This document shows positions 1 through 64,000 of a stretch of 64,000 bases of DNA, one piece after another. Position numbers and translations under genes: made by a program. Each line of letters opens with the position of its first letter. Position 1 is the stretch's first letter. The notes under the pieces were generated by a model. That model did no database searches. It worked only from the letters and a program-made list of their open reading frames with translations, and was not told the origin of the DNA. Origin of the DNA: Mucilaginibacter arboris (GTDB lineage Bacteria > Bacteroidota > Bacteroidia > Sphingobacteriales > Sphingobacteriaceae); assembly GCF_009754915.1 (NCBI RefSeq), contig NZ_WPIK01000013.1, positions 62,001 through 126,000 of the forward strand, in the 5' to 3' direction.

Positions 1-322
1 AAAGAATTAACAGTAAAGGGTTTACGGCGGTTATCAAACTAATTAATCCGGCAGAAACATATTTTATGGCAATTAAATAACCCGACATATAAACGGTAAC
101 GTTTAAAACACCGAGAATAAATAGTTTTTTAAATTCTGCTTTTGAGGGAAAACTGCTGCTTTTGTTTTTTAGGATGTAAGTATAACTCAGCAAGAGCACA
201 CTTACGGTTAAAAAACGAATGAGCGTAAGCAAAAACAAATCGCATGAATGCAATGCAAATTTAGTTGCAACGGTGGCAGAAGCCCATAACAAGGCAAATA
301 ATAATCCTTCGGCAATGTCCAT
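1..322 (-). CDS. EamA/DMT-family transporter, N-terminal part (cut by window edge)
   Basis: The frame opens with ATG at 322 and runs off the left edge without a stop, giving 107 residues. They start MDIAEGLLFALLWASATVAT and show three hydrophobic spans (about residues 3-21, 31-48 and 69-88) and a short basic loop. This is the usual start of a ten-helix EamA transporter, where half of the protein is one five-helix repeat. EamA proteins export or import small metabolites across the inner membrane; the substrate cannot be told from this part. It lies downstream of the HEAT-like gene on the same strand. Confidence 0.8.
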   Translation of the reverse strand, partial: MDIAEGLLFALLWASATVATKFALHSCDLFLLTLIRFLTVSVLLLSYTYILKNKSSSFPSKAEFKKLFILGVLNVTVYMSGYLIAIKYVSAGLISLITAVNPLLLIL

Positions 323-383
323 GCTTTAAATATTTGGCAGATTAATTTGCCGCAAAGATAAAATTTCGGAAAGCTTTTGTGCT

Positions 384-412
384 TACCAATTTTTTGCCGG
401 TAAAAGAAGCAT
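384..412 (+). repeat. Long copy of the interspersed element (core TAAAAGAAGCAT)
   Basis: The core TAAAAGAAGCAT is at 401-412, preceded by TACCAATTTTTTGCCGG. Read on the other strand this is ATGCTTCTTTTA followed by CCGGCAAAAAATTGG, the same 27-bp arrangement found at 11408, 48211 and (reverse) 4255. It lies in the gap between two genes of the minus strand. Confidence 0.85.
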
Positions 413-416
413 GGCG

Positions 417-971
417 TTATTGCACTAATTGCTTTAAAATCTTTTTTCCTTTGGATTGCAGGGCTGCGCTTCCATCTTTCATTAAAAATTCTACTTCTCG
501 GATTAATTCGTCTGCAATCCAATCATATCGGTTTCTTAGATTAAAGAGCGTTTCGCAACAAAAAACTTTTACGGCTACGGCAACTTGCGGATCAATCAGC
601 CAATCGAAACAAGTTTCAATTACAGGTTCCAGGTTAAAAGCCCCCATTTTTGTTTTGATTGCATCAATGGCTTTTGAAGAACTTAGGTACATCAGAATTT
701 TAGCATAATGGCGCTGGCAGCTTGGATTAGAAACTTTCGGAAAGCAAAACAATATATCCTCTAAATCCTCTAAAACCGCAGCAGGATCGGTCAACAATAA
801 ATTTTCCAGGATCCAGGCCGCACGAAAAGCAATTTGCTTGTCTGCATCAAAAGTAAGTTCAATCAACTCTTTTATGCTGAAATCTTTTCTTTTAGCAATT
901 GCAGTAAGTTTTAAAACTTTTGTTTTGGTTAAAGTTGCTGCAACCTGTTTTCGTAGAGTTTCAATTTGCAT
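417..971 (-). CDS. HEAT/ARM-repeat-like hypothetical protein
   Basis: A 184-residue, all-helical looking, soluble protein. Pairs of amphipathic helices with segments such as AFRAAWILENLL and VAVKVFCCETLFNLRN resemble HEAT or ARM repeats, which serve as protein-protein scaffolds. It has no signal peptide or membrane span. The ATG at 971 is followed closely by a natural start sequence, MQIETLRKQ. It sits 42 bp downstream of the DUF1801 gene on the same strand, with one copy of the interspersed 12-mer in between. The function is not known, and the repeat assignment is an inference from helix pattern only. Confidence 0.7.
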   Translation of the reverse strand: MQIETLRKQVAATLTKTKVLKLTAIAKRKDFSIKELIELTFDADKQIAFRAAWILENLLLTDPAAVLEDLEDILFCFPKVSNPSCQRHYAKILMYLSSSKAIDAIKTKMGAFNLEPVIETCFDWLIDPQVAVAVKVFCCETLFNLRNRYDWIADELIREVEFLMKDGSAALQSKGKKILKQLVQ

Positions 972-988
972 ATAAATTACAAGTTGAA

Positions 989-1000
989 ATGCTGTTTTTA
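989..1000 (-). repeat. Interspersed 12-mer, ACAGCAT variant
   Basis: ATGCTGTTTTTA on the plus strand (TAAAAACAGCAT on minus), in the 42-bp gap between two minus-strand genes. Confidence 0.75.
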
Positions 1001-1013
1001 TCTCCTTAAAATC

Positions 1014-1469
1014 TTACTTGTTAAAAGTTGATTCTGCAATTTCAATCCAATTTTCAACAGTTATTTTTGAAGCCAGTTCGCCAAGAAGCGGAAACGGTAT
1101 CTCCTTTATATTTTTAAACCGGATACAGCCTTTTCCCATATCCAATTTATTTTTGCTGTATTTTGGATATTCCTGCTTAAACCAGTCCAATAAATCCTTG
1201 TTGGCATAAATGCCCATGTGGTACATTGCAATAAAATTTTTCTGAGAGGCGATATTGATAAAAGGCAACGGCAGTTTGGGGTTGCAGCGGTAACCTTTTG
1301 GAAACAACGAATGCGGCACAACATAACCAATCATGCCGTAACTCATTTCCTCCGCAAATCCTTCTGGCAAATTTTCCAGGATAACTTTTCTTAGCACTGT
1401 GATAGCTGCGCGCCTGTCGTCTGGAAGTGTATCGATATATTCTTGTACCGAAGCCGCTTTTGATTGCAT
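1014..1469 (-). CDS. DUF1801 domain protein
   Basis: A 151-residue soluble protein covering one DUF1801 (YdhG-like) domain. Features typical of the family are the N-terminal YIDTLPDDRRAAITVLRKVI helix, the EMSYGMIGYVVP strand, the FINIASQKNFIAMYHMGIY core and the C-terminal GCIRFKNIKEIPFPLLGEL segment. The family has a small alpha/beta fold of the YdhG/YjdI type and no settled biochemical role. The ATG at 1469 is the first in frame and sits inside the first copy of an imperfect direct repeat, so the repeat unit starts at the gene's 5' end. Confidence 0.85.
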   Translation of the reverse strand: MQSKAASVQEYIDTLPDDRRAAITVLRKVILENLPEGFAEEMSYGMIGYVVPHSLFPKGYRCNPKLPLPFINIASQKNFIAMYHMGIYANKDLLDWFKQEYPKYSKNKLDMGKGCIRFKNIKEIPFPLLGELASKITVENWIEIAESTFNK

Positions 1470-1603
1470 ATTCCTTGTACTTTAAATCTTAACTGATTAC
1501 AAGGTACAATTTATAAAAAATAAAATAACTAATACAAATTTGTTGAAATTGCCCTTTAATATTGAAGTGAAAAATTAACTGGTAAAAGAAGCGTTGTTAA
1601 AAC
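1463..1603. repeat. Imperfect direct repeat, copy 1 (about 140 bp)
   Basis: This stretch begins ATTGCATATTCCTTG and ends with a TAAAAGAAGCGT copy of the 12-mer at 1583-1594. It matches 1842-1990 nearly throughout: shared blocks include GGTACAATTTATAAAAA, TTTAATATTGAAGT and GGTAAAAGAAGC in the same order and spacing. By eye identity is about three quarters. Confidence 0.8.
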
Positions 1604-1685
1604 TAACAAACGTTTACCATTCGTAATTATGAAATATTATAGAAGTTGTTCAATTTTTTTTTCTCGCTCCCTTTTTTTGAGGCCA

Positions 1686-1768
1686 ATGCTTCTTTTATCG
1701 CCTAAAAATGTTGGCCGTCAGGTTTTGGTTTTTTGGGTAGATGCTTCTTTTATCAGCTAAAAATGTTA
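1686..1768 (-). repeat. Tandem pair of the interspersed element
   Basis: ATGCTTCTTTTATCGCC with TAAAAATGTTGG starts at 1686, and ATGCTTCTTTTATCAGC with TAAAAATGTTAA starts at 1741, 55 bp apart. The conserved part extends well past the 12-mer, which shows a tail of the form TAAAAATGTT. Confidence 0.8.
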
Positions 1769-1791
1769 ACCATTGCTTTTTTGATTGGTTT

Positions 1792-1844
1792 AATTACTAA
1801 CTGACCTATAAGGTTTTCAAAACCTTATAGGTCAGTTAGTAATT
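1792..1844. repeat. 53-bp perfect palindrome
   Basis: Two 26-bp arms flank a single C at 1818, with no mismatch. The inner part reads TATAAGGTTTT, C, AAAACCTTATA. It ends three bases into the second copy of the 140-bp direct repeat. It could work as a transcription terminator or be a palindromic mobile repeat. Confidence 0.9.
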
Positions 1845-1990
1845 GCATATTCCTTGAACTTTAAACCGTAACTGATAACCAGGTACAATTTATAAAAACC
1901 AAACAAATAACCGGTACAAATTTCGGCTTGAACTGCTATTTAATATTGAAGTAAAAAATTACCCGGTAAAAGAAGCATTGCCGTAAAAAC
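1842..1990. repeat. Imperfect direct repeat, copy 2
   Basis: Second copy of the repeat at 1463-1603, offset 379 bp. It begins ATTGCATATTCCTTG and contains a perfect TAAAAGAAGCAT at 1967-1978. The first bases overlap the end of the 53-bp palindrome. Confidence 0.8.
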
Positions 1991-2024
1991 CTTTAATTCC
2001 GTTTATTTTCCTGTTTATAAAAAG

Positions 2025-2032
2025 TATCTTTG
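2025..2032 (+). promoter_or_regulatory. -7 box of the ABC-F gene
   Basis: TATCTTTG matches the Bacteroidota -7 consensus TAnnTTTG exactly and lies 18 bp before the ATG at 2051. Confidence 0.65.
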
Positions 2033-2044
2033 CAGCAAAATTAG

Positions 2045-3679
<1,635 letters not shown>

Positions 3680-3700
3680 GCTGCAAAAAATATTTACAAT

Positions 3701-3736
3701 AAAAAAAGGGATGCTAAAAGAAGCATCCCTTTTTTT
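3701..3736 (+). terminator. Rho-independent terminator with the 12-mer in its loop
   Basis: AAAAAAAGGGATGC (3701-3714) pairs with GCATCCCTTTTTTT (3723-3736) around the loop TAAAAGAA. The loop plus the start of the right arm make a perfect TAAAAGAAGCAT (3715-3726). It serves the ABC-F gene and, by symmetry, the opposing Asp-rich gene. Confidence 0.92.
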
Positions 3737-3754
3737 ATTGCCGTAAGTTAAAAC

Positions 3755-4144
3755 TTATAAATTATTTGGAGAACCAGGTTCATGATCAGTCATGCGACCC
3801 GTAGTTCGCCCTTGTGGGCGGTCTGCAAACGAAGATGGGTTATTTAAACCCGAAGTTGTACTTCCGGTATCATCATCTTCGTCCAGGTCATCATCGTCAG
3901 CTACATCATCATCTAATGTATCCAGGTCATCCGGGAACGCGTCATCATCGTCGTCATCGATCAAATCATCTTCATCCGGATCCGGAAGTGTTTGGTCCAG
4001 GTCATCGTCGTCGTCATCGTCTATAACAGCATTCCGTGGAGAAACATTAAAGATAGCATTCAAAGTTTGTTCGGCAAAGCTGTGGCCGTTAGTGCCTGAA
4101 TAATCAACCTGATCATTTAAGCTGGTGGCATTCATAAGTGTCAT
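3755..4144 (-). CDS. Asp-rich low-complexity hypothetical protein
   Basis: A 129-residue protein. Residues about 40-95 consist mostly of Asp runs (up to seven in a row), broken by short Leu/Pro/Ala spacers. The C-terminus is polar (GSTTSGLNNPSSFADRPQGR). It has no signal peptide, membrane span or known domain. A second possible start, ATG at 4135 (MNATSLND), fits as well as the first. Such acidic, disordered proteins can bind calcium or basic proteins, but nothing here shows that. It converges on the ABC-F terminator and stands alone. Both the reverse strand and the other frame are also open here because GAT repeats leave few stops; I prefer this strand because it has an ordinary N-terminus. 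Confidence 0.6.
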   Translation of the reverse strand: MTLMNATSLNDQVDYSGTNGHSFAEQTLNAIFNVSPRNAVIDDDDDDDLDQTLPDPDEDDLIDDDDDDAFPDDLDTLDDDVADDDDLDEDDDTGSTTSGLNNPSSFADRPQGRTTGRMTDHEPGSPNNL

Positions 4145-4254
4145 AAGTTTGGTGTTTAGCGTATAGTTATTGTTATAATCTCACAAGCAATTAAAATATA
4201 TCATTGTTTGCACAAATCTGATTTTTATAAAAATTGTACTTCTTGATCAAACAT

Positions 4255-4281
4255 CCAATTTTTTGCCGGTAAAAACAGTAT
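4255..4281 (+). repeat. Long copy of the interspersed element, ACAGTAT variant
   Basis: CCAATTTTTTGCCGG precedes TAAAAACAGTAT (4270-4281). It sits 18 bp past the end of the cysteine desulfurase gene. The tail is identical to the one at 384, although the core is the other variant. Confidence 0.85.
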
Positions 4282-4298
4282 TCATATTAGGGCAAAAA

Positions 4299-5441
4299 TT
4301 ATGCCTGTACATTCAACAAACAAATTTCTTTTAATTTAGAAATGGTATAATCAATTTCCTCGCGCATATTGTATTTGGAAAAGGAAAAACGGATGGCAGG
4401 CCGTACAGAACTTGCACCAATACCGGTTAACACATGCGACCCAATATCCGTTCCGGAGCTGCATGCACTTCCGCCTGAAGCAGAAATTCCTGCAATGTCT
4501 AAGCTAAACAACAGCATTTCTGCCATTTCCATTTCCGGGAAAGAAACATTTAAAACGGTGTATAAACTTTTCTCCGGATCAGTTTCCCCATTAAACTGCA
4601 CATCCGGAATGGCATCCAGCAATTGCTCCATCATGTAGTTTTTTAAACCCAGTATGTAGTTTTTATGCTCTTCCATTTCGTTATATGCCATTTGTAAAGC
4701 TTTAGCAAAACCAGCAATACCATAAACATTCTCTGTACCGCCGCGCATATTGCGTTCCTGGGAACCGCCATAAAGCAATGGTTTTATTTTGATGCGATGG
4801 TTTACATAAATAAACCCAACACCTTTTGGCCCGTGCAGTTTATGGGCAGCGCCAACCAGAAAATGTACTTTTAACTTACTTAAATCATGCGGGAAATGCC
4901 CCATTGTTTGTACCGTATCACAATGAAAAACAGCATTGTACCGCTCGCACAAAATCCCGATTTTTTCTATATCCGTTAAGGTTGCAATTTCGTTATTGGC
5001 ATGCATTAATGATACAAAGCTACGCTCGTTTTCCAGCAGCAATTGCTCCAAATGTTCCATATTAACGTTTCCTTTTGCATCAACGTTTACAAAACTCAGC
5101 TTAATAGTTCCTGCATTTTCGAGCGCTTTTAACGTATGCAAAACAGCGTGATGTTCTATTTCGCTGGTAATAGCATGTTTAATCCCCAGATCGGTAATGG
5201 CACAACGGATAGCCATATTATCAGCTTCGGTCCCGCCGGAAGTAAAAAATATTTCTGACGGGGAAGCATGTAAAAGGCCGGCAATAGTTTTGCGTGCTTT
5301 TTCTATCACGGTCCTTGCTTCTCGGCCAAAAGCATGAATAGACGACGGATTGCCATAATAGCTTTCCATCACCTGGTATATTTCTTTTAATACTTCCTGG
5401 TCAATCGGGGTTGTGGCGGCATTATCCAAATAAACGCGCAT
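4299..5441 (-). CDS. Cysteine desulfurase (IscS/NifS family)
   Basis: A 380-residue class V aminotransferase fold enzyme that takes sulfur from cysteine as a persulfide for iron-sulfur clusters and other sulfur-containing factors. Seen: N-terminal YLDNAATTP, the His of SEIEHHAV, the PLP lysine in AAHKLHGPKG (about residue 200), the GGTEN phosphate loop and the active cysteine in SGGSACSSGT (about 325). The loop is of the long, IscS-like mobile type. It starts at ATG 5441. It follows glmM on the same strand with 50 bp between, holding one arm of a 12-mer inverted pair. No IscU or regulator lies nearby. Confidence 0.92.
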   Translation of the reverse strand: MRVYLDNAATTPIDQEVLKEIYQVMESYYGNPSSIHAFGREARTVIEKARKTIAGLLHASPSEIFFTSGGTEADNMAIRCAITDLGIKHAITSEIEHHAVLHTLKALENAGTIKLSFVNVDAKGNVNMEHLEQLLLENERSFVSLMHANNEIATLTDIEKIGILCERYNAVFHCDTVQTMGHFPHDLSKLKVHFLVGAAHKLHGPKGVGFIYVNHRIKIKPLLYGGSQERNMRGGTENVYGIAGFAKALQMAYNEMEEHKNYILGLKNYMMEQLLDAIPDVQFNGETDPEKSLYTVLNVSFPEMEMAEMLLFSLDIAGISASGGSACSSGTDIGSHVLTGIGASSVRPAIRFSFSKYNMREEIDYTISKLKEICLLNVQA

Positions 5442-5468
5442 GTTTCTATCTTATTAAGATTAATGTGA

Positions 5469-5508
5469 TAAAAGAAGCATCAGCCCAAAAGTTATAATGC
5501 TTCTTTTA
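5469..5508. repeat. Inverted pair of 12-mers at the end of glmM
   Basis: TAAAAGAAGCAT (5469-5480) faces ATGCTTCTTTTA (5497-5508) across 16 bp, able to form a hairpin on either strand. The right copy encodes the last residues of GlmM (KEAL and stop), so the hairpin starts inside the gene's 3' end. It may act as a weak terminator or processing hairpin between glmM and the desulfurase gene. Confidence 0.75.
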
Positions 5509-6871
5509 TATCGGAAATTATTTTGTTTGCTAAACTGTTTGCCACCTGTTCGGAGTTTCCTTCAGAATAAATACGAATAATGGGTTCTGTATTTGATCTT
5601 CGCAGATGCACCCAATCGCTGCCAAATTCAATCTTTAAACCATCAATTACAGAATGCGGCTGTCGCTGGTATTTTTGCTTCACACTTTCCAGTAAAGCAT
5701 CAATATCCATTTCCGGAGTAAGCGTAATTTTGTTTTTAGAGATATGATAACTTGGATAAGTGCTGCGCAATACAGAAACCGATTTACCAAATTTAGCCAG
5801 ATGGGTTAAAAACAGTGCAATGCCAACCAACGCATCGCGCCCGTAATGCAGCTCAGGATAAATCACTCCACCGTTACCTTCGCCGCCAATAATTGCGTTA
5901 ACTTCTTTCATGCGGTTAACTACATTTACCTCTCCTACTGCTGCTGCAAAATACTCGCCGTTTGCTTTTTCGGTAACATCGCGCAGGGCACGGGTTGATG
6001 AAAGATTGGAAACTGTATTACCGGTCTTATTCTTCAGCACATAATCTGCAACGGCAACCAGCGTATATTCCTCTCCAAACACATTACCGTCTTCGCATAC
6101 AAAACACAAACGGTCCACATCTGGGTCAACGGCTATTCCCAGATCGGCATTTTTAGATAAAACTTCTTTTGATAATGCCAGCAGGTTTTCTGGCAATGGT
6201 TCCGGGTTATGCGGAAAATCACCATCAGGTTCACAAAATAATTCGTGAATTACCTCTACACCCAATGCCTGCAGCAAAGCGGGCACAAAAATCCCGCCGG
6301 TAGAATTTACAGCATCTACTACAATTTTAAAATTGGCATTTCGGATAGCTTCTACATCTACCAAAGGCAACGCCAGTATCAGATCGATATGTTTTTGCAG
6401 ATAAGTAGCATCAGAACTTACTTTTCCTAAATGGTTTACTTCCGCAAAAACAACTTCTCCGCTTTCTGCTAATTCCAGCACTTCTGCGCCGTCTGCCTCG
6501 TTAATAAATTCTCCGTGGTTGTTCAGCAGTTTCAATGCGTTCCATTGTTTTGGGTTATGGCTTGCGGTGATGATGATCCCGCCCCCTGCATTTTCTGCCA
6601 GTACGGCAATTTCTACCGTTGGTGTGGTAGAAAGGCCGAGATCAATTACATCAATACCTAAACCTTGCAATGTTCCGGTAACCAGGTTTAAAACCATCTG
6701 ACCGGAAATGCGGGCATCGCGGCCAACCACTACTTTTTTTATGTCTGTTTTTTTAACTACCCAACTACCAAAAGCGGCGGTAAATTTTACAATATCTGCC
6801 GGCGTAAGTGCATTTCCGGCTTTGCCGCCAATGGTGCCCCGAATGCCGGAAATTGATTTTATCAGTGTCAA
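5492..6871 (-). CDS. glmM: Phosphoglucosamine mutase
   Basis: A 459-residue alpha-D-phosphohexomutase that turns glucosamine-6-phosphate into glucosamine-1-phosphate for peptidoglycan and LPS precursors. The four expected motifs are present: N-terminal SISGIRGTIGG, the active serine loop TASHNPKQWN (about 98-107), the metal loop DPDVDRL, the sugar loop GGEGNGGVIYPE and the phosphate-binding RRSNTEPIIRIYSE. SHNPKQWN and length favour the GlmM branch over ManB, though the split is not certain in Bacteroidota. The start ATG at 6871 lies 21 bp after a TATTTTTG -7 box, so it is transcribed divergently from the PAP2 gene. Confidence 0.85.
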   Translation of the reverse strand: MTLIKSISGIRGTIGGKAGNALTPADIVKFTAAFGSWVVKKTDIKKVVVGRDARISGQMVLNLVTGTLQGLGIDVIDLGLSTTPTVEIAVLAENAGGGIIITASHNPKQWNALKLLNNHGEFINEADGAEVLELAESGEVVFAEVNHLGKVSSDATYLQKHIDLILALPLVDVEAIRNANFKIVVDAVNSTGGIFVPALLQALGVEVIHELFCEPDGDFPHNPEPLPENLLALSKEVLSKNADLGIAVDPDVDRLCFVCEDGNVFGEEYTLVAVADYVLKNKTGNTVSNLSSTRALRDVTEKANGEYFAAAVGEVNVVNRMKEVNAIIGGEGNGGVIYPELHYGRDALVGIALFLTHLAKFGKSVSVLRSTYPSYHISKNKITLTPEMDIDALLESVKQKYQRQPHSVIDGLKIEFGSDWVHLRRSNTEPIIRIYSEGNSEQVANSLANKIISDIKEAL

Positions 6872-6891
6872 GAATATCAGTTTTTAGACTG

Positions 6892-6899
6892 CAAAAATA
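6892..6899 (-). promoter_or_regulatory. -7 box of glmM
   Basis: CAAAAATA on the plus strand, TATTTTTG on minus, 21 bp before the glmM start. Confidence 0.55.
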
Positions 6900-6954
6900 C
6901 GAATAAAATGGCTTAAGATTATACATAATTGTGCTTGTTTGCGGTGTTATTGGT

Positions 6955-6962
6955 TATCTTCG
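6955..6962 (+). promoter_or_regulatory. -7 box of the PAP2-ZIP pair
   Basis: TATCTTCG, one base off TAnnTTTG. It lies inside a longer open frame that begins with TTG at 6929, so that longer start is unlikely. Confidence 0.45.
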
Positions 6963-7000
6963 CAATTTCAGTCCAGATGCTACTACACGAACAAAACCCG

Positions 7001-7567
7001 ATGCCTGAATTTTTCATGCAATTTGACCAGCATTGGTTCCATTTAATTAACCATGAATGGAGCAATCCTTTTTTGGATTGGCTGATGCCTGTTCTTCGCA
7101 ATCCCAAAACCTGGGTCCCGCTTTACCTGTTTATTCTCTGTTTCAGCATTTACCGATATCGTAAAATTTCTATTTTAATTATTGCCTTGCTTTTGGCCAG
7201 CGTTGGCACCGCAGATTTTATTTGTGTGCGGGTGATAAAAGCTTATGTAAAAAGAGTACGCCCTTGTAACGATAAGCAGTTTGAACCAACTGTGGTTAGC
7301 CGCGTTCCTTGCGGTACTGGTTTAAGTTTTCCGTCTGCCCATGCCAGCGATCATTTTGCCATTGCCATTTTTACAGCTATGGCTTTTAAACGTAACTGGC
7401 GCCGGATTTGGTTTGCTGCCATTTTTTGGGCCGCCTTTATTTGTTACGCGCAGGTTTACGTTGGCGTACATTATCCAATTGATGTGCTTACGGGCGCAGC
7501 ATTTGGTGCTTTGGTTGGATGGTTATTTGGCTTCGTTTATAACCGGCTTTACCTTAAATATTCATGA
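7001..7567 (+). CDS. PAP2-family phosphatase
   Basis: A membrane phosphatase of about 188 residues with five or six hydrophobic spans. The tripartite PAP2 signature is present: KAYVKRVRP, then PSAHASDHF (usually PSGHA), then YVGVHYPIDVLTG. Members dephosphorylate undecaprenyl-pyrophosphate or phosphatidate-type lipids on the outer face of the inner membrane; which lipid is not shown. I chose ATG 7001 (MPEFFMQFDQHW). ATG 6977 is possible, but a TTG start at 6929 would lie upstream of the promoter. It overlaps the next gene by four bases (ATGA), so the two are co-translated. Confidence 0.85.
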   Translation: MPEFFMQFDQHWFHLINHEWSNPFLDWLMPVLRNPKTWVPLYLFILCFSIYRYRKISILIIALLLASVGTADFICVRVIKAYVKRVRPCNDKQFEPTVVSRVPCGTGLSFPSAHASDHFAIAIFTAMAFKRNWRRIWFAAIFWAAFICYAQVYVGVHYPIDVLTGAAFGALVGWLFGFVYNRLYLKYS

Positions 7568-8274
7568 AATACTGGATTGTTTTTCCGCTTTTTCTGAGCA
7601 CATTTCTGGGCGGAACAAGTGTTTTTCTGTTTAAAAAAGATATGGGCAAAAACCTCAAGCTCCTACTTTCTTTTAGCGGCGCTTATTTATTTGCCATTAC
7701 GGCATTGCATCTTATCCCGGATGCTTACCAAAGCGGCGACCACTTCGTTGGCGTTTTTATTTTAGGCGGATTTTTATTTCAGATACTTTTAGAACAATTT
7801 TCTGAAGGGATTGAACATGGGCATGTTCATCGTCATGTTCAGGAACATGCTGCTTTTCCGTTTGGTATCATGGTTAGTTTGTGTTTACATGCTTTTCTGG
7901 AAGGTATGCCTTTAGCGCAAAGCCATCAGCAGGAACTTGTTTTTGGGATTGCTTTACATCATATTCCGGCTGCCTTTGCTTTAGGGAGCGTACTCCTTCA
8001 AAACCAGGTCCGTAAACCAAACGTGCTTCTTTTACTGTTGCTTTTTGCGTTGATGACACCCGGCGGCTATTTGCTAAGCAATGCTTTAAGCAATTTTATG
8101 GTGGGCAAAGAAGTTTATTTTGCCCGCATTATGGGAATTGTGATCGGGATATTCCTGCATATTTCTACCACTATTTTGTTTGAATCAAGTGCAGACCATC
8201 ATTTTAACATGCGTAAAACCATTGCCGTATTAATTGGTTCGGGCATTGCACTGATCGCATTTTTTGCCGCATAA
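7564..8274 (+). CDS. ZIP-family metal transporter
   Basis: A 236-residue integral membrane protein with about seven to eight spans. The ZIP hallmarks are a His-rich loop between spans 3 and 4 (HGHVHRHVQEH) and the amphipathic metal helices SLCLHAFLEGMPLA and GIALHHIPAAFALGS. It imports zinc or a related divalent metal into the cytoplasm. The start overlaps the PAP2 stop by ATGA. The stop codon is TAA at 8272-8274, which is also the first three bases of a TAAAAGAAGCAT copy. Confidence 0.87.
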   Translation: MKYWIVFPLFLSTFLGGTSVFLFKKDMGKNLKLLLSFSGAYLFAITALHLIPDAYQSGDHFVGVFILGGFLFQILLEQFSEGIEHGHVHRHVQEHAAFPFGIMVSLCLHAFLEGMPLAQSHQQELVFGIALHHIPAAFALGSVLLQNQVRKPNVLLLLLLFALMTPGGYLLSNALSNFMVGKEVYFARIMGIVIGIFLHISTTILFESSADHHFNMRKTIAVLIGSGIALIAFFAA

Positions 8275-8283
8275 AAGAAGCAT
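8272..8283 (+). repeat. 12-mer whose TAA is a stop codon
   Basis: TAAAAGAAGCAT spans the gap between the convergent ZIP and MarR genes. Its first three bases are the ZIP stop and its last base belongs to the MarR stop triplet. Confidence 0.8.
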
Positions 8284-8732
8284 TAGCCCCGCAGCTTATC
8301 CAGCAAATTGCATAAAGTTAAAGCTTCGTCTTCGGTTAGGTTTTCGTTTAAAAAATCCTTCATTTTCACTTCTTTATCAAGCAGGGAGAGGATTTTTAAA
8401 CCTTCCTCACTGATACGGATATCCACTGCGCGGCGGTCTTTAGAATTAGTACAACGTGTTACCAGTTCTTTTTGCACCAAACGATCTACAATGCGCGAAG
8501 CATCGCACATTTTGTCTATCATCCTTTCTTTCAATAAGTTTATAGTTGCCGGGTTTGGGTATTGCCCGCGTAAAATCCGCAGGATATTAAATTGCTGGTG
8601 GGTAATGGAATATTTTTCTAACCTGTCGCGCAATAAGTTACTTAACCAATTGTAGGTGTAAGAAATATTAACTACCGCTTTATGATAGTTATCTTCAAAC
8701 TTGTTGCTTTGTATTTCCTTCTCCAGTTCCAT
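8283..8732 (-). CDS. MarR-family transcriptional regulator
   Basis: A 149-residue winged-helix protein. Helices SITHQQFNILRILRG and ATINLLKERMIDKMCDASRIVDRLVQKELVTR make the HTH, and NSKDRRAVDIRISEEG is the wing with the DxR motif conserved in MarR proteins. Such dimers usually repress nearby transport or stress genes until a small ligand binds. The neighbours give no clear target: the gene converges on the ZIP gene and precedes no operon on its own strand. Its own operator is not evident upstream of 8732. Confidence 0.85.
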   Translation of the reverse strand: MELEKEIQSNKFEDNYHKAVVNISYTYNWLSNLLRDRLEKYSITHQQFNILRILRGQYPNPATINLLKERMIDKMCDASRIVDRLVQKELVTRCTNSKDRRAVDIRISEEGLKILSLLDKEVKMKDFLNENLTEDEALTLCNLLDKLRG

Positions 8733-8768
8733 AATTTAATACTACTAACGTTGTAAATTTAGAATAAT

Positions 8769-8924
8769 TTATTGCTGTGTAATATTTTTTTGTTTTTCCC
8801 TGCCATAATTCCAGGGGCAATGGCGGCATTTGTTTTTGCAGCAGTAATTTCTTTTTAAATGAAATTTAGCGGTAAAAACAGTATTGCCGTTCTCGTCCAG
8901 GTAAAAATCTTCATTTTCTTTCAT
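8769..8924 (-). CDS. Small Cys-rich DUF5522-family protein
   Basis: A 51-residue protein found by reading the minus strand. It starts MKENEDFYLDENGNTVFT, followed by a Cys cluster CCKNKCRHCPW (residues 28-38). The order DFY, VFT, then CC...C..CP is that of the DUF5522 family, common in Bacteroidota, whose four cysteines suggest a metal site; the role is unknown. The ATG (8922-8924) abuts the stop of the MBL gene (8925-8927), so the two are surely co-transcribed. The 12-mer match at 8873-8884 here encodes the conserved NTVFT, so it may be a coincidence of family sequence. Confidence 0.85.
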   Translation of the reverse strand: MKENEDFYLDENGNTVFTAKFHLKRNYCCKNKCRHCPWNYGREKQKNITQQ

Positions 8925-9863
8925 TTAGTTTAAAACTTTTACGCGAAGTTTTCCTGAAAAATATTGTTGAAGATGAGAGCCATTTCCATGCAAAGTCCAA
9001 ACTTGTGATGGCTGGACTTTGCTAATCATTAACAATATATCTTCCCAATCTGCATGATCGGAAATATAAAGTGAATCTTGTGCATTGGTTTGCAGATTTT
9101 CCCAGCCTGAAGCAAAAATCCGCCTTAATCCTGTTGCACGGATATAACTATGGAAGGTAAATGGCGGAACCAGGTAAATAAAGTTGTTTTGTGTTTTGAT
9201 GGATTTGCGGTCGTATAAACGATACTTTGCATTCAAATAACCAAACTTTTCGTAAATCCGGTTAATCGGTTCGATGTTTCTATGGACCAGAATTTGTTTC
9301 TGAGGACAAAACTGATTAATCAATTGGATCAAGTGCTGACTTTTACCCAAAGCATAAGCGCCAAGCAAAATATTGGATGGAATTTGATTTAGCTTTTCAA
9401 TTTCCAAAATTTGATCTGGATGTTTTATTTTTGGATTGGCAAACGTTGTTTCTGTAATCAGTACATCGGCTGTTGCCCATTCCAGCATTTCGCAAGTTGC
9501 ATCCGGTTGTAATTTAAAATCGCCTGTATATAAATATTTGATGCCTTCAAATTCCATTAAAACCTGGGCAGAACCTAAAATATGTCCGGCGGGAATTAAA
9601 GTGATTTGTACTTCTTTTATCGTAAACTTTTGATGATAAGCAATCGTGTTCTTAATTTTTCCGGCGTTTTTACCGTAACGAAGTTCCATAAAAGCAAGCG
9701 TGGCAGCAGTTGCAAAAACATGTTGATGGCCGCCAATTGCATGGTCGGCATGAGCGTGAGAAATTACAGCTGTTTGTACTGGTTTTATTGGATCGAGATA
9801 AAAATCGCCAACTTTGCAATACAAACCGTTACTGGTAAGTTCTAAAAAATATTCCCGGACCAT
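8925..9863 (-). CDS. Metallo-beta-lactamase-fold exonuclease-like protein
   Basis: A 312-residue MBL-fold hydrolase. Motif 1 reads SHAHADHAIGG, followed by IPAGHILGSAQ and YTGDFKLQP (metal Asp), and the C-terminal SDHADW and LHGN motifs resemble beta-CASP-type nucleases. The overall layout matches the mRNA 3'-end/DNA exonuclease-like proteins that in other bacteria sit beside DNA ligase; no ligase is seen here. It overlaps coaE by 22 bp and is followed at once by the DUF5522 gene, so the order YbbR-CoaE-MBL-DUF5522 is one transcription unit. Nuclease activity is inferred from family only. Confidence 0.75.
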   Translation of the reverse strand: MVREYFLELTSNGLYCKVGDFYLDPIKPVQTAVISHAHADHAIGGHQHVFATAATLAFMELRYGKNAGKIKNTIAYHQKFTIKEVQITLIPAGHILGSAQVLMEFEGIKYLYTGDFKLQPDATCEMLEWATADVLITETTFANPKIKHPDQILEIEKLNQIPSNILLGAYALGKSQHLIQLINQFCPQKQILVHRNIEPINRIYEKFGYLNAKYRLYDRKSIKTQNNFIYLVPPFTFHSYIRATGLRRIFASGWENLQTNAQDSLYISDHADWEDILLMISKVQPSQVWTLHGNGSHLQQYFSGKLRVKVLN

Positions 9864-10459
9864 GCTTTTTGAGCCAATGCCAGCAGTTTTTGATGGATTT
9901 CTAAAACCTGCGGAATAACCATCGTTTGCGGATTATTGAAAATGATAAAATTAGCTTTTGCTTCCTTCTCAGCTTGTGGCATTTGTTTTTTTTCTCTGCG
10001 GAGAACTTCTTCTTCCGTTAAATGATCGCGTTGCATTACACGTTTAACCCGAACATCAAGCGAAGCTGAAACAACAATAGTTTTGTCGCATTGCTGGTTT
10101 GATCCGCTTTCAAACAAAATCGCTGCTTCTTTTAGCACATAAAAATTGGCGTTGAATTGTTCGGCCCATTTATCAAAAGCCCTGAAAACCGCCGGATGGA
10201 CCAAGGCATTCAGCTTATTTAATTCAGCATCGTTATTAAAAACAATGCTGGAAATATATTTTCTGTTGAGGCTGCCATCATCAAAATAAGCTTCTTCACC
10301 AAAAGTATTCTGGATGGCTTTTATCAAAACAACATCTTCCGTCATTACTTTTTTAGCATGATAATCAGCATAAAAAACAGGTACGCCAAGCAGTTCAAAA
10401 ACTTTGGAAACCGTAGTTTTGCCGCTGCCAATATTGCCGGTGATACCGATTCTGAGCAT
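9842..10459 (-). CDS. coaE: Dephospho-CoA kinase
   Basis: A 205-residue P-loop kinase that carries out the last step of coenzyme A synthesis, phosphorylating the ribose 3'-OH of dephospho-CoA. Seen: P-loop GITGNIGSGKTTVSK (5-19), DYHAKKV (substrate Asp), VHPAVFRAF and the lid RVKRVMQRDHLTEEEV. Length is normal. The start codon overlaps the YbbR stop by one base (TAATG), and its 3' end overlaps the MBL gene. Translational coupling through this series is likely. Confidence 0.93.
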   Translation of the reverse strand: MLRIGITGNIGSGKTTVSKVFELLGVPVFYADYHAKKVMTEDVVLIKAIQNTFGEEAYFDDGSLNRKYISSIVFNNDAELNKLNALVHPAVFRAFDKWAEQFNANFYVLKEAAILFESGSNQQCDKTIVVSASLDVRVKRVMQRDHLTEEEVLRREKKQMPQAEKEAKANFIIFNNPQTMVIPQVLEIHQKLLALAQKAWSGNIF

Positions 10460-11409
10460 TATTTGCGTACAATAAAATTAACGTTGTTGGGCTGAATGCT
10501 AACAATCTTACAATAATCGGGCTGTTGTTTAAGCTTTACCGGCAGGATGACCAAACCGTTTTTTTGCCAGTCGTCCAGATCTGCAACTGCTTCAAAAAAA
10601 TCAGTATTTACTTCCGAATAATTATTGAGTGAAACAGTAAATGTAACTTTTACTTTTTTGGGGAACAGCGTTACCTTGCTATAACTTTTGTTATTAATGA
10701 GTTTGATGGGTATTTCGAGGGTTTTCTCTGTAAATTCATCAACCGGAATAGTTACAGCTATTGTTTTAGGGTAAATACTTACATTGTTCTCTTTTGGCAA
10801 AAACAGGTTTAGTTTAGCACTAATGTTTGCATTGGCCTTTTTAACAATTAAAGAATCTGTTTTCCAACTGCTAACAGAATCAACATAAGCTGCCGGGCCG
10901 CTAACGGTTACAAAATCAGGTTTCAGGGAAATATCATCTGAACGGGCGTACTGATTTTGATAACTAATCTGGTACTGCAGTTTTACAGGTACGCGCTTTA
11001 CTTTCCGGGCAGTAAAATCAAAATAAACGGTATCCGGATTAAAGGAAATGATTTGCTTGGACCTATCAGATTTTTGATTAATAAACGGTAATTGATTGCT
11101 TAAAACAATAAAGTTCTGTGTTTCCAGCTTTTTCAAATCCACAGTAATCCTTCTGTTTTGGGTAGAAGTGATATTAGCAAACAACTTTTGCCAGCCTGTT
11201 CCGCTAACTAAAGCAGTAACGGTATCGGCCTGTAAAGCATAAAAAGCTTTACGCAACGGCTGATTTTTATAATTTAAAGCTACTTTAACCGGAAAAGTGT
11301 AATTGTTAGACATTGTTACGAATATCCAGGCAACAACAGCCAGAACTAAACAGGTAAAAAAAGCGGAAATCCGCCTGCGTTCTACTCTGCTTAATTTGAT
11401 AATGGCCAT
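10459..11409 (-). CDS. YbbR-domain membrane-anchored protein
   Basis: A 316-residue protein with one N-terminal membrane span (about residues 15-32, FFTCLVLAVVAWIFVTM) after a basic RVERRR stretch. At least two extracytoplasmic YbbR-like beta domains follow, recognisable by repeats such as VPVKLQYQISYQ...VTVSGPAAYVDSV and LEIPIKLINNKSYSKVTLFPKKVKVT. YbbR proteins include CdaR, which regulates the c-di-AMP cyclase; here no cdaA is in the window. I chose ATG 11409 (MAIIKL). An alternative TTG start at 11442 would translate the interspersed repeat and is rejected. It lies between yajC and coaE. Confidence 0.82.
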   Translation of the reverse strand: MAIIKLSRVERRRISAFFTCLVLAVVAWIFVTMSNNYTFPVKVALNYKNQPLRKAFYALQADTVTALVSGTGWQKLFANITSTQNRRITVDLKKLETQNFIVLSNQLPFINQKSDRSKQIISFNPDTVYFDFTARKVKRVPVKLQYQISYQNQYARSDDISLKPDFVTVSGPAAYVDSVSSWKTDSLIVKKANANISAKLNLFLPKENNVSIYPKTIAVTIPVDEFTEKTLEIPIKLINNKSYSKVTLFPKKVKVTFTVSLNNYSEVNTDFFEAVADLDDWQKNGLVILPVKLKQQPDYCKIVSIQPNNVNFIVRK

Positions 11410-11436
11410 GCTTCTTTTACCGGCAAAAAATTGGTA
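11408..11436 (-). repeat. Long copy of the interspersed element
   Basis: ATGCTTCTTTTA followed by CCGGCAAAAAATTGGTA, identical in sequence to the copy at 384-412 on the other strand. Its first two bases fall inside the YbbR start codon, so the element makes up this gene's 5' leader. Confidence 0.88.
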
Positions 11437-11439
11437 AAA

Positions 11440-11470
11440 CAATCATCCGGATTTTTAAACCGGATGATTG
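11440..11470 (-). terminator. Hairpin after yajC
   Basis: CAATCATCCGG (11440-11450) pairs with CCGGATGATTG (11460-11470) around a 9-base loop. On the minus strand a TTTTACCAATTTTTTG run follows, provided by the interspersed element. It may stop part of the yajC transcripts before YbbR. Confidence 0.75.
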
Positions 11471-11479
11471 CCGTATAAT

Positions 11480-11806
11480 TTAAACTTTAGCAGCAGGCTG
11501 GTTTAACAAGCGCGAAGCTTCTAAAGAAACAGCGCTTTTATCAAACCTGATTTTAACGTTATTATCTACCTCAATTAAAATGGTAACATCGCCAACTTCC
11601 ACAATTTTACCGTGGATGCCGGCGCTGGTAACTACTTTATCGCCTTTTTTCAGTTCATCAACGTATTTTTTCTGATCTTTTTGCTTTTTAACCTGCGGGC
11701 GGATCATGAAAAAATAAAATACAATAATAATAAGCACAAGCGGTAAAAATTGTCCGTATGCGCCTAAGCCGCCGCCTGATACTTGTAATAAAATGGTTGA
11801 GATCAT
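11480..11806 (-). CDS. yajC: Preprotein translocase subunit YajC
   Basis: A 108-residue protein with one membrane span (FLPLVLIIIVFYFFMI, about 20-35) followed by the family's RPQVKKQKDQKKYVDELKKGDKVVTSAGIHGKI sequence. It is an accessory part of the SecDF-YajC complex in the inner membrane. It is followed by a hairpin and preceded, on the same strand, by the DUF1573 lipoprotein (27-bp gap) and nusB. This nusB-DUF1573-yajC-ybbR-coaE order is common in Bacteroidota. Confidence 0.95.
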   Translation of the reverse strand: MISTILLQVSGGGLGAYGQFLPLVLIIIVFYFFMIRPQVKKQKDQKKYVDELKKGDKVVTSAGIHGKIVEVGDVTILIEVDNNVKIRFDKSAVSLEASRLLNQPAAKV

Positions 11807-11832
11807 CTTGAATTGCTGTTTTTAATACTAAT

Positions 11833-12255
11833 TTATTTTTTTGTTTCTACTTCGCCAATTAAATGTACCAGCGTTTGTGCCGGAACAGTGTTAGCGGTAA
11901 TGGTAATTTGTTTATCAATCAAACCGGATTTGCCTTCGCTGTTAAAAATAACTTTGATTGCTTCTTTTGCGCCCGGATTAATAGGTTTTTTTGGCCAGCT
12001 TGGTATCGTACAGCCACAACTGGCAACGGCATCAGTAATAATTAATGGCGATTTGCCTGCGTTTACAAAACTATAACTGTAACTCACTTTATCGCCGGCT
12101 TTAATTTTGCCAAAATCGTAAATTTCTTTATCAAACTTTAAAACCGCGCCATTACCGGTTGCAGCATTTGCTTCAGTTGTTTTGCCGGTATTATTTTGCT
12201 GGTTGCAGGCCATCAGCATGCTTACTGTTGCCAGCATCATCATGTATTTTTTCAT
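11833..12255 (-). CDS. DUF1573 lipoprotein
   Basis: A 140-residue lipoprotein. The signal peptide ends in a lipobox-like LMAC at about 14-17, followed by a low-complexity linker and one DUF1573 domain: FDFGKIKAGDKVSYSYSFVNAGKSPL, the Cys pair CGCT, then WPKKPINPGAKEAIKVIFNSEGKSG. The domain has an immunoglobulin-like fold related to MSP/ASH domains. Its biochemical role is unknown. It lies 6 bp downstream of nusB and 26 bp upstream of yajC. Confidence 0.88.
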   Translation of the reverse strand: MKKYMMMLATVSMLMACNQQNNTGKTTEANAATGNGAVLKFDKEIYDFGKIKAGDKVSYSYSFVNAGKSPLIITDAVASCGCTIPSWPKKPINPGAKEAIKVIFNSEGKSGLIDKQITITANTVPAQTLVHLIGEVETKK

Positions 12256-12261
12256 ACAGAA

Positions 12262-13209
12262 TTAATCTATTAATCCGCGACCGGATTTTCTAATTTTATT
12301 ATTGTTTTTAAGTTCTATTAAAACTTTATCTAAGATACCGTTTATAAACGAATTGCTTTTAGGCGTGCTAAACTCTTTCGAAATTTCAATGTATTCGTTA
12401 ATGGTTACTTTTACTGGTACGGAAGGGAAACCCATAAATTCACAAATTGCCATTTTCATCAGCAAAGTGTCCATCATGGCAATACGTTCAGCTTCCCAAT
12501 TTTGCGTTTTGTCGCCTATTAACTGCTGGTATTCTTTATCATAACGAATAGTTTGCTGGAAAAGCGTAACCAAAAACTCTCGGTCTTCAATCCAGTCTAA
12601 ACTTAATTCGGCCAGTTTGTTTTTATTAAAATCCTCGTAAGCAAAGTTTTTAAACGTCTTGGCAATCATTGCCTGCAAAGTATCTTTATCTACCGGCCAG
12701 TTTAAAAAACGTTCTTCAAAAACTTGTTCTGCTGTTGCCGATTTCAGGATGATTTTTTTGAAGATGAATTTAATAATATCTTTATCGGCACGGATAGAAC
12801 CGTCCGTATTTTCTAAATAAGCCTGATATTCCGGTGCTTCTTTTAAGGCATAAAAAAGTGAGCGCGCCATTTCCGGGTCAAAGCTCCAGTCAACTTTATA
12901 CTTTTTTAAAGCAGCAATATATTCCGGGTTTTGTTGAAGGGAAACGATAAACTTGTTTTGCAGGATTCTTAAGTTTGGGTCGAGGTCTGCTTCAGTTGGC
13001 AAATGTTTGTTACCACGTTCTTCCGCATCAATTTCTGCATACTGAATGGTTTCATTAATTAAAGAAAGCATCCAGATATACATTTCGAAAACCTTATCTA
13101 CACTTTGCAGCAGCAGTTTTTCGTGTGCATTTATTTCTTTGTTTTCAGATTGATTGTAAGCGTATAATCCCTGTAAAACCTTTACTCTGAGGTGCCTTCT
13201 GTTTAACAT
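12262..13209 (-). CDS. nusB: Transcription antitermination factor NusB
   Basis: A 315-residue protein. It begins MLNRRHLRVKVLQGLYAY, the normal NusB helix, and ends with the NusB core (EWLVTLFQQTIR-like region, then MATLLMKMAICEFMGFPSVPVKVTINEYIEISKEFSTPKSNSFINGILDKV). An insert of about 150 residues between them is typical of Bacteroidota NusB, which is longer than the 140-residue E. coli form. It joins NusE and boxA RNA in antitermination of rRNA operons. The frame stays open upstream to 13497, but ATG 13209 is the family start and the promoter (13328-13335) lies inside the longer frame. Confidence 0.9.
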   Translation of the reverse strand: MLNRRHLRVKVLQGLYAYNQSENKEINAHEKLLLQSVDKVFEMYIWMLSLINETIQYAEIDAEERGNKHLPTEADLDPNLRILQNKFIVSLQQNPEYIAALKKYKVDWSFDPEMARSLFYALKEAPEYQAYLENTDGSIRADKDIIKFIFKKIILKSATAEQVFEERFLNWPVDKDTLQAMIAKTFKNFAYEDFNKNKLAELSLDWIEDREFLVTLFQQTIRYDKEYQQLIGDKTQNWEAERIAMMDTLLMKMAICEFMGFPSVPVKVTINEYIEISKEFSTPKSNSFINGILDKVLIELKNNNKIRKSGRGLID

Positions 13210-13327
13210 ATTTAATAAGAACGATCCCGGGGAAATGATATTCCCGCAATAATAATTTGCATGACCTGCGCTTTTTAAATCAGTATAAATATTTTTTCTG
13301 ATGAAAAACCGCATGCTGTTTCTGCCG

Positions 13328-13335
13328 CAAAAGTA
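13328..13335 (-). promoter_or_regulatory. Promoter of the nusB-DUF1573-yajC unit
   Basis: TACTTTTG on the minus strand is an exact TAnnTTTG box, with a TTTG 20 bases upstream as the -33 element. The leader to nusB is then about 110 nt. Confidence 0.65.
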
Positions 13336-13413
13336 GTTTTTTAAAGCACGCAAAGCAAATGTTTCCTTCTCTATTCTCTCTGCAAAAACAATTGGATGTT
13401 CTTTTTTACCTGG

Positions 13414-13425
13414 TAAAAACAGTAT
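13414..13425 (+). repeat. Interspersed 12-mer, ACAGTAT variant
   Basis: TAAAAACAGTAT in the gap between the divergent nusB and exporter genes, upstream of both promoters. It is preceded by TTTTTTACCTGG. Confidence 0.75.
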
Positions 13426-13472
13426 TCGAAGCACAGAGTTACAGAAGAAACAAATGTTACCACGCGTTTTTT

Positions 13473-13480
13473 TAACTTTG
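13473..13480 (+). promoter_or_regulatory. -7 box of the MsbA-like gene
   Basis: TAACTTTG ends 9 bp before the ATG at 13489, leaving almost no leader. A near-leaderless transcript is likely. Confidence 0.55.
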
Positions 13481-13488
13481 CTTACTGC

Positions 13489-15279
13489 ATGAAACATCTC
13501 GCTTACCTCAATAAATATTTCTGGAAATACCGCTGGCGATTAATCCCCGGAATCCTGTTTGTTATTATTTCTAACATTTTTGGCGTGCTGCCTGCGCCTG
13601 TTATCCGGCTTTCTTTTGATCTGGTGACTGAAAATATTAGCATTTATCACTTGTACCATGGTTTTGAAAGGCAAAAAATTATATACAACTTATTGGGAGA
13701 TAGTTTGCTTTTATTTGGTGCAATCGTTTTGTTAATGGCCGTTTTACGAGGATTGTTTCTGTTTTTTATGCGTCAAACCATTATCCTGATGTCCAGGCAT
13801 ATTGAATACGATTTAAAGAACGAAATTTACGCCCATTATCAGTTGTTGTCTCTTGCTTTTTACCGTAGAAACAATACCGGCGATTTAATGAACCGCGTAA
13901 CCGAAGATGTAAGCCGCGTGCGGATGTATTTAGGCCCAAGCATAATGTACGCTATTAACACGGCAGTGCTATTTTTAATGGTAATTTATGCCATGCTGCT
14001 GGTAAATGTCCGGCTGGCCATATTTAGTTTATTGCCGCTGCCTGTCCTTGCTTTGGCTATTTATTTAGTAAATACGGAAATTAACCATCGCAGCGAACGC
14101 ATACAGGAACGCCTTTCTGGTTTGTCCAGTTTTGTACAGGAAAGCTTTTCAGGCATCAGGGTGATCAAATCTTATGTGCGCGAAAATTTTATTACCGGCA
14201 GTTTTCGTACAGAAAGCGAGGCGTATAAAACCGATTCGCTTTCGCTGGTAAAAGTGCAGGCTTTATTTTACCCTGTAATGCTTTTGTTGGCCGGAATGAG
14301 CACGCTAATTACCGTTTATGTTGGCGGAATTGAAGTAATGAAAGGCAATATCACAGCCGGAAATATTGCCGAGTTTATTGTTTACGTAAACCTGCTCACT
14401 TTTCCGGTTTTATCGCTGGGCTGGGTTACTTCGCTTATTCAACGTGCAGCAGCATCACAAAAAAGGATTAATGAGTATTTGCAAACGGTATCAGAAATTG
14501 ATCAGCCTAAAGCACCAGAAATAGATATTAAAGGAAATATTGAATTTAAAAACGTAAGCTTTACTTATCCGGATACCGGAATTACTGCCTTAAAAGAAGT
14601 ATCGTTTTCTGTTGCACCGGGAGAATTGATTGCGATTATCGGACGGACAGGTTCCGGAAAATCAACCATAGCAAATTTATTAATGCGGATGTATGATTGT
14701 ACTTCGGGCGAGATTTTGATTGATGGAAAACCAATCCAAACTTTAAACCTGGAAAATTACCGTGCGCAAACCGGTTTTGTTCCGCAGGAAGTTTTTCTTT
14801 TTTCGGATACGATTGCTAATAATATTGCTTTTAGTGTTGATAAAATGGATATGCCGCGTGTAGAACAAGCTGCCCGAAGTGCTGCCGTTTATGATAATAT
14901 TGCTGCCTTTGATGAAGGTTTTTTAACGATGATCGGCGAGCGTGGCGTAACGCTTTCGGGCGGACAAAAACAGCGGGTTTCTATTGCGCGTGCTGTTTTT
15001 AAGCAACCAAAAATCCTGATTTTTGATGATTGCCTTTCGGCAGTAGATACCAAAACAGAAGAAGAAATTTTAAACAATTTAGGCGAAGTAATGCGTGGCA
15101 GGACCAGTTTATTAATTGCACACCGCATTTCTACCATTAAAAATGCCGATAAAATTATTGTTTTAGATAACGGGAAAATTGTGGAACAGGGAACGCATAA
15201 TGAGCTTATCAACCTGAAAAAAGTTTATTTTGAATTGTACGAAAAGCAGTTGCTGGAAGAATCTGAAAGTGTAAATTAA
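13489..15279 (+). CDS. ABC exporter, MsbA-like
   Basis: A 596-residue half transporter with an N-terminal six-span domain (about 1-320) fused to one ATPase domain. Seen: Walker A GRTGSGKST, Q-loop FVPQEVFLFSDT, signature LSGGQKQRVSIARAV, Walker B ILIFDDCLSAVD and the H-loop AHRIST. The Walker B is followed by Asp rather than Glu (FDDCLS) at the catalytic carboxylate, as in one half of some exporters; here a homodimer would have two such sites. The likely substrate is lipid A core or another lipid, by similarity to MsbA. It is divergent from nusB. Confidence 0.85.
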   Translation: MKHLAYLNKYFWKYRWRLIPGILFVIISNIFGVLPAPVIRLSFDLVTENISIYHLYHGFERQKIIYNLLGDSLLLFGAIVLLMAVLRGLFLFFMRQTIILMSRHIEYDLKNEIYAHYQLLSLAFYRRNNTGDLMNRVTEDVSRVRMYLGPSIMYAINTAVLFLMVIYAMLLVNVRLAIFSLLPLPVLALAIYLVNTEINHRSERIQERLSGLSSFVQESFSGIRVIKSYVRENFITGSFRTESEAYKTDSLSLVKVQALFYPVMLLLAGMSTLITVYVGGIEVMKGNITAGNIAEFIVYVNLLTFPVLSLGWVTSLIQRAAASQKRINEYLQTVSEIDQPKAPEIDIKGNIEFKNVSFTYPDTGITALKEVSFSVAPGELIAIIGRTGSGKSTIANLLMRMYDCTSGEILIDGKPIQTLNLENYRAQTGFVPQEVFLFSDTIANNIAFSVDKMDMPRVEQAARSAAVYDNIAAFDEGFLTMIGERGVTLSGGQKQRVSIARAVFKQPKILIFDDCLSAVDTKTEEEILNNLGEVMRGRTSLLIAHRISTIKNADKIIVLDNGKIVEQGTHNELINLKKVYFELYEKQLLEESESVN

Positions 15280-15402
15280 CGAACAGAAACTTTATTAAGT
15301 ATCGCTACGTAAAAATAATTGTGCACATGCATTGCTTTTTTCTTTTATACTTTTAAAAAAGCATTATATTTATCGCAGTCAAATTAATGTAAACTAATGC
15401 AA

Positions 15403-15729
15403 ATGGGAGATTTTGATAACAGAGACCGCGAAGAGGTCTATTCAAAAAAGGTAAGAGCAGGAAAAAGGACTTATTTTTTTGATGTAAAAGCAACACGTTC
15501 CAACGATTATTACATCACGGTAACAGAAAGCAAAAAACGCTTGGAAGATGGCGTTTTTGTAAAACACAAAATTTTTCTGTATAAAGAAGATTTTGAAAAA
15601 TTTGCAGAAGGATTAAAAGAGACAACCGATTACATTAAAGCCCACCAGGAAGTAGCCGAAAAACGCTATGAATTTGCAGAAAGCAATGAAAGCAGCAAAA
15701 TTGCTGATGATTTTTCTTTCGAAATATAA
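15403..15729 (+). CDS. DUF3276/PUR-family nucleic-acid-binding protein
   Basis: A 108-residue protein that starts MGDFDNRDREEVYSKKVRAG, followed by KRTYFFDVKATRSNDYYITVTESKKR. This is the compact PUR domain found in Bacteroidota and spirochaetes, related to eukaryotic Pur-alpha, which binds single-stranded DNA and RNA. An ATG two codons earlier (15397) is in frame, but the family starts at MGDF. It ends in an acidic tail. It stands alone with a strong terminator shared with the convergent membrane-protein gene. Confidence 0.88.
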   Translation: MGDFDNRDREEVYSKKVRAGKRTYFFDVKATRSNDYYITVTESKKRLEDGVFVKHKIFLYKEDFEKFAEGLKETTDYIKAHQEVAEKRYEFAESNESSKIADDFSFEI

Positions 15730-15759
15730 ATTGCCTACTATCTAAACCTTATCAATAAA

Positions 15760-15790
15760 AAAAAATCCTGCTGATGAAGCAGGATTTTTT
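15760..15790. terminator. Bidirectional rho-independent terminator
   Basis: AAAAAATCCTGCT (15760-15772) pairs with AGCAGGATTTTTT (15778-15790) around GATGA, with A and T runs for both directions. It lies between the convergent PUR and DUF5362-like genes. Confidence 0.92.
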
Positions 15791-15833
15791 GCATTATTCG
15801 TTTCTTCGTTTTTTGTTTCAGCCTTTCCTCCTC

Positions 15834-16301
15834 TTACATCTTAACTGAACCGCCAAGTAATGCGGTGATCAAAACCATCAGGTAAAATACGATAAAGGAA
15901 ATAATTAGTATTCCCCAAAACCGAAAATACGATTTTAATTTTTGAAAAGCAGTATTTAATCTTTCCTGATCGCCAAAAGTAAAGCCATTTTTTAAACTGG
16001 CAGCAAACTGAAACAGGTATAAAGAAGGCACAAAAATAAGGATGCCAAAAATAAAATACATAAAACTTAAGCCACTGCTTAATGCTTTTGCATCCAGGCC
16101 AGAGCCGTAAGTTTGCTGTAATTTGCCCACTATTGCACCAACCGAAAAAGCGCTGATGATGGTTAACACGCTAAACACAAAACCGGTAATGCTTAAAAAG
16201 TGTGCCCATTTGCCAGCTTCGCGCAGATAAGCTTCTGCTTCAAAAGTGATCAGCATTTCGTTTGCTTCGCCTGCTGCTTCTGTATTTTCTAATTCTTCCA
16301 T
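15834..16301 (-). CDS. DUF5362-like four-span membrane protein
   Basis: A 155-residue protein. A short acidic N-terminus is followed by an amphipathic AYLREAGKWAHFLS segment and four hydrophobic spans at about 38-58, 77-100, 130-150 and a shorter one. The segment between spans 2 and 3 reads LKNGFTFGDQERLNTAFQKLKSYFRFWG, a pattern I associate with DUF5362 in Bacteroidota. Function unknown. It lies 51 bp downstream of the terminator and just after mgtE on the same strand, so the two may share a transcript. Confidence 0.65.
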   Translation of the reverse strand: MEELENTEAAGEANEMLITFEAEAYLREAGKWAHFLSITGFVFSVLTIISAFSVGAIVGKLQQTYGSGLDAKALSSGLSFMYFIFGILIFVPSLYLFQFAASLKNGFTFGDQERLNTAFQKLKSYFRFWGILIISFIVFYLMVLITALLGGSVKM

Positions 16302-16338
16302 TTTTTAATTTTTTCCGTTGATATAACAATTATTGCCG

Positions 16339-16350
16339 ATACTGTTTTTA
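16339..16350 (-). repeat. Interspersed 12-mer, ACAGTAT variant
   Basis: ATACTGTTTTTA on plus, then TCCTATAAAAGTTTG, just past the mgtE stop (TAG). On the mgtE strand the order is TTATAG, GA, TAAAAACAGTAT. Confidence 0.75.
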
Positions 16351-16352
16351 TC

Positions 16353-17723
16353 CTATAAAAGTTTGCCTTGCATAATTAATACGGCTATCGAAAAATAAAT
16401 AACCAAACCCGTTACATCTACCAGCGTTGCCACAAATGGTGCGGAAGATGTTGCCGGGTCTGCCCCTAATTTTTTAAGCAGCAAAGGAAGCATGGAACCG
16501 GCCAGCGATCCCCATAAAACAACACCAATGAGCGAAAAGCCAACTGTAAACGCAACCAAAAGCCAATGCGGACCATAAATATGGGTAAAAAAAGTCCAGG
16601 CATAAATCCTGAAAAAACCAAGAATACCCAGTGTTACGCCAAGTAACAGTCCCGATAAAATTTCGCGCCGCATTACTTTCCACCAGTTTGCCACCGTAAC
16701 CTCTCCTAAAGCCATTGCCTGGATAATCAAGGTTGATGCCTGCGAACCGCTATTGCCTCCGCTCGAAATGATTAAAGGCACAAACAAAGCAAGCACAACG
16801 GCTTTGGCTATTTCATCTTCAAAAAAAGCCATTGCAGTTGCTGTTAACATTTCGCTTATAAATAAAATGACTAACCAACCTACCCGTTTTCTTACCAGCT
16901 TTAATAATGGCATATCCAGATAAGGTTCGTCTAAAGCTTCTGTACCACCTATTTTTTGTATATCTTCTGTATATTCTTCGTTTGCAATCCACAAAATATC
17001 ATCTACTGTAACTATTCCCAGCAAAATGTTTTCCTGGTCTGTTACCGGTAAAGCTACACGGTTGTTCATCCGGAAAACATTGATAGCTTCTTCCTGCGGG
17101 TCGTGTACATGTAATGAGATCAGCCGGTCGTCCATTAATTCGCTGATGGGTGTTTCCGGGTCAACTAATAAAATATCCCGGATACGGATATCATCGAGCA
17201 AAATTCCATGATCGTCAATTACATAAATTACATCTATCGTTTCAGAGTTTTTACCATAACGCCTTATATGCGCCAATACCCTGTTTACATTCCAATGTGA
17301 TTTTACAGCAATATAATCAGGCGTCATTAAACGTCCAATACTGTTCTCCTCGTAACCCAGCAATGCAAGTGCTTCTTTTCTTTCTGCTGGCGGCAGCAGG
17401 ATAATTAGCTTTTTTACAGCATCGCCATGCAGTTCTTCAAATAATGCCGTTCGGTCATCCGGCGGCAATTCTGTAATTAACTCGGTAACTTTTGGCCCCG
17501 AAAGTTTTTTAATGATCCGTTCCTGCGTAGGAAAATCCAGGATACGGAAAACATTAACCGCACGGTTGATCGATAACGTTTCTATAAATGTGGCCGCATG
17601 TTCCGGTAATTCATCAATCCAATGCTCAACCTCCGAAATATTCAGGTTGTCCAAGTATTCTTTTAATTCTGCTTCTTTGCCGCTTTCCAGCAAGCTTTCA
17701 ATTTCCGCTATGTTTTCCTCCAT
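16353..17723 (-). CDS. mgtE: Magnesium transporter MgtE
   Basis: A 456-residue channel-like magnesium importer. Domains in order: an N-terminal superhelical MgtE_N domain (about 1-130, with LPPDDRTALFEEL), two CBS domains (about 135-255, with the typical VALPVTDQENILLGIVTVDDIL), a linking plug helix, and five membrane spans from about 285. Spans 2-3 carry the signature VPLIISSGGNSGSQASTLIIQAMALGEV, whose polar residues line the pore. The acidic N and CBS domains sense cytoplasmic Mg2+. The start at ATG 17723 is divergent from ychF. Confidence 0.93.
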   Translation of the reverse strand: MEENIAEIESLLESGKEAELKEYLDNLNISEVEHWIDELPEHAATFIETLSINRAVNVFRILDFPTQERIIKKLSGPKVTELITELPPDDRTALFEELHGDAVKKLIILLPPAERKEALALLGYEENSIGRLMTPDYIAVKSHWNVNRVLAHIRRYGKNSETIDVIYVIDDHGILLDDIRIRDILLVDPETPISELMDDRLISLHVHDPQEEAINVFRMNNRVALPVTDQENILLGIVTVDDILWIANEEYTEDIQKIGGTEALDEPYLDMPLLKLVRKRVGWLVILFISEMLTATAMAFFEDEIAKAVVLALFVPLIISSGGNSGSQASTLIIQAMALGEVTVANWWKVMRREILSGLLLGVTLGILGFFRIYAWTFFTHIYGPHWLLVAFTVGFSLIGVVLWGSLAGSMLPLLLKKLGADPATSSAPFVATLVDVTGLVIYFSIAVLIMQGKLL

Positions 17724-17806
17724 TTAACAATATTTTATTTTGATGCCCTTCGGAAACCGTGGCAAAAATCGTTTAAATTTTTGAATTAGAAAGGCTATTT
17801 ACTTGC

Positions 17807-17814
17807 TATCTTTG
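17807..17814 (+). promoter_or_regulatory. -7 box of ychF
   Basis: TATCTTTG, exact to TAnnTTTG, with a 70-nt leader to the ATG at 17892. The leader contains a 12-mer copy. Confidence 0.6.
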
Positions 17815-17859
17815 CCGCAAATTTTACAACAGCATCGAACATAATAAAAACACAAGCTG

Positions 17860-17871
17860 ATGCTGTTTTTA
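17860..17871 (-). repeat. Interspersed 12-mer in the ychF leader
   Basis: ATGCTGTTTTTA followed by CAAGATAAAAATTA, inside the presumed 5' untranslated region of ychF. Confidence 0.75.
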
Positions 17872-17891
17872 CAAGATAAAAATTAACAAAT

Positions 17892-18989
17892 ATGGGATTA
17901 CAATGCGGGATTGTAGGTTTGCCTAACGTAGGAAAATCGACCTTGTTTAACTGCTTATCCAATGCAAAAGCACAGGCAGCCAACTTTCCTTTTTGCACAA
18001 TAGAGCCAAATGTAGGCGTAATTACTGTTCCGGACGAACGCCTGACTAAACTGGCTGAACTGGTAAATCCGCAACGTGTTGTACCTAATGTGATAGAAAT
18101 TGTTGACATAGCAGGATTAGTAAAAGGCGCCAGCAAAGGCGAAGGTTTAGGCAACCAGTTTTTGGGAAACATACGGGCAACCAATGCCATCATCCATGTT
18201 TTAAGATGTTTTGATGATGATAACGTTATCCATGTGGATGGTTCTGTTGATCCGATTCGGGATAAAGAAATTATCGATACAGAATTGCAGTTGAAAGATT
18301 TAGATTCTATCGACAAAAAACTGCAAAAAGTAGAACGCGCAGCCAAAACCGGCGATAAAGAAGCTAAAAAAACGTTTGAAGTTTTAACTGCTTACAAACA
18401 GCATTTGCTTTCCGGAAAGTCTGCACGTACTGCTCCTGTTGCAATAGAAGACCAGGAATTTGTGGAAGATTTGTTTTTGCTTACGCTTAAACCAGTAATG
18501 TACGTTTGCAATGTTGATGAAGCTTCCGTAAATACCGGAAATGCTTATGTAGAAAAAGTAAAAGCTGCCGTTGCTGATGAAAATGCGCAAGTGTTAATTA
18601 TTTCGGCACAAATAGAATCAGAAATTGCACAACTGGAAAGCTACGAAGAGCGACAGATGTTTCTGGAAGATTTGGGTTTAACCACTTCCGGCGTTAGTCA
18701 GCTAATTAAAGCAGCTTACAGTTTGTTAAACTTAGCTACTTATTTTACTGCGGGCATACAGGAAGTTAGGGCATGGACAATTACAAAAGGGTTTACCGCA
18801 CCACAGGCAGCAGGCGTAATCCATACAGACTTCGAAAAAGGTTTTATCCGCGCCGAAGTTATTAAGTATGATGATTTTGTAAAATTAGGTTCGGAAGCAG
18901 CTTGTAAAGAAGCCGGAAAACTCAGCGTAGAAGGTAAAACTTATATTGTACAGGACGGCGATATTATGCACTTTCGTTTTAATGTTTAA
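17892..18989 (+). CDS. ychF: Redox-regulated ATPase YchF (Obg-like)
   Basis: A 365-residue P-loop protein of normal length. G1 is GLPNVGKSTLFN (8-19), G3 DIAGLVKGASKGEGLGNQFL, and G4 is the ATP-type NVDE in place of NKxD, as in YchF/Ola1. A coiled-coil insertion (about 130-170) and the C-terminal TGS domain (about 280-365, AWTITKGFTAPQAAGVIHTDFEKGFIRAEV) follow. It binds ribosomes and acts in stress and redox responses. It is a single gene with its own promoter; a tRNA follows 67 bp downstream. Confidence 0.95.
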   Translation: MGLQCGIVGLPNVGKSTLFNCLSNAKAQAANFPFCTIEPNVGVITVPDERLTKLAELVNPQRVVPNVIEIVDIAGLVKGASKGEGLGNQFLGNIRATNAIIHVLRCFDDDNVIHVDGSVDPIRDKEIIDTELQLKDLDSIDKKLQKVERAAKTGDKEAKKTFEVLTAYKQHLLSGKSARTAPVAIEDQEFVEDLFLLTLKPVMYVCNVDEASVNTGNAYVEKVKAAVADENAQVLIISAQIESEIAQLESYEERQMFLEDLGLTTSGVSQLIKAAYSLLNLATYFTAGIQEVRAWTITKGFTAPQAAGVIHTDFEKGFIRAEVIKYDDFVKLGSEAACKEAGKLSVEGKTYIVQDGDIMHFRFNV

Positions 18990-19031
18990 GAACTTTGCCG
19001 CATCAGCAGGAACTTATATATTTGTGCCCCG

Positions 19032-19056
19032 ATGCTTCTTTTAGCAGCATAAAATT
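19032..19056 (-). repeat. Interspersed element directly before tRNA-Arg
   Basis: ATGCTTCTTTTA (19032-19043) then GCAGCATAAAATT, ending at the first base of the tRNA. It may have been placed in the tRNA promoter region, though the same word also occurs far from tRNAs. Confidence 0.78.
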
Positions 19057-19128
19057 GCACTCGTAGTTCAATGGATAGAATGTGAGATTCCGGTTCTCAT
19101 GATATAGGTTCGATTCCTATCGAGTGCA
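19057..19128 (+). tRNA. tRNA-Arg (anticodon CCG)
   Basis: The four-arm fold is complete. The acceptor GCACTCG pairs with CGAGTGC, the D stem GTTC with GAAT, the anticodon stem TGAGA with TCTCA around loop TTCCGGT, and the T stem ATAGG with CCTAT around TTCGATT. The anticodon CCG reads the Arg codon CGG. CCA is not encoded: CA and T follow the discriminator A. Confidence 0.93.
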
Positions 19129-19138
19129 CATCTTCAAA

Positions 19139-19166
19139 AACCCTTATAATTAAATTTATAAGGGTT
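19139..19166 (+). terminator. Terminator after tRNA-Arg
   Basis: AACCCTTATAA (19139-19149) pairs with TTATAAGGGTT (19156-19166) around TTAAAT, followed by GGTTTTATAATC. Confidence 0.8.
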
Positions 19167-19200
19167 GGTTTTATAATCAAACTTGTAAAAAAAGCCTGGT

Positions 19201-19212
19201 AAAAGAAGCATA
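19201..19212 (+). repeat. Interspersed 12-mer
   Basis: TAAAAGAAGCAT with CCTGG before it, between the tRNA terminator and a small hypothetical gene. Confidence 0.8.
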
Positions 19213-19237
19213 GAAATACTTCTGAAACCAAAAGTAA

Positions 19238-19429
19238 TTACATGATAAACCTATAGCCTGTTTGCAGGTTTAAAGCTTCATCTTTGTTAATAAAATAAAT
19301 GATGCCTGCAGTTTTACAATCATCCTTATTAATAAATTCGATTGAAGTACCCCAAAAAGTAAAACCAAGAATATTGGTGCTGATGACGTTAAAAACGTTT
19401 AAAACCGTGCAGTATTGATCTGGATTCAT
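19238..19429 (-). CDS. Possible small hypothetical protein
   Basis: A 63-residue frame beginning MNPDQYCTVLNVFNVISTN and ending in DEALNLQTGYRFIM. It has no signal peptide, no clear membrane span and no domain I know. In its favour: a start codon after an AT-rich leader, ordinary codon choice and no competing gene. Against: no promoter box, and it sits in a repeat-flanked gap. It could be chance. The rest of the gap from 19130 to 19607 holds only a terminator and two 12-mers. Confidence 0.35.
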   Translation of the reverse strand: MNPDQYCTVLNVFNVISTNILGFTFWGTSIEFINKDDCKTAGIIYFINKDEALNLQTGYRFIM

Positions 19430-19570
19430 ATTTTTTGGCTTAATATTTCAGATAATACTTCTTTGTACGGGCTTTTTTTCAACAGGTTAAAAATTTTTAT
19501 CTTTTAAAGTTCGATTTGAGCTACAGCGATAAGATTAGTGATAGTTGAACAAATACTAAAAAAGAGGGCA

Positions 19571-19582
19571 TAAAAGAAGCAT
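19571..19582 (+). repeat. Interspersed 12-mer after dinB
   Basis: TAAAAGAAGCAT, 25 bp past the end of dinB; GGGCA before it. Confidence 0.8.
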
Positions 19583-19607
19583 CGAAATAATAGCTATTCT
19601 TTTTGAA

Positions 19608-20771
19608 CTACAGCTTGTTCAGGCCGCTTGCGCGAAGTACAGATTTTTCCCCAAAACGATTACGGATCTTATCCATTGCTTCGTACAATTTCATATTTTC
19701 CGTTTTTTCGGAAAACAAATCCATCTGATATTCTCCCTGAAGCAGATGGCTTAATTTCACGCCGATTAAACGTACTTGCAAATTAGGGTTGTACGACTTA
19801 CGGAAAAGTTCTTTTACGGTTGTTAAAATAACATGGTCGGCAGCGGTATAGCTGATAATAGTTTGTTTGGTTTCGGTAGAAAAATCAGCATAACGAATTT
19901 TTACCGTAACGCAACCACTTAATTTTTTTTGCTGCCGAAGTTGAAAGGCGATTTTCTCTGTCATCCGCACCAGTTCGCTTTGCAAAAATTCTACATTTAA
20001 AGTATCACTTTCAAAAGTATTTTCTGTACTGATGCTTTTACGTTCAGAATAAGGTACAACCGGCGAATCATCAATTCCGTTTGCCCGTCGGATTAAATCA
20101 AAACCACCTTTTCCAAACCTTAATTCCATTAAAGCCGGGTTTGCTTCGCTTAATTCTTTTAAAGTGAAAATACCCATTTTCCTGATTGAAACTGCTGTTT
20201 TTTCTCCAATTCCAGGCATTCGCTCAATTTTTAAAGGAGCCAGAAATTGCCTTTCTTCACCATGTTTTACTTCGATTTGTCCATCAGGTTTTACTTCGTT
20301 GGTTGCTATTTTGGAAATGAGTTTGTTGGATGCTAGCGCGTAAGAAATAGGCAAACCGGTTTCTTTTACCACGGTTTGCTTCAATTCTTTCGTAAACTGG
20401 CTGCAACCAAAAAAACGGTCCATACCAGTTAAATCCATATAAAATTCATCAATGCTGGCTTTTTCGAGAACAGGGACACGTTCCCGAATAATTGAAGTAA
20501 CTAAGCGGGAATAATGGCTATAACTTTCAAAATCGCCACGAACACCAATTGCTTGCGGACAAAGTTTTCGGGCTTGTTTAATGGGCATAGCACTATGTAC
20601 GCCAAAAACCCGGGTTTCGTAACTGCATGCAGCAACAACACCGCGATCTGTAGAGCCGCCAACAATAACCGGTTTACCAATTAGCGAACTATCCTTCAAC
20701 CGTTCTACGCTAACGAAAAACGAATCCAGATCAAAGTGCGCAATAAATCGTGGGTTTGGTAGCTCAGCCAT
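19608..20771 (-). CDS. dinB: DNA polymerase IV
   Basis: A 387-residue Y-family polymerase for translesion synthesis. Catalytic carboxylates lie in FDLDSFFVSVE (about 14-24) and ASIDEFYMDLTG. The YETRVFGVHSAMP palm-finger segment, the helix-hairpin-helix MPGIGEKTAVSIRKMGI and the little-finger domain (about 230-350) follow. It has no C-terminal clamp motif that I can name; LLQGEYQMDLF near the end resembles a beta-clamp-binding QxxLF motif (QMDLF). It follows the epimerase gene on the same strand with a 42-bp gap and is probably not part of the mannan pathway. Confidence 0.92.
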   Translation of the reverse strand: MAELPNPRFIAHFDLDSFFVSVERLKDSSLIGKPVIVGGSTDRGVVAACSYETRVFGVHSAMPIKQARKLCPQAIGVRGDFESYSHYSRLVTSIIRERVPVLEKASIDEFYMDLTGMDRFFGCSQFTKELKQTVVKETGLPISYALASNKLISKIATNEVKPDGQIEVKHGEERQFLAPLKIERMPGIGEKTAVSIRKMGIFTLKELSEANPALMELRFGKGGFDLIRRANGIDDSPVVPYSERKSISTENTFESDTLNVEFLQSELVRMTEKIAFQLRQQKKLSGCVTVKIRYADFSTETKQTIISYTAADHVILTTVKELFRKSYNPNLQVRLIGVKLSHLLQGEYQMDLFSEKTENMKLYEAMDKIRNRFGEKSVLRASGLNKL

Positions 20772-20813
20772 ATCAGTTTAAGATACAGCTAAATTACTAA
20801 ATCCTTTAGTGTA

Positions 20814-21998
20814 TCAGGAAGCTTTTTTTAAGCGATGGATAACTTCTATCATCGAGCGCGAGTTATGGTAAGGGCATTTCCAAACACCCACTTTATCTTC
20901 TCCCGGCATCAATGTGTAATCATCTTTCAATCCCCAGACCCATTCTCCTTTTTGACTATCGATGATATGAAAATGAGTAAAGTTCCAAACCTTTTCAAAC
21001 TGATCAAAAAACTGCTGTTCGCCGGTTAACTGCCAGGCATTTAAAAAGCCAACCATTGCTTCTGCCTGCACCCACCAGTGCCGGTCTTTAATTAAATGGT
21101 CATGCTCCGGCTCGTATTCATAATACATCGAACCATCCGGGTCTAAACCGCTTGCTGCTGCGCGCGCCATCGCTACAGATACTTCTTTTACCTGCATAAT
21201 TATTGCTTCGTCTTCGAGCACTTCAGCAGCTTCCAACAACAACCAGGAACCTTCAATATCATGTCCGTAAGAAATAATCTCCGATTTTGGCTGCCAGTTT
21301 TCATCCAAAAATAAGATTAAACGATTGGCTTTTGGATCGATAATATGTTTCAGAAAATCATTGATTAAACCACAGATTTGCTTCTCCAGAAACTCATCTT
21401 TCCAAATACGGTACAAATTGGTATATGCTTCCAAAACATGCAAATGCGTGTTCATGGTTTTTTTCTCGTTGGCATCTTTCGCACTTAAACGCAAATCGGG
21501 CAATTCTTTCCAATCTTGCGCAAAAGCTTCCAGGTAACCGCCTTTCTCCTGGTCAAAGCTGTGCTTTTCTATATCAGCAAATAACTGTTTGGCTAATGCC
21601 AATGCACTTTCATCTTTACAGGCTTTGTAATATTCTGCCAAGCCATAAATGGTGAACGATAGCGCATAAATCTGCTTTTTAGTATCCAGCGGGTTTCCTT
21701 CAAAATCTACCGTCCAATAAACGCCTCCGTAATTCTTATCAACAAAGTAATTGCGGATATAATCATAACTTCTTTTGGCGAGGTTTAAATAAACCGGTTT
21801 TGAATTTTGATTATAAGCGGCCGAAAAACTCCATAAAATACGCGCATTTAACACCGAACCTTTTGGCGCTTCCGGCTCTACTTTGTTTTCGTGGTTTATT
21901 TTACCGTAAAAGCCGCCGTTCTGATCATCCGGTGTATAAGTAATCCAGTAATTTAAAATACTATCAAGTTCTCTTTGGAAAGCAGTAATATCGTACAT
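20814..21998 (-). CDS. Cellobiose/mannobiose 2-epimerase (AGE family)
   Basis: A 394-residue (alpha/alpha)6-barrel enzyme of the N-acylglucosamine 2-epimerase family. Seen: NGGFYGKINHENKV, GHDIEGSWLLLEAAEVL, WWVQAEAMVGFLNA and WKCPYHNSRSMIEVIHRL, which carry the His and Arg/Glu residues of cellobiose 2-epimerases. In mannan users the enzyme turns beta-1,4-mannobiose into mannosylglucose, the substrate of GH130, which is present at 24324. No signal peptide, so cytoplasmic. It starts 7 bp after the GH26 stop, so both are in one operon under the 23179 promoter. Confidence 0.88.
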   Translation of the reverse strand: MYDITAFQRELDSILNYWITYTPDDQNGGFYGKINHENKVEPEAPKGSVLNARILWSFSAAYNQNSKPVYLNLAKRSYDYIRNYFVDKNYGGVYWTVDFEGNPLDTKKQIYALSFTIYGLAEYYKACKDESALALAKQLFADIEKHSFDQEKGGYLEAFAQDWKELPDLRLSAKDANEKKTMNTHLHVLEAYTNLYRIWKDEFLEKQICGLINDFLKHIIDPKANRLILFLDENWQPKSEIISYGHDIEGSWLLLEAAEVLEDEAIIMQVKEVSVAMARAAASGLDPDGSMYYEYEPEHDHLIKDRHWWVQAEAMVGFLNAWQLTGEQQFFDQFEKVWNFTHFHIIDSQKGEWVWGLKDDYTLMPGEDKVGVWKCPYHNSRSMIEVIHRLKKAS

Positions 21999-22005
21999 CC
22001 GTTTA

Positions 22006-23130
22006 TTACAAATTTTTGGTGTAGATGGAAGGCTTCAGTTTATTTTGAAAGATCATTTTCGGATCAGCATAAAACTTCTTAAAGTCGGCCTCACTTGTCT
22101 GGCCAGGATAAGGTGCAAAATAATGTTCTTCTTTCCAATTCCTCCAGGTAAGTACGTAAGATGTTTTAAATTGAGAGATAACTGGAAGTAATACATTTGT
22201 CCACCATTGCGGGTCAGGAATACTCTGATAGCCAGCTTCTGTTAATGCCGGAAGTTTATGATGTTCCTGTGCTACTTTTTCTAAAATTTGATAACGGTTG
22301 TCCAGGTCCTGTTTAAATTTCGCTGCATCTTTGGCCATGTAAGCATCAAAGCCAATAATATCAACATAACCGTCTCCGGGATAACGCTCCATATAATCAT
22401 TTTCAGTTGCATAATCAGCAGCAGAATAAGCTATTATCAAATTATGCAAGCGTTTTGTTTCACGTAGGTAATTAATTGTAAAACGCCATAAAGCAATATA
22501 TTCTTCAGGTGTACATTCTTTTTTTCCCCACCAAAACCAGCTGCCTGTATGTTCGTGCAGCGGACGGAATATTACCGGGATCATCTCCCCTTTCGGCCCT
22601 TTTAACTGATTTACAAAAACGGCAAACTTATCTAAGTATTTTACAAAAGCATCATGATGATCTCCGCCAGGAATAATTTGTTTAACAGTTGCAGTTGGCG
22701 TGCTCCAGGCAGTTGCGCCAGTAACCGGATCGTTAAAATGCCAGCTGAATTCATTGATCCCGCCGCGGCTATATACTTCTTTTACGTATGAAATTATGTT
22801 CTTAAAAGGCACGCCGTCCAGGTTTTTCGCACTGTCTAATTCCAGATGGCCTAATTCCCAGCCATATAACCCGGGATAAGAACCGGTAACACTTTTAATA
22901 TCAGAGCGGCCTTTTTCGTAAGCCCAGCCTACACCGTAAGCCAAATCATCCTGATGGCCAAAAATTACATTTGTTTGCGCCAGCTTTTGCATGTTGCTGT
23001 ACAAAATACGCGTTTCTTTGGTAGCATTTTTATCTGCTGGTAAAACATTCTGGGCAAATAGATTAACGGCAGTGCCTGTCATTCCTAAAAACAATAAGCC
23101 TGTGGCTATCACTTTCCATAATTTATTCAT
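22006..23130 (-). CDS. GH26 beta-mannanase
   Basis: A 374-residue secreted enzyme. The signal peptide is MNKLWKVIATGLLFLGMTGT... ending near LFAQ (about 27). The catalytic acid/base Glu is in RPLHEHTGSWFWWG (about 193) and the nucleophile Glu in ALTEAGYQ (about 296), the two hallmark strands of GH26. It should cut beta-1,4-mannan or release mannobiose. ATG 23130 is chosen: the longer frame to 23181 would start at the promoter. It leads the GH26-epimerase operon, divergent from the AraC regulator gene. Confidence 0.9.
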   Translation of the reverse strand: MNKLWKVIATGLLFLGMTGTAVNLFAQNVLPADKNATKETRILYSNMQKLAQTNVIFGHQDDLAYGVGWAYEKGRSDIKSVTGSYPGLYGWELGHLELDSAKNLDGVPFKNIISYVKEVYSRGGINEFSWHFNDPVTGATAWSTPTATVKQIIPGGDHHDAFVKYLDKFAVFVNQLKGPKGEMIPVIFRPLHEHTGSWFWWGKKECTPEEYIALWRFTINYLRETKRLHNLIIAYSAADYATENDYMERYPGDGYVDIIGFDAYMAKDAAKFKQDLDNRYQILEKVAQEHHKLPALTEAGYQSIPDPQWWTNVLLPVISQFKTSYVLTWRNWKEEHYFAPYPGQTSEADFKKFYADPKMIFQNKLKPSIYTKNL

Positions 23131-23178
23131 AAATTTTAATAAGCTGTATTTGTTGTAAAACCAGGTTTTTATATCCTT

Positions 23179-23186
23179 CAAAATTA
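23179..23186 (-). promoter_or_regulatory. -7 box of the GH26-epimerase operon
   Basis: CAAAATTA on plus is TAATTTTG on minus, an exact TAnnTTTG, 49 bp before the ATG at 23130. Confidence 0.6.
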
Positions 23187-23215
23187 TTATTATACCGCTT
23201 TTTTTAATAATGCTT

Positions 23216-23228
23216 TTTTAACAATTTT
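23216..23228. promoter_or_regulatory. Shared mannan-locus box (TTTTAACA)
   Basis: TTTTAACAATTTT starts 30 bp upstream of the -7 box and 86 bp upstream of the GH26 start. Boxes at 28773 and 41919 have the same spacing. A second, weaker pair of TTTTAACC words lies at 23293 and 23305 nearer the AraC gene. Confidence 0.55.
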
Positions 23229-23356
23229 TATGCGGATAAAGTATTTTTTTTACAACTTTATTAATAATATTTACGTTTATTACTTAATACTATTTTAACC
23301 TTTTTTTTAACCATTTTTATAGCAAATAAATTTATAAATCTTTTTAAAGATAATTT

Positions 23357-24232
23357 ATGCATACAAATGTTATAAGGGAAATAACACCATTAACGCAAAG
23401 TGATTGCTTCACTTTATTTTCGAGGGTGAAGAAGAAGTTTGACTTCCCGCTTCATTATCACGAAGAGTATGAACTAAATTTAATATTGAACGCCAAAGGT
23501 GCAAAACGCATTGTTGGCGATCATATTGATCAGATTGATGACCTGGAACTGGTTTTTATCGGTCCAAACCAATATCATGCATGGTTTACACATCATTGCG
23601 AAAGTGAAGAAATTACAGAAGTAACTATCCAGTTTCACAAAGATCTATTTGACGATAAATTACTGAAAAAGAACCAGCTAAGCTTTATCCGTAATATGCT
23701 GGAACGTTCTCAGCGCGGCATTTCCTTTTCTAAAAGTACCATTCAACGCCTAAAGCCGCGTATATTGGGTTTGAGCCAGAAAAGTGGCTTTGATTCGGTA
23801 TTAGAACTTTTATCAATTTTGCATGATCTCTCCATTTCAAGAAATATGCAAACTTTATCTGATGCTGCATTTAACAACGAACAATCGCACTATAACAGCC
23901 GCAGGATAGAAAAGGCGTTTGAATACATGAATGCAAATTTTAACCGGGAAATAAGTTTGGCTGAAGTTGCCAAAATTGCCAATATGCCCGAAGCTTCTTT
24001 TAGCAGGTTTATTAAAAAACGTACCGGTATTACTTTTATTGATAGTTTGAACGAGATCCGATTGGGGCACGCTTCGCGGATGTTGATCGACACGACACAA
24101 ACCATTGCAGAAATTGCTTATAAATGCGGCTTTAATAACATCTCTCATTTTAACCGGATTTTTAAGAAGAAGAAAGTTTGCACACCAAAAGAATTCAGGG
24201 AAAATTATTCTGGCAGCCGGATTTTTGTTTGA
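23357..24232 (+). CDS. AraC-family regulator
   Basis: A 291-residue protein with an N-terminal cupin-like sensing half (about 1-170; FPLHYHEEYELNLIL, FIGPNQYHAWF) and a C-terminal AraC DNA-binding domain (about 190-288) with both HTHs: ISLAEVAKIANMPEASFSRFIKKRTG and QTIAEIAYKCGFNNISHFNRIFKKKKVCTPKEFR. It is divergent from the GH26 operon and lies inside the mannan locus, so it probably senses a mannan breakdown sugar and activates the locus. It has no membrane domain, unlike the hybrid two-component systems of many Bacteroides loci. Confidence 0.9.
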   Translation: MHTNVIREITPLTQSDCFTLFSRVKKKFDFPLHYHEEYELNLILNAKGAKRIVGDHIDQIDDLELVFIGPNQYHAWFTHHCESEEITEVTIQFHKDLFDDKLLKKNQLSFIRNMLERSQRGISFSKSTIQRLKPRILGLSQKSGFDSVLELLSILHDLSISRNMQTLSDAAFNNEQSHYNSRRIEKAFEYMNANFNREISLAEVAKIANMPEASFSRFIKKRTGITFIDSLNEIRLGHASRMLIDTTQTIAEIAYKCGFNNISHFNRIFKKKKVCTPKEFRENYSGSRIFV

Positions 24233-24244
24233 GGTTTTTATGGC

Positions 24245-24328
24245 GATAAAAGAAGCATCCGCAATAAAAAATTAAAAGAGCTTCTTCCGAAAATTAATTT
24301 TTTAGAAGAAGCCCATGCTGTTTTTATC
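24245..24328. terminator. Long hairpin between AraC and GH130 genes, built from two 12-mers
   Basis: GATAAAAGAAGCAT (24245-24258) faces ATGCTGTTTTTATC (24315-24328), pairing with a few mismatches. Inside, GCTTCTTC (24280-24287) pairs with GAAGAAGC (24305-24312), followed by an AT stem. The two genes converge here. The GH130 stop codon (TAA, 24326-24324) is the first three bases of its 12-mer, TAAAAACAGCAT. Confidence 0.75.
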
Positions 24329-25505
24329 GTATAAATTTTTGGTTTTGCTGCACTTGTTTATAAATTGATTTTACAGTTGCAGCAGAGGTAAAGCCATCTT
24401 CCGGAGTGTTGATCACATAATCCACCAATTGGTCAATTGTGCTTGTTGCCACATGCATTCGCGTATCAGAAGAAGCGTAATAAATAAAGACTTTGCCATC
24501 TTCATCAGCAATCCAACCATTGCTGAAAACTACGTTTGATACATCTCCAATACGTTCCTCACCTTCAGGCGCTATAAAATAACCGTTTGGTTTGTGGGTA
24601 ACTTTAGTCAGGTCTTGTAAATCCGTCATAAACATATACAAAACATAACGCAAGCCAGCAGCAGTATTACGCACACCGTGTGCTAAATGCAACCAGCCTT
24701 TTTCTGTTTTGATTGGTGCAGGGCCTAATCCGTTTTTAGCCTCGTAAACCGTGTGATACACTTTTTTATCAACCACAATTTCCTCAGCTACAATTGCCGG
24801 GTTCATGGAATCTGATATGCCGTAACCAATTCCGCCACCGCTTCCGGCTTCAATAAAACTATCTTGCGGACGAGTGTAAAAAGCGTATTTTCCATCCACA
24901 AATTCTGGGTGCAAAACCACGTTTCGCTGCTGAGGAGAAGGTGTTTTAAGATCCGGCAAACGTTCCCATGTTTTTAGATCATGTGTACGGGCAATACCGC
25001 ATTGTGCAACAGCCGAAGATTGATCTCCAGGCTTAGCAGCAGGATCGCGGCGTTCGGTGCAAAATAAACCGTAAATCCAGCCGTCTTCATGCTGTACCAA
25101 ACGCATATCATAAATATTGGTATCAATAGGGTTTGCCCCTTGCGGCATTTCTATCGGATAATCCCAGAAACGGAACTGATCAATGCCATTAGGGCTTTCT
25201 GCGATAGCAAAAAATGATTTACGGTCTGCACCTTCTACCCGAACTGCTAAAACATATTTACCTTCAAACTTAATGGCACCAGCGTTAAAAGCGGCATTAA
25301 TACCAATTCTTTCCATCAGGAAAGGATTAGTCTCCGGATTCAGGTCGTACTTCCAGAAATACGGAACGTGCGCAGCGGTTAAAACAGGATATACATATCG
25401 ACTGAAAATTCCATTTCCAACTTCGGCCTCTTTATTTTTTTGATCTATTAATTGCTCGTAATTGCTTTTAATGGCAGTTAATCTTGCATCAAAGTCTGTT
25501 GTCAT
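24324..25505 (-). CDS. GH130 mannosylglucose phosphorylase
   Basis: A 393-residue five-bladed beta-propeller enzyme without signal peptide. The segments NAAFNAGAIKFEGKYVLAVRVEGADRKSFFAIAES and TNIYDMRLVQHEDGWIYGLFCTER are those of GH130 subfamily 1, 4-O-beta-D-mannosyl-D-glucose phosphorylases. They split mannosylglucose with phosphate into mannose-1-phosphate and glucose. It is the natural partner of the 2-epimerase at 20814. It is the last gene of the operon led by GH5_7, 26 bp after the symporter gene. Confidence 0.9.
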   Translation of the reverse strand: MTTDFDARLTAIKSNYEQLIDQKNKEAEVGNGIFSRYVYPVLTAAHVPYFWKYDLNPETNPFLMERIGINAAFNAGAIKFEGKYVLAVRVEGADRKSFFAIAESPNGIDQFRFWDYPIEMPQGANPIDTNIYDMRLVQHEDGWIYGLFCTERRDPAAKPGDQSSAVAQCGIARTHDLKTWERLPDLKTPSPQQRNVVLHPEFVDGKYAFYTRPQDSFIEAGSGGGIGYGISDSMNPAIVAEEIVVDKKVYHTVYEAKNGLGPAPIKTEKGWLHLAHGVRNTAAGLRYVLYMFMTDLQDLTKVTHKPNGYFIAPEGEERIGDVSNVVFSNGWIADEDGKVFIYYASSDTRMHVATSTIDQLVDYVINTPEDGFTSAATVKSIYKQVQQNQKFIR

Positions 25506-25531
25506 TTAAATTGTATTATTATCTGTATTTT

Positions 25532-27388
25532 TTAATTCTCTAATTTATCCCACCAGGTTTTTTTCAGTATTAAAACGATGATACCAATCAGCACCACGGT
25601 TATGAGCAAAGGCAGTTTCATCCATAAAATCACATACATCGGAAGAATAGTAAAGCAAGCCTGAGCGATAATGCCTAAAACTACGTTGAACATATCCAGT
25701 TTAAAGCGTTTATTAGCTTGAAAGGAAGGATTATCAGCCACAACCAATTCATGGATTGGTTTCCAAAAACCCCAAGGCCTAACGGTACGATAAAATTTCT
25801 TTAATACTTCCGTATCCGTCGGAGGGGCAGAATACGTTCCGGCAATACAACCGATAATGGAAATTACGAAAAGCATTGGCCAGTTGTACAGATCCAGACT
25901 GAAGAATACGGAAGGAAACCAAACTTTTACGTAAGGCAACAGCAAGGCCGATGCAATACCTGCTGCCATTCCCCAAAAAAAGCCATTGGCATTAAAGCGC
26001 CACCAATACCATTTTAAAACATTGGCTGCGATATATCCGCCATATAATCCGCCTACAATCCATTGCAAAACGCTGTTTACATCTTTTGCAAAAAAGCCTA
26101 ATACCACGCCTAATATCACCACCACAATTCCCACAATATAATTCATGGAGATAATGGTTTTAGTTGGCGCATTTGGGTTAATGTATTTTAAATAGATATC
26201 ATTTACCACGTAAGCTTGTGCCGCATTCAGCGTACCGGAAAAAGTGCCCATAAAAGCACCAAGCAAACCGGTCAATACAATTCCAAGAATACCTACTGGT
26301 AAAAAGTTATTGATCGCTCCGGGTAATATTTTTTCAAAATCTGTCCCGCCCCCCGGTGCTGCCAAGTCTAACTGATTATAATATAACAAGGCTAAAACAG
26401 TTAAACCAATCACCATAGAATAGCGAATAGGCAACAACATGATCGATACAAAGCCAGTCATTTTAGAAGCATCTTTTGGCGATTGTGTGGAAAGCATTTT
26501 CTGCATGTCGTAATTTGGGGCCGGTCCAGCCCAGCTTGCAAAAACGCCTTTAAACAACATCATCATAAAGAAGATGCCGAACAAACCAAAACCGTCATCT
26601 GCGATTTTCTTATTGGCATCGGGTACAATATGTGACCAGTCTATATTTAAATGCCAGCCAAAGAACGGGTTGCTCCATCCTGCCGGAACATGAAGTGCTT
26701 GTCCGCCGCTTCCATGTAAATGAACCATTGCAATTACAGCAATAGCAATACAACCAACCGTCATGATAGCGTATTTAATTACATCTCCCAAAACAATACT
26801 GTGCATGCCGCCCAAAATGGAGTAAAACATGGCAAACAGCGTAAAGATGATGCCATAGAAATGCGCTACATATTCTGGTGCGACATGAAAAGGAACGTAA
26901 GCTTCGATCAAATTCCAGGGAACAAAAATCTCGATAAACTTTCCAAGTCCGATAAAACCGTAAGCCAGGAACCCCAGGCAACCGATCAAAGCAAAAGCTA
27001 CCGTTACGTTGTGGGATGCCTTTACGTTTTTACCAACCGTACCAAAACGGGTTGCCAGCCATTCTGCACCAGTATCGGCATTGGAACGCCGGAGCCATTT
27101 CGCCAGGAACATCATATTAAAAACCTGGTTAAATACCGGCCATAACCACGGGATCCAGATACTTTTTAACCCATAAACGAAGCATAGCGCAACCATCCAC
27201 ATGGTTCCGCTAATGTCGAACATGTCCGATGCATCGCTCAAACCCAGCATGTACCAGGGCAGTTTTTTGCCGCCCATCAGGTAGCTTTCTTTATTCTCGC
27301 TGGCTTTTTTGCGCATATACCAGCCGATCATCAGCATGAGGACCAGATAGGCAATCAGGATGGATACATCCAATAATCTTAATTTCAT
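25532..27388 (-). CDS. SSS-family sodium:sugar symporter
   Basis: A 618-residue integral membrane protein with about 14 spans. The family pattern is clear: an N-terminal LLDVSILIAYLVLMLMIGWYM span, KLPWYMLGLSDASDMFDISGTMW, GGMHSIVLGDVIKYAIMTVGC (the sodium symporter signature region) and a C-terminal pair of spans. Likely role: uptake of mannobiose or other mannan-derived oligosaccharides across the inner membrane, from its place between GH5_7 and GH130. Gaps are 15 bp and 26 bp. The substrate is inferred from context. Confidence 0.87.
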   Translation of the reverse strand: MKLRLLDVSILIAYLVLMLMIGWYMRKKASENKESYLMGGKKLPWYMLGLSDASDMFDISGTMWMVALCFVYGLKSIWIPWLWPVFNQVFNMMFLAKWLRRSNADTGAEWLATRFGTVGKNVKASHNVTVAFALIGCLGFLAYGFIGLGKFIEIFVPWNLIEAYVPFHVAPEYVAHFYGIIFTLFAMFYSILGGMHSIVLGDVIKYAIMTVGCIAIAVIAMVHLHGSGGQALHVPAGWSNPFFGWHLNIDWSHIVPDANKKIADDGFGLFGIFFMMMLFKGVFASWAGPAPNYDMQKMLSTQSPKDASKMTGFVSIMLLPIRYSMVIGLTVLALLYYNQLDLAAPGGGTDFEKILPGAINNFLPVGILGIVLTGLLGAFMGTFSGTLNAAQAYVVNDIYLKYINPNAPTKTIISMNYIVGIVVVILGVVLGFFAKDVNSVLQWIVGGLYGGYIAANVLKWYWWRFNANGFFWGMAAGIASALLLPYVKVWFPSVFFSLDLYNWPMLFVISIIGCIAGTYSAPPTDTEVLKKFYRTVRPWGFWKPIHELVVADNPSFQANKRFKLDMFNVVLGIIAQACFTILPMYVILWMKLPLLITVVLIGIIVLILKKTWWDKLEN

Positions 27389-27403
27389 TTATTTCTGATC
27401 GGC

Positions 27404-28690
27404 TTATTTTTGGTTAGTAAAATTTTGAATGATCTTCCAGGTAGCATTATCTGTGGTAAAAACAGCATTCAGGCCTTGTTCTTCCTGCGGAGGGTCTCCC
27501 ATAAAATCATCTCCTTCTTTCCAGAAAATTTGCCCCGGAATTGGCCTTGCCGTTCCTCCAAATGCCCAGAAGTTACATCCGGCAATTGCACCTCCGTTTG
27601 CTGCGCTGCGCTTCCATTCGTTAAAAATAGCCTCGTAATATTTATCCCTGGAATTTGTAGTTGATTTTGGATCGAAAGATTGCGCATCTCTTGGTAAACC
27701 AAATTCTTCCAGCACTAAAGGTTTATTAATGGCTTTAGCAATTGCTTCATGTTGTTGGATATAAGCAACAGATTTGGATATGACCTGCGGCAAACTTGCA
27801 ACAATGCTGCTGTCACGAAACCAGCCCCAGTTTTTTGGCCAGATGTGAATGGTTAGATAATCAATCGGTTTAAAAGCATGAATAGCCTGAAAAAGCTCCG
27901 CAGAACCTTCAGTTCCCTGTGTACCTTCTGTGCCAATGGTAATCAAATGATTTTTGTCCAATCCTTTGATAAAAGTTGCAGCGTTCAAAATCCATTGTTT
28001 GTAAGCAGCAACAGCATCCGAACGCATTGGCCGCGGTTCGTTGGCCAGTTCCCAAGCCATGATCGTCGGATCATTGGCGTATTTAATATTGTTGTATTTA
28101 TTTATGTGCGAAACAATCAGTTTTACCTGTTTATTGTAATCCATCATGCAACTTTCGCAAGTATAAAATTTACTGGTTTCGTTACGTTGTTCGTCCCAGT
28201 TCAGCTTTTTCCGCATGGTCGTATCTGTCAATTTGCCGTTCCAGTTCAGGTATTGTAAAAAGCCGCCGCTCCACTCCCAGTTGTTACTTAAAAAAAGTAC
28301 TGCGTACATGTTGCGCTTGTGCATTTCATTCAGCAAATAATCGAGGCTTTCTAATATTTCAGGTTTAAAAACACCTTGCTGCGGCTGTAAAGGAGGATTT
28401 ACTCGCTGTACACCGTTTTCTTGTCCTAAACCTTCTGATCCGGCCAGAACACGCAGGTTAGTTACACCTTTTGCCTTTAAAAAATCAAGCTCTTGTTTTA
28501 ACCTTGCCCTGCCCTGTTCACCTTTTACCGCCTGCAACAAACCACCATACCAATAATTGGTGCCGATGTAATAGTAAGGTTTGCCGGCAATAGTAAACTG
28601 ACTTCCTTTAGTTTTTACAAAATTTTGCTGTGCAGAAACAGAAAATATCAGCATATTTAAGCAAAGAATAACAATACTGTTTTTAAGCAT
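27404..28690 (-). CDS. GH5 (subfamily 7-like) endo-beta-mannanase
   Basis: A 428-residue secreted enzyme with signal peptide MLKNSIVILCLNMLIFSVSA. It shows FTIAGKPYYYIGTNYWYGG at the N-terminus, the acid/base Glu in AWELANEPRPM (about 216) and the nucleophile Glu in LVLEEFGLP (about 327), all as in GH5_7 mannanases. It has no carbohydrate-binding module. ATG 28690 is chosen because a TTG start at 28738 overlaps the promoter box. It leads the GH5-symporter-GH130 operon. A perfect 12-mer (ACAGTAT variant) lies in its signal-peptide codons. Confidence 0.9.
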   Translation of the reverse strand: MLKNSIVILCLNMLIFSVSAQQNFVKTKGSQFTIAGKPYYYIGTNYWYGGLLQAVKGEQGRARLKQELDFLKAKGVTNLRVLAGSEGLGQENGVQRVNPPLQPQQGVFKPEILESLDYLLNEMHKRNMYAVLFLSNNWEWSGGFLQYLNWNGKLTDTTMRKKLNWDEQRNETSKFYTCESCMMDYNKQVKLIVSHINKYNNIKYANDPTIMAWELANEPRPMRSDAVAAYKQWILNAATFIKGLDKNHLITIGTEGTQGTEGSAELFQAIHAFKPIDYLTIHIWPKNWGWFRDSSIVASLPQVISKSVAYIQQHEAIAKAINKPLVLEEFGLPRDAQSFDPKSTTNSRDKYYEAIFNEWKRSAANGGAIAGCNFWAFGGTARPIPGQIFWKEGDDFMGDPPQEEQGLNAVFTTDNATWKIIQNFTNQK

Positions 28691-28735
28691 TCTTTTTGAC
28701 GGATAAGGTTTATTTGAGGTGAGCAATATATTTTT

Positions 28736-28743
28736 CAAAGCTA
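28736..28743 (-). promoter_or_regulatory. -7 box of the GH5_7 operon
   Basis: CAAAGCTA on plus, TAGCTTTG on minus, exact TAnnTTTG, 46 bp before the ATG at 28690. Confidence 0.6.
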
Positions 28744-28772
28744 AAGCAGGTTGCTTTAGGTATTTAATAGTG

Positions 28773-28784
28773 TTTTAACATTTT
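28773..28784. promoter_or_regulatory. Shared mannan-locus box (TTTTAACATTTT)
   Basis: TTTTAACATTTT, identical to 41919-41930, begins 30 bp upstream of the -7 box and 83 bp upstream of the GH5_7 start. Preceded by AGTG. Confidence 0.6.
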
Positions 28785-28820
28785 CTAAGTGAATTTTATG
28801 CTTTTGATACTTTTATGCCA

Positions 28821-28832
28821 TAAAAACAGCAT
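28821..28832 (+). repeat. Interspersed 12-mer, ACAGCAT variant
   Basis: TAAAAACAGCAT between the CE2 stop and the GH5_7 promoter; CCA before it. Confidence 0.75.
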
Positions 28833-28849
28833 CGATACCGGTTGTACCT

Positions 28850-29929
28850 TCACCAGTTTTTTAACTTTTTAATATAGCTTGCTACTTCCATCGCCATTAC
28901 CTGATGTTCTGCCATGTTAGGGTGATCGCCGCAGCCATGATTAAACCGCTTGGAAAAGAAATAACTGGAAACGTTTTTATCTCCGCCTTTATTAACGCTT
29001 TTTACAATTCCTGTCAGGTAATTTTTAAGCACTTTGGTTAAGGCAAAATCTGCCATCGGACTGGTTAAACAAACAATCGAAGCTTTAGGATAATGGCCGC
29101 GAATGGCTTTTATAAAACGGATGTAGTTATCAGCAAACTTCACAGAATCCTGCACGCCATCGTTCTGTCCTAAACAAATCGTTACCACGTCCGGCTGATA
29201 TTTACTAAAGTTCCATTTAATTGAATCTTCCCTTAAATTAACCTTATCAAAAACCGGCGGCATCACAATTTTCATATCGCAGCAGCTATGCATCAATCCA
29301 ATACCAGAAACTGCGGTTAAAGCCCATTGCGCATTTAACAACCTGGCCGAAGTTGGGCCATAACTCATGTAAGCATTATGCTGATCGTACCACTGGCCTT
29401 TACCGCAATCTACAACCGATAAATCGCTGCCGGTTCCGCAAGTAATCGAGTCTCCTATGTATTCTATTTTATGTTTTGGCTTTGCCGAAAGCGGTAACAG
29501 CTGATCACAAATAATTCCGGCAAATTGCAGGTAACCGATGCCGCTTTCTGTATCCTTACAAATGGTAATGATGTGTTCGCCGTTATCTAATCCTTTAAAA
29601 ACATTTATGGTATCGGTTTTCCCTTTTGTTTGAATGCGATATGGTTTCTGGTTATCAACTGCAATTTCAATGTAGTTATGATTGTTGCCGTACAACACTT
29701 CATCATGCACAATAACTTTGCAATTGTTGCCTTTAAACTTTGCCTGAACATAAACGCCTGGCGACCAGAACTTAGGAAGTTTTGGATTAGAAAAATCTAT
29801 CCGGCCGGTATATTGAATATTTGGATTATCTGCAGAAAATAGTTTACCGCTGCCTTTGCTTTTTGCCTCGGATTGCAGCATTAGCAATGGAAATACTAAT
29901 GCTGCAAGATAAAACTTTGTTAATTTCAT
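28850..29929 (-). CDS. CE2-type acetyl esterase
   Basis: A 359-residue secreted enzyme. After the signal peptide (MKLTKFYLAALVFPLLMLQSEA) comes a beta-jellyroll part (about 30-140, with YTGRIDFSNPKLPKFWSPGVYV), then an SGNH esterase domain with the Ser in YIGDSITCG, the GQNDG block and the catalytic DHPNMAEH near the end. This two-domain plan is carbohydrate esterase family 2. It should remove O-acetyl groups from acetylated mannan. ATG 29929 (MKLTK) is preferred to a TTG two codons earlier. It lies 16 bp after the GH27 stop. Confidence 0.87.
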   Translation of the reverse strand: MKLTKFYLAALVFPLLMLQSEAKSKGSGKLFSADNPNIQYTGRIDFSNPKLPKFWSPGVYVQAKFKGNNCKVIVHDEVLYGNNHNYIEIAVDNQKPYRIQTKGKTDTINVFKGLDNGEHIITICKDTESGIGYLQFAGIICDQLLPLSAKPKHKIEYIGDSITCGTGSDLSVVDCGKGQWYDQHNAYMSYGPTSARLLNAQWALTAVSGIGLMHSCCDMKIVMPPVFDKVNLREDSIKWNFSKYQPDVVTICLGQNDGVQDSVKFADNYIRFIKAIRGHYPKASIVCLTSPMADFALTKVLKNYLTGIVKSVNKGGDKNVSSYFFSKRFNHGCGDHPNMAEHQVMAMEVASYIKKLKNW

Positions 29930-29945
29930 TATCAAAATTTGAATG

Positions 29946-31181
29946 TTAATTTTTATGGTGTAAACGAAGCATCAAAACATCATGTGCCGCTACTTCTCCT
30001 TTTAAGGGTGATTTTGTCGTTCCGGCATCTTTCATCGTCCACAAATTACGAAGCGTGTAAACTTGCTTTTGTGCATCTAATACAGCTTTTGAAAGTGTAT
30101 CCGTAATCACTTCACTTTTCCAATCGAAATCAACTTTCTGTGCTTTCGTTCCACGATTTAAAAAACAGATTGCCCAGTCGCCGCCTTGCAATGGTTTCAG
30201 CCATGTTTCTACACTGTCTTTTACTGAATATTGGTAACCTTGTACGCCCATCGGATCCTGATCAACCGCAATTACTTCTTTATTTTTTAAGATTGCTGCT
30301 GTTTGTGCTGACATGTTCCGAATATCATTTCCGGCAATCAGCGGCGCCGCAATCATGCACCACATGGAAAAATGCGCGCGATCTTCATTAGTAGCCATTC
30401 CGTTTCCTACTTCCAGCATATCCGGATCGTTCCAATGTCCGGGACCGGCGTACTGGCGCAAACCTTTTTGCATGTCCAGAATTTTCATCACGCCGTTTGC
30501 GTGCCAGCTTCCATTGTCTTTAATGCAATCAAAACAGTTGTAAATGTCTCCGGTAGTTCGCCATAATTCACCAACTTTTGACCCCCAGGTCCAAGGTTTG
30601 TCTGTTCCCCATTCACAAATACTTAAAACCATTGGCCGGCCTGCTCTTTTTAAAGCTGCTGCTATCGTTTTGTATGCACCTTCTCCTCTTAAACCTTCCG
30701 TGTTGCACCAGTCGTATTTCAAATAATCAATTCCCCAGGAAGCGTAAGTTTGTGCGTCCTGAAACTCATAGCCACGGCTTCCCGGCCTACCGCCGCAGGT
30801 TTGCGAACCGGCATCAGAATAAATTCCCATTTTTAATCCTTTGGAATGAATATAATCTGCCAAAGCTTTCATCCCCGAAGGAAAACGTTTTGGATCAGGA
30901 TGAATAAACCCTTGCTGATCTCGGTCGCCGTGCCAGCAATCATCAATATTGATGTAAGTATAACCGGCGTCCTTCATCCCTGAAGAAACCATCGCATCAG
31001 CAACCTGCTTAATCAGGTTTTCATCCACATTGCAGGCAAATTTATTCCAACTGTTCCAGCCCATCGGCGGCGTTAATGCCAGGCCCTGGTATTTGGTATA
31101 ATCCTGCGTGTAATTATTTCCCTGACTATAGGCTGATGCAGCAAAACCTAATACAGCAAACAATAATTTAATTTTCTTCAT
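29946..31181 (-). CDS. GH27 alpha-galactosidase
   Basis: A 411-residue secreted enzyme. Its signal peptide is MKKIKLLFAVLGFAASAYSQ. The (beta/alpha)8 domain shows LTPPMGWNSWNKF, YINIDDCWHG, the nucleophile Asp in LKYDWCN and the acid/base Asp in GPGHWNDPDMLEVG, with the expected Cys pairs (TCGG, CNTEG). A C-terminal beta domain follows from about 320. It removes alpha-1,6-galactose branches of galactomannan. ATG 31181 fits the signal peptide; the longer frame to 31247 overlaps the upstream gene. It starts 19 bp after the CE20 stop. Confidence 0.93.
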   Translation of the reverse strand: MKKIKLLFAVLGFAASAYSQGNNYTQDYTKYQGLALTPPMGWNSWNKFACNVDENLIKQVADAMVSSGMKDAGYTYINIDDCWHGDRDQQGFIHPDPKRFPSGMKALADYIHSKGLKMGIYSDAGSQTCGGRPGSRGYEFQDAQTYASWGIDYLKYDWCNTEGLRGEGAYKTIAAALKRAGRPMVLSICEWGTDKPWTWGSKVGELWRTTGDIYNCFDCIKDNGSWHANGVMKILDMQKGLRQYAGPGHWNDPDMLEVGNGMATNEDRAHFSMWCMIAAPLIAGNDIRNMSAQTAAILKNKEVIAVDQDPMGVQGYQYSVKDSVETWLKPLQGGDWAICFLNRGTKAQKVDFDWKSEVITDTLSKAVLDAQKQVYTLRNLWTMKDAGTTKSPLKGEVAAHDVLMLRLHHKN

Positions 31182-31200
31182 GTTTAGATTGATATGAACC

Positions 31201-33147
31201 TTATTTCCATTGATCCGTACGGAATGGAAAAGCAGGTAAGTTTTCACTGTTTATTAAGTTAGCATCTCCGGGATTATCTTCCCAGGCATATCGTACCGCT
31301 TCCGGTTTAGATACTTCTTTTGCCGATACTTTTATCGTGTTTTTGTTAACGATTTCTGCCTTTGCCCAATGAAAAACATGATCAGCTCCGGCTATCTGAA
31401 ATCCGGTTAAAGTAAAACGGTCTTTAATTTTTAGGCCTGTTCCAACTTCAGAAAAATGCACGATAAAAGAAGCATCCTGAATTTGCGCAGACTCAAAGCG
31501 CGGGCTAGTTCCAACAATTGGCAAACCATAAACTTTTTCTTCCGCAACTAAAGCCAAACGCCGTCCAACTTCCTGTTTATTTTTGGGATGGATATTTGCT
31601 GAGTCGCCCAGATCGATTGCGGTAACCATTGCTGTATTTTTTAGGCTTAAAGCCATATCCTGCGCTTCCCGCAATTCTGCCCACGAAGAGTGCAATTCCG
31701 GTTGTTTTAATTTCTTATTTAAACCTGCCAATTGCACATATAGAAATGGAAAATCTCCTTGTTTAAACTGCGTTCGCCAATCGGTAATTAAGCGTTTGAA
31801 CAAATCTCGATATTGAAAACCTCTGCCTGTGTTAGATTCTCCCTGATACCAGATTACTCCTTTTATCGATAAATTTATGAGCGGGTTGATCATGGTATTG
31901 AATAAAACGGAAGGCGCAGTATTTGGCCCGAATTCTTTTTCCGGTCGGCCAGGACCAGTTAACTTATAACCGATTTTGTAAAGCCAGGTACCAACCAAAG
32001 AAACCTGGCGGGATGCAGTTTTTAGATAAAACTCGGAAGGTTTTGCACGAAAACCGGCATCGCCGCCATAATTGCTAATGCGAACAGTAATGCTGTTTTT
32101 ACCAGCGTTAAATGCAGATGCCGGAATTTGATAAGCACGAAATTTCCAGATATCAGGTGTAAAACCTACTTCTGTTCCGTTTACAAAAACACGGTCGCTG
32201 TTTTGGATGATACCTAAACTTAACGTTAGGTTTCCGGCTAAATCCGCTGGTGATAATTCCACTTCTTTTTTAAACCAAACAACTCCGTTCAATTGCCAGA
32301 ATTCATCAATTCCGGTAAATCCCCAGATTTTGGGCATTTCTACTGGTTTAAAATCTTTCGTATCTAAGTTATCTGCTGCCCATAAATACTTTCCATCTTT
32401 AGAACCTGCGTCAGAATTTTCAAATTTTTCCGTCCAGGCTTTAGCCAGCGGACGATGGGCTTGATTGAAAGAAGCTGTATCAAAAGTAGCAGTTTGCTTT
32501 GCTTTTTCGCCAAAAGTTGTTTCTCCGGACAATCCGTCCGGACTGATCCAAGTTTCGGCAACCGTTCCGCCCCAGCTTGCACTAATCAATCCAATTGGGA
32601 CATTTATTTTTTGCTGAAGGTCTCTCCCAAAAAAGTAACCAACAGCACTAAAATAAGCAGCAGTTTGCGGTGTACAGGCAGACCAATTTCCATGCGTATC
32701 TTCCAACGGCTGCAAATGCACTTTTTTTTCTACCGAAAACAATCTGATTTTTGGATAGTCTGCGTTTTTAATTTCTGTTTCGGCGTTGATTACATCATTC
32801 AACCCAAACTCCATGTTAGATTGCCCCGAGCAAATCCATACATCACCAATCAGAATATCATCCAACGTAATGCTGTTTTTACCATGCAAAATCATTTGAA
32901 ACGGCCCGCCGGCTTTCATTGCCGGTAATTCTGTTTGCCATTTTCCGTTTGCATCGGTTTGCGTTTTAACCGTTCTCTTATTAAAACTGATGGTTATATT
33001 TTCCGAAGGATCGGCATAACCCCAAATCCTGATGGGCTTTTCTCGCTGTAAAACCATATGGCTGTTAACCAAAGCAGGCAAACGAATGTCAGCACGTGTA
33101 CTTAAAGCAAGAGCTATTAATAAGGAAAACAATAATCCTTTTTTCAT
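31201..33147 (-). CDS. Sialate O-acetylesterase-like esterase (CE20 type)
   Basis: A 648-residue secreted protein with signal peptide MKKGLLFSLLIALALSTRA. It has an N-terminal immunoglobulin-like domain (MVLQREKPIRIWGYADP), then the SGNH esterase with Ser in CSGQSNMEF (about 105-113) and VIWYQGESNTGRG. A beta-sandwich insertion of GH2 type lies at about 240-350 (LNGVVWFKKEVEL...VFVNGTEVGF). Annotated relatives are called sialate O-acetylesterases, but in plant-cell-wall loci they act on hemicellulose acetyl groups. Two 12-mer variants inside encode GKNSIT, and one encodes DASFI. Confidence 0.82.
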   Translation of the reverse strand: MKKGLLFSLLIALALSTRADIRLPALVNSHMVLQREKPIRIWGYADPSENITISFNKRTVKTQTDANGKWQTELPAMKAGGPFQMILHGKNSITLDDILIGDVWICSGQSNMEFGLNDVINAETEIKNADYPKIRLFSVEKKVHLQPLEDTHGNWSACTPQTAAYFSAVGYFFGRDLQQKINVPIGLISASWGGTVAETWISPDGLSGETTFGEKAKQTATFDTASFNQAHRPLAKAWTEKFENSDAGSKDGKYLWAADNLDTKDFKPVEMPKIWGFTGIDEFWQLNGVVWFKKEVELSPADLAGNLTLSLGIIQNSDRVFVNGTEVGFTPDIWKFRAYQIPASAFNAGKNSITVRISNYGGDAGFRAKPSEFYLKTASRQVSLVGTWLYKIGYKLTGPGRPEKEFGPNTAPSVLFNTMINPLINLSIKGVIWYQGESNTGRGFQYRDLFKRLITDWRTQFKQGDFPFLYVQLAGLNKKLKQPELHSSWAELREAQDMALSLKNTAMVTAIDLGDSANIHPKNKQEVGRRLALVAEEKVYGLPIVGTSPRFESAQIQDASFIVHFSEVGTGLKIKDRFTLTGFQIAGADHVFHWAKAEIVNKNTIKVSAKEVSKPEAVRYAWEDNPGDANLINSENLPAFPFRTDQWK

Positions 33148-33205
33148 GGTAAATTTTGTTTTTTAGCTTTTTTCAGAAGTGGTTTTGCTTATCAAAAAAC
33201 ACTGC

Positions 33206-33217
33206 TAAAAGAAGCAT
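33206..33217 (+). repeat. Interspersed 12-mer after the GH3 gene
   Basis: TAAAAGAAGCAT preceded by CTGC. A short ATCAGG/CCTGAT stem at 33223-33240 adjoins it and runs into the GH3 stop codon. Confidence 0.78.
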
Positions 33218-33239
33218 CCATCATCAGGTTTTATCCTGA

Positions 33240-35486
33240 TTAATACTGAAAATTCGTACTTAAATCAGCAATTGCTAATTTGAATTCGCCTGGTTCGGTA
33301 ACGCGTTTTAAATCGTAATTAATAAAAGACAGTTTTTCTTTGTTGATGGTAAACGTTACTGTTTTGGTTTGACCTGGTTGCAATTCGATCTTTTCAAACG
33401 CGCGCAAACGTTTAAATTCTGGTGTAATAGACGCAACCAGATCGCTTACATACATTAATACAGATTCTTTTCCGGCAACTTTACCTGTATTGGTTACATC
33501 TACCGTTACCATAATATTTCCTTTTTCAGGAAGCTTGTTGCTGCTCAATTTCAGGTTACTGTATTTGAAAGTAGTATAGCTTAAACCAAAGCCAAATTCC
33601 CATTGCGGATCATAACCTGCAACTTCGCTGGCTTCTTTGTTCTCTGTGTATTTGCGATAGTAGTTGATCAAACTATTGGTAGAACGCGGGTAAGTGTAAG
33701 GCAAACGACCGCTTGGGTTTATTTTTCCAATTAATGCATCAGCTACTACATTTCCGCCTTCGTTACCTAACAAATAGGTATGCAGCACGGCAGTTGTACC
33801 AGGTTCTATGGCAGAAATTATACGCGGCCGGCCTTCTGCCAATACCAAAACAATCGGTTTTCCGGTTTTAGCCAATGCAGTAGCTAAAGCAATTTGTGGT
33901 GCAGAAATAGTCAGGTCGCCAATATTTCCCGGTGTTTCGGTATAGCTATTTTCTCCTAAACATAAAACAATTACATCAGCACGGGTAGCTTTGTCAACTG
34001 TTTCATCAATGTTGATAGCTTTATCAAAAGTTACACCTTCGCTATAATCTACTTTGTCTTTTCCAAAAACATTTTGGATAGCTTCCAAGATTGTATTTTT
34101 ATCTTTTTCGGTTTCATCGCTGTTATTGCCCTGCCAGTTTCGGCTCCAGCCACCATTTAATGAACGCATGGTATTTGCAGTTGGCCCGCTTACCAATAAT
34201 TTTTTTCCTCTTGAAATAGGCAGAAAGTTATTTGTATTTTTAAGTAAAGTAATGCATTCGGCAGCAGCATCGTAATTTACTTTGTTATGTGCAGCGCTGT
34301 TTACATCAGGGTAATCATTGGCATTACCAATTGGATTGTTAAACAAATCAACTTCATATTTTACTTTTAAGATTCGGCTAACAGCATCGTTAATTCGTGC
34401 CATAGAAACCTTACCTTCTTTTACGTCCTGCAATAAATCTTCGGTAAAAGTATAATCAGTAGGAACCATGCTCATGTCAATACCGGCATTAATAGCGATA
34501 GCGATAGCATCTTTATCATCCTTAGCTACGTGATGGCGCAGATACAGGTATTGAATATCCTGCCAGTCGCTTACTGCAAAACCTTTAAAGCCCAGTTCAC
34601 CTTTTAAAATATCTGTTAATATATGATGACTGGCGTGCACCGGAACACCATTAATTTCTGAACTGTTTACCATTACTGTTTTTGCACCTGCTTTTACAGC
34701 GGCAGCAAATTGCGGCAGGAAATACTCACGCATTTCCCGTTCCGGGATCCATGCCGGCGTACGGTCATGGCCGCTTAAAGGCATACTGTAGCCCATATAA
34801 TGTTTTAAACAGGCGGCAACGTGGTATTTATCTTCTACCAATTCGTTTCCCTGGAAACCATTAATGGTGGCGAGGCCCATTTGCGTTCCGAGATATGGAT
34901 CTTCGCCAAAAGTTTCCCAAATGCGAGGCCACATCGGCTGGCGGCCTAAATCTAACACCGGACTAAAAGTCCAGGGGATAAAAGAAGCACGTGTTTCATA
35001 AGCAGAAATTTGAGAAGCTTTACGGGAAACTTCCGGGTTAAAAGAAGCAGCCTGAGCAATTTCCTGTGGAAATAATACTGTTTCTAAAGTATAATTATTC
35101 CCTCGTATGGCATCGATACCATATAAAACAGGAATTTTCAGACGTTCCTGTAAAGCCATTTTTTGTACCGCTTCAATCAGTGCATGCCAGTTTTCCCGGG
35201 TTTGTGCATTTCCGCCTACGTTTAATAATGAACCTACTTTGTATTTTTTGATACAGGTAGCAAGTTTATCCATATCAATTTGGTGTGGTTCAACCACTCT
35301 TCCGTTCTCTGTTTTCAATAAAAACTCGATCGAAATCTGCGTCATTTGCCCAACTTTTTCTTCGAGCGTCATTTGCGAAACTAAGGCTTTTACTTTTTGG
35401 TCAATATCTGTTGAAGTAAGTTTTTTTTGAGCCTGTATTTTAGGTACAACAAGGGCAAGGATTGAGAAGAGAAGGATTTTTTTCAT
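33240..35486 (-). CDS. GH3 beta-glycosidase (beta-glucosidase/mannosidase)
   Basis: A 748-residue secreted enzyme with signal peptide MKKILLFSILALVVPKIQA. Domains: GH3 barrel (about 25-370; GIDAIRGNNY, CLKHYMGYS), the alpha/beta sandwich (about 390-610) and a C-terminal fibronectin-III-like domain (650-745; VTVDVTNTGKVAGKESVLMYVSD). The nucleophile Asp lies in GFAVSDWQDIQ. In a glucomannan setting it would remove terminal glucose or mannose units. It begins the GH3-CE20-GH27-CE2 run, after a strong terminator that separates it from the SusCD genes. Confidence 0.9.
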   Translation of the reverse strand: MKKILLFSILALVVPKIQAQKKLTSTDIDQKVKALVSQMTLEEKVGQMTQISIEFLLKTENGRVVEPHQIDMDKLATCIKKYKVGSLLNVGGNAQTRENWHALIEAVQKMALQERLKIPVLYGIDAIRGNNYTLETVLFPQEIAQAASFNPEVSRKASQISAYETRASFIPWTFSPVLDLGRQPMWPRIWETFGEDPYLGTQMGLATINGFQGNELVEDKYHVAACLKHYMGYSMPLSGHDRTPAWIPEREMREYFLPQFAAAVKAGAKTVMVNSSEINGVPVHASHHILTDILKGELGFKGFAVSDWQDIQYLYLRHHVAKDDKDAIAIAINAGIDMSMVPTDYTFTEDLLQDVKEGKVSMARINDAVSRILKVKYEVDLFNNPIGNANDYPDVNSAAHNKVNYDAAAECITLLKNTNNFLPISRGKKLLVSGPTANTMRSLNGGWSRNWQGNNSDETEKDKNTILEAIQNVFGKDKVDYSEGVTFDKAINIDETVDKATRADVIVLCLGENSYTETPGNIGDLTISAPQIALATALAKTGKPIVLVLAEGRPRIISAIEPGTTAVLHTYLLGNEGGNVVADALIGKINPSGRLPYTYPRSTNSLINYYRKYTENKEASEVAGYDPQWEFGFGLSYTTFKYSNLKLSSNKLPEKGNIMVTVDVTNTGKVAGKESVLMYVSDLVASITPEFKRLRAFEKIELQPGQTKTVTFTINKEKLSFINYDLKRVTEPGEFKLAIADLSTNFQY

Positions 35487-35502
35487 ACAATGTTTTAGGT
35501 GA

Positions 35503-35514
35503 TAAAAGAAGCAT
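35503..35514 (+). repeat. Interspersed 12-mer before GH3
   Basis: TAAAAGAAGCAT 16 bp upstream of the GH3 start codon, thus in its leader or promoter. Confidence 0.78.
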
Positions 35515-35579
35515 ATAAAACCTGTTTCAAATTTTAAAACAACTTAGAAGCATCATTTTATTTTTATCATTAGTTGAAT

Positions 35580-35622
35580 AAAAAGGAAAAAGCCATCGTT
35601 AACAGATAGCTTTTTCCTTTTT
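35580..35622 (-). terminator. Terminator of the SusC-SusD-SusE operon
   Basis: AAAAAGGAAAAAGC (35580-35593) pairs with GCTTTTTCCTTTTT (35609-35622), 14 bp perfect, with further pairing in the loop. It lies 71 bp beyond the SusE-like stop. Confidence 0.88.
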
Positions 35623-35693
35623 GATTTTATGATTAAAACTTAATTACTAATTGTAATCTCTGATTTATTTAAATAAATTTTGTTAAAATCCTG

Positions 35694-36962
35694 TTATTTA
35701 ACAAACATCACTTCATCAAAATAAAGTGTTTCATTTACATCTCCGCTCATTCCTTGTAGGAAAAAACGCAGTGTAGTAGCAGTTTTTCCGGTTTCCCAGA
35801 AATTTAATGATGTTGTTGTTGAAACTGTTGCCGCATTTGTAAGCGGAATCTTATAATAAGTCCAAACATTTTTAGGAGCTTTAATTAGTTGAGCCGCATA
35901 TGCATTGGCATTCTGAACTTGATTATCGCCACCTTTCATTTTATCACCCACGAGAACCAGCGTATGATCTGCTACTCCGCCTTTTACCCAGAACGTTAAA
36001 TATTTATAAGATATATCATAGGTAAAGCTTGGATAGTAGTTAGCAAAGCCTTCAATTTGCCAACCACCAGCAGGATAAGTTGCCACAAAAGAGCCTAATC
36101 CAGATTTTGAAGGTGCATTTGCCGAAGGGCCAGAAGGGCTTGCCCATGAATTGGTAGTCCATGCATTTTGTAAAGCACCATTTGCAAATATCTGATAAGC
36201 TTTATCTATATTGATAAACTCAAGTGTAGAAGCCGTATGCAAAGAATTAGTACCAGAAGTATAAGTAAACGACAAAACTGCCCTTGAAACAGTACTGGAA
36301 GGCATTTTTACTATCATTGAAGTATCTGTTTTAGAAACTATTGTAACAGCATCAGTAGTATTTTGTAATTTGATAGCTGTTACAAAGCTCAAGCCAGTTC
36401 CTTTAAGGCTTATTTGTGTACCTGATGTGAAATTATAATCTGATGCTGACGTTACAGAAGGCGCCGGCGGCAGCGTAGTAAAACTATAAGTAACAGAACC
36501 GTACAGCGTAGTGATAACTAATGTATTAGATTGCGGCTGAACGTATGGTGTATTAGACGGAATACTAAATATAACCGAATTATCAGAAGCAAGTGCTCTG
36601 TTAAATATCACATTAATACCGTTAAGCGTAATCTTGGTTACGCTTCCTAAGTGAGTACCTATAGCAGCATAATAATTCCCTATTTTACCTGTAGTAGTAG
36701 TTGAATCAAACGCAGTAACTACCGGATTAAGATTTTGCTGAACAACAACAGAATCTGTACCATTACTTTTATAATAATGATAAGTTGAGGTTCTTGATGA
36801 ATCAATTGTTGATTTACTGATTGTCCTCACACTGCTAATGGTCGGTGTTCCGTTGCTTCCAACCAATACACCATTCTTTGTATCCTTTTTACAAGAAGCG
36901 AATGCTAATATCAACGCACTGGCTAATATTAAATGATATTTTATTTTGCTAATCTTTTTCAT
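35694..36962 (-). CDS. Surface glycan-binding lipoprotein (SusE-position, IPT/TIG)
   Basis: A 422-residue lipoprotein. Signal peptide ends in lipobox FASC (about 23) followed by KKDTK. At least two IPT/TIG-like domains lie in the middle (VVTAFDSTTTTGKIGNYYAAIGTHLGSVTKITLNG and SVTSASDYNFTSGTQISLKGTGL), and a C-terminal beta-sandwich (about 255-422) likely binds glycan. It is third after SusC and SusD with an 18-bp gap. SusE-position proteins sit on the cell surface and help hold the polysaccharide. The sugar bound is inferred from the locus. Confidence 0.82.
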   Translation of the reverse strand: MKKISKIKYHLILASALILAFASCKKDTKNGVLVGSNGTPTISSVRTISKSTIDSSRTSTYHYYKSNGTDSVVVQQNLNPVVTAFDSTTTTGKIGNYYAAIGTHLGSVTKITLNGINVIFNRALASDNSVIFSIPSNTPYVQPQSNTLVITTLYGSVTYSFTTLPPAPSVTSASDYNFTSGTQISLKGTGLSFVTAIKLQNTTDAVTIVSKTDTSMIVKMPSSTVSRAVLSFTYTSGTNSLHTASTLEFINIDKAYQIFANGALQNAWTTNSWASPSGPSANAPSKSGLGSFVATYPAGGWQIEGFANYYPSFTYDISYKYLTFWVKGGVADHTLVLVGDKMKGGDNQVQNANAYAAQLIKAPKNVWTYYKIPLTNAATVSTTTSLNFWETGKTATTLRFFLQGMSGDVNETLYFDEVMFVK

Positions 36963-36979
36963 ATATCTATTAATATACT

Positions 36980-38620
36980 TTATTTAAATACATACGGAAC
37001 TGGTGCCTTTACCAGATTTGGATCTGCTGTAACTTCGTTAATTGGTACAGGAAACCAGAAATAAGTAGGCGTAATCTTCACACTGTAAATAGTATAATCC
37101 CTGTAACCTGCAGCAGCGGTACCTCCGCTTGAATCTCCTCTTTCCTGGTTTTTAATAATATTAGTTGCAACAGGGTGGCTGGCAGGTTCCGGATGAGCCA
37201 TGGCATTAAACCCATCTATACGCCCTAAATCAAACCAGTAATCCTGCTCCAAAGCAAACTCCAAACGGCGCTCTCTTAAAAGGTCTTTATAAGAAAAACT
37301 GGTTATTGTAAGCGCACCAGCCCGGTTTCTTACCATGTTAAGATATTTTAATGCAGTTGCATCCGTGCTTGTATAACCAGTATCAATACCTTTGCTTGGA
37401 CCTACAGCAGCTTGTTGTCCCATAATAGCCTCTGCTTCAATCAATAATACATCAGCATAACGCATTATATAAGTATTGTTACCAGAAGCTTGTGCTGCAC
37501 TTTTTCCGCCATTGTCTTGAGGCGATCCTACTACATACTTTTTACAAGCAGCGTGAGTACCTGCTTCGCTACCATTAAGTGGGAATATATAAGGACCGGC
37601 GCCACCTTGGTTTAGTTCAGTGTATTTGCTTCCAGGAAGCATGATGGTAGCATGACGGCGTGTCGTATCACCACCTTCTGCTTTAAATGCATTTTGCAGA
37701 TCAAACGTTGGCCCCATTACACCGTATCCATCACCGGTTGTTGTGATTGTACTGCTATATGCCCAGGAAGCCTGGATTGAGTTACCAAAATCGTAACCAC
37801 CATTAAAAATCCACTGCATCGCCAGGATAGATTCCTTGTTATTATTATTAGCCGTTAGGAACAGATCGCTAAAATTAGGCAACAGTGTAAATTCGCCGCT
37901 GGCAATTACCTTTTCAGCTTCTTTCCTAGCATTGGTATAGTCTTGCATATATAGATAAACTTTCGCAAGTAATGCTGATGCTGAGCCACTTGAGCCGTGG
38001 CCCGTAGTAGCTACATTAGTCGAACAATTGGTTTCTGCAAATTGTAAATCCCTGATTATAAATTTGTAAACATCACTTACCGGGTTACAAGGAACGGTAC
38101 CGAAATCTCCTGTATGAACCAAAGGATTTTCGATGATAGGAACGTTTCCAAAGACCCGTACTAAATAAAAATAAGCGGCTGCGCGCATTAAATGTGCCTC
38201 GCCTAATGCATTATTTACCGTTGCAGTAGGCACAGAAGCAGGTACTGAAGTAGGTAAATTGTTCAATATACCGTTGCACTGTGCAACAACCGTAAAAGGA
38301 GAATCCCACGCAGCTAAAATTTCAGGATTAGTATTACCAACAGAGAAGTTAAAGAAGGCAACAACGTCTGAGGAGTAAGTACGCCCATTACCACTGGCCA
38401 GTTCCGTAATAGACCAACCTGCTTTATTGTTCCAACCAAACCAAGGAGAACCATATAAAGTATTAGTACTGGTTTGCACCTGTTGTGCTGTTTGATAATA
38501 ACTGCCAACGGTAATTCCCGCATCAGGTGGACGATTAAAGAATTCTTTTTTGCAACTTGTAATAGTAGCTATTCCTATTACCGCTGCCATTCCTAATATA
38601 TATTTAAAATACTGTTTCAT
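36980..38620 (-). CDS. SusD-like glycan-binding lipoprotein
   Basis: A 546-residue RagB/SusD protein. Signal peptide MKQYFKYILGMAAVIGIATI ends in TSCKKEF, a lipobox. The TPR-like fold shows YFYLVRVFGNVPIIENPL, SALLAKVYLYMQDYTNARKEAEKVI, ADVLLIEAEAI and LLRERRLEFALEQDYWFDLGRI, all hallmarks of SusD C-terminal halves. It forms the lid of the SusC channel at the outer membrane. ATG 38620 fits the signal peptide; the open frame continues to 38662 inside SusC. It overlaps nothing and lies 19 bp after the SusC stop. Confidence 0.93.
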   Translation of the reverse strand: MKQYFKYILGMAAVIGIATITSCKKEFFNRPPDAGITVGSYYQTAQQVQTSTNTLYGSPWFGWNNKAGWSITELASGNGRTYSSDVVAFFNFSVGNTNPEILAAWDSPFTVVAQCNGILNNLPTSVPASVPTATVNNALGEAHLMRAAAYFYLVRVFGNVPIIENPLVHTGDFGTVPCNPVSDVYKFIIRDLQFAETNCSTNVATTGHGSSGSASALLAKVYLYMQDYTNARKEAEKVIASGEFTLLPNFSDLFLTANNNNKESILAMQWIFNGGYDFGNSIQASWAYSSTITTTGDGYGVMGPTFDLQNAFKAEGGDTTRRHATIMLPGSKYTELNQGGAGPYIFPLNGSEAGTHAACKKYVVGSPQDNGGKSAAQASGNNTYIMRYADVLLIEAEAIMGQQAAVGPSKGIDTGYTSTDATALKYLNMVRNRAGALTITSFSYKDLLRERRLEFALEQDYWFDLGRIDGFNAMAHPEPASHPVATNIIKNQERGDSSGGTAAAGYRDYTIYSVKITPTYFWFPVPINEVTADPNLVKAPVPYVFK

Positions 38621-38639
38621 TTTGAAATTTTGATTTTGA

Positions 38640-41600
38640 TTAGAATGATGCATTAACACCAACGGTTATGATACGCGGGCTTGGATAACGGCCTGCATCA
38701 ATATTTGTTAACGTAGGGTTTTGGTTTAACGAACCCACTTCCGGATCTAAGCCTTTATATGGTGTTATTACAAATATATTCTGACCGCTAACATATAATT
38801 TTAACCCTTTTAAATCTACAGCTTTAGCAAAACGGTTAGGCAGATTGTAACCTAAACGCACGTTTTGTAAACGCAGGAAAGATGCACTTTCCAGAAATCT
38901 ATCAGACATTACCAAATTTGGATTATCTATACCGGCCCGTGGGCGGGGAATATTTGAATCTGAGTTGGTAGGTGTCCAATAATTAGCAGAAGATGCAAGC
39001 TGGTTTTGATACAAACTTGCTAAACCAGCGGTTTGATATTCTAATAAGTTCAAAATTTTGCCACCTTGCGAACCATAAATGAAAATTGATAAATCAAAAT
39101 CTTTATAGGTGAAAGTATTGGTTACACCGTAAGTAAAATTTGGGTTAGGGCTACCAAGCATCGTTTGGTCATTAGCATCTACCTTGCCATCATGGTTAAC
39201 ATCCTGGTATTGCAAATCTCCCAGCCAGATAGAACCGGCAATAGCAGGGTCATTGGTAACTTGCTGCGCAGTACCATTTACGTTTTGTGGGTGCGAAGCC
39301 AAGTACTTTAACTGATCGGTCGTTTTTACAACGCCTTGTACTTTGTAGCCCACAAATTCACCTACCGGATATCCCACTATAGTTTTGGTTGGGCTAAAAG
39401 ATATATAAGAACTATTGAATTGACCAACAATTGGTGGTGCACCGTTTAAGGATGTTACTTTATTATTGTAATGGCTAAAAGTTACGTTAGTACTCCATTT
39501 GAAGTTCTTGCCTTCAATGTTTCTGCTGGTAATGCCAATATCGAAACCATTATTAACAATTTGGCCTGCGTTAACATACGGAGGGTTAATACCTGCAGGA
39601 TTATCACCGTATTCGTTAGGACCGCCTAAAAGGAAGTAAGGCAATGGTTGAAGAAACAAAAATTTACTTGATGTTTTTTGATAATAATCAAATGAACCAT
39701 CAACACGGTTAAATAATGTAAAATCAAGACCTGCGTCCTTTTGTAACTGATGTTGCCAGGTAAGGTTAGGGTTAGATACGTTGTTGATTAAGAAACCTGT
39801 ACCAAAAGCAGTTGCCGTTGACCTTAGGGATGCAAGATATGCACCTTGATTAACGTTTGAATTACCTACAGCACCATAACCTGCCCTAATTTTAATATTG
39901 TCAGCAACGCTTTTTATGCTAGCTAAAAAAGGTTCTTCAGACAAGCGCCAAGATATAGCCACACCTGGGAAATAACCAATTTGATGACCTTGTGCAAAGT
40001 TTGAACTTCTATCACTTCGGATATTTGCAGTAATACTGTATTTATTGTTAAAAGTATAAATTAAACGTGCCAGGTAGGACTCCATAGTGGTAGTACCTTT
40101 TTGCTCACCAATAGTTGCTCCAACAGTGTTAGCTACGTTAAGTGTTTGTACCGTATTACCCGCAGTAAAACCTGACCCTGAAAGAGGTAAGTTATCATAA
40201 TTTGATTCCCAAACTTCGTGTCCTGCTAATAAATTTAAACTATGCTTTCCCCATATATGGTTATAATTTAAGGTTTCTTTCCAAGTCCAGTATGTAGTAT
40301 TACTAACAAGCCTGTTTGCTGTAGCTAAAGTGTTTTTAATAGGGTTAATACTACCAGTCGCACCATATGAGTATGACGGAGAGAAAACATGAGCATCATT
40401 AAAGTTAAAATCACCACCTAATTCAGACCTTAACGTAAGATCTTTAAAAAATTTGGTTTCGCCATAAATATTACCATTAACATTATTTCTTACTGTATTA
40501 TTTGTACCGTTTAAAGCTTGTTGTATTGGGTTTGTTCCACCTAAGCGGTTTCCGTTTATATCTTCCTGCGGACCTGCATATGAACCATCAGCATTATACA
40601 CAGCTTGATCTGGAGCGGCTAATAAAGCATTATAAACAACACCTGTATTGTTGCTAATTACAGCATTCTGATCGCTCCGGCTTCCTTTCAGGCTTAACCC
40701 GATTTTTAACCAGCTTTTAGCCTGCGAATTAACATTAGCATTAAAACTGTAACGATTATAGTCGCTACCAATAATTGTACCTTTCTGATTAAAATATCCA
40801 CCTGAAATATAATAATCAGTACCATTGTTAGCACCAGAAACAGCAATATTGTGACTTTGCTCTAACGCACTACGAAAAAGGGCTTTTTGCCAGTTTGTTC
40901 CAGGCCCTAAAGCACTCGGATCTGCAAATTCTGCACGTTGAGCATTCGGGTTATTTAAAGCTGCTGCAATACCGTTTTCTAATGCCGCATACTGCTGCAA
41001 GTTCATCATCTTTAAAAAATGCCCCTGTTGCTGCAAACCAACAAACCCATCATAAGTAACGGTTGGTGCGCCTGCTCTTCCATGTTTTGTAGTAATGATT
41101 ACAACACCGTTTGCACCGCGGCTACCGTAAATAGAAGTAGCTGATGCATCTTTCAAAATATCAATCGATTCAATATCATCAGGGTTAAGTGTTGCAAGCG
41201 CACTTACACCTGTTTCATCCTGGCCACCACCCGGCCTGCCTAATTGCGCAGTTGGAGCACTTCCGCCCCTTTCTACACCATCAATTACATATAATGGTTC
41301 ACTACTGCCAAAAGCTGTAATACCACGAATGTGAACAGATGCATTACTACCCGGAGCACCAGAGTTATTGGTAACGGTTACACCCGCAGCTTTACCTTGT
41401 AACATTTGATCAACACTTGGTTGCGGGATGTCAGCAATTTGAGCTGCAGTTACGGATGAAATTGCACCGTTAATATCCTGCCTGCGCTGCGTACCGTAAC
41501 CGATACTTACTACATTTACCTCTTGTAATGAGGTGGCAGTTGTTTTTAAGGTAACATTAACGGTTGCCCTGGTGCCAATAACAATTTCCTGGGTTTGCAT

Positions 41601-41837
41601 CCCAATAAAGGAGATTACCAGTGTAGTAGAACCAGCAGGTACAGAAATGGAGTATCTTCCGTTTACATCTGTACCGGTACTTGTTTTTGTGCCTTTTACA
41701 GTTACAGAAGCACCAGGAAGGCTTACTCCTTTGTCATCGTAAACAGTACCGGTTACTGTTCTGCTTTGAGCAAAAAGACTGGTGGTACTGTGCACCATAA
41801 TTGCAAAAAGCATGACTGCTCGTAGAATTTTACGCAT
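38640..41837 (-). CDS. SusC-like TonB-dependent glycan transporter
   Basis: A 1065-residue outer-membrane protein. Signal peptide to about 23 (LFAQ), then a carboxypeptidase-regulatory-like domain (RTVTGTVYDDKGVSLPGASVTVKG), the TonB box region near VNVVSIGYGTQRR and the plug (MLQGKAAGVTVTNNSGAPGSNASVHIRGITAFGSSEPLYVIDGVERGG). The barrel ends in PRIITVGVNASF with a terminal aromatic residue, as usual. It takes up mannan oligosaccharides with SusD. It leads its operon, with a 310-bp regulatory region upstream. Confidence 0.95.
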   Translation of the reverse strand: MRKILRAVMLFAIMVHSTTSLFAQSRTVTGTVYDDKGVSLPGASVTVKGTKTSTGTDVNGRYSISVPAGSTTLVISFIGMQTQEIVIGTRATVNVTLKTTATSLQEVNVVSIGYGTQRRQDINGAISSVTAAQIADIPQPSVDQMLQGKAAGVTVTNNSGAPGSNASVHIRGITAFGSSEPLYVIDGVERGGSAPTAQLGRPGGGQDETGVSALATLNPDDIESIDILKDASATSIYGSRGANGVVIITTKHGRAGAPTVTYDGFVGLQQQGHFLKMMNLQQYAALENGIAAALNNPNAQRAEFADPSALGPGTNWQKALFRSALEQSHNIAVSGANNGTDYYISGGYFNQKGTIIGSDYNRYSFNANVNSQAKSWLKIGLSLKGSRSDQNAVISNNTGVVYNALLAAPDQAVYNADGSYAGPQEDINGNRLGGTNPIQQALNGTNNTVRNNVNGNIYGETKFFKDLTLRSELGGDFNFNDAHVFSPSYSYGATGSINPIKNTLATANRLVSNTTYWTWKETLNYNHIWGKHSLNLLAGHEVWESNYDNLPLSGSGFTAGNTVQTLNVANTVGATIGEQKGTTTMESYLARLIYTFNNKYSITANIRSDRSSNFAQGHQIGYFPGVAISWRLSEEPFLASIKSVADNIKIRAGYGAVGNSNVNQGAYLASLRSTATAFGTGFLINNVSNPNLTWQHQLQKDAGLDFTLFNRVDGSFDYYQKTSSKFLFLQPLPYFLLGGPNEYGDNPAGINPPYVNAGQIVNNGFDIGITSRNIEGKNFKWSTNVTFSHYNNKVTSLNGAPPIVGQFNSSYISFSPTKTIVGYPVGEFVGYKVQGVVKTTDQLKYLASHPQNVNGTAQQVTNDPAIAGSIWLGDLQYQDVNHDGKVDANDQTMLGSPNPNFTYGVTNTFTYKDFDLSIFIYGSQGGKILNLLEYQTAGLASLYQNQLASSANYWTPTNSDSNIPRPRAGIDNPNLVMSDRFLESASFLRLQNVRLGYNLPNRFAKAVDLKGLKLYVSGQNIFVITPYKGLDPEVGSLNQNPTLTNIDAGRYPSPRIITVGVNASF

Positions 41838-41880
41838 AATTAATTTGTTTGTTAATAAATAATTGGTTGGACTTACTGCT

Positions 41881-41888
41881 CAAAAATA
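41881..41888 (-). promoter_or_regulatory. -7 box of the SusC operon
   Basis: CAAAAATA on plus, TATTTTTG on minus, exact TAnnTTTG, 44 bp before the SusC ATG. Confidence 0.6.
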
Positions 41889-41913
41889 GAATTATGTAAG
41901 AGAAGGGATATAA

Positions 41914-41930
41914 TGTTATTTTAACATTTT
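41914..41930. promoter_or_regulatory. Shared mannan-locus operator, SusC proximal copy
   Basis: The palindrome TGTTA-TTT-TAACA (41914-41926) is followed by TTTT, so it contains TTTTAACATTTT (41919-41930). It begins 31 bp upstream of the -7 box and 82 bp upstream of the SusC start. Confidence 0.65.
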
Positions 41931-42098
41931 ACAGTATTAATTTATATTATCTTCATAATTTTCAGATAGTTATATTTTTAAATTTTATTCATTGATTTAT
42001 AGTTTCTGATGTAATTATGTTAACAAATTGTACTTTTTATTAATGTAAATTCAAAAAATCAGGATTAGTATTTCATTAAAAAAACATTAATTCTTTAA

Positions 42099-42125
42099 GT
42101 GTTATTTTAACACGCAATCGATTGC
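42099..42125. promoter_or_regulatory. Distal SusC palindromes
   Basis: GTGTTA-TTT-TAACAC (42099-42113) repeats the proximal 13-mer exactly with one more base pair on each side. Directly beside it lies GCAATCGATTGC (42114-42125), a perfect 12-bp palindrome of the kind LacI-type repressors bind. They lie just past the GH26 stop, about 260 bp upstream of SusC. Confidence 0.6.
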
Positions 42126-42147
42126 CACGAAAAGAATATCTACTTAG

Positions 42148-43125
42148 TTAATGACTGATAGTTTGTGGCCTCAGATAAACTTCTTTTACCCTGTCTTTCG
42201 TATTATCTGTCCAGAGCCAGCTTGTCCAAACCATAAACCAGGCCCATTTGGGCTGTGCTTCCAGAATTTCTGGTTTTGGCAGTTCGCCTACTTCTGTTAG
42301 TGCCACAATTTTTCCTTTCGCCAGGGCAAGCAGTTCGTTATAATCTTTCTGTTCGTAATCAAAATGATAAATATCTGCCCCCAAGATGTCTACGTAATCT
42401 GCCCCCGGATAAAAATCCTTATAAGCATAAGCTTCATCTTTAGGAATATCGCGGGGACCATTGGCTCCCCAAACCCATAAAAGATTATTTAAATGATGAT
42501 AGTTGGTGAACCTGTTATACATCATTTTCCAGAGTTTGGTTACACCATCATTGCCTGGCCTGTTTCCCCACCAAAACCAAACACCGTTCATTTCATGGTA
42601 GGGCCGCCATAAAACCGGCACATGTGCATCCTGCAATTGCTTTAAGTAAAAAGCTATTTTATCTACCTGAGCCAACCATCTTTTATTTAATTCTGTATTT
42701 GGTGTGGTTAGCTCTTTCCATTCAGCAACTGTTAGTTTTCCCTGAATACTTTCTTTCCAGCCGTAAGGAGGATTATCAGTTGGCCTGCCTTCGTGCCACA
42801 TCAAGGTAATCAGGTAACCTTCTTTATTTTTACGAATGGCTTCATCTACAATAGCCTGCCCATTATCTTTTGTTCCGTTCCATATAAAATCTGTGCCCCA
42901 TAGGGCCGGATATTTTCCGGTAATAGCTTTTACACTATCCGAAAAAACATTCATACTTTGGTTATAATTATGCTGGCCTGAAAGAATGCTTTTTCCATTG
43001 ATATCATATAAATAACTTAACAGCTTTTTTGCCTCCGCGGATGCATTTCGATTTACAGGTTCAAAACGCTGTGCACTGGCCTTAAAAGCAATCAGCAATG
43101 CAATAACAAGAAGAAAATTTTTCAT
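42148..43125 (-). CDS. GH26 beta-mannanase (second copy)
   Basis: A 325-residue secreted enzyme with signal peptide MKNFLLVIALLIAFKASA. Acid/base Glu in RPYHEMNGVWFWWG (about 177), nucleophile Glu in ALTEVGELP (about 277). The sequence SILSGQHNYNQS near the N-terminus is common to GH26. It is clearly diverged from the GH26 at 22006, so cleavage modes may differ (endo versus mannobiose-releasing). It follows the GH5 lipoprotein by 24 bp, with a 12-mer in the gap, and precedes the SusC regulatory region. Confidence 0.92.
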   Translation of the reverse strand: MKNFLLVIALLIAFKASAQRFEPVNRNASAEAKKLLSYLYDINGKSILSGQHNYNQSMNVFSDSVKAITGKYPALWGTDFIWNGTKDNGQAIVDEAIRKNKEGYLITLMWHEGRPTDNPPYGWKESIQGKLTVAEWKELTTPNTELNKRWLAQVDKIAFYLKQLQDAHVPVLWRPYHEMNGVWFWWGNRPGNDGVTKLWKMMYNRFTNYHHLNNLLWVWGANGPRDIPKDEAYAYKDFYPGADYVDILGADIYHFDYEQKDYNELLALAKGKIVALTEVGELPKPEILEAQPKWAWFMVWTSWLWTDNTKDRVKEVYLRPQTISH

Positions 43126-43135
43126 AAAAAAGGTA

Positions 43136-43147
43136 ATGCTTCTTTTA
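43136..43147 (-). repeat. Interspersed 12-mer between GH5 and GH26
   Basis: ATGCTTCTTTTA within GGTAATGCTTCTTTTACC; the GH5 stop TAG lies three bases away. The order TTATAG, GG, TAAAAGAAGCAT parallels the mgtE end. Confidence 0.8.
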
Positions 43148-43149
43148 CC

Positions 43150-44190
43150 CTATAATTTATTGTAAACAGTAGAGAAATAAGAAGAAAGTGTGTAAGGATA
43201 ATTAACACCAGCAGTATAAGCCTGAAAATTAGGCGAAATCATGTTCATGGCAGGATGAACACCGTCTCCGCCATCGCCAGCCCAGCTCCATCCCATTATT
43301 GTCCAGGATTTAGATTTTGCATAATCTACTAAGCCAGACCAGTCGGCTGTTCCGTTTGTTCCGTTTCCAAATTCACCTACAATGCAGGTCCTGCCGGAAG
43401 TTGCCATATAATCCAAATCCGCAGTAACCATATTACCACCGGAACCAATAGCAGTTCCGGAACTGTTTGTATGCTGGCCAACATAATTACCAGGATAAAT
43501 ATGGGTAGATAAAGCAATATTTGTATCGGTTATTTTAACGCCGCCTGTTCCTGTACCCAACACAGCGTTAGCAGCTACATAAGTTTCCTGGCCGTAACCC
43601 GGCGCATCAATAATAATTGTACCCGAATAAACCGTGCGGACAATAGTAATTGCCTGATTATAATAGCCGGCATAATTTGCAGCACTCAGGTTATGGCTTC
43701 CCCACTCGTTCATTAAATTAATGTAGAATTTTCCGGAAGCACTTAAAGCTGCATAATTAGTTTTCCACCAGTTGGCACCATCCAGTAAATCAGAAAGGTT
43801 ATCAGAACCTAAAACAGCAGCTTTATGATACGTGCAGATAATGGTATAACCGTTATCTGATGCTTCTTTTATCCACCTAATTGCGTTGGTAACTTGTGTT
43901 GGTTCAATTTCTATCCGTACGGTTTTAATTTTGGTTTGCTGTTTCATCAGCGGAAAACCTAAATCAACATTACCATTACTGTAATAGGATGGCTGTAAAT
44001 TAACACCATTACCGGCAAGGGTTACAACTGCCGGAGTAGTGGTTGTTGTTGTCGTGGTGGTGGTAGTGGTTGTTTGGGTAGAACCATCAACGGCTGCTTT
44101 TTTAGAACAGCAGATCAGCAAAAAAGAAAATGCAACAGACATAAAAGCTATAACTTTCTCTCGCGAAAGAAACTTTATTACAAATCTCAT
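43150..44190 (-). CDS. GH5-family glycosidase lipoprotein (putative mannanase)
   Basis: A 346-residue lipoprotein: hydrophobic FMSVAFSFLLICC (lipobox Cys about 28) then KK. A run of 13 threonines after STQ (about 38-52) makes a linker, followed by a GH5 barrel: GVNLQPSYYSNG, acid/base Glu in INLMNEWGSHN (about 161) and nucleophile Glu in CIVGEFGNG (about 272). It is probably held on the outer membrane to start mannan or glucan cleavage. It leads the GH5-GH26 pair under a TAAGTTTG box. The substrate is inferred from the locus. Confidence 0.83.
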   Translation of the reverse strand: MRFVIKFLSREKVIAFMSVAFSFLLICCSKKAAVDGSTQTTTTTTTTTTTTTPAVVTLAGNGVNLQPSYYSNGNVDLGFPLMKQQTKIKTVRIEIEPTQVTNAIRWIKEASDNGYTIICTYHKAAVLGSDNLSDLLDGANWWKTNYAALSASGKFYINLMNEWGSHNLSAANYAGYYNQAITIVRTVYSGTIIIDAPGYGQETYVAANAVLGTGTGGVKITDTNIALSTHIYPGNYVGQHTNSSGTAIGSGGNMVTADLDYMATSGRTCIVGEFGNGTNGTADWSGLVDYAKSKSWTIMGWSWAGDGGDGVHPAMNMISPNFQAYTAGVNYPYTLSSYFSTVYNKL

Positions 44191-44219
44191 AAAAATTAGA
44201 GTTAGATAGGATTACACTG

Positions 44220-44227
44220 CAAACTTA
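44220..44227 (-). promoter_or_regulatory. -7 box of the GH5-GH26 pair
   Basis: CAAACTTA on plus, TAAGTTTG on minus, 29 bp before the ATG at 44190. A TTTTAACA box at the expected spacing is not seen; the nearest similar word is GATAACATTAT at 44268. Confidence 0.5.
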
Positions 44228-44298
44228 ACCAGCTTGATTTCTCCTCTGTAATACAATTATTTCAATTGATAACATTATACAGACAATAAATTTACCGG

Positions 44299-44403
44299 TA
44301 AAAGAAGCATCAGCATAAAAACCTGTTTGTGCCATGCTGTTTAATTTTCCTGGCTTTGTTGCGCCAAGGCCTTTTCATTCATTTAAATTTCATACTGTTT
44401 TTA
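44299..44403. repeat. Two 12-mers between divergent GH5 and cupin genes
   Basis: TAAAAGAAGCAT at 44299-44310 (after TTTACCGG) and ATACTGTTTTTA at 44392-44403 (then AACCAACAAAACTGG), facing each other across 81 bp. The gap between the genes (44191-44443) holds nothing else clear apart from the promoter box. Confidence 0.72.
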
Positions 44404-44443
44404 AACCAACAAAACTGGATATTGGCTACTTAAAACCACAATT

Positions 44444-44779
44444 ATGAATGAAGCTATTTTTCGTAGCTTTTCCGACATCGACCCAAAAGAAATTGCGCCG
44501 GGTTTTTTTTCTAAGTTTATCCACACCGAAAACAATACTTTAAATTTTATTGAAGTTAAAGCAGGCAACATTGTTCCGTTGCACCAGCACGTACACGAAC
44601 AATTATCTTTTGTGCTGGAAGGAAAGTTTGAACTAACGGTAAATGGTGTTGCAAAAGTTTTAGGGCCGGATCTGTTTGCTGTTATTCCGCCCAATGTTGT
44701 TCATGGCGGAATTGCTGTTACAGATTGTAAACTGATCGATATTTTTAGTCCGGTTAGGGAAGATTATAAAAATTTGTAA
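44444..44779 (+). CDS. Cupin-domain protein
   Basis: A 111-residue single-domain cupin. The metal ligands appear in [21 protein letters not shown] (two His, one Glu, motif 1) and [12 protein letters not shown] (motif 2 His). Such proteins bind a metal and often a sugar or small acid; some are isomerases or dioxygenases, but length and motifs do not fix a reaction. It is a single gene, divergent from the mannanase pair, and may or may not belong to the mannan locus. Confidence 0.85.
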
Positions 44780-44813
44780 TGGTTTAAGTAGCACCCAAAA
44801 AAATTTACAGGCA

Positions 44814-44825
44814 TAAAAGAAGCAT
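44814..44825 (+). repeat. Interspersed 12-mer downstream of the cupin gene
   Basis: TAAAAGAAGCAT preceded by AAAAAAATTTACAGGCA, so it carries the AT-rich tail. It is 35 bp past the cupin stop. Confidence 0.8.
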
Positions 44826-45001
44826 TATAAGTTCCGCAGATATAAATTTAACAGTTCTAAGTTTCAAAATCGAATTGTACCACTTATATTTATCAATAAT
44901 TTATTAGTTAAAATTATTGTTTAATACTATTGCTAATAAGCTTTTTGTAAACCTCTAACCTTTATGAATTCAAAAACGTTATAAAAGCAGTTGAAATTTG
45001 T

Positions 45002-45796
45002 ATGATGAAAGATAAACTCAAAGAGATATTTATTGAAGACAAAGGCAATATTATCATTCAACGAACACCATTAGAACGTGTAAAAACGCTTATTGAAAAA
45101 CTATTTCCGGTTAACACAGATAAAGAATTAATAAGAGTAGGGCCAAACCGCGACGGTGGGTATTTGGTACCTGATGATTTAAAAAACATAAAAGCTTGTT
45201 TTTCTCCGGGAGTGGATGTGATGAGCGAGTTTGAAAAAGCTTGTTTTGATTTGGGGATGGAGCTGTTTTTGGCAGATAAATCTGTAGAAAAACCAAACCT
45301 GGATTTAGACCCTTCCAGTTATCATTTTTTAAAAAAGTATATTGGCTGTACAGATAATGCTGATTTTATTACTTTAGATTCATGGGTGAACTCATACGAT
45401 TTAGGGGAAAGTGATTTATTGTTGCAGATGGATATTGAAGGTGCAGAATATCCTTCAATCATTAACGCATCTCCGGCTTTAATAAATAGGTTTAGAATTA
45501 TGATTTTCGAATTTCATAATTTACAGGATTTCTGGAACCCTTCTTTTTTTAATATGGCTGAGGTTGTATTTAATAAACTTCTCGAAACCCACACCTGTGT
45601 TCATATTCATCCAAACAATTGTTGCGGAAGTGAAACTAAATATGGCCTTGAAATACCAAGAATGGCAGAATTTACATTTTTAAGAAATGACAGGATAGAT
45701 CATAAAGAATTTGCACATACTTTTCCGCATAAACTTGATTTTGACAATGAAAACAAGCCACACCTTGCGCTTCCTAAATGCTGGTACAAAAACTGA
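45002..45796 (+). CDS. FkbM-family methyltransferase
   Basis: A 264-residue protein of the Methyltransf_21 (FkbM) type. Seen: VGPNRDGGYLVPDDL, the conserved acidic loop LLLQMDIEGAEYPSI and MIFEFHNLQD. Many members O-methylate sugars or glycolipids. The SAM-binding first strand is not textbook (FSPGVDVMSEFEKACFDLGMELFLADKS), but this fits the family. Two ATGs in a row (45002, 45005) leave the start within one codon. It is a single gene, convergent with otsAB across a perfect 12-mer hairpin. The substrate is not evident. Confidence 0.78.
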   Translation: MMKDKLKEIFIEDKGNIIIQRTPLERVKTLIEKLFPVNTDKELIRVGPNRDGGYLVPDDLKNIKACFSPGVDVMSEFEKACFDLGMELFLADKSVEKPNLDLDPSSYHFLKKYIGCTDNADFITLDSWVNSYDLGESDLLLQMDIEGAEYPSIINASPALINRFRIMIFEFHNLQDFWNPSFFNMAEVVFNKLLETHTCVHIHPNNCCGSETKYGLEIPRMAEFTFLRNDRIDHKEFAHTFPHKLDFDNENKPHLALPKCWYKN

Positions 45797-45821
45797 TAAT
45801 CATCCTCACCTAAAAAACATG

Positions 45822-45860
45822 GCTAAAAGAAGCATGATACTTTAACATGCTTCTTTTAGC
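45822..45860. terminator. Perfect inverted pair of 12-mers between convergent genes
   Basis: GCTAAAAGAAGCATG (45822-45836) and CATGCTTCTTTTAGC (45846-45860) are exact reverse complements with a 9-base loop. It lies between the FkbM and otsAB stops and should act as a bidirectional terminator. Confidence 0.85.
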
Positions 45861-45869
45861 AACCTTTAT

Positions 45870-48062
45870 TTATTCTTCTACCGGAACGGGTTTTGTAATC
45901 CCTTTTAACAAGGCACGTACTTCTTTAAAATCATTAACAAAATATTTAGCTTCAGAGCTGTTGTTGCCTACTTTAATGGTGACAGAGTTTTCTGGCATTG
46001 CTTTAAAAGTATCTTCATCCGTATGGTCATCGCCGATAGCCATGGCAAAATCATAATGCTGGTCGTGCAATAAGCCCATAACTGTCTTCCCTTTGTTAAT
46101 TTCTATGTTTTTAACTTCAATTACTTTGTTGCCAGGCAAAATTTGCAGGCCCTGATCGCTTGTAATATACCGAAGGTTGTTAATTAATTCCCCTGCCCTT
46201 AATTCGCCCAAACCAGCGCCTACATTACGGTAATGCCAGGCCAGCGAATACGTTTTTTCTTCGATAAAAGAACCAGGTGTACGGTCTGCAAAAGTTTCAA
46301 GTACCGGTTGGATTGTTTTTTTCCATTGATCATTTAGGGTAGGAAGGCTCTTCCATTCGCCATCCAGTTTTTGCCAGGCGCCATGTTCTGCAACAAGTGC
46401 AATGGGCAGATGGCCAAACCATTTATCCAGTGTATGGTAATCCCGGCCACTAATAATAACTATTTTATTTGCCGGATCTGAACTTAAATCCTGCAAAACC
46501 TGGTACAACTCCTTATCCGGAGAAGCTTTATTAATATCCGCATTAAAGCCAACTAAAGTTCCATCATAATCTAAAAAGAAAATACGCTGATGCGTTTTCG
46601 CATAGATTTTATAAATAGCTTTTTTAGTAACACTGCTTACATAACGCGTGTGCAGAGATTGCTGCTGCTCTTTTACTTCACTTAAACGGTCCATAAAAAT
46701 TTTGACCCAGTGTTTTACGTTAAACTTAGAAACGTTTTTCCGAAGTTTAACCATCCGGCTTTCCTGTTCTTCGGCTGGCATTTCCAGCGCTTGTTTAATG
46801 GCTGCTGCCATCATGCCCATATCATTTGGGTTGACGATAATGGCATCAATCAATTCCCGTGACGAACCTGCCATTTCACTTAAAATTAAAACACCATCAT
46901 TATTGATGCGGCTGGCAACGTATTCTTTACTCACTAAGTTCATTCCATCGCGCATAGGTGTAACCAAGGCAACATCAGCAGTAGCATATAAAGCCGAGAG
47001 GGTTTCGATAGGAAAAGAGCGGTAAAAATACTGCACCGGACTCCAGTTTAAAGTCCGGAAAAGGGAATTGATATTGCCTACACGCTTATCAATTTCATCT
47101 CGAAGATGTTTATATTGAGGAACTGTATCGCGCGAAGGAACAACGATCATGTATAAAACTACTTTTTCCAGGTACTCCGGATTGTTTTTCAACAGTTCTT
47201 CAAAAGCCTGCAAGCGTTGCAAAATGCCTTTACTATAATCTAAACGGTCAACAGACAAAATAGCACGAACACCGTTTAAAGTTGCATTCAAGTTTTCAAT
47301 TTCCTGCTTTACAGTTTCACTTTTAGCAAGCGAGGCATATTTCTGCTCATCAATTCCCATCGGGAAAGCTTCTGCCACAATTAAACGGTCTGGCAGCGAA
47401 ATTACGTTAGAAGATAAATTGACATGCAGCAAACGCGCACAAGCATGTGTAAAATGCTGCACATCATCAAACGTATGAAAACCGATCAAATCCGCGCCCA
47501 GCAAACCTTCCAAAAGTTCGTTGCGCCACGGGATCAGGTGAAAAAGCTCGAAAGAAGGAAACGGTATGTGCAGAAAAAAACCGATCGAAACATCCGGAAG
47601 CTGCTTACGGATTAATGCAGGCACCAGCAGCAACTGGTAATCATGTACCCAAATGGTATCGCCTGGCTTTGCTACGTTCAAAACAGCATCTGCAAATTTT
47701 TGATTTACCTGCTGATAAAACTGCCAGTTAGACTGGCGGTAAGTGCTGTAGGTGGAGGCATAATAATGAAATATTGGCCAAAGTACTTCATTAGAAAAGC
47801 CTTCGTAATATTCGCTGATCTCCTCCTGGCTTAAAAAAACCGGCAGTAAACTTAAACTTGCCAATTGTGCTGTAATTTCTTCTTCTTTATCCGGCGCTAT
47901 TTCTGTTCCCGGCCATCCGATCCATACATTTTCGCCTTCCTGATAAATAGAACCCAGTCCGGTTGCCAGCCCTCCTTCGCTCGGTGATGAATTATACCCG
48001 CCATCTTTTTCCTGTATTTTTACCGGCAGCCTGTTAGAAACAATTATCGTTTTACCCGTCAT
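45870..48062 (-). CDS. Bifunctional trehalose-6-phosphate synthase/phosphatase
   Basis: A 730-residue fusion. The N-terminal GT20 synthase (about 1-465) shows IIVSNRLPVKI, WVHDYQLLLVPALIR, SVDRLDYSKGI and PMRDGMNLVSKEYVA, and joins UDP-glucose to glucose-6-phosphate. The C-terminal HAD phosphatase (about 490-730) shows FLDYDGTLVGF, IISGRDYHTL and AIGDDHTDEDTF, and removes the phosphate to give trehalose. The fusion of OtsA and OtsB is usual in Bacteroidota. AGAGGA stands 3 bases before the ATG at 48062, a clear ribosome binding site. It converges on the FkbM gene. Confidence 0.95.
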   Translation of the reverse strand: MTGKTIIVSNRLPVKIQEKDGGYNSSPSEGGLATGLGSIYQEGENVWIGWPGTEIAPDKEEEITAQLASLSLLPVFLSQEEISEYYEGFSNEVLWPIFHYYASTYSTYRQSNWQFYQQVNQKFADAVLNVAKPGDTIWVHDYQLLLVPALIRKQLPDVSIGFFLHIPFPSFELFHLIPWRNELLEGLLGADLIGFHTFDDVQHFTHACARLLHVNLSSNVISLPDRLIVAEAFPMGIDEQKYASLAKSETVKQEIENLNATLNGVRAILSVDRLDYSKGILQRLQAFEELLKNNPEYLEKVVLYMIVVPSRDTVPQYKHLRDEIDKRVGNINSLFRTLNWSPVQYFYRSFPIETLSALYATADVALVTPMRDGMNLVSKEYVASRINNDGVLILSEMAGSSRELIDAIIVNPNDMGMMAAAIKQALEMPAEEQESRMVKLRKNVSKFNVKHWVKIFMDRLSEVKEQQQSLHTRYVSSVTKKAIYKIYAKTHQRIFFLDYDGTLVGFNADINKASPDKELYQVLQDLSSDPANKIVIISGRDYHTLDKWFGHLPIALVAEHGAWQKLDGEWKSLPTLNDQWKKTIQPVLETFADRTPGSFIEEKTYSLAWHYRNVGAGLGELRAGELINNLRYITSDQGLQILPGNKVIEVKNIEINKGKTVMGLLHDQHYDFAMAIGDDHTDEDTFKAMPENSVTIKVGNNSSEAKYFVNDFKEVRALLKGITKPVPVEE

Positions 48063-48130
48063 ATCCTCTGTTTTATTCCTTTAGGTAAAGTATTTTAAAA
48101 AGTAATAAGTTTTTAAAATGATGATTTTTG

Positions 48131-48173
48131 TGCGATAAAAGAAGCATTAGGGCTAAATACTTCTTTTATCGCA
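48131..48173. repeat. Inverted pair of 12-mers, 17-bp stem
   Basis: TGCGATAAAAGAAGCAT (48131-48147) and ATACTTCTTTTATCGCA (48157-48173) pair over 17 positions with one mismatch and a 9-base loop. It lies between two genes on the same strand, after the GH63-like gene and before otsAB, so it may end or trim that transcript. Confidence 0.85.
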
Positions 48174-48210
48174 TAAATTTTGATGACATGATTTTAAACT
48201 GAAATCAGGA

Positions 48211-48240
48211 ATACTGTTTTTACCGGCAAAAAATTGGTAT
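48211..48240 (-). repeat. Long copy of the interspersed element, ACAGTAT variant
   Basis: ATACTGTTTTTA then CCGGCAAAAAATTGGTAT. The tail is identical to 384 and 11408, with the other core. Confidence 0.88.
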
Positions 48241-48333
48241 ATCCTTCGGTTCAAATATTTACTTTGAAAATACTTCATGTACACTTTGCCAGTTGCGGCA
48301 ACAGCGCAATAACTTTACAACAGCCAATAAATT

Positions 48334-51012
48334 TTACTTCATTTCTTCCGAAAATTTATTTTCGGAAACATAAGTGGCAGTGCTTTTTCCTAAATCTGTA
48401 ATTAAATTAGCAACCAGTGAACTCCAGCCGGTTTGATGGCTTGCCCCTACGCCCCTGCTGTTATCGCCATGAAAATACTCATAAAACAACACCAAATCGG
48501 CATTTTCGGGCTTTTGGTAAAACTTGTCTTCTGCACCGTTTACAGACCGTTTTCCGGTTTCGTCTTTTGTAAAAATACTGATCAGCCTTTGCGAAAGTTC
48601 ATCTGCTGCTTCTTTTAAATTGATATAGTTACCAGAACCTTTTGGAAACTCCAGTTTAAAATCATCACCATAAAACTCATGGTATTTTCGTAAAGCACGG
48701 ATCAACATATAATTGATAGGCATCCAGATCGGGCCGCGCCAGTTAGAGTTACCACCAAACATATCAGAAGTAGATTCTGCCGGATCGTATTGGATAGTGT
48801 AAGTACTTCCTTCAATATCTACCGAATACGGATTGTCTTTATAAGCTTTGGATAAGGCACGTACACCTCCTTCGGCCAAAAACTCATCTTCATCAAATAC
48901 GCGGTTTAATAAATTAGTGAGTTTTTCCTGATCGACAATTGAAAGCAAAACTTTACCGGTTTTATTATTATCAATAATAGGTAAAAACTGCCTGTTTTTT
49001 TCGCGCGACTGGTTTAACCAGGTAGCACGTTTCCGAAAATCGCGCAATTTTTCAAGGTTGTGATAACTGAAAATAGAAACTGCAAAAATGGAAGTTAAAC
49101 CCACAATAGAACGTACTTTAAGATGATAGGCATGGTTTTTTTGCAAACGGATCGTATCATAAAAAAACTTGTCCTCATCGCTCCATAAACCCATGCCATT
49201 CAAAGCATCGGCAATCAGCACAAAATGTTCGTAAAATTTAACGGCAGAATCTTCAAAGGCATCATCGTGCATGGCAATTTCCAATGCCATATCCATCATG
49301 TTCAATGCGTACATGCCCATCCAACTGGTGCCATCTACCTGCTCCAGTGCCAAAGTGCCGTTCAGTTTACTGTTCCGGTCAAAAACACCAATATTGTCCA
49401 GGCCGAGGAAACCGCCTGCAAAAATATTTTTTCCTTCCACATCGACCCGGTTGGTCCACCAGGTAAAATTAATGATCAGTTTTTGGAAAATCCTTTTTAA
49501 AAACCGGAGGTCGCCTTCGCCTTTTTTCTCCTTTTCTATCCGGTAAACTTCCAGTGCAGCCCAGGCTTGTACCGGCGGGTTAACATCGCTAAAATTCCAT
49601 TCATAAGCCGGAATTTGCCCTTCCGGGTTCATGTACCATTCCCGCATAATCAGGATCAGTTGGTTTTTGGCGAAGGTTGGGTCGATCATTGCCATCGGCA
49701 CACAATGGAAAGCCAAGTCCCAGGCGGCATACCAGGGATATTCCCATTTATCGGGCATAGAAATTATATCCTGGTTTTTCAGGTATTTCCAGGTACTGTT
49801 ACGGCCGTGCAAGCGGTTTTCTACTACGGGCGAAATCCCATCACTGGTGGTTAGCCATCGCTGTGTATCATAATGGTAATACTGTTTGCTCCACAACAAA
49901 CCTGCAAATGCCTGGCGCTGTATATTACGCAAATCAGGGTTTAAGGTATCGGGAAATCTTTTATTGTAGAAATTGTCGGCCTCGGTTTTTCGGGTGGTAA
50001 AAAGAGTATTGAAGCGGTCGTCAAGCGGATTTTTTACACGTCCTTTTGATAAGCGCAACTTGATGGTTTTTGAAGATTTAGCCTTAATCAAAAACTTATA
50101 AACAGGTGAAAACTTAGTACCGGAATTTAGCGCCTGCAGTTCTTCTAAATCTTTACCATTAATCACAGCTTCATGAAAAGCATCTTTTACATACGGAACA
50201 TCGTTTGGTGTACCAAATAATCGTTCTTTATTGGTTTCGTTCTCGGCAAATAAAGTATAATCGGGCTTATCATAATATAAATGGTAAGTTCCTAAAGGTA
50301 CATGCGTTGCCCTTACAGATCCGTCTTCTGCATGTTCAATAACCGGTTTTGGTTTAGATGGTTCGTATTGCCAGCGGTTGTAAAACCACAAGGTTGGCAA
50401 CACTGTTATCGGCGCATCCTCATCTCCCCGGTTTATTATTTCAATACGGATATGAATATCTTCCGAGTTCTTTTTAGCGTATTCTACTACTACATCAAAG
50501 TATTTATCCTCATCAAAAATACCCGTATCCAGCAGTTCATACTCTTGTTCTTCTTTAGAGCGCTCGCCGTTTTTACGGTTTATTTCGTAATACGGAAAAG
50601 CCTGCTGCGGATACTTGTACAAGTATTTCATGTAATAATGTGTTGGCACATTATCTAAGTAGTAATACAATTCTTTTACATCCTCGCCGTGGTTGCCCTG
50701 GTAATTGGTTAAACCATACAAGCGTTCTTTCAGAATTTTGTCTTTACCATTCCATAAGGCCACTGCAAAGCACAGTTGCTGGTAATAATCAGAAATACCG
50801 GCAAGGCCGTCTTCTCCCCATCGGTAAACACGGCTGCGGGCATGGTCATGCGGAAAATAGTTCCAGGCATCACCATTTTGGCTGTAATCCTCCCTAACTG
50901 TTCCCCATTGCCGTTCACTTAAATAAGGGCCCCATTTTTCTAAAGGGACTTCTTTGGCTTCGTTTTCAAGTATGCGCAGGTTTTCTGCATTAGTAGTATT
51001 ATCATCAAACAT
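48334..51012 (-). CDS. GH63-like glucosidase
   Basis: An 892-residue cytoplasmic enzyme without signal peptide. The C-terminal half is an (alpha/alpha)6 barrel with NSNWRGPIWMPINYMLIRAL, DGTSWMGMYALNMM, WEYPWYAAWDLAFHCV and the closing GASHQTGWSSLVANLI, motifs of GH63 family glucosidases. The N-terminal half (ERQWGTVREDYSQNGDAWNYFPHDHARSRVYRWGEDGL) is the beta-rich part of a subgroup common in bacteria. The substrate may be trehalose, glucosylglycerate or an alpha-glucan; its position beside otsAB and glgX points to alpha-glucosides. It may be on one transcript with otsAB. Confidence 0.8.
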   Translation of the reverse strand: MFDDNTTNAENLRILENEAKEVPLEKWGPYLSERQWGTVREDYSQNGDAWNYFPHDHARSRVYRWGEDGLAGISDYYQQLCFAVALWNGKDKILKERLYGLTNYQGNHGEDVKELYYYLDNVPTHYYMKYLYKYPQQAFPYYEINRKNGERSKEEQEYELLDTGIFDEDKYFDVVVEYAKKNSEDIHIRIEIINRGDEDAPITVLPTLWFYNRWQYEPSKPKPVIEHAEDGSVRATHVPLGTYHLYYDKPDYTLFAENETNKERLFGTPNDVPYVKDAFHEAVINGKDLEELQALNSGTKFSPVYKFLIKAKSSKTIKLRLSKGRVKNPLDDRFNTLFTTRKTEADNFYNKRFPDTLNPDLRNIQRQAFAGLLWSKQYYHYDTQRWLTTSDGISPVVENRLHGRNSTWKYLKNQDIISMPDKWEYPWYAAWDLAFHCVPMAMIDPTFAKNQLILIMREWYMNPEGQIPAYEWNFSDVNPPVQAWAALEVYRIEKEKKGEGDLRFLKRIFQKLIINFTWWTNRVDVEGKNIFAGGFLGLDNIGVFDRNSKLNGTLALEQVDGTSWMGMYALNMMDMALEIAMHDDAFEDSAVKFYEHFVLIADALNGMGLWSDEDKFFYDTIRLQKNHAYHLKVRSIVGLTSIFAVSIFSYHNLEKLRDFRKRATWLNQSREKNRQFLPIIDNNKTGKVLLSIVDQEKLTNLLNRVFDEDEFLAEGGVRALSKAYKDNPYSVDIEGSTYTIQYDPAESTSDMFGGNSNWRGPIWMPINYMLIRALRKYHEFYGDDFKLEFPKGSGNYINLKEAADELSQRLISIFTKDETGKRSVNGAEDKFYQKPENADLVLFYEYFHGDNSRGVGASHQTGWSSLVANLITDLGKSTATYVSENKFSEEMK

Positions 51013-51310
51013 AATGGAGTTTAATTCTGGGCTGATTCTCGTTATTGTAAAGCAGCTATTTGTATTGGTAGATTAATTCAATTTTTTCAGCATATACCAG
51101 GCTCTGAATAATTTGTACCAGGGAGGGCAAAGTTAAAAAACTAATCTCATGCAACTTCATAAATAGTGCCAGAAATAACCTTTAATCGCAATACTGTTTT
51201 TAACGATATAAAATTGGTATGGGTTTCAGTTACATTTAGCTTGCTGCAAGTTCTGTGATAAGCAGTTTTTTTATCCTTTAAAAAACATTATAAATGCTGT
51301 TTGTCTTTGT
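51013..51310. other. Divergent gap between GH63-like and glgX genes
   Basis: A 298-bp gap with one long 12-mer element (51191-51220). No exact -7 box is seen; TGTCTTTG at 51302-51309, right before the glgX ATG, is one base off TAnnTTTG. Confidence 0.55.
51191..51220 (-). repeat. Long copy of the interspersed element
   Basis: ATACTGTTTTTA then ACGATATAAAATTGGTAT, with the tail partly changed from CCGGCAAAAAATTGG. Confidence 0.8.
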
Positions 51311-53434
51311 ATGGATATGAATCTAACTAAATTTCCCGGCAATCCATACCCATTAGGGGCAACCTGGGATGGAAAAGGGGTGAACTTTGCCCTGTTTGCA
51401 AATAATGCTACAAGTGTTGAATTGTGTTTGTTTGACGATGATAATCAGGAAACTAAAATACAATTAAAAGAATGTACACACCATATCTGGCACGTTTATC
51501 TTCCGGGTATTACCCATGGCCAGTTTTACGGTTACCGGGTAGATGGGCCATTTGACCCGGCAAACGGTTTTCGGTATAACCCAAACAAAGTTTTAATAGA
51601 CCCTTATGCCAAATCTATTGCAGGGCCTGTAAAATGGCATGATTCGCTTTTTGGTTATGACCTTAACGATCCGGATAAAGATTTAAGCTTTAACAATTTG
51701 GATAGTGCCCCTTATATTCCAAAAAGTGTTGTTATTGACCCAAATTTTGATTGGGAAGACGATAAGCCGCTTGATATTCCTTATCATAAAAGTATTATTT
51801 ACGAAACACATGTAAAAGGGTTTACGATACTTCAACCTGATATCCCGGAAGAAATAAGAGGTACTTATGCAGCCATGGCGCACCCGGTTACCATTCAATA
51901 TTTAAAAGATCTGGGCATTACTGCGGTAGAATTAATGCCAGTCCATCATTTTATTATAGATGCGCATTTAATTGAAAAAGGCTTATCCAACTATTGGGGC
52001 TATAATACCATTGGTTTTTTTGCCCCTGATGTACGTTATTCAAGCAGCGGCGTCCATGGACAGCAGGTAATCGAGTTTAAAAACATGGTCAAAGAGCTGC
52101 ATAAGGCGGGGCTTGAAGTAATTATAGATGTAGTTTATAACCATACAGCAGAAGGAAATGAATTAGGGCCAACACTTTCTTTTAAAGGTATTGATAATTG
52201 CGCTTATTATCGTTTAGTAGAAGATAACAAACGGTATTACAACGATTATACCGGAACAGGAAACACTTTAAATGCCAATTTGCCAAACGTGCTAAGGTTA
52301 ATAATGGACAGTTTACGATACTGGATCCTGGATATGCACGTAGATGGCTTTAGGTTTGACCTTGCTTCTACCCTTGCCCGTGAACTGCATGATGTTGATA
52401 AATTAAGCTCCTTTTTTGATATTATTTACCAGGACCCTGTTATTTCGCAAGTTAAGCTGATTGCTGAACCCTGGGATATTGGGGAAGGTGGTTACCAGGT
52501 AGGTAATTTCCCTTCTGAATGGGCGGAATGGAACGGTAAATACCGCGATTGTATGCGCGATTACTGGCGCGGTGCTGATAGTATGCTTGGCGAGTTTGCA
52601 GAACGTTTAAGCGGCAGCCCGGATTTATATCAAAATGATGGCAGAAAACCTACAGCAAGCATCAATTTTATTACTGCACATGATGGTTTTACTTTACATG
52701 ATTTAGTAGCTTATGATGAAAAACATAACGAAGCCAATGGAGAGAACAATAATGACGGAGAAAGCCATAACCGTTCCTGGAACTGTGGTGTAGAAGGGCC
52801 AACAGATGACCCTGAAATTATTAATTTAAGGAATCAGCAAAAACGCAATTTTCTTGCTACTATGTTTTTATCTCAAGGTGTACCGATGCTGGTAGCCGGT
52901 GATGAATTTGGCCGTACGCAAGGTGGAAACAACAATGCTTATTGTCAGGATAACGAAATTTCCTGGTTAAACTGGGAAAATGCTGATAAGAGTTTGCAGG
53001 AATTTACGCAGAAACTAATCTCTCTGAGAAAAAATCATCCTATTTTCTGTCGCCGTGGATGGTTCCAGGGGCGTGCCATTAGATCTAAAGTAACTGATAT
53101 TGCTTGGTTTCTACCGGAAGGCATGGAATTATCTGAAGAAAACTGGTCACATGATTTTGCCAAATCGCTCGGTGTTTACCTCAACGGTAGTGAAATCCAC
53201 TCTGTGGATACTGAAGGAAAAAAAATTGTGGATGATAGTTTTTATATCATTTTCAATGCTTACCACGGCCCATTAGATTACATCCTCCCGCCTGTAAAAT
53301 TTGGTAAAACCTGGAACAAAGTATTAGATACCAGTGAAGTTTGTGTATCAGAAGACGGTATTGAGTTTAATGCAGAACAAACCATCAATGTAGCAGGCCG
53401 CTCGGTAGTTATCCTTAAACATAAAAAAGATTAA
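51311..53434 (+). CDS. glgX: Glycogen debranching enzyme (isoamylase type)
   Basis: A 707-residue GH13_11 enzyme. The CBM48 domain comes first (about 5-110; [22 protein letters not shown]), then the barrel with [13 protein letters not shown], the nucleophile Asp in [14 protein letters not shown], the acid Glu in [17 protein letters not shown] and [22 protein letters not shown]. It cuts alpha-1,6 branches of glycogen or limit dextrins. The linear products feed TreY/TreZ and MalQ, encoded directly downstream. The gap to treZ is 6 bp, so the three form one operon. ATG 51317 is an alternative start. Confidence 0.93.
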
Positions 53435-53440
53435 TAATTT

Positions 53441-55282
53441 ATGTTGCCTGCAATCAACCTGAAAAAACGAAACATTGGTGTAAATTTTAATACTGACGGC
53501 AAAGCAGAAATTAAACTGTGGGCGCCGCTGGCAAAATCGGTAGAATTGCTGCTAACGAAGAGCAACGAAAAACATGCCTTAAAAGAAGCATCCTACGGCT
53601 ATTGGTTGTTAACTACTGATGCTTTAAAACCTGATGACTTGTATCAGTTCGTTTTAGACGGGAAAAGCCCACTCCCGGACCCTGCTTCTTTAGCTCAACC
53701 GGAAACTGTTCATGGCCCGTCTCAGGCAATTGATATCTGCGCTTTTAACTGGACAGATGCTTCCTGGGAAAACTTCGCTTTAAAAGATTACCTGTTTTAC
53801 GAATTGCATACCGGAACTTTTACATCCGAAGGTACTTTTGCTGCCATAAAAAGTAAACTGGATTACCTGAAAGAATTAGGCATTACCGCAATAGAAATTA
53901 TGCCGGTAGCCCAATTTCCGGGAGGGCGAAACTGGGGATATGATGGTGTTTTCCCCTTTGCCGTTCAAAATACTTATGGCGGTGCAAAAGGTTTACAACA
54001 TTTGGTAGATGTATGCCATCAAAAGGGAATTGCTGTTGTGATAGATGTGGTTTACAACCATATGGGGCCGGAAGGCAATTACTTTGGTGAATTTGGCCCG
54101 TACTTTACCAAAAAATACAATACGCCCTGGGGCAATGCTATTAATTTTGATGACGAGTATTGCGATGCAGTAAGGCAATATTACACCGAAAACGTGTTGA
54201 TGTGGTTTCGTGATTTTCATATTGATGCTTTACGTATGGATGCTGTTCATGCTATTAAGGATTTTAGTGCAAAACACATTTTGCGCGAAATTAAGCAGGA
54301 GGTAAACCAATTAATGGCAGAAACCGGTCGTAAACATCACTTGATTGTAGAGTTGGATTTAAACGATACCCGCTTTATCAATCCTCTTGAAAAAGAAGGT
54401 TTCGGGATGGACGGGCAATGGATTGATGAATTTCATCATGCGTTGCGGGTAGCAGCCGGAGGCGAAAGAACCGGCTATTATTCTGATTTTGAAGGAATAA
54501 GCCATTTGGAAAAAGCTTACCGCGATGCTTACGTTTATGATGGCATTTACTCTCCTCACCGTAAAAAAACATTCGGAAGCAAGGCAGAACATAATGCAGG
54601 CGAACAGTTTGTTGTATTCTCTCAAAACCACGATCAGGTAGGAAACCGAATGCTGGGCGAGCGCAGCAGTCAACTTTTCAGCTTTGAAATGCAAAAGCTG
54701 ATGGCTGGCGCAGTAATGGTTTCACCTTTTTTACCGATGCTTTTTATGGGCGAGGAATACAGCGAAACGCATCCGTTTTTATATTTTGTTAGTCATACCG
54801 ATCCTGAATTGGCAGAAGCCGTACGCAAAGGAAGAAAAGCAGAATTTGCAGCTTTTCATGCAGAAGGCGAAGCGCCAGATCCTGTTGATGAAGCTACTTT
54901 TAACAAGTCAAAGTTACAATGGGATTTGCTGGAGCAGGAACCACATGCAACTATGCTTCAGTACTATAAAACGTTAATTGCTTTGCGCAAAAAGCTTCCC
55001 GCATTACAACATTTAAACCGCCAGCACCTGGAAGTTTCTTCGGATGAAAACACAAAAACATTAATATTAAAGCGCTGGCACGAAAACCAGCAAGTGCTTT
55101 GTTTAATGAACTTTTCTGAAGAACATCAACAAGTTCAATTACCGAAAAACCAGCAGCAATGGCACAAAGTTCTTGCTTCTGCCGATCCTGAATGGAACGG
55201 GCCAACAACTTCTCCAGAAACTGTTGATGCTTCAGCTCCGGTCATTCTTCAACCAGAATCTATTATCATTTACAGTAATTAG
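53441..55282 (+). CDS. treZ: Malto-oligosyltrehalose trehalohydrolase
   Basis: A 613-residue GH13_10 enzyme. It has the N-terminal beta domain (about 8-95), then the barrel with FAVQNTYGGAKGLQHLVDVCHQKGIAVVIDVVYNH, the nucleophile Asp in FHIDALRMDAVHAI and the acid Glu in HLIVELDLNDTRF, plus VFSQNHDQVGNRMLGER. It releases trehalose from maltooligosyl-trehalose made by TreY. A 12-mer match at 53580 encodes LKEAS. Its stop is 2 bp from the start of the TreY-MalQ gene. Confidence 0.92.
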   Translation: MLPAINLKKRNIGVNFNTDGKAEIKLWAPLAKSVELLLTKSNEKHALKEASYGYWLLTTDALKPDDLYQFVLDGKSPLPDPASLAQPETVHGPSQAIDICAFNWTDASWENFALKDYLFYELHTGTFTSEGTFAAIKSKLDYLKELGITAIEIMPVAQFPGGRNWGYDGVFPFAVQNTYGGAKGLQHLVDVCHQKGIAVVIDVVYNHMGPEGNYFGEFGPYFTKKYNTPWGNAINFDDEYCDAVRQYYTENVLMWFRDFHIDALRMDAVHAIKDFSAKHILREIKQEVNQLMAETGRKHHLIVELDLNDTRFINPLEKEGFGMDGQWIDEFHHALRVAAGGERTGYYSDFEGISHLEKAYRDAYVYDGIYSPHRKKTFGSKAEHNAGEQFVVFSQNHDQVGNRMLGERSSQLFSFEMQKLMAGAVMVSPFLPMLFMGEEYSETHPFLYFVSHTDPELAEAVRKGRKAEFAAFHAEGEAPDPVDEATFNKSKLQWDLLEQEPHATMLQYYKTLIALRKKLPALQHLNRQHLEVSSDENTKTLILKRWHENQQVLCLMNFSEEHQQVQLPKNQQQWHKVLASADPEWNGPTTSPETVDASAPVILQPESIIIYSN

Positions 55283-55284
55283 CA

Positions 55285-58200
55285 ATGATCAATCCTGTTT
55301 CTACCTATAGATTTCAGTTTCATAAAGACTTTAATTTTGATGATTTTGAAAAAATCATTCCTTATCTGCAAAAGCTTGGTATTTCTACCGTTTACGCCTC
55401 GCCTATCTTTCAATCCACTTCCGGAAGTACGCACGGTTACGATGGCTTGAACCCGCATTTGATTAATCCTGAAATTGGTACCGAAGGGCAGTTAAAAAGA
55501 ATCAGTAAAAAACTAAAAGAGTCTGGCATTCAGTGGCTTCAGGATATCGTGCCTAACCACATGGCTTTTGATACTAAAAACCCCTGGCTGATGGACGTAT
55601 TGGAAAAAGGTTTACGTTCTGTTTATGCACCTTTTTTTGATACTTCTTTTACCAGCACTTTTTTTAAGGGACGTGTTATGGTCCCGTTTTTAGGTGCCGC
55701 TTTGGAAGAAGTGATTAAAAACGGCGAACTGAAAGTTGCCTTTAAAGAAGGCCGGTTCGTGCTTAATTATTTTGATACTGGTTATCCGTTAAACCCGCGT
55801 TCTTACGCTTCCGTGCTTCTTTTACCACATAAAAATTCGGATGATACTGTTCGGCAATTGGTTAACCAGTTGGAAGATCTGGAAATGTTGGAGGATCAAA
55901 AATCTTATGCATTACGCTGGAATGAGATTAAATTGCAATTAGCTTCGATCATAAAAGAAGATGAAGCTCGAAAATTAATTGATGGAAATCTGGAGAAGAT
56001 CAACCAAAACCCTGAACTGCTGCTAAACCTTTGCGAAGAGCAACATTACCGTTTGTGTTCTTACGAAGAAACCGACAGCAAAATTAATTTCCGCCGCTTT
56101 TTTACTGTAAACAGTCTCCTTTGCCTGAACATTCAAAATTCGGAAGTTTTTGAAACTTATCATTTAAAAATAAAAGAATGGGTAAAAGAAGGTATTTTCC
56201 AGGGATTGCGGATTGACCATATTGATGGTTTATACAACCCGACCTTATACCTGGAGCAATTGCGGGAAATGACGGGAGACGATACTTATATCATCGTAGA
56301 AAAAATCCTGGAAAAAGGTGAACGATTACCAGAATACTGGCCGATTGAAGGCACCTCCGGTTATGATTTTCTGGCTTTAGTCAACAACCTTTTCACCAAT
56401 AAAAGTGCTGAAAAAGATTTTACCAGATTTTACCAGCAGCTCATCGGAGATAAAAAGGCAGTTCAAAAACAGATCAGTGATAAAAAAGCATTGATTTTGC
56501 GCGATTACATGGGCGGCGAGTTAGAGAACCTGTACCATTATTTCCTGGAATTAAACCTGGCTGAAGAACAGTCACTGGAAAAAGTAGCACCGGAAGACTT
56601 AAAAAATACGATTGGTGCTTTGCTGGTTTATTGTCCGGTTTATCGTTATTATGGAAACCAGTTTCCCTTAGGAGAAACAGAATCAGGGCAACTTAAAGAA
56701 TTATTTAAACTGATCCGCAAAAATAAACCGCAATTAGAAGCAGGCGTAACTTTGCTGGAGGATGTTTTACTGCATCCATCAACCCAGAACAACGAAGATT
56801 ACAACAGTCGCGCCTTGCTTTTTTATCAGCGCTGCATGCAATTTACCGGCCCGTTAATGGCAAAAGGCGTGGAAGATACGCTGATGTACACTTACAACCG
56901 CTTTATCGGCCATAGCGAAGTTGGCGATGCGCCGGATGCTTTTGGCGTTACGGTAGAAGAATTTCATCAGCAAATGCTGGAAAAGCAGGGAAAATGGCCG
57001 CTTTCCATAAATGCCACTTCAACGCATGATACCAAACGAGGCGAAGGTGCGCGTGCCCGTTTAAACGCCCTTTCGGACATGGCGGAAGAATGGTTTGAAA
57101 ACGTAAAAAACTGGCAGCAGCTTAATACTTCACTTAAAACCAACAACCTGCCTGATTCAAACGACGAATATTTTATTTATGAAACACTGATCGCTACGTT
57201 TCCGATGCCGGGAGAAGATGAAGATAATTTCCAGAACCGCTTGCAGGAATACATGGTGAAAGCGTTGCGGGAAGGAAAAAAGAATTCGGATTGGGGCGAA
57301 CAAAATGAGGATTATGAAAAGGCAACTGCTTCTTTTATCGATGGAATTTTAGACCAGACAACTCCTTTTTGGGAAAGTTTCAAAACTTTTTATCAAAAAG
57401 TTGCTGATTTTGGAATTATCAATTCGCTTTCTCAAGTGCTGCTGAAGTTTACTTGCCCGGGTGTTCCGGATGTTTATCAGGGATGCGAGAACTGGGATTT
57501 CAGCATGGTTGACCCGGATAACCGTCGGCCTATTGATTATGAAAAACGTTTGGCTTCTTTAGAGCAAATTACCGGAGAAAAACCTTTAAGCCAGGAACAG
57601 TTATGGGAAACGAGATATAATGCAGACATCAAACTAAAGCTTGTCCATACTCTTTTTACCGAACGAAAATTAGTGCCGGAAATATTTTATCAAGGCGAAT
57701 ATATTCCTTTAACCATTAAAGGAAAGTACAAGGAAAACCTGATTGCTTTTGCCCGACACCTTGACAAGAAATGGTATATTGTAGTCGCACCTTTAGGTTT
57801 GGCAACTATTTGCAAAGAGCAAAAAACGGATATAAAAAACATCGACTGGAAGCATACCAGGATTATCCTGCCAGAAGAAGCACCAGTAAAATGGAAAAAC
57901 TTATTAGATAATTCGAGTGGTTCCGTAGAAGATGATGCTGTTGAAGTGCGTAAAATATTTACTTCGCTGCCTTATGCTTTGCTAAAAATGGAGCAGCAAA
58001 AAACAGAACGGAACGCTGGTATTTTGATGCACATTACTTCGCTGCCTTCTCCTTTTGGTATTGGCGATTTAGGACCGGAAGCAAAAGCTTTTGCCAAATT
58101 TCTGTACAAAAACAAACAGCAGTTCTGGCAACTGCTGCCTTTAAACCCAACCGGGCCGGAGCAGCTTTATTCGCCTTACAGTTCGGTTTCGAGTATGGCT

Positions 58201-59505
58201 GGAAACCCGCTTTTAATTAGTCTGGAATTGTTGATGAAAGATGGTTTGTTATCCGGCAAAGACCTCAAAAAGTTTCAGTTGCCACAAACCGCACAAGTTG
58301 ATTTTAAGGCGGCAAAAGAAGCAAAAGACCAACTTTTTGAACAAGCTTATCAAAAATTTTTGAGTGGTGGATTTGATTCTCTTCAGCAAGAATTTAATTC
58401 TTTTTGTGATGCACAATCTTTTTGGCTGAATGATTTTGCACTTTATTCGGTACTAAAACATCAGCATGAAGATCAAGCCTGGTTTAAGTGGCCAGATCCG
58501 TACAAAAAACGAGATCAAGAAGCGTTGAAGCGGTTCTCCACAGAAAACCAAAACCTGATCCGAAAAGAGAAATGGCTGCAATTTTTGTTTTTAAAGCAAT
58601 GGGAAGCGTTAAAAGATTATTGCCGTAAAAGAAGTATCCGGCTTTTGGGCGATCTGCCTTTTTACATCAGTTATGATTCGGTAGATGTTTGGGCAAACCC
58701 GGAAATATTTTCTATCGATAAAAACAGTAACATGATTGGCGTTGCAGGCGTGCCACCTGATTATTTTAATGCTGATGGACAACTTTGGGGAATGCCTGTT
58801 TTTAACTGGGACGAACTGAAAAAGCAAAATTACAAGTGGTGGGTGCAGCGAATCCGTAAGAATACCGAGCTTTTTGATATGATCCGTTTAGACCATTTCC
58901 GTGCTTTTGCCGGTTATTGGGAAGTTCCGGCAACAGAAAAAACAGCTAAAAATGGTGAATGGAAAACCGGGCCGGGAAGCGATTTATTTAAAGTATTACA
59001 GCAGGAATTAGGCGAATTGCCATTTGTAGCGGAAGATTTGGGCGAAATAACGGATGATGTTTACAAGCTAAGAGATGAATACCAGTTTCCGGGAATGAAA
59101 GTACTTCAGTTCGCTTTTGGTGATGATATGCCAGGCTCGCCGCACATCCCTCATAATTACACGCCTAATTATTTTGCTTACACCGGAACGCACGATAATA
59201 ACACCAGCGTAGGTTGGTTTACTAAAGATGCCGACTCTGAAACTGTTAAACGTTTGGAGCAATATGCAAATACTGCTGTTTCCAGGTTAAATGTTAATTG
59301 GGTTTTAATCCGCCTTGCTTATGCCTCAGTTGCCAAAACTTTAATTGTACCTATGCAGGATATTTTAGGATTAGGTGAAAAAACCCGGATGAATATGCCG
59401 GCCTCAACAGAAAACAATTGGGGATGGCGTATGCAACCGGGAGAACTTACACAAGCCATGCAAAAGAAACTGCGCAAGTTAGTTTTAATTTATAACCGGG
59501 CTTAA
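55285..59505 (+). CDS. Fusion of malto-oligosyltrehalose synthase (TreY) and 4-alpha-glucanotransferase (MalQ)
   Basis: A 1406-residue protein with no stop or frameshift at the join. Residues about 1-880 are TreY (GH13_26): STYRFQFHKDFNFDD, nucleophile Asp in GLRIDHIDG (about 309), acid Glu in YIIVEKILEKGERLP (about 338) and THDTKRGEGARARL (about 577). From about 908 it is MalQ (GH77): GILMHITSLPSPFGIGDLGP, nucleophile in IRLDHFRAFAGYWEVP (about 1201), VAEDLGEI and TGTHDNNTS. MalQ rebuilds short maltodextrins into chains TreY can turn end-over to trehalose, so the fusion links both steps. It overlaps nothing, and treZ and glgX precede it in the operon. Confidence 0.93.
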   Translation: MINPVSTYRFQFHKDFNFDDFEKIIPYLQKLGISTVYASPIFQSTSGSTHGYDGLNPHLINPEIGTEGQLKRISKKLKESGIQWLQDIVPNHMAFDTKNPWLMDVLEKGLRSVYAPFFDTSFTSTFFKGRVMVPFLGAALEEVIKNGELKVAFKEGRFVLNYFDTGYPLNPRSYASVLLLPHKNSDDTVRQLVNQLEDLEMLEDQKSYALRWNEIKLQLASIIKEDEARKLIDGNLEKINQNPELLLNLCEEQHYRLCSYEETDSKINFRRFFTVNSLLCLNIQNSEVFETYHLKIKEWVKEGIFQGLRIDHIDGLYNPTLYLEQLREMTGDDTYIIVEKILEKGERLPEYWPIEGTSGYDFLALVNNLFTNKSAEKDFTRFYQQLIGDKKAVQKQISDKKALILRDYMGGELENLYHYFLELNLAEEQSLEKVAPEDLKNTIGALLVYCPVYRYYGNQFPLGETESGQLKELFKLIRKNKPQLEAGVTLLEDVLLHPSTQNNEDYNSRALLFYQRCMQFTGPLMAKGVEDTLMYTYNRFIGHSEVGDAPDAFGVTVEEFHQQMLEKQGKWPLSINATSTHDTKRGEGARARLNALSDMAEEWFENVKNWQQLNTSLKTNNLPDSNDEYFIYETLIATFPMPGEDEDNFQNRLQEYMVKALREGKKNSDWGEQNEDYEKATASFIDGILDQTTPFWESFKTFYQKVADFGIINSLSQVLLKFTCPGVPDVYQGCENWDFSMVDPDNRRPIDYEKRLASLEQITGEKPLSQEQLWETRYNADIKLKLVHTLFTERKLVPEIFYQGEYIPLTIKGKYKENLIAFARHLDKKWYIVVAPLGLATICKEQKTDIKNIDWKHTRIILPEEAPVKWKNLLDNSSGSVEDDAVEVRKIFTSLPYALLKMEQQKTERNAGILMHITSLPSPFGIGDLGPEAKAFAKFLYKNKQQFWQLLPLNPTGPEQLYSPYSSVSSMAGNPLLISLELLMKDGLLSGKDLKKFQLPQTAQVDFKAAKEAKDQLFEQAYQKFLSGGFDSLQQEFNSFCDAQSFWLNDFALYSVLKHQHEDQAWFKWPDPYKKRDQEALKRFSTENQNLIRKEKWLQFLFLKQWEALKDYCRKRSIRLLGDLPFYISYDSVDVWANPEIFSIDKNSNMIGVAGVPPDYFNADGQLWGMPVFNWDELKKQNYKWWVQRIRKNTELFDMIRLDHFRAFAGYWEVPATEKTAKNGEWKTGPGSDLFKVLQQELGELPFVAEDLGEITDDVYKLRDEYQFPGMKVLQFAFGDDMPGSPHIPHNYTPNYFAYTGTHDNNTSVGWFTKDADSETVKRLEQYANTAVSRLNVNWVLIRLAYASVAKTLIVPMQDILGLGEKTRMNMPASTENNWGWRMQPGELTQAMQKKLRKLVLIYNRA

Positions 59506-59537
59506 TTATTTTTTTAAAAGGATGGCGGCTGATCTAT

Positions 59538-60347
59538 TTAACCGTTGGTAGAAAAGCCCGGGTAAAGGGTCATGCCGCCATCCATAAAAATAGTAGCACC
59601 TGTAATATAATCAGATTCATCACAAGCCAGCCAAGCTGCTAATAAACCAATGTCTTCCGGCTGGCCTATACGCCCATAAGGAATCAGCGTAAGTAAACTG
59701 TTTAATGCTTCCGGAGTTTCCCAGGCTTGTTTATTAATTGGCGTTTGTATCGCGCCCGGCCCAATACTGTTCACCCTGATTTTTTTAGGTGCCAGCTCTT
59801 GTGCCATACTTTGCATCAGCATATTGATACCGCCTTTGCTGCTGGCATAATTAACATGGCCGCCCCAGGGGATTACCTGGTGTACGCTGCTCATGCAAAT
59901 AATTTTACCGGCTGCTTTGCTCCTTTCGGCTACAACACCTCGTTTTATAAATTCCCTTGCGGCTTCCCGTGCACATAAAAACTGGCCGGTCAGGTTGATG
60001 CCGATTACTAATTGCCAATCGGCCAAGCTCATTTCTGTAAATGGAGAATCTTTTTGCAAACCAGCATTGTTCACCAAAATATCTATGGTACCAAAAGCTT
60101 TATACATCTCCTGGAACATGTTTTGCACCTGGTCTTCCTTGCTTACATCGGCCTGAAGGGCAATTGCATTGCCGCCGTTGCTTTTAATTTCGTTCACTAC
60201 CTCATCCGCAGTTTCGGGATGGGTTACATAATTAATCACAACGTTAGCGCCATCGTTGCCCAGTGCTATCGCAACTGCTTTACCTATACCACTGTTTGCA
60301 CCGGTTACTAAGGCCGATTGTCCTTTTAGCTTTGGATTGGGGTTCAT
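59538..60347 (-). CDS. SDR-family oxidoreductase, glucose 1-dehydrogenase-like
   Basis: A 269-residue Rossmann-fold dehydrogenase of classical SDR type. Cofactor motif TGANSGIG (about 15-22), NNAG, catalytic Ser in ICMSSVHQV, and Tyr-Lys in VNYASSKGG. The HQVIPWGGHVNYASSKGGINMLM sequence is close to bacterial glucose 1-dehydrogenases, which use NAD(P)+. The glucose released by trehalose, glycogen and mannan pathways nearby could be its substrate, but this is context only. It converges on the trehalose operon 32 bp away. Confidence 0.85.
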   Translation of the reverse strand: MNPNPKLKGQSALVTGANSGIGKAVAIALGNDGANVVINYVTHPETADEVVNEIKSNGGNAIALQADVSKEDQVQNMFQEMYKAFGTIDILVNNAGLQKDSPFTEMSLADWQLVIGINLTGQFLCAREAAREFIKRGVVAERSKAAGKIICMSSVHQVIPWGGHVNYASSKGGINMLMQSMAQELAPKKIRVNSIGPGAIQTPINKQAWETPEALNSLLTLIPYGRIGQPEDIGLLAAWLACDESDYITGATIFMDGGMTLYPGFSTNG

Positions 60348-60421
60348 TCCTGTTGATTGATTTAAAGTTAGAACAACTTTAATCCATGGAATTAGTTTTT
60401 GGGAAATTATAAATATTGCCT

Positions 60422-60690
60422 TTAATAATGTCCTTTTAGCGATTGTATTTCCAAAATTACAATTATATCCTGATCAAAAATCTGATAAATCATCCTGTGC
60501 TCTCTGTTTATCCGTCGAGACCATGAACCAGATAATTCATACTTAAAGGTTCAGGTTTCCCAATTCCTTCAAAGGGGCTTTCTTGAATAGCCAAAATAAG
60601 CTGTTCAATCTTTTTTTGAATAGCCTTATTACCTGTTTGTTTCCAATATTTTAAATCTGCATTTGCTTGAGGCGTGAAGATTACTTCCAT
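60422..60690 (-). pseudogene. Frameshifted YoeB/Txe-type toxin
   Basis: The first frame (60690 to 60508) gives MEVIFTPQANADLKYWKQTG to KPEPLSMNYL, the N-terminal two thirds of a YoeB toxin, then hits a stop after VHGLDG. In another frame the missing C-terminus follows directly: SWSRRINREHRMIYQIF, then EIQSLKGHY and stop at 60424-60422, with the catalytic Arg/Glu/His/Tyr elements of YoeB. The total, 269 bp, is one base short of 90 codons. One C missing at 60528-60529 (CC for CCC) explains the break and suits either a true mutation or a base-calling error. YoeB is an mRNA interferase acting at the ribosome. Confidence 0.85.
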
Positions 60691-60878
60691 AAGTCTTCGA
60701 CAGCAACCTTCACCCCTTTTCCATTTTTAACATCCTCTCTGCCATGTAAAATTTTCTTAACAAAAGCAGGATCATAAGGGCTTTTTTCTGTTTCAAACTC
60801 CACTTTTAAAGCTCTGGCAATTGCTTTTAAAGCAGACAATTGTTCTTTGGTTTTTGGACGAAAAATCAGGGTTTCCAT
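60681..60878 (-). CDS. Antitoxin of the YoeB-like pair (DUF2683-like)
   Basis: A 65-residue protein, METLIFRPKTKEQLSALKAI at the N-terminus and an acidic C-terminal half ending EDLWK. It resembles small Bacteroidota antitoxins annotated DUF2683, with a helical DNA- or dimer-binding start and a tail that would cover the toxin. It overlaps the toxin gene by 10 bp, typical of such pairs. An in-frame TTG two codons earlier is unlikely: the -7 box (60882-60889) sits there, which makes the mRNA nearly leaderless at ATG 60878. Confidence 0.72.
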   Translation of the reverse strand: METLIFRPKTKEQLSALKAIARALKVEFETEKSPYDPAFVKKILHGREDVKNGKGVKVAVEDLWK

Positions 60879-60881
60879 ATA

Positions 60882-60889
60882 CAAATTTA
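60882..60889 (-). promoter_or_regulatory. -7 box of the antitoxin-toxin pair
   Basis: CAAATTTA on plus, TAAATTTG on minus, exact TAnnTTTG, ending 3 bp before the ATG. Confidence 0.55.
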
Positions 60890-60962
60890 CTAATTATTTC
60901 TCCTTTTATTTTACGTGGGAATACTACTGGCAATAAATCTTCATGTTCTAATTTTTACCCGA

Positions 60963-60974
60963 TAAAAGAAGCAT
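60963..60974 (+). repeat. Interspersed 12-mer between divergent genes
   Basis: TAAAAGAAGCAT preceded by CTAATTTTTACCCGA, with the AT-rich tail, between the antitoxin and aminotransferase genes. Confidence 0.82.
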
Positions 60975-61114
60975 TGCCTCAAATATTACAAGGGTTTATC
61001 TTACTGATTTTTAAAGCACTACAGGTAATAGCTTCCTTTCCGGCTTTTATTGGCCGTAAAACTTATCTGCTTATTGTTGCTGTGGTCCTGAAATAATAAT
61101 TATTTTAGCATCCG

Positions 61115-62260
61115 ATGATCTCTTTTCAATCTAAACTTCCCAAAACAGGCACTAACATTTTTTCTGTTATGTCTGCGCTGGCACAACAAGCCGATGCAAT
61201 TAATTTGTCCCAGGGTTTTCCTGATTTTGAGTGTTCCCCGGAACTGGTAAGCCTGGTAAACCAAGCCATGCAGCAAGGCCATAACCAGTATGCACCAATG
61301 ACCGGACTTTTATCCTTACGGGAAGCTATTGCTGCCAAAACACAGGAACTTTACGGCGCCTCCTATCATCCCGATAATGAAATTACGGTTACTGCCGGCG
61401 GCACACAAGCCATTTTTACCGCTATTTGTGCTACCATTCACCCTAATGACGAGGTGATTATTTTTGAGCCCGCTTATGATTGTTACGCGCCAGCCATCCA
61501 ACTAATGGGCGGTGTGGTAAAACGCATGGAACTGGAACCGCCTGATTACCGCATTAATTGGACTATGGTACGAAGGTTGATTTCCTCCCACACTAAAATG
61601 GTCATTTTAAATTCTCCGCATAACCCAACCGCAACGGTTTTGCAGGAAGAAGACATTCGCGAACTGATCTCGCTCACCCATAAAACTGATATTTTAATTT
61701 TGAGTGATGAGGTTTACGAACATATTATTTTTGACGGACAGCCGCACCGCAGTATGGCCCGTTATCCCGAACTTGCCGAACGCAGCCTGATTGTTGCTTC
61801 TTTTGGTAAGCTTTTTCATATAACCGGCTGGAAAGTTGGTTATTGTATGGCCCCTGCCTGGCTGATGAACGAATTCAGGAAGATCCATCAGTTTAATGTT
61901 TTTTCGGTGAATACGCCTATGCAATATGCACTTGCTGATTTTTTGCAGGTAAAAGAAGCATACTTAGGACTGGCAGATTTCTATCAGCAGAAACGGGACT
62001 ACTTCCGGTCAGGACTTGAAAGTTCCCGTTTTGAGTTGCTTCCATGTGCCGGTGCTTACTTTCAATCTGTTAAATTCAACCATATTTCTGAAGATAACGA
62101 TTTGCTTTTTGCAAAAACTTTGATTGACCGGGTTGGTGTAGCTGCTGTACCAAATTCGGCCTTCTACTCTAAAAAAACTGATTTTGGCATCCTGCGCTTT
62201 TGTTTTGCTAAAAAGCAAGAAACATTAACTAAAGCCGTTGAACAATTGTTAAAAGTATAA
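61115..62260 (+). CDS. Methionine aminotransferase (YbdL type)
   Basis: A 381-residue fold-type I PLP enzyme. Seen: INLSQGFPDFECSPEL, YAPMTGLLSLREAIA, ITVTAGGTQAIF, NSPHNPTATVLQ (Asn of the PLP pocket), LSDEVYEHIIF and the Schiff-base Lys in SFGKLFHITGWKVGY. It transfers the amino group between methionine or glutamine and keto acids. The gene 32 bp downstream encodes an omega-amidase, the partner that hydrolyses alpha-ketoglutaramate made when glutamine is the donor. The pair supports methionine salvage. A 12-mer match at 61950 encodes VKEAY. Confidence 0.9.
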   Translation: MISFQSKLPKTGTNIFSVMSALAQQADAINLSQGFPDFECSPELVSLVNQAMQQGHNQYAPMTGLLSLREAIAAKTQELYGASYHPDNEITVTAGGTQAIFTAICATIHPNDEVIIFEPAYDCYAPAIQLMGGVVKRMELEPPDYRINWTMVRRLISSHTKMVILNSPHNPTATVLQEEDIRELISLTHKTDILILSDEVYEHIIFDGQPHRSMARYPELAERSLIVASFGKLFHITGWKVGYCMAPAWLMNEFRKIHQFNVFSVNTPMQYALADFLQVKEAYLGLADFYQQKRDYFRSGLESSRFELLPCAGAYFQSVKFNHISEDNDLLFAKTLIDRVGVAAVPNSAFYSKKTDFGILRFCFAKKQETLTKAVEQLLKV

Positions 62261-62292
62261 CCGAACCTAATTGCCGCTCCGGCATAAACATT

Positions 62293-63069
62293 ATGGAAAA
62301 TTTAAAAGTAACCACGTTTCAGGGATATTTATTTTGGGAGAACATCGACCAGAACCTTAAAAATATTGGACTGAGATTATCTTCAGGTATCCGTGAAAAC
62401 ACTGAACTGATTATTTTGCCTGAAATGTTTAACACAGGTTTTACCATGAATACTGCACTTGCAGAACCTATGAACGGTAAAACCATGAGCTGGATGCAGC
62501 AAATTGCGCAAAAATATAAATGTGTGGTTACAGGCAGCTTGATGATTATTGAAAACGGCAAGTATTATAACCGCCTTATCTGGATGCAGGCCGATGGTAC
62601 TTTTTCGCAATACGATAAACGGCATTTGTTTACCTTGGGAAAAGAACACGAAACGTTTACGGCCGGAAAAGAACGTTTAATTGTTGAACTAAAAGGCTGG
62701 AAAATTTGTCCTATGATTTGTTACGACCTGCGTTTTCCGGTTTGGGCACGCAACCTTAACGTGGCTTACGATCTGTTGATTGTTGTGGCCAACTGGCCGG
62801 AAAAACGTGCCCTGCACTGGCGCACGCTTATCCCGGCAAGGGCAGTTGAAAACCAGGCTTATGTTATTGCTGTAAACCGTGTTGGCTATGATGGGAACGA
62901 GGTTTATCACTCCGGAGATTCCTCATGTATTGATCCGGGAGGTAGTGTGGTATATTATAAACGGGACGAAGAAGATGTTTATACTTTTTCTGTTTCTGCG
63001 GAAGAACTGACCAAAAACAGACGATTGTTTCCGTTTTTAAAAGATGCAGATGTTTTTGAGTTGAAATAA
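62293..63069 (+). CDS. Nitrilase-family omega-amidase (YafV type)
   Basis: A 258-residue carbon-nitrogen hydrolase. The catalytic triad is visible: Glu in LIILPEMFNTGF (about 42), Lys in YDKRHLFTLGKEHE and Cys in KICPMICYDLRFPVWAR (about 140). The NTGFTMN and YDLRFPVWARN variants are those of YafV/Nit2-like omega-amidases, which convert alpha-ketoglutaramate to alpha-ketoglutarate. It lies 32 bp after the aminotransferase gene and is likely co-transcribed. Confidence 0.9.
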   Translation: MENLKVTTFQGYLFWENIDQNLKNIGLRLSSGIRENTELIILPEMFNTGFTMNTALAEPMNGKTMSWMQQIAQKYKCVVTGSLMIIENGKYYNRLIWMQADGTFSQYDKRHLFTLGKEHETFTAGKERLIVELKGWKICPMICYDLRFPVWARNLNVAYDLLIVVANWPEKRALHWRTLIPARAVENQAYVIAVNRVGYDGNEVYHSGDSSCIDPGGSVVYYKRDEEDVYTFSVSAEELTKNRRLFPFLKDADVFELK

Positions 63070-63106
63070 GCGCAATATACTCAACCCAAACCTAAAAAAT
63101 ATGCCA

Positions 63107-63118
63107 TAAAAGAAGCAT
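63107..63118 (+). repeat. Interspersed 12-mer after the omega-amidase gene
   Basis: TAAAAGAAGCAT preceded by CCTAAAAAATATGCCA, 37 bp past the stop. Confidence 0.8.
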
Positions 63119-63248
63119 TGGCCTAATACTGTTGAAGTTAGATTCAAAGCGATATTAAAACCTGCCCATCAGTTTATCGTAAAATGCTTTAACAAGAAAA
63201 TTTTGCACTTGCACTATCAATATAAAACGCTGTAAGTTTACCGCCCGA

Positions 63249-63896
63249 ATGGAAATTGACAATATAAATTTAACAGCTACTTCGTACAAGCAAAAATGGA
63301 CTGCAGAATGGAAGCTATCTGCTTTTAGAAAAAGATTGTTTACCGTATTGGTAACGCTGCTTCTGGTTGTTGTAATCAATCCCTATTTTTTCAGTCATAT
63401 CCAGCAAAGAAACGGTATCGAACTAAACGATTGGCTTTTAAATTTCATTCCGCAATATGATGTTTCTGTTCCTGTTTTTTGTATTTTGTGGAGTATGGTT
63501 ATGCTTGCCCTCTGGCGTGCAGTTCAAAATCCCCGCGTTTTAATTATGTTTGGCTGGACTTATCTGTTATTAGCTGTTTCCCGTATTATCAGTATCAGTT
63601 TAGTACCGCTTAACCTGCCAAAAGGCCTCATCAACCTGCACGATCCTATCATCAATATTTTTTACGGTAACCAGCTCATTACCAAAGACTTATTTTACTC
63701 AGGGCATACTGCTACCATGTTCCTCATATTTTTATGCCTGCAAAATAAGTATGATAAAGCATACGCTTTATTTTCTACCATTGCCATTGCCGTATTATTA
63801 TTGGTTCAGCATGTGCATTACACAATAGATGTTGTGGCAGCACCGTTTTTTACTTATCTGCTTTATATGCTGTCTAAAAGAATTGTCAGTTACTAA
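63249..63896 (+). CDS. PAP2_C-type membrane phosphatase-like protein
   Basis: A 215-residue protein with six hydrophobic spans (first at about 29-50). It has the sphingomyelin-synthase-like PAP2_C signature: DLFYSGHTATMFLIFLCL (catalytic His) and VQHVHYTIDVVAAPFF (His and Asp). Relatives act on lipid head groups at the membrane. It lacks the KxxxxxxRP motif of classic PAP2 enzymes such as the one at 7001. It is a single gene. No clear promoter box is seen. The last 104 bp of the window after it hold nothing I can name. Confidence 0.8.
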   Translation: MEIDNINLTATSYKQKWTAEWKLSAFRKRLFTVLVTLLLVVVINPYFFSHIQQRNGIELNDWLLNFIPQYDVSVPVFCILWSMVMLALWRAVQNPRVLIMFGWTYLLLAVSRIISISLVPLNLPKGLINLHDPIINIFYGNQLITKDLFYSGHTATMFLIFLCLQNKYDKAYALFSTIAIAVLLLVQHVHYTIDVVAAPFFTYLLYMLSKRIVSY

Positions 63897-64000
63897 AATT
63901 TTTATGCTGCCGAAAGTTTTATTTGAAAGGTTAATGTAAAAATAACAGTATATTAAGGCATATTTAATACAATAAACCAATTTTAAGTAGATTTGAAGAG

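Follow-up and report, generated by a model that had tools for sequence, protein, structure and literature searches.

The last gene of a glgX-treZ operon in the window (the whole 64,000-nucleotide stretch of DNA analyzed here) encodes malto-oligosyltrehalose synthase (TreY) and 4-alpha-glucanotransferase (MalQ) in a single open reading frame, and this fusion is real and common to many relatives. With TreY at its N-terminus and MalQ at its C-terminus, the protein is probably a bifunctional enzyme, a reading to which we give a probability of about 0.6, its two activities being predicted from sequence.

Domains and catalytic residues

The frame (55285–59505, +) begins with ATG, contains no internal stops and predicts a protein of 1406 residues, the features of which are collected in Table 1. 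Both families are matched over nearly the whole of their profiles. In the NCBIfam search, the TreY half aligned with positions 1–837 of the 838 in TIGR02401 (840.8 bits, cut-off 498.65), and the MalQ half with positions 3–495 of the 496 in NF011080, the compact MalQ subfamily (660.4 bits, cut-off 477). Pfam GH77 was matched by residues 915–1388 (positions 1–464 of 465, 571 bits), and the Pfam search found no CBM20, MalQ_N or any other extra domain in the MalQ half. These full-length matches in one frame bear out the preliminary description, made from the sequence alone, of TreY and MalQ joined in one 1406-residue enzyme, with a MalQ of the compact bacterial type and not the form bearing CBM20.

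Table 1. Position of the fusion gene, its domains and catalytic residues, the upstream operon genes and an example of the TIGR02094-like proteins (window coordinates unless a locus is given)
Feature	Coordinates	Strand	Evidence
treY::malQ fusion gene	55285..59505	+	Single open frame; TIGR02401 and NF011080 matches; full-length fused orthologs
TreY domain (malto-oligosyltrehalose synthase, GH13), residues 4–901	55294..57987	+	TIGR02401, 840.8 bits
Linker, residues 902–906, with in-frame ATG at 57988	57988..58002	+	End of profile match; linker alignment
MalQ domain (4-alpha-glucanotransferase, GH77, compact type), residues 907–1405	58003..59499	+	NF011080; Pfam GH77
TreY nucleophile D311, motif GLRIDHIDGL	56215..56217	+	Kept in 45/45 fused and 28/28 unfused TreY
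TreY general acid/base E339, motif IIVEKIL	56299..56301	+	Kept in 73/73 TreY
TreY third carboxylate D582, motif TSTHDTKR	57028..57030	+	Kept in 73/73 TreY
MalQ nucleophile D1203, motif MIRLDHFRAF	58891..58893	+	Kept in 43/43 fused MalQ
MalQ acid/base E1250, motif FVAEDLG	59032..59034	+	Kept in 43/43 fused MalQ
MalQ third carboxylate D1304, motif TGTHDNNT	59194..59196	+	Kept in 42/43 fused MalQ (remaining one ends at contig edge)
treZ, malto-oligosyltrehalose trehalohydrolase, 613 aa	53441..55282	+	TIGR02402, 707 bits (cut-off 538.8)
glgX, glycogen debranching enzyme, 707 aa	51311..53434	+	TIGR02100, 1050.8 bits (cut-off 640.9)
TIGR02094-like "alpha-glucan phosphorylase", example	G000:C2 (L198 315-1967)	-	Others at L204-L207, L210-L214

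The TreY half can be aligned with the solved TreY (MTSase) chains 5zcr, 6lcu and 1iv8, and the MalQ half aligns from end to end with solved amylomaltases, 1tz7 among them, the catalytic motifs matching up in both cases. All six residues that we take to be catalytic from established knowledge of GH13 and GH77 (D311, E339 and D582 in TreY; D1203, E1250 and D1304 in MalQ) are present, as had been claimed, and none of them varies among the 45 fused TreY or among those fused MalQ that extend far enough to include them. In comparison with a congener, dN is 0.14 and 0.17 for the two halves, with a dS of about 1.6 that is near saturation, estimates that indicate a similar degree of purifying selection on the two.

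The two profile matches are separated by a linker of only about five residues (902–906), the protein reading LPYALLK-MEQQKTE-RNAGILMHI across the join. It had been stated that no start, stop or frameshift lies here; the frame is indeed uninterrupted, but an in-frame ATG occurs at residue 902 (nucleotide 57988). The two halves might act as separate polypeptides, produced through internal initiation at this ATG or through cleavage of the linker, and in line with this the codon stands where a free MalQ would begin and is common to a congener. A methionine is found in the linker of just 7 of the 38 fused relatives aligned, however, which means that internal initiation is not conserved, and we regard separate polypeptides as improbable.

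Distribution of the fusion

The survey of the family that the preliminary description had proposed as a check was run on 201 Sphingobacteriaceae genomes, 79 of which possess TreY. By our count, the one-frame fusion is present in 77 of these 79, although this number includes at least one case (G020) in which the end of MalQ has slipped into another frame. The two exceptions are G050, where a frameshift in an A-run breaks the gene in two, and G084, a contig fragment. A probe for the junction matched 93 genomes in the order-wide sample, and 91 of them carry a fused frame of >1280 aa, with G050 and G600 as the exceptions. Two congeners share the same join, at 75–76% identity. Outside the family, the fusion was found in Spirosoma, Dyadobacter, Adhaeribacter, Rufibacter, Dawidia, a Flavisolibacter MAG (Chitinophagaceae) and a Bacteroidales MAG, and fusions were rare outside Sphingobacteriaceae in the class-wide sample (295 genomes). 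Beyond Bacteroidota, the sampling took in plasmids and the top 80 loci from a single scan.

The preliminary description had allowed that orthologs might prove to be two genes and the join an assembly artefact. No support for an artefact of assembly or sequencing was found, and the A-run frameshift in G050 indicates only that frame errors exist in such data. Two congeners and dozens of other genomes, some of them single-contig, have the same join, and the Spirosoma RefSeq protein WP_232563132.1 comes from a complete plasmid. An assembly artefact is thus ruled out by independent genomes, and the chance that two genes were joined in error is practically nil.

Probable origin and later losses

In a TreY tree built with a quick method, all 45 fused proteins fall within one clade of 52 rows (SH-aLRT 98), the neighbors of which include Pontibacter, Salinimicrobium, G713 and Cesiribacteraceae, where treY and malQ are separate genes in the same order. 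Such neighboring, separate genes in this order are also present in Desulfobacter, a Desulfobacterales MAG, Omnitrophota MAGs and Segetibacter. In several of the pairs the treY stop overlaps or almost touches the malQ start (e.g., ...cATGA...), and the point of overlap corresponds to the position of the linker in the fused proteins. As all fused TreY lie in one clade near same-order, often overlapping treY-malQ pairs, the most likely origin of the fusion is a single event within Bacteroidota in which the stop between the adjoining genes was lost. Several independent fusions within Bacteroidota are unsupported, given this single clade. The MalQ tree is weakly resolved and is compatible with the picture from TreY.

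Seven rows of the clade are without an attached, intact MalQ, and these are best read as later MalQ loss or splitting. On account of these rows, the tree requires six label changes; it is unrooted, and one gain followed by several losses is an interpretation of these six changes. In G600, TreY is intact and the first ~20 residues and C-terminal tail of MalQ remain, the MalQ body having been deleted internally (L093 6760-7000); the C-terminal remnant is detached, and there is no other GH77 in the genome. The A-run frameshift in G050 lies within the MalQ half and leaves 933 and 375 residues (L094 9700-9760), and may be a real mutation or a sequencing error. Segetibacter, which falls in the fused clade, has treY and malQ as two close genes, and other unfused members of the clade end at the linker.

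Operon and neighborhood

The fusion gene is the last in a glgX-treZ-[treY::malQ] operon, with gaps of 6 bp between glgX and treZ and 2 bp between treZ and the fusion gene. Coordinates and profile matches thus agree with the earlier account of treZ 2 bp upstream and glgX before it. The same order was found again in most fused relatives, across genera, whereas Sphingobacterium has the order [treY::malQ]-glgX-treZ. When the region was scanned for promoters and terminators, the results were at about chance level, and a defence-family scan of one neighboring gene returned no match.

Upstream of the operon, and divergent to it, lies an OtsA-OtsB fusion (45870–48062, −), representing a second trehalose route. 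A GH63-like protein of 892 aa (48334–51012, −) is likewise encoded divergently to the operon, and its gene is also present in a congener (L096). Positions 22006–44190 of the window hold a probable mannan-use cluster, with two GH26, GH5-like, GH3, SASA-family esterase, SusC/SusD-like and transporter genes.

Glycogen metabolism and proposed function

GlgA and GlgB are encoded in the genome from which the window was taken, and no canonical GT35 phosphorylase was found there. The fusion is the sole GH77 above the curated cut-off in this genome, and likewise in each of the eight intact Sphingobacteriaceae genomes that were tested, while a second GH77 is present in G232 and G443, which lie outside the family. 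A GT35 protein of ~850 residues with the motif GTSGMK was found in 2 of the 201 family genomes (G015 and G062), and the others have at most a TIGR02094-like protein of ~550 residues. In all ten of these shorter proteins examined, GTSGM(T/S) replaces the lysine motif (for example GTSGMTAAMNG), the lysine of which we take to be the PLP-binding residue of GT35. The shorter protein may not be a phosphorylase, and canonical phosphorolysis seems to be absent in the family. The scarcity of canonical phosphorylase is a family-wide property and need not go together with the fusion.

With the fusion as sole GH77 and almost no canonical glycogen phosphorylase in the family, the operon is a plausible main route from glycogen to trehalose, and GlgX, TreZ, TreY and MalQ could plausibly constitute the main exit from glycogen. 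The compact route envisaged in the preliminary description is credible on these grounds, together with the presence of glgX and treZ in the operon and of GlgA and GlgB in the genome; that the fusion makes the two steps a functional unit is something we infer. In such a route, debranching by GlgX and trehalose release by TreZ would, with the fusion, take glycogen chains to trehalose. The TreY half would convert the reducing-end linkage of a malto-oligosaccharide to a trehalose end, and the MalQ half would disproportionate short malto-oligosaccharides, recycling short products, which are poorly used by TreY and TreZ, into longer chains and glucose. The recycling role is presumed, as would be any benefit of the covalent link. 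A further extension, in which the operon is the principal means of glycogen breakdown, yielding trehalose and glucose and not glucose-1-phosphate, with short malto-oligosaccharides passing between the two active sites of the fusion, is speculative and we consider it unlikely.

In industrial work, a disproportionating CGTase added to TreY and TreZ gave a higher trehalose yield from short oligosaccharides (PMC11611815). In P. aeruginosa, which has separate treZ-malQ-treY genes, trehalose was 0.32 after deletion of malQ vs 0.13 in the wild type (PMC8084333), and this higher trehalose without malQ counts against a simple helper role for MalQ. Coupling of the two activities is also opposed by G600, with its intact TreY but neither a MalQ body nor another GH77, and by the other MalQ-less TreY inside the fused clade. 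The two activities may instead be independent and merely share a chain, MalQ serving general maltodextrin metabolism and TreY serving trehalose, with the fusion a neutral loss of a stop. In favor of this, adjoining treY-malQ pairs in the same order are the likely precursors, P. aeruginosa does not need MalQ for trehalose (PMC8084333), and the tree points to several later losses or re-splits; the fusion, as the sole GH77, also has to meet whatever demand there is for general maltodextrin metabolism. Against this, nearly every member of the Sphingobacteriaceae with TreY has kept the fusion, and in Alphaproteobacteria MalQ was joined separately to TreY or TreZ, in other domain orders. We hold neutral fusion of independent activities to be a serious but minority possibility.

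The attachment of MalQ to trehalose-pathway enzymes at least two more times (in Chelatococcus and Azospirillum) suggests that these steps belong together. The RefSeq label "treY", seen for the Spirosoma ortholog, hides the MalQ half, with the result that models based on annotation would treat such genomes as having no 4-alpha-glucanotransferase. As fused, split and MalQ-deleted forms all occur in natural relatives, what the fusion contributes can be tested directly, with a view to one-pot trehalose production as well.

Comparison with known systems

No description of a TreY-MalQ fusion in this order was found in the open-access papers searched. The full-length ortholog in Spirosoma oryzicola (WP_232563132.1) has 55% identity and the same domain order, but is encoded on a 330 kb plasmid, where the 24 kb of annotated surroundings contain neither glgX nor treZ, and is named treY only. 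Separate treY-malQ pairs (Pontibacter, Salinimicrobium, Cesiribacteraceae, Desulfobacter and Omnitrophota MAGs) have the same order and the same compact MalQ, but as two polypeptides. The glgA-treZ-malQ-treY-glgX cluster of P. aeruginosa, which has been studied biochemically, brings the same activities together in one cluster, but its genes are separate, malQ precedes treY, and the GlgE pathway and GlgP are present (PMC8084333).

Fusions of MalQ with other partners are also known. In the PRK14510 GlgX-MalQ proteins, MalQ is likewise joined to a glycogen-breakdown enzyme, but the partner is the debranching enzyme; the window protein does not belong to this type, as its glgX is a separate gene (51311–53434) and the MalQ part alone matches (516 bits vs 1322). 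Azospirillum plasmids carry an 1868-residue maltokinase-TreZ-MalQ fusion beside treY (L116 3999-9605; L110 1999-7605), annotated just as treZ in one record.

The closest catalogued arrangement is the NF011077/PRK14507 MalQ-TreY type, represented by a 1589-aa protein from plasmid pCO-6 of Chelatococcus sp. CO-6 (WP_053194246.1), in which TreY and 4-alpha-glucanotransferase also form one chain and the gene adjoins glgX and treZ, lying behind both, much as in the window. In this type, however, MalQ comes first and is larger, with a MalQ_N domain. The Chelatococcus protein itself scored 1931 against NF011077, just below the cut-off of 2148, whereas the window protein scored 928.7, its TreY part aligning to model positions 743–1692, and both this score and the reversed domain order rule out membership. 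The TreY-MalQ protein is a separate variant of a coupling between MalQ and TreY that was already catalogued, in the reverse order, as PRK14507.
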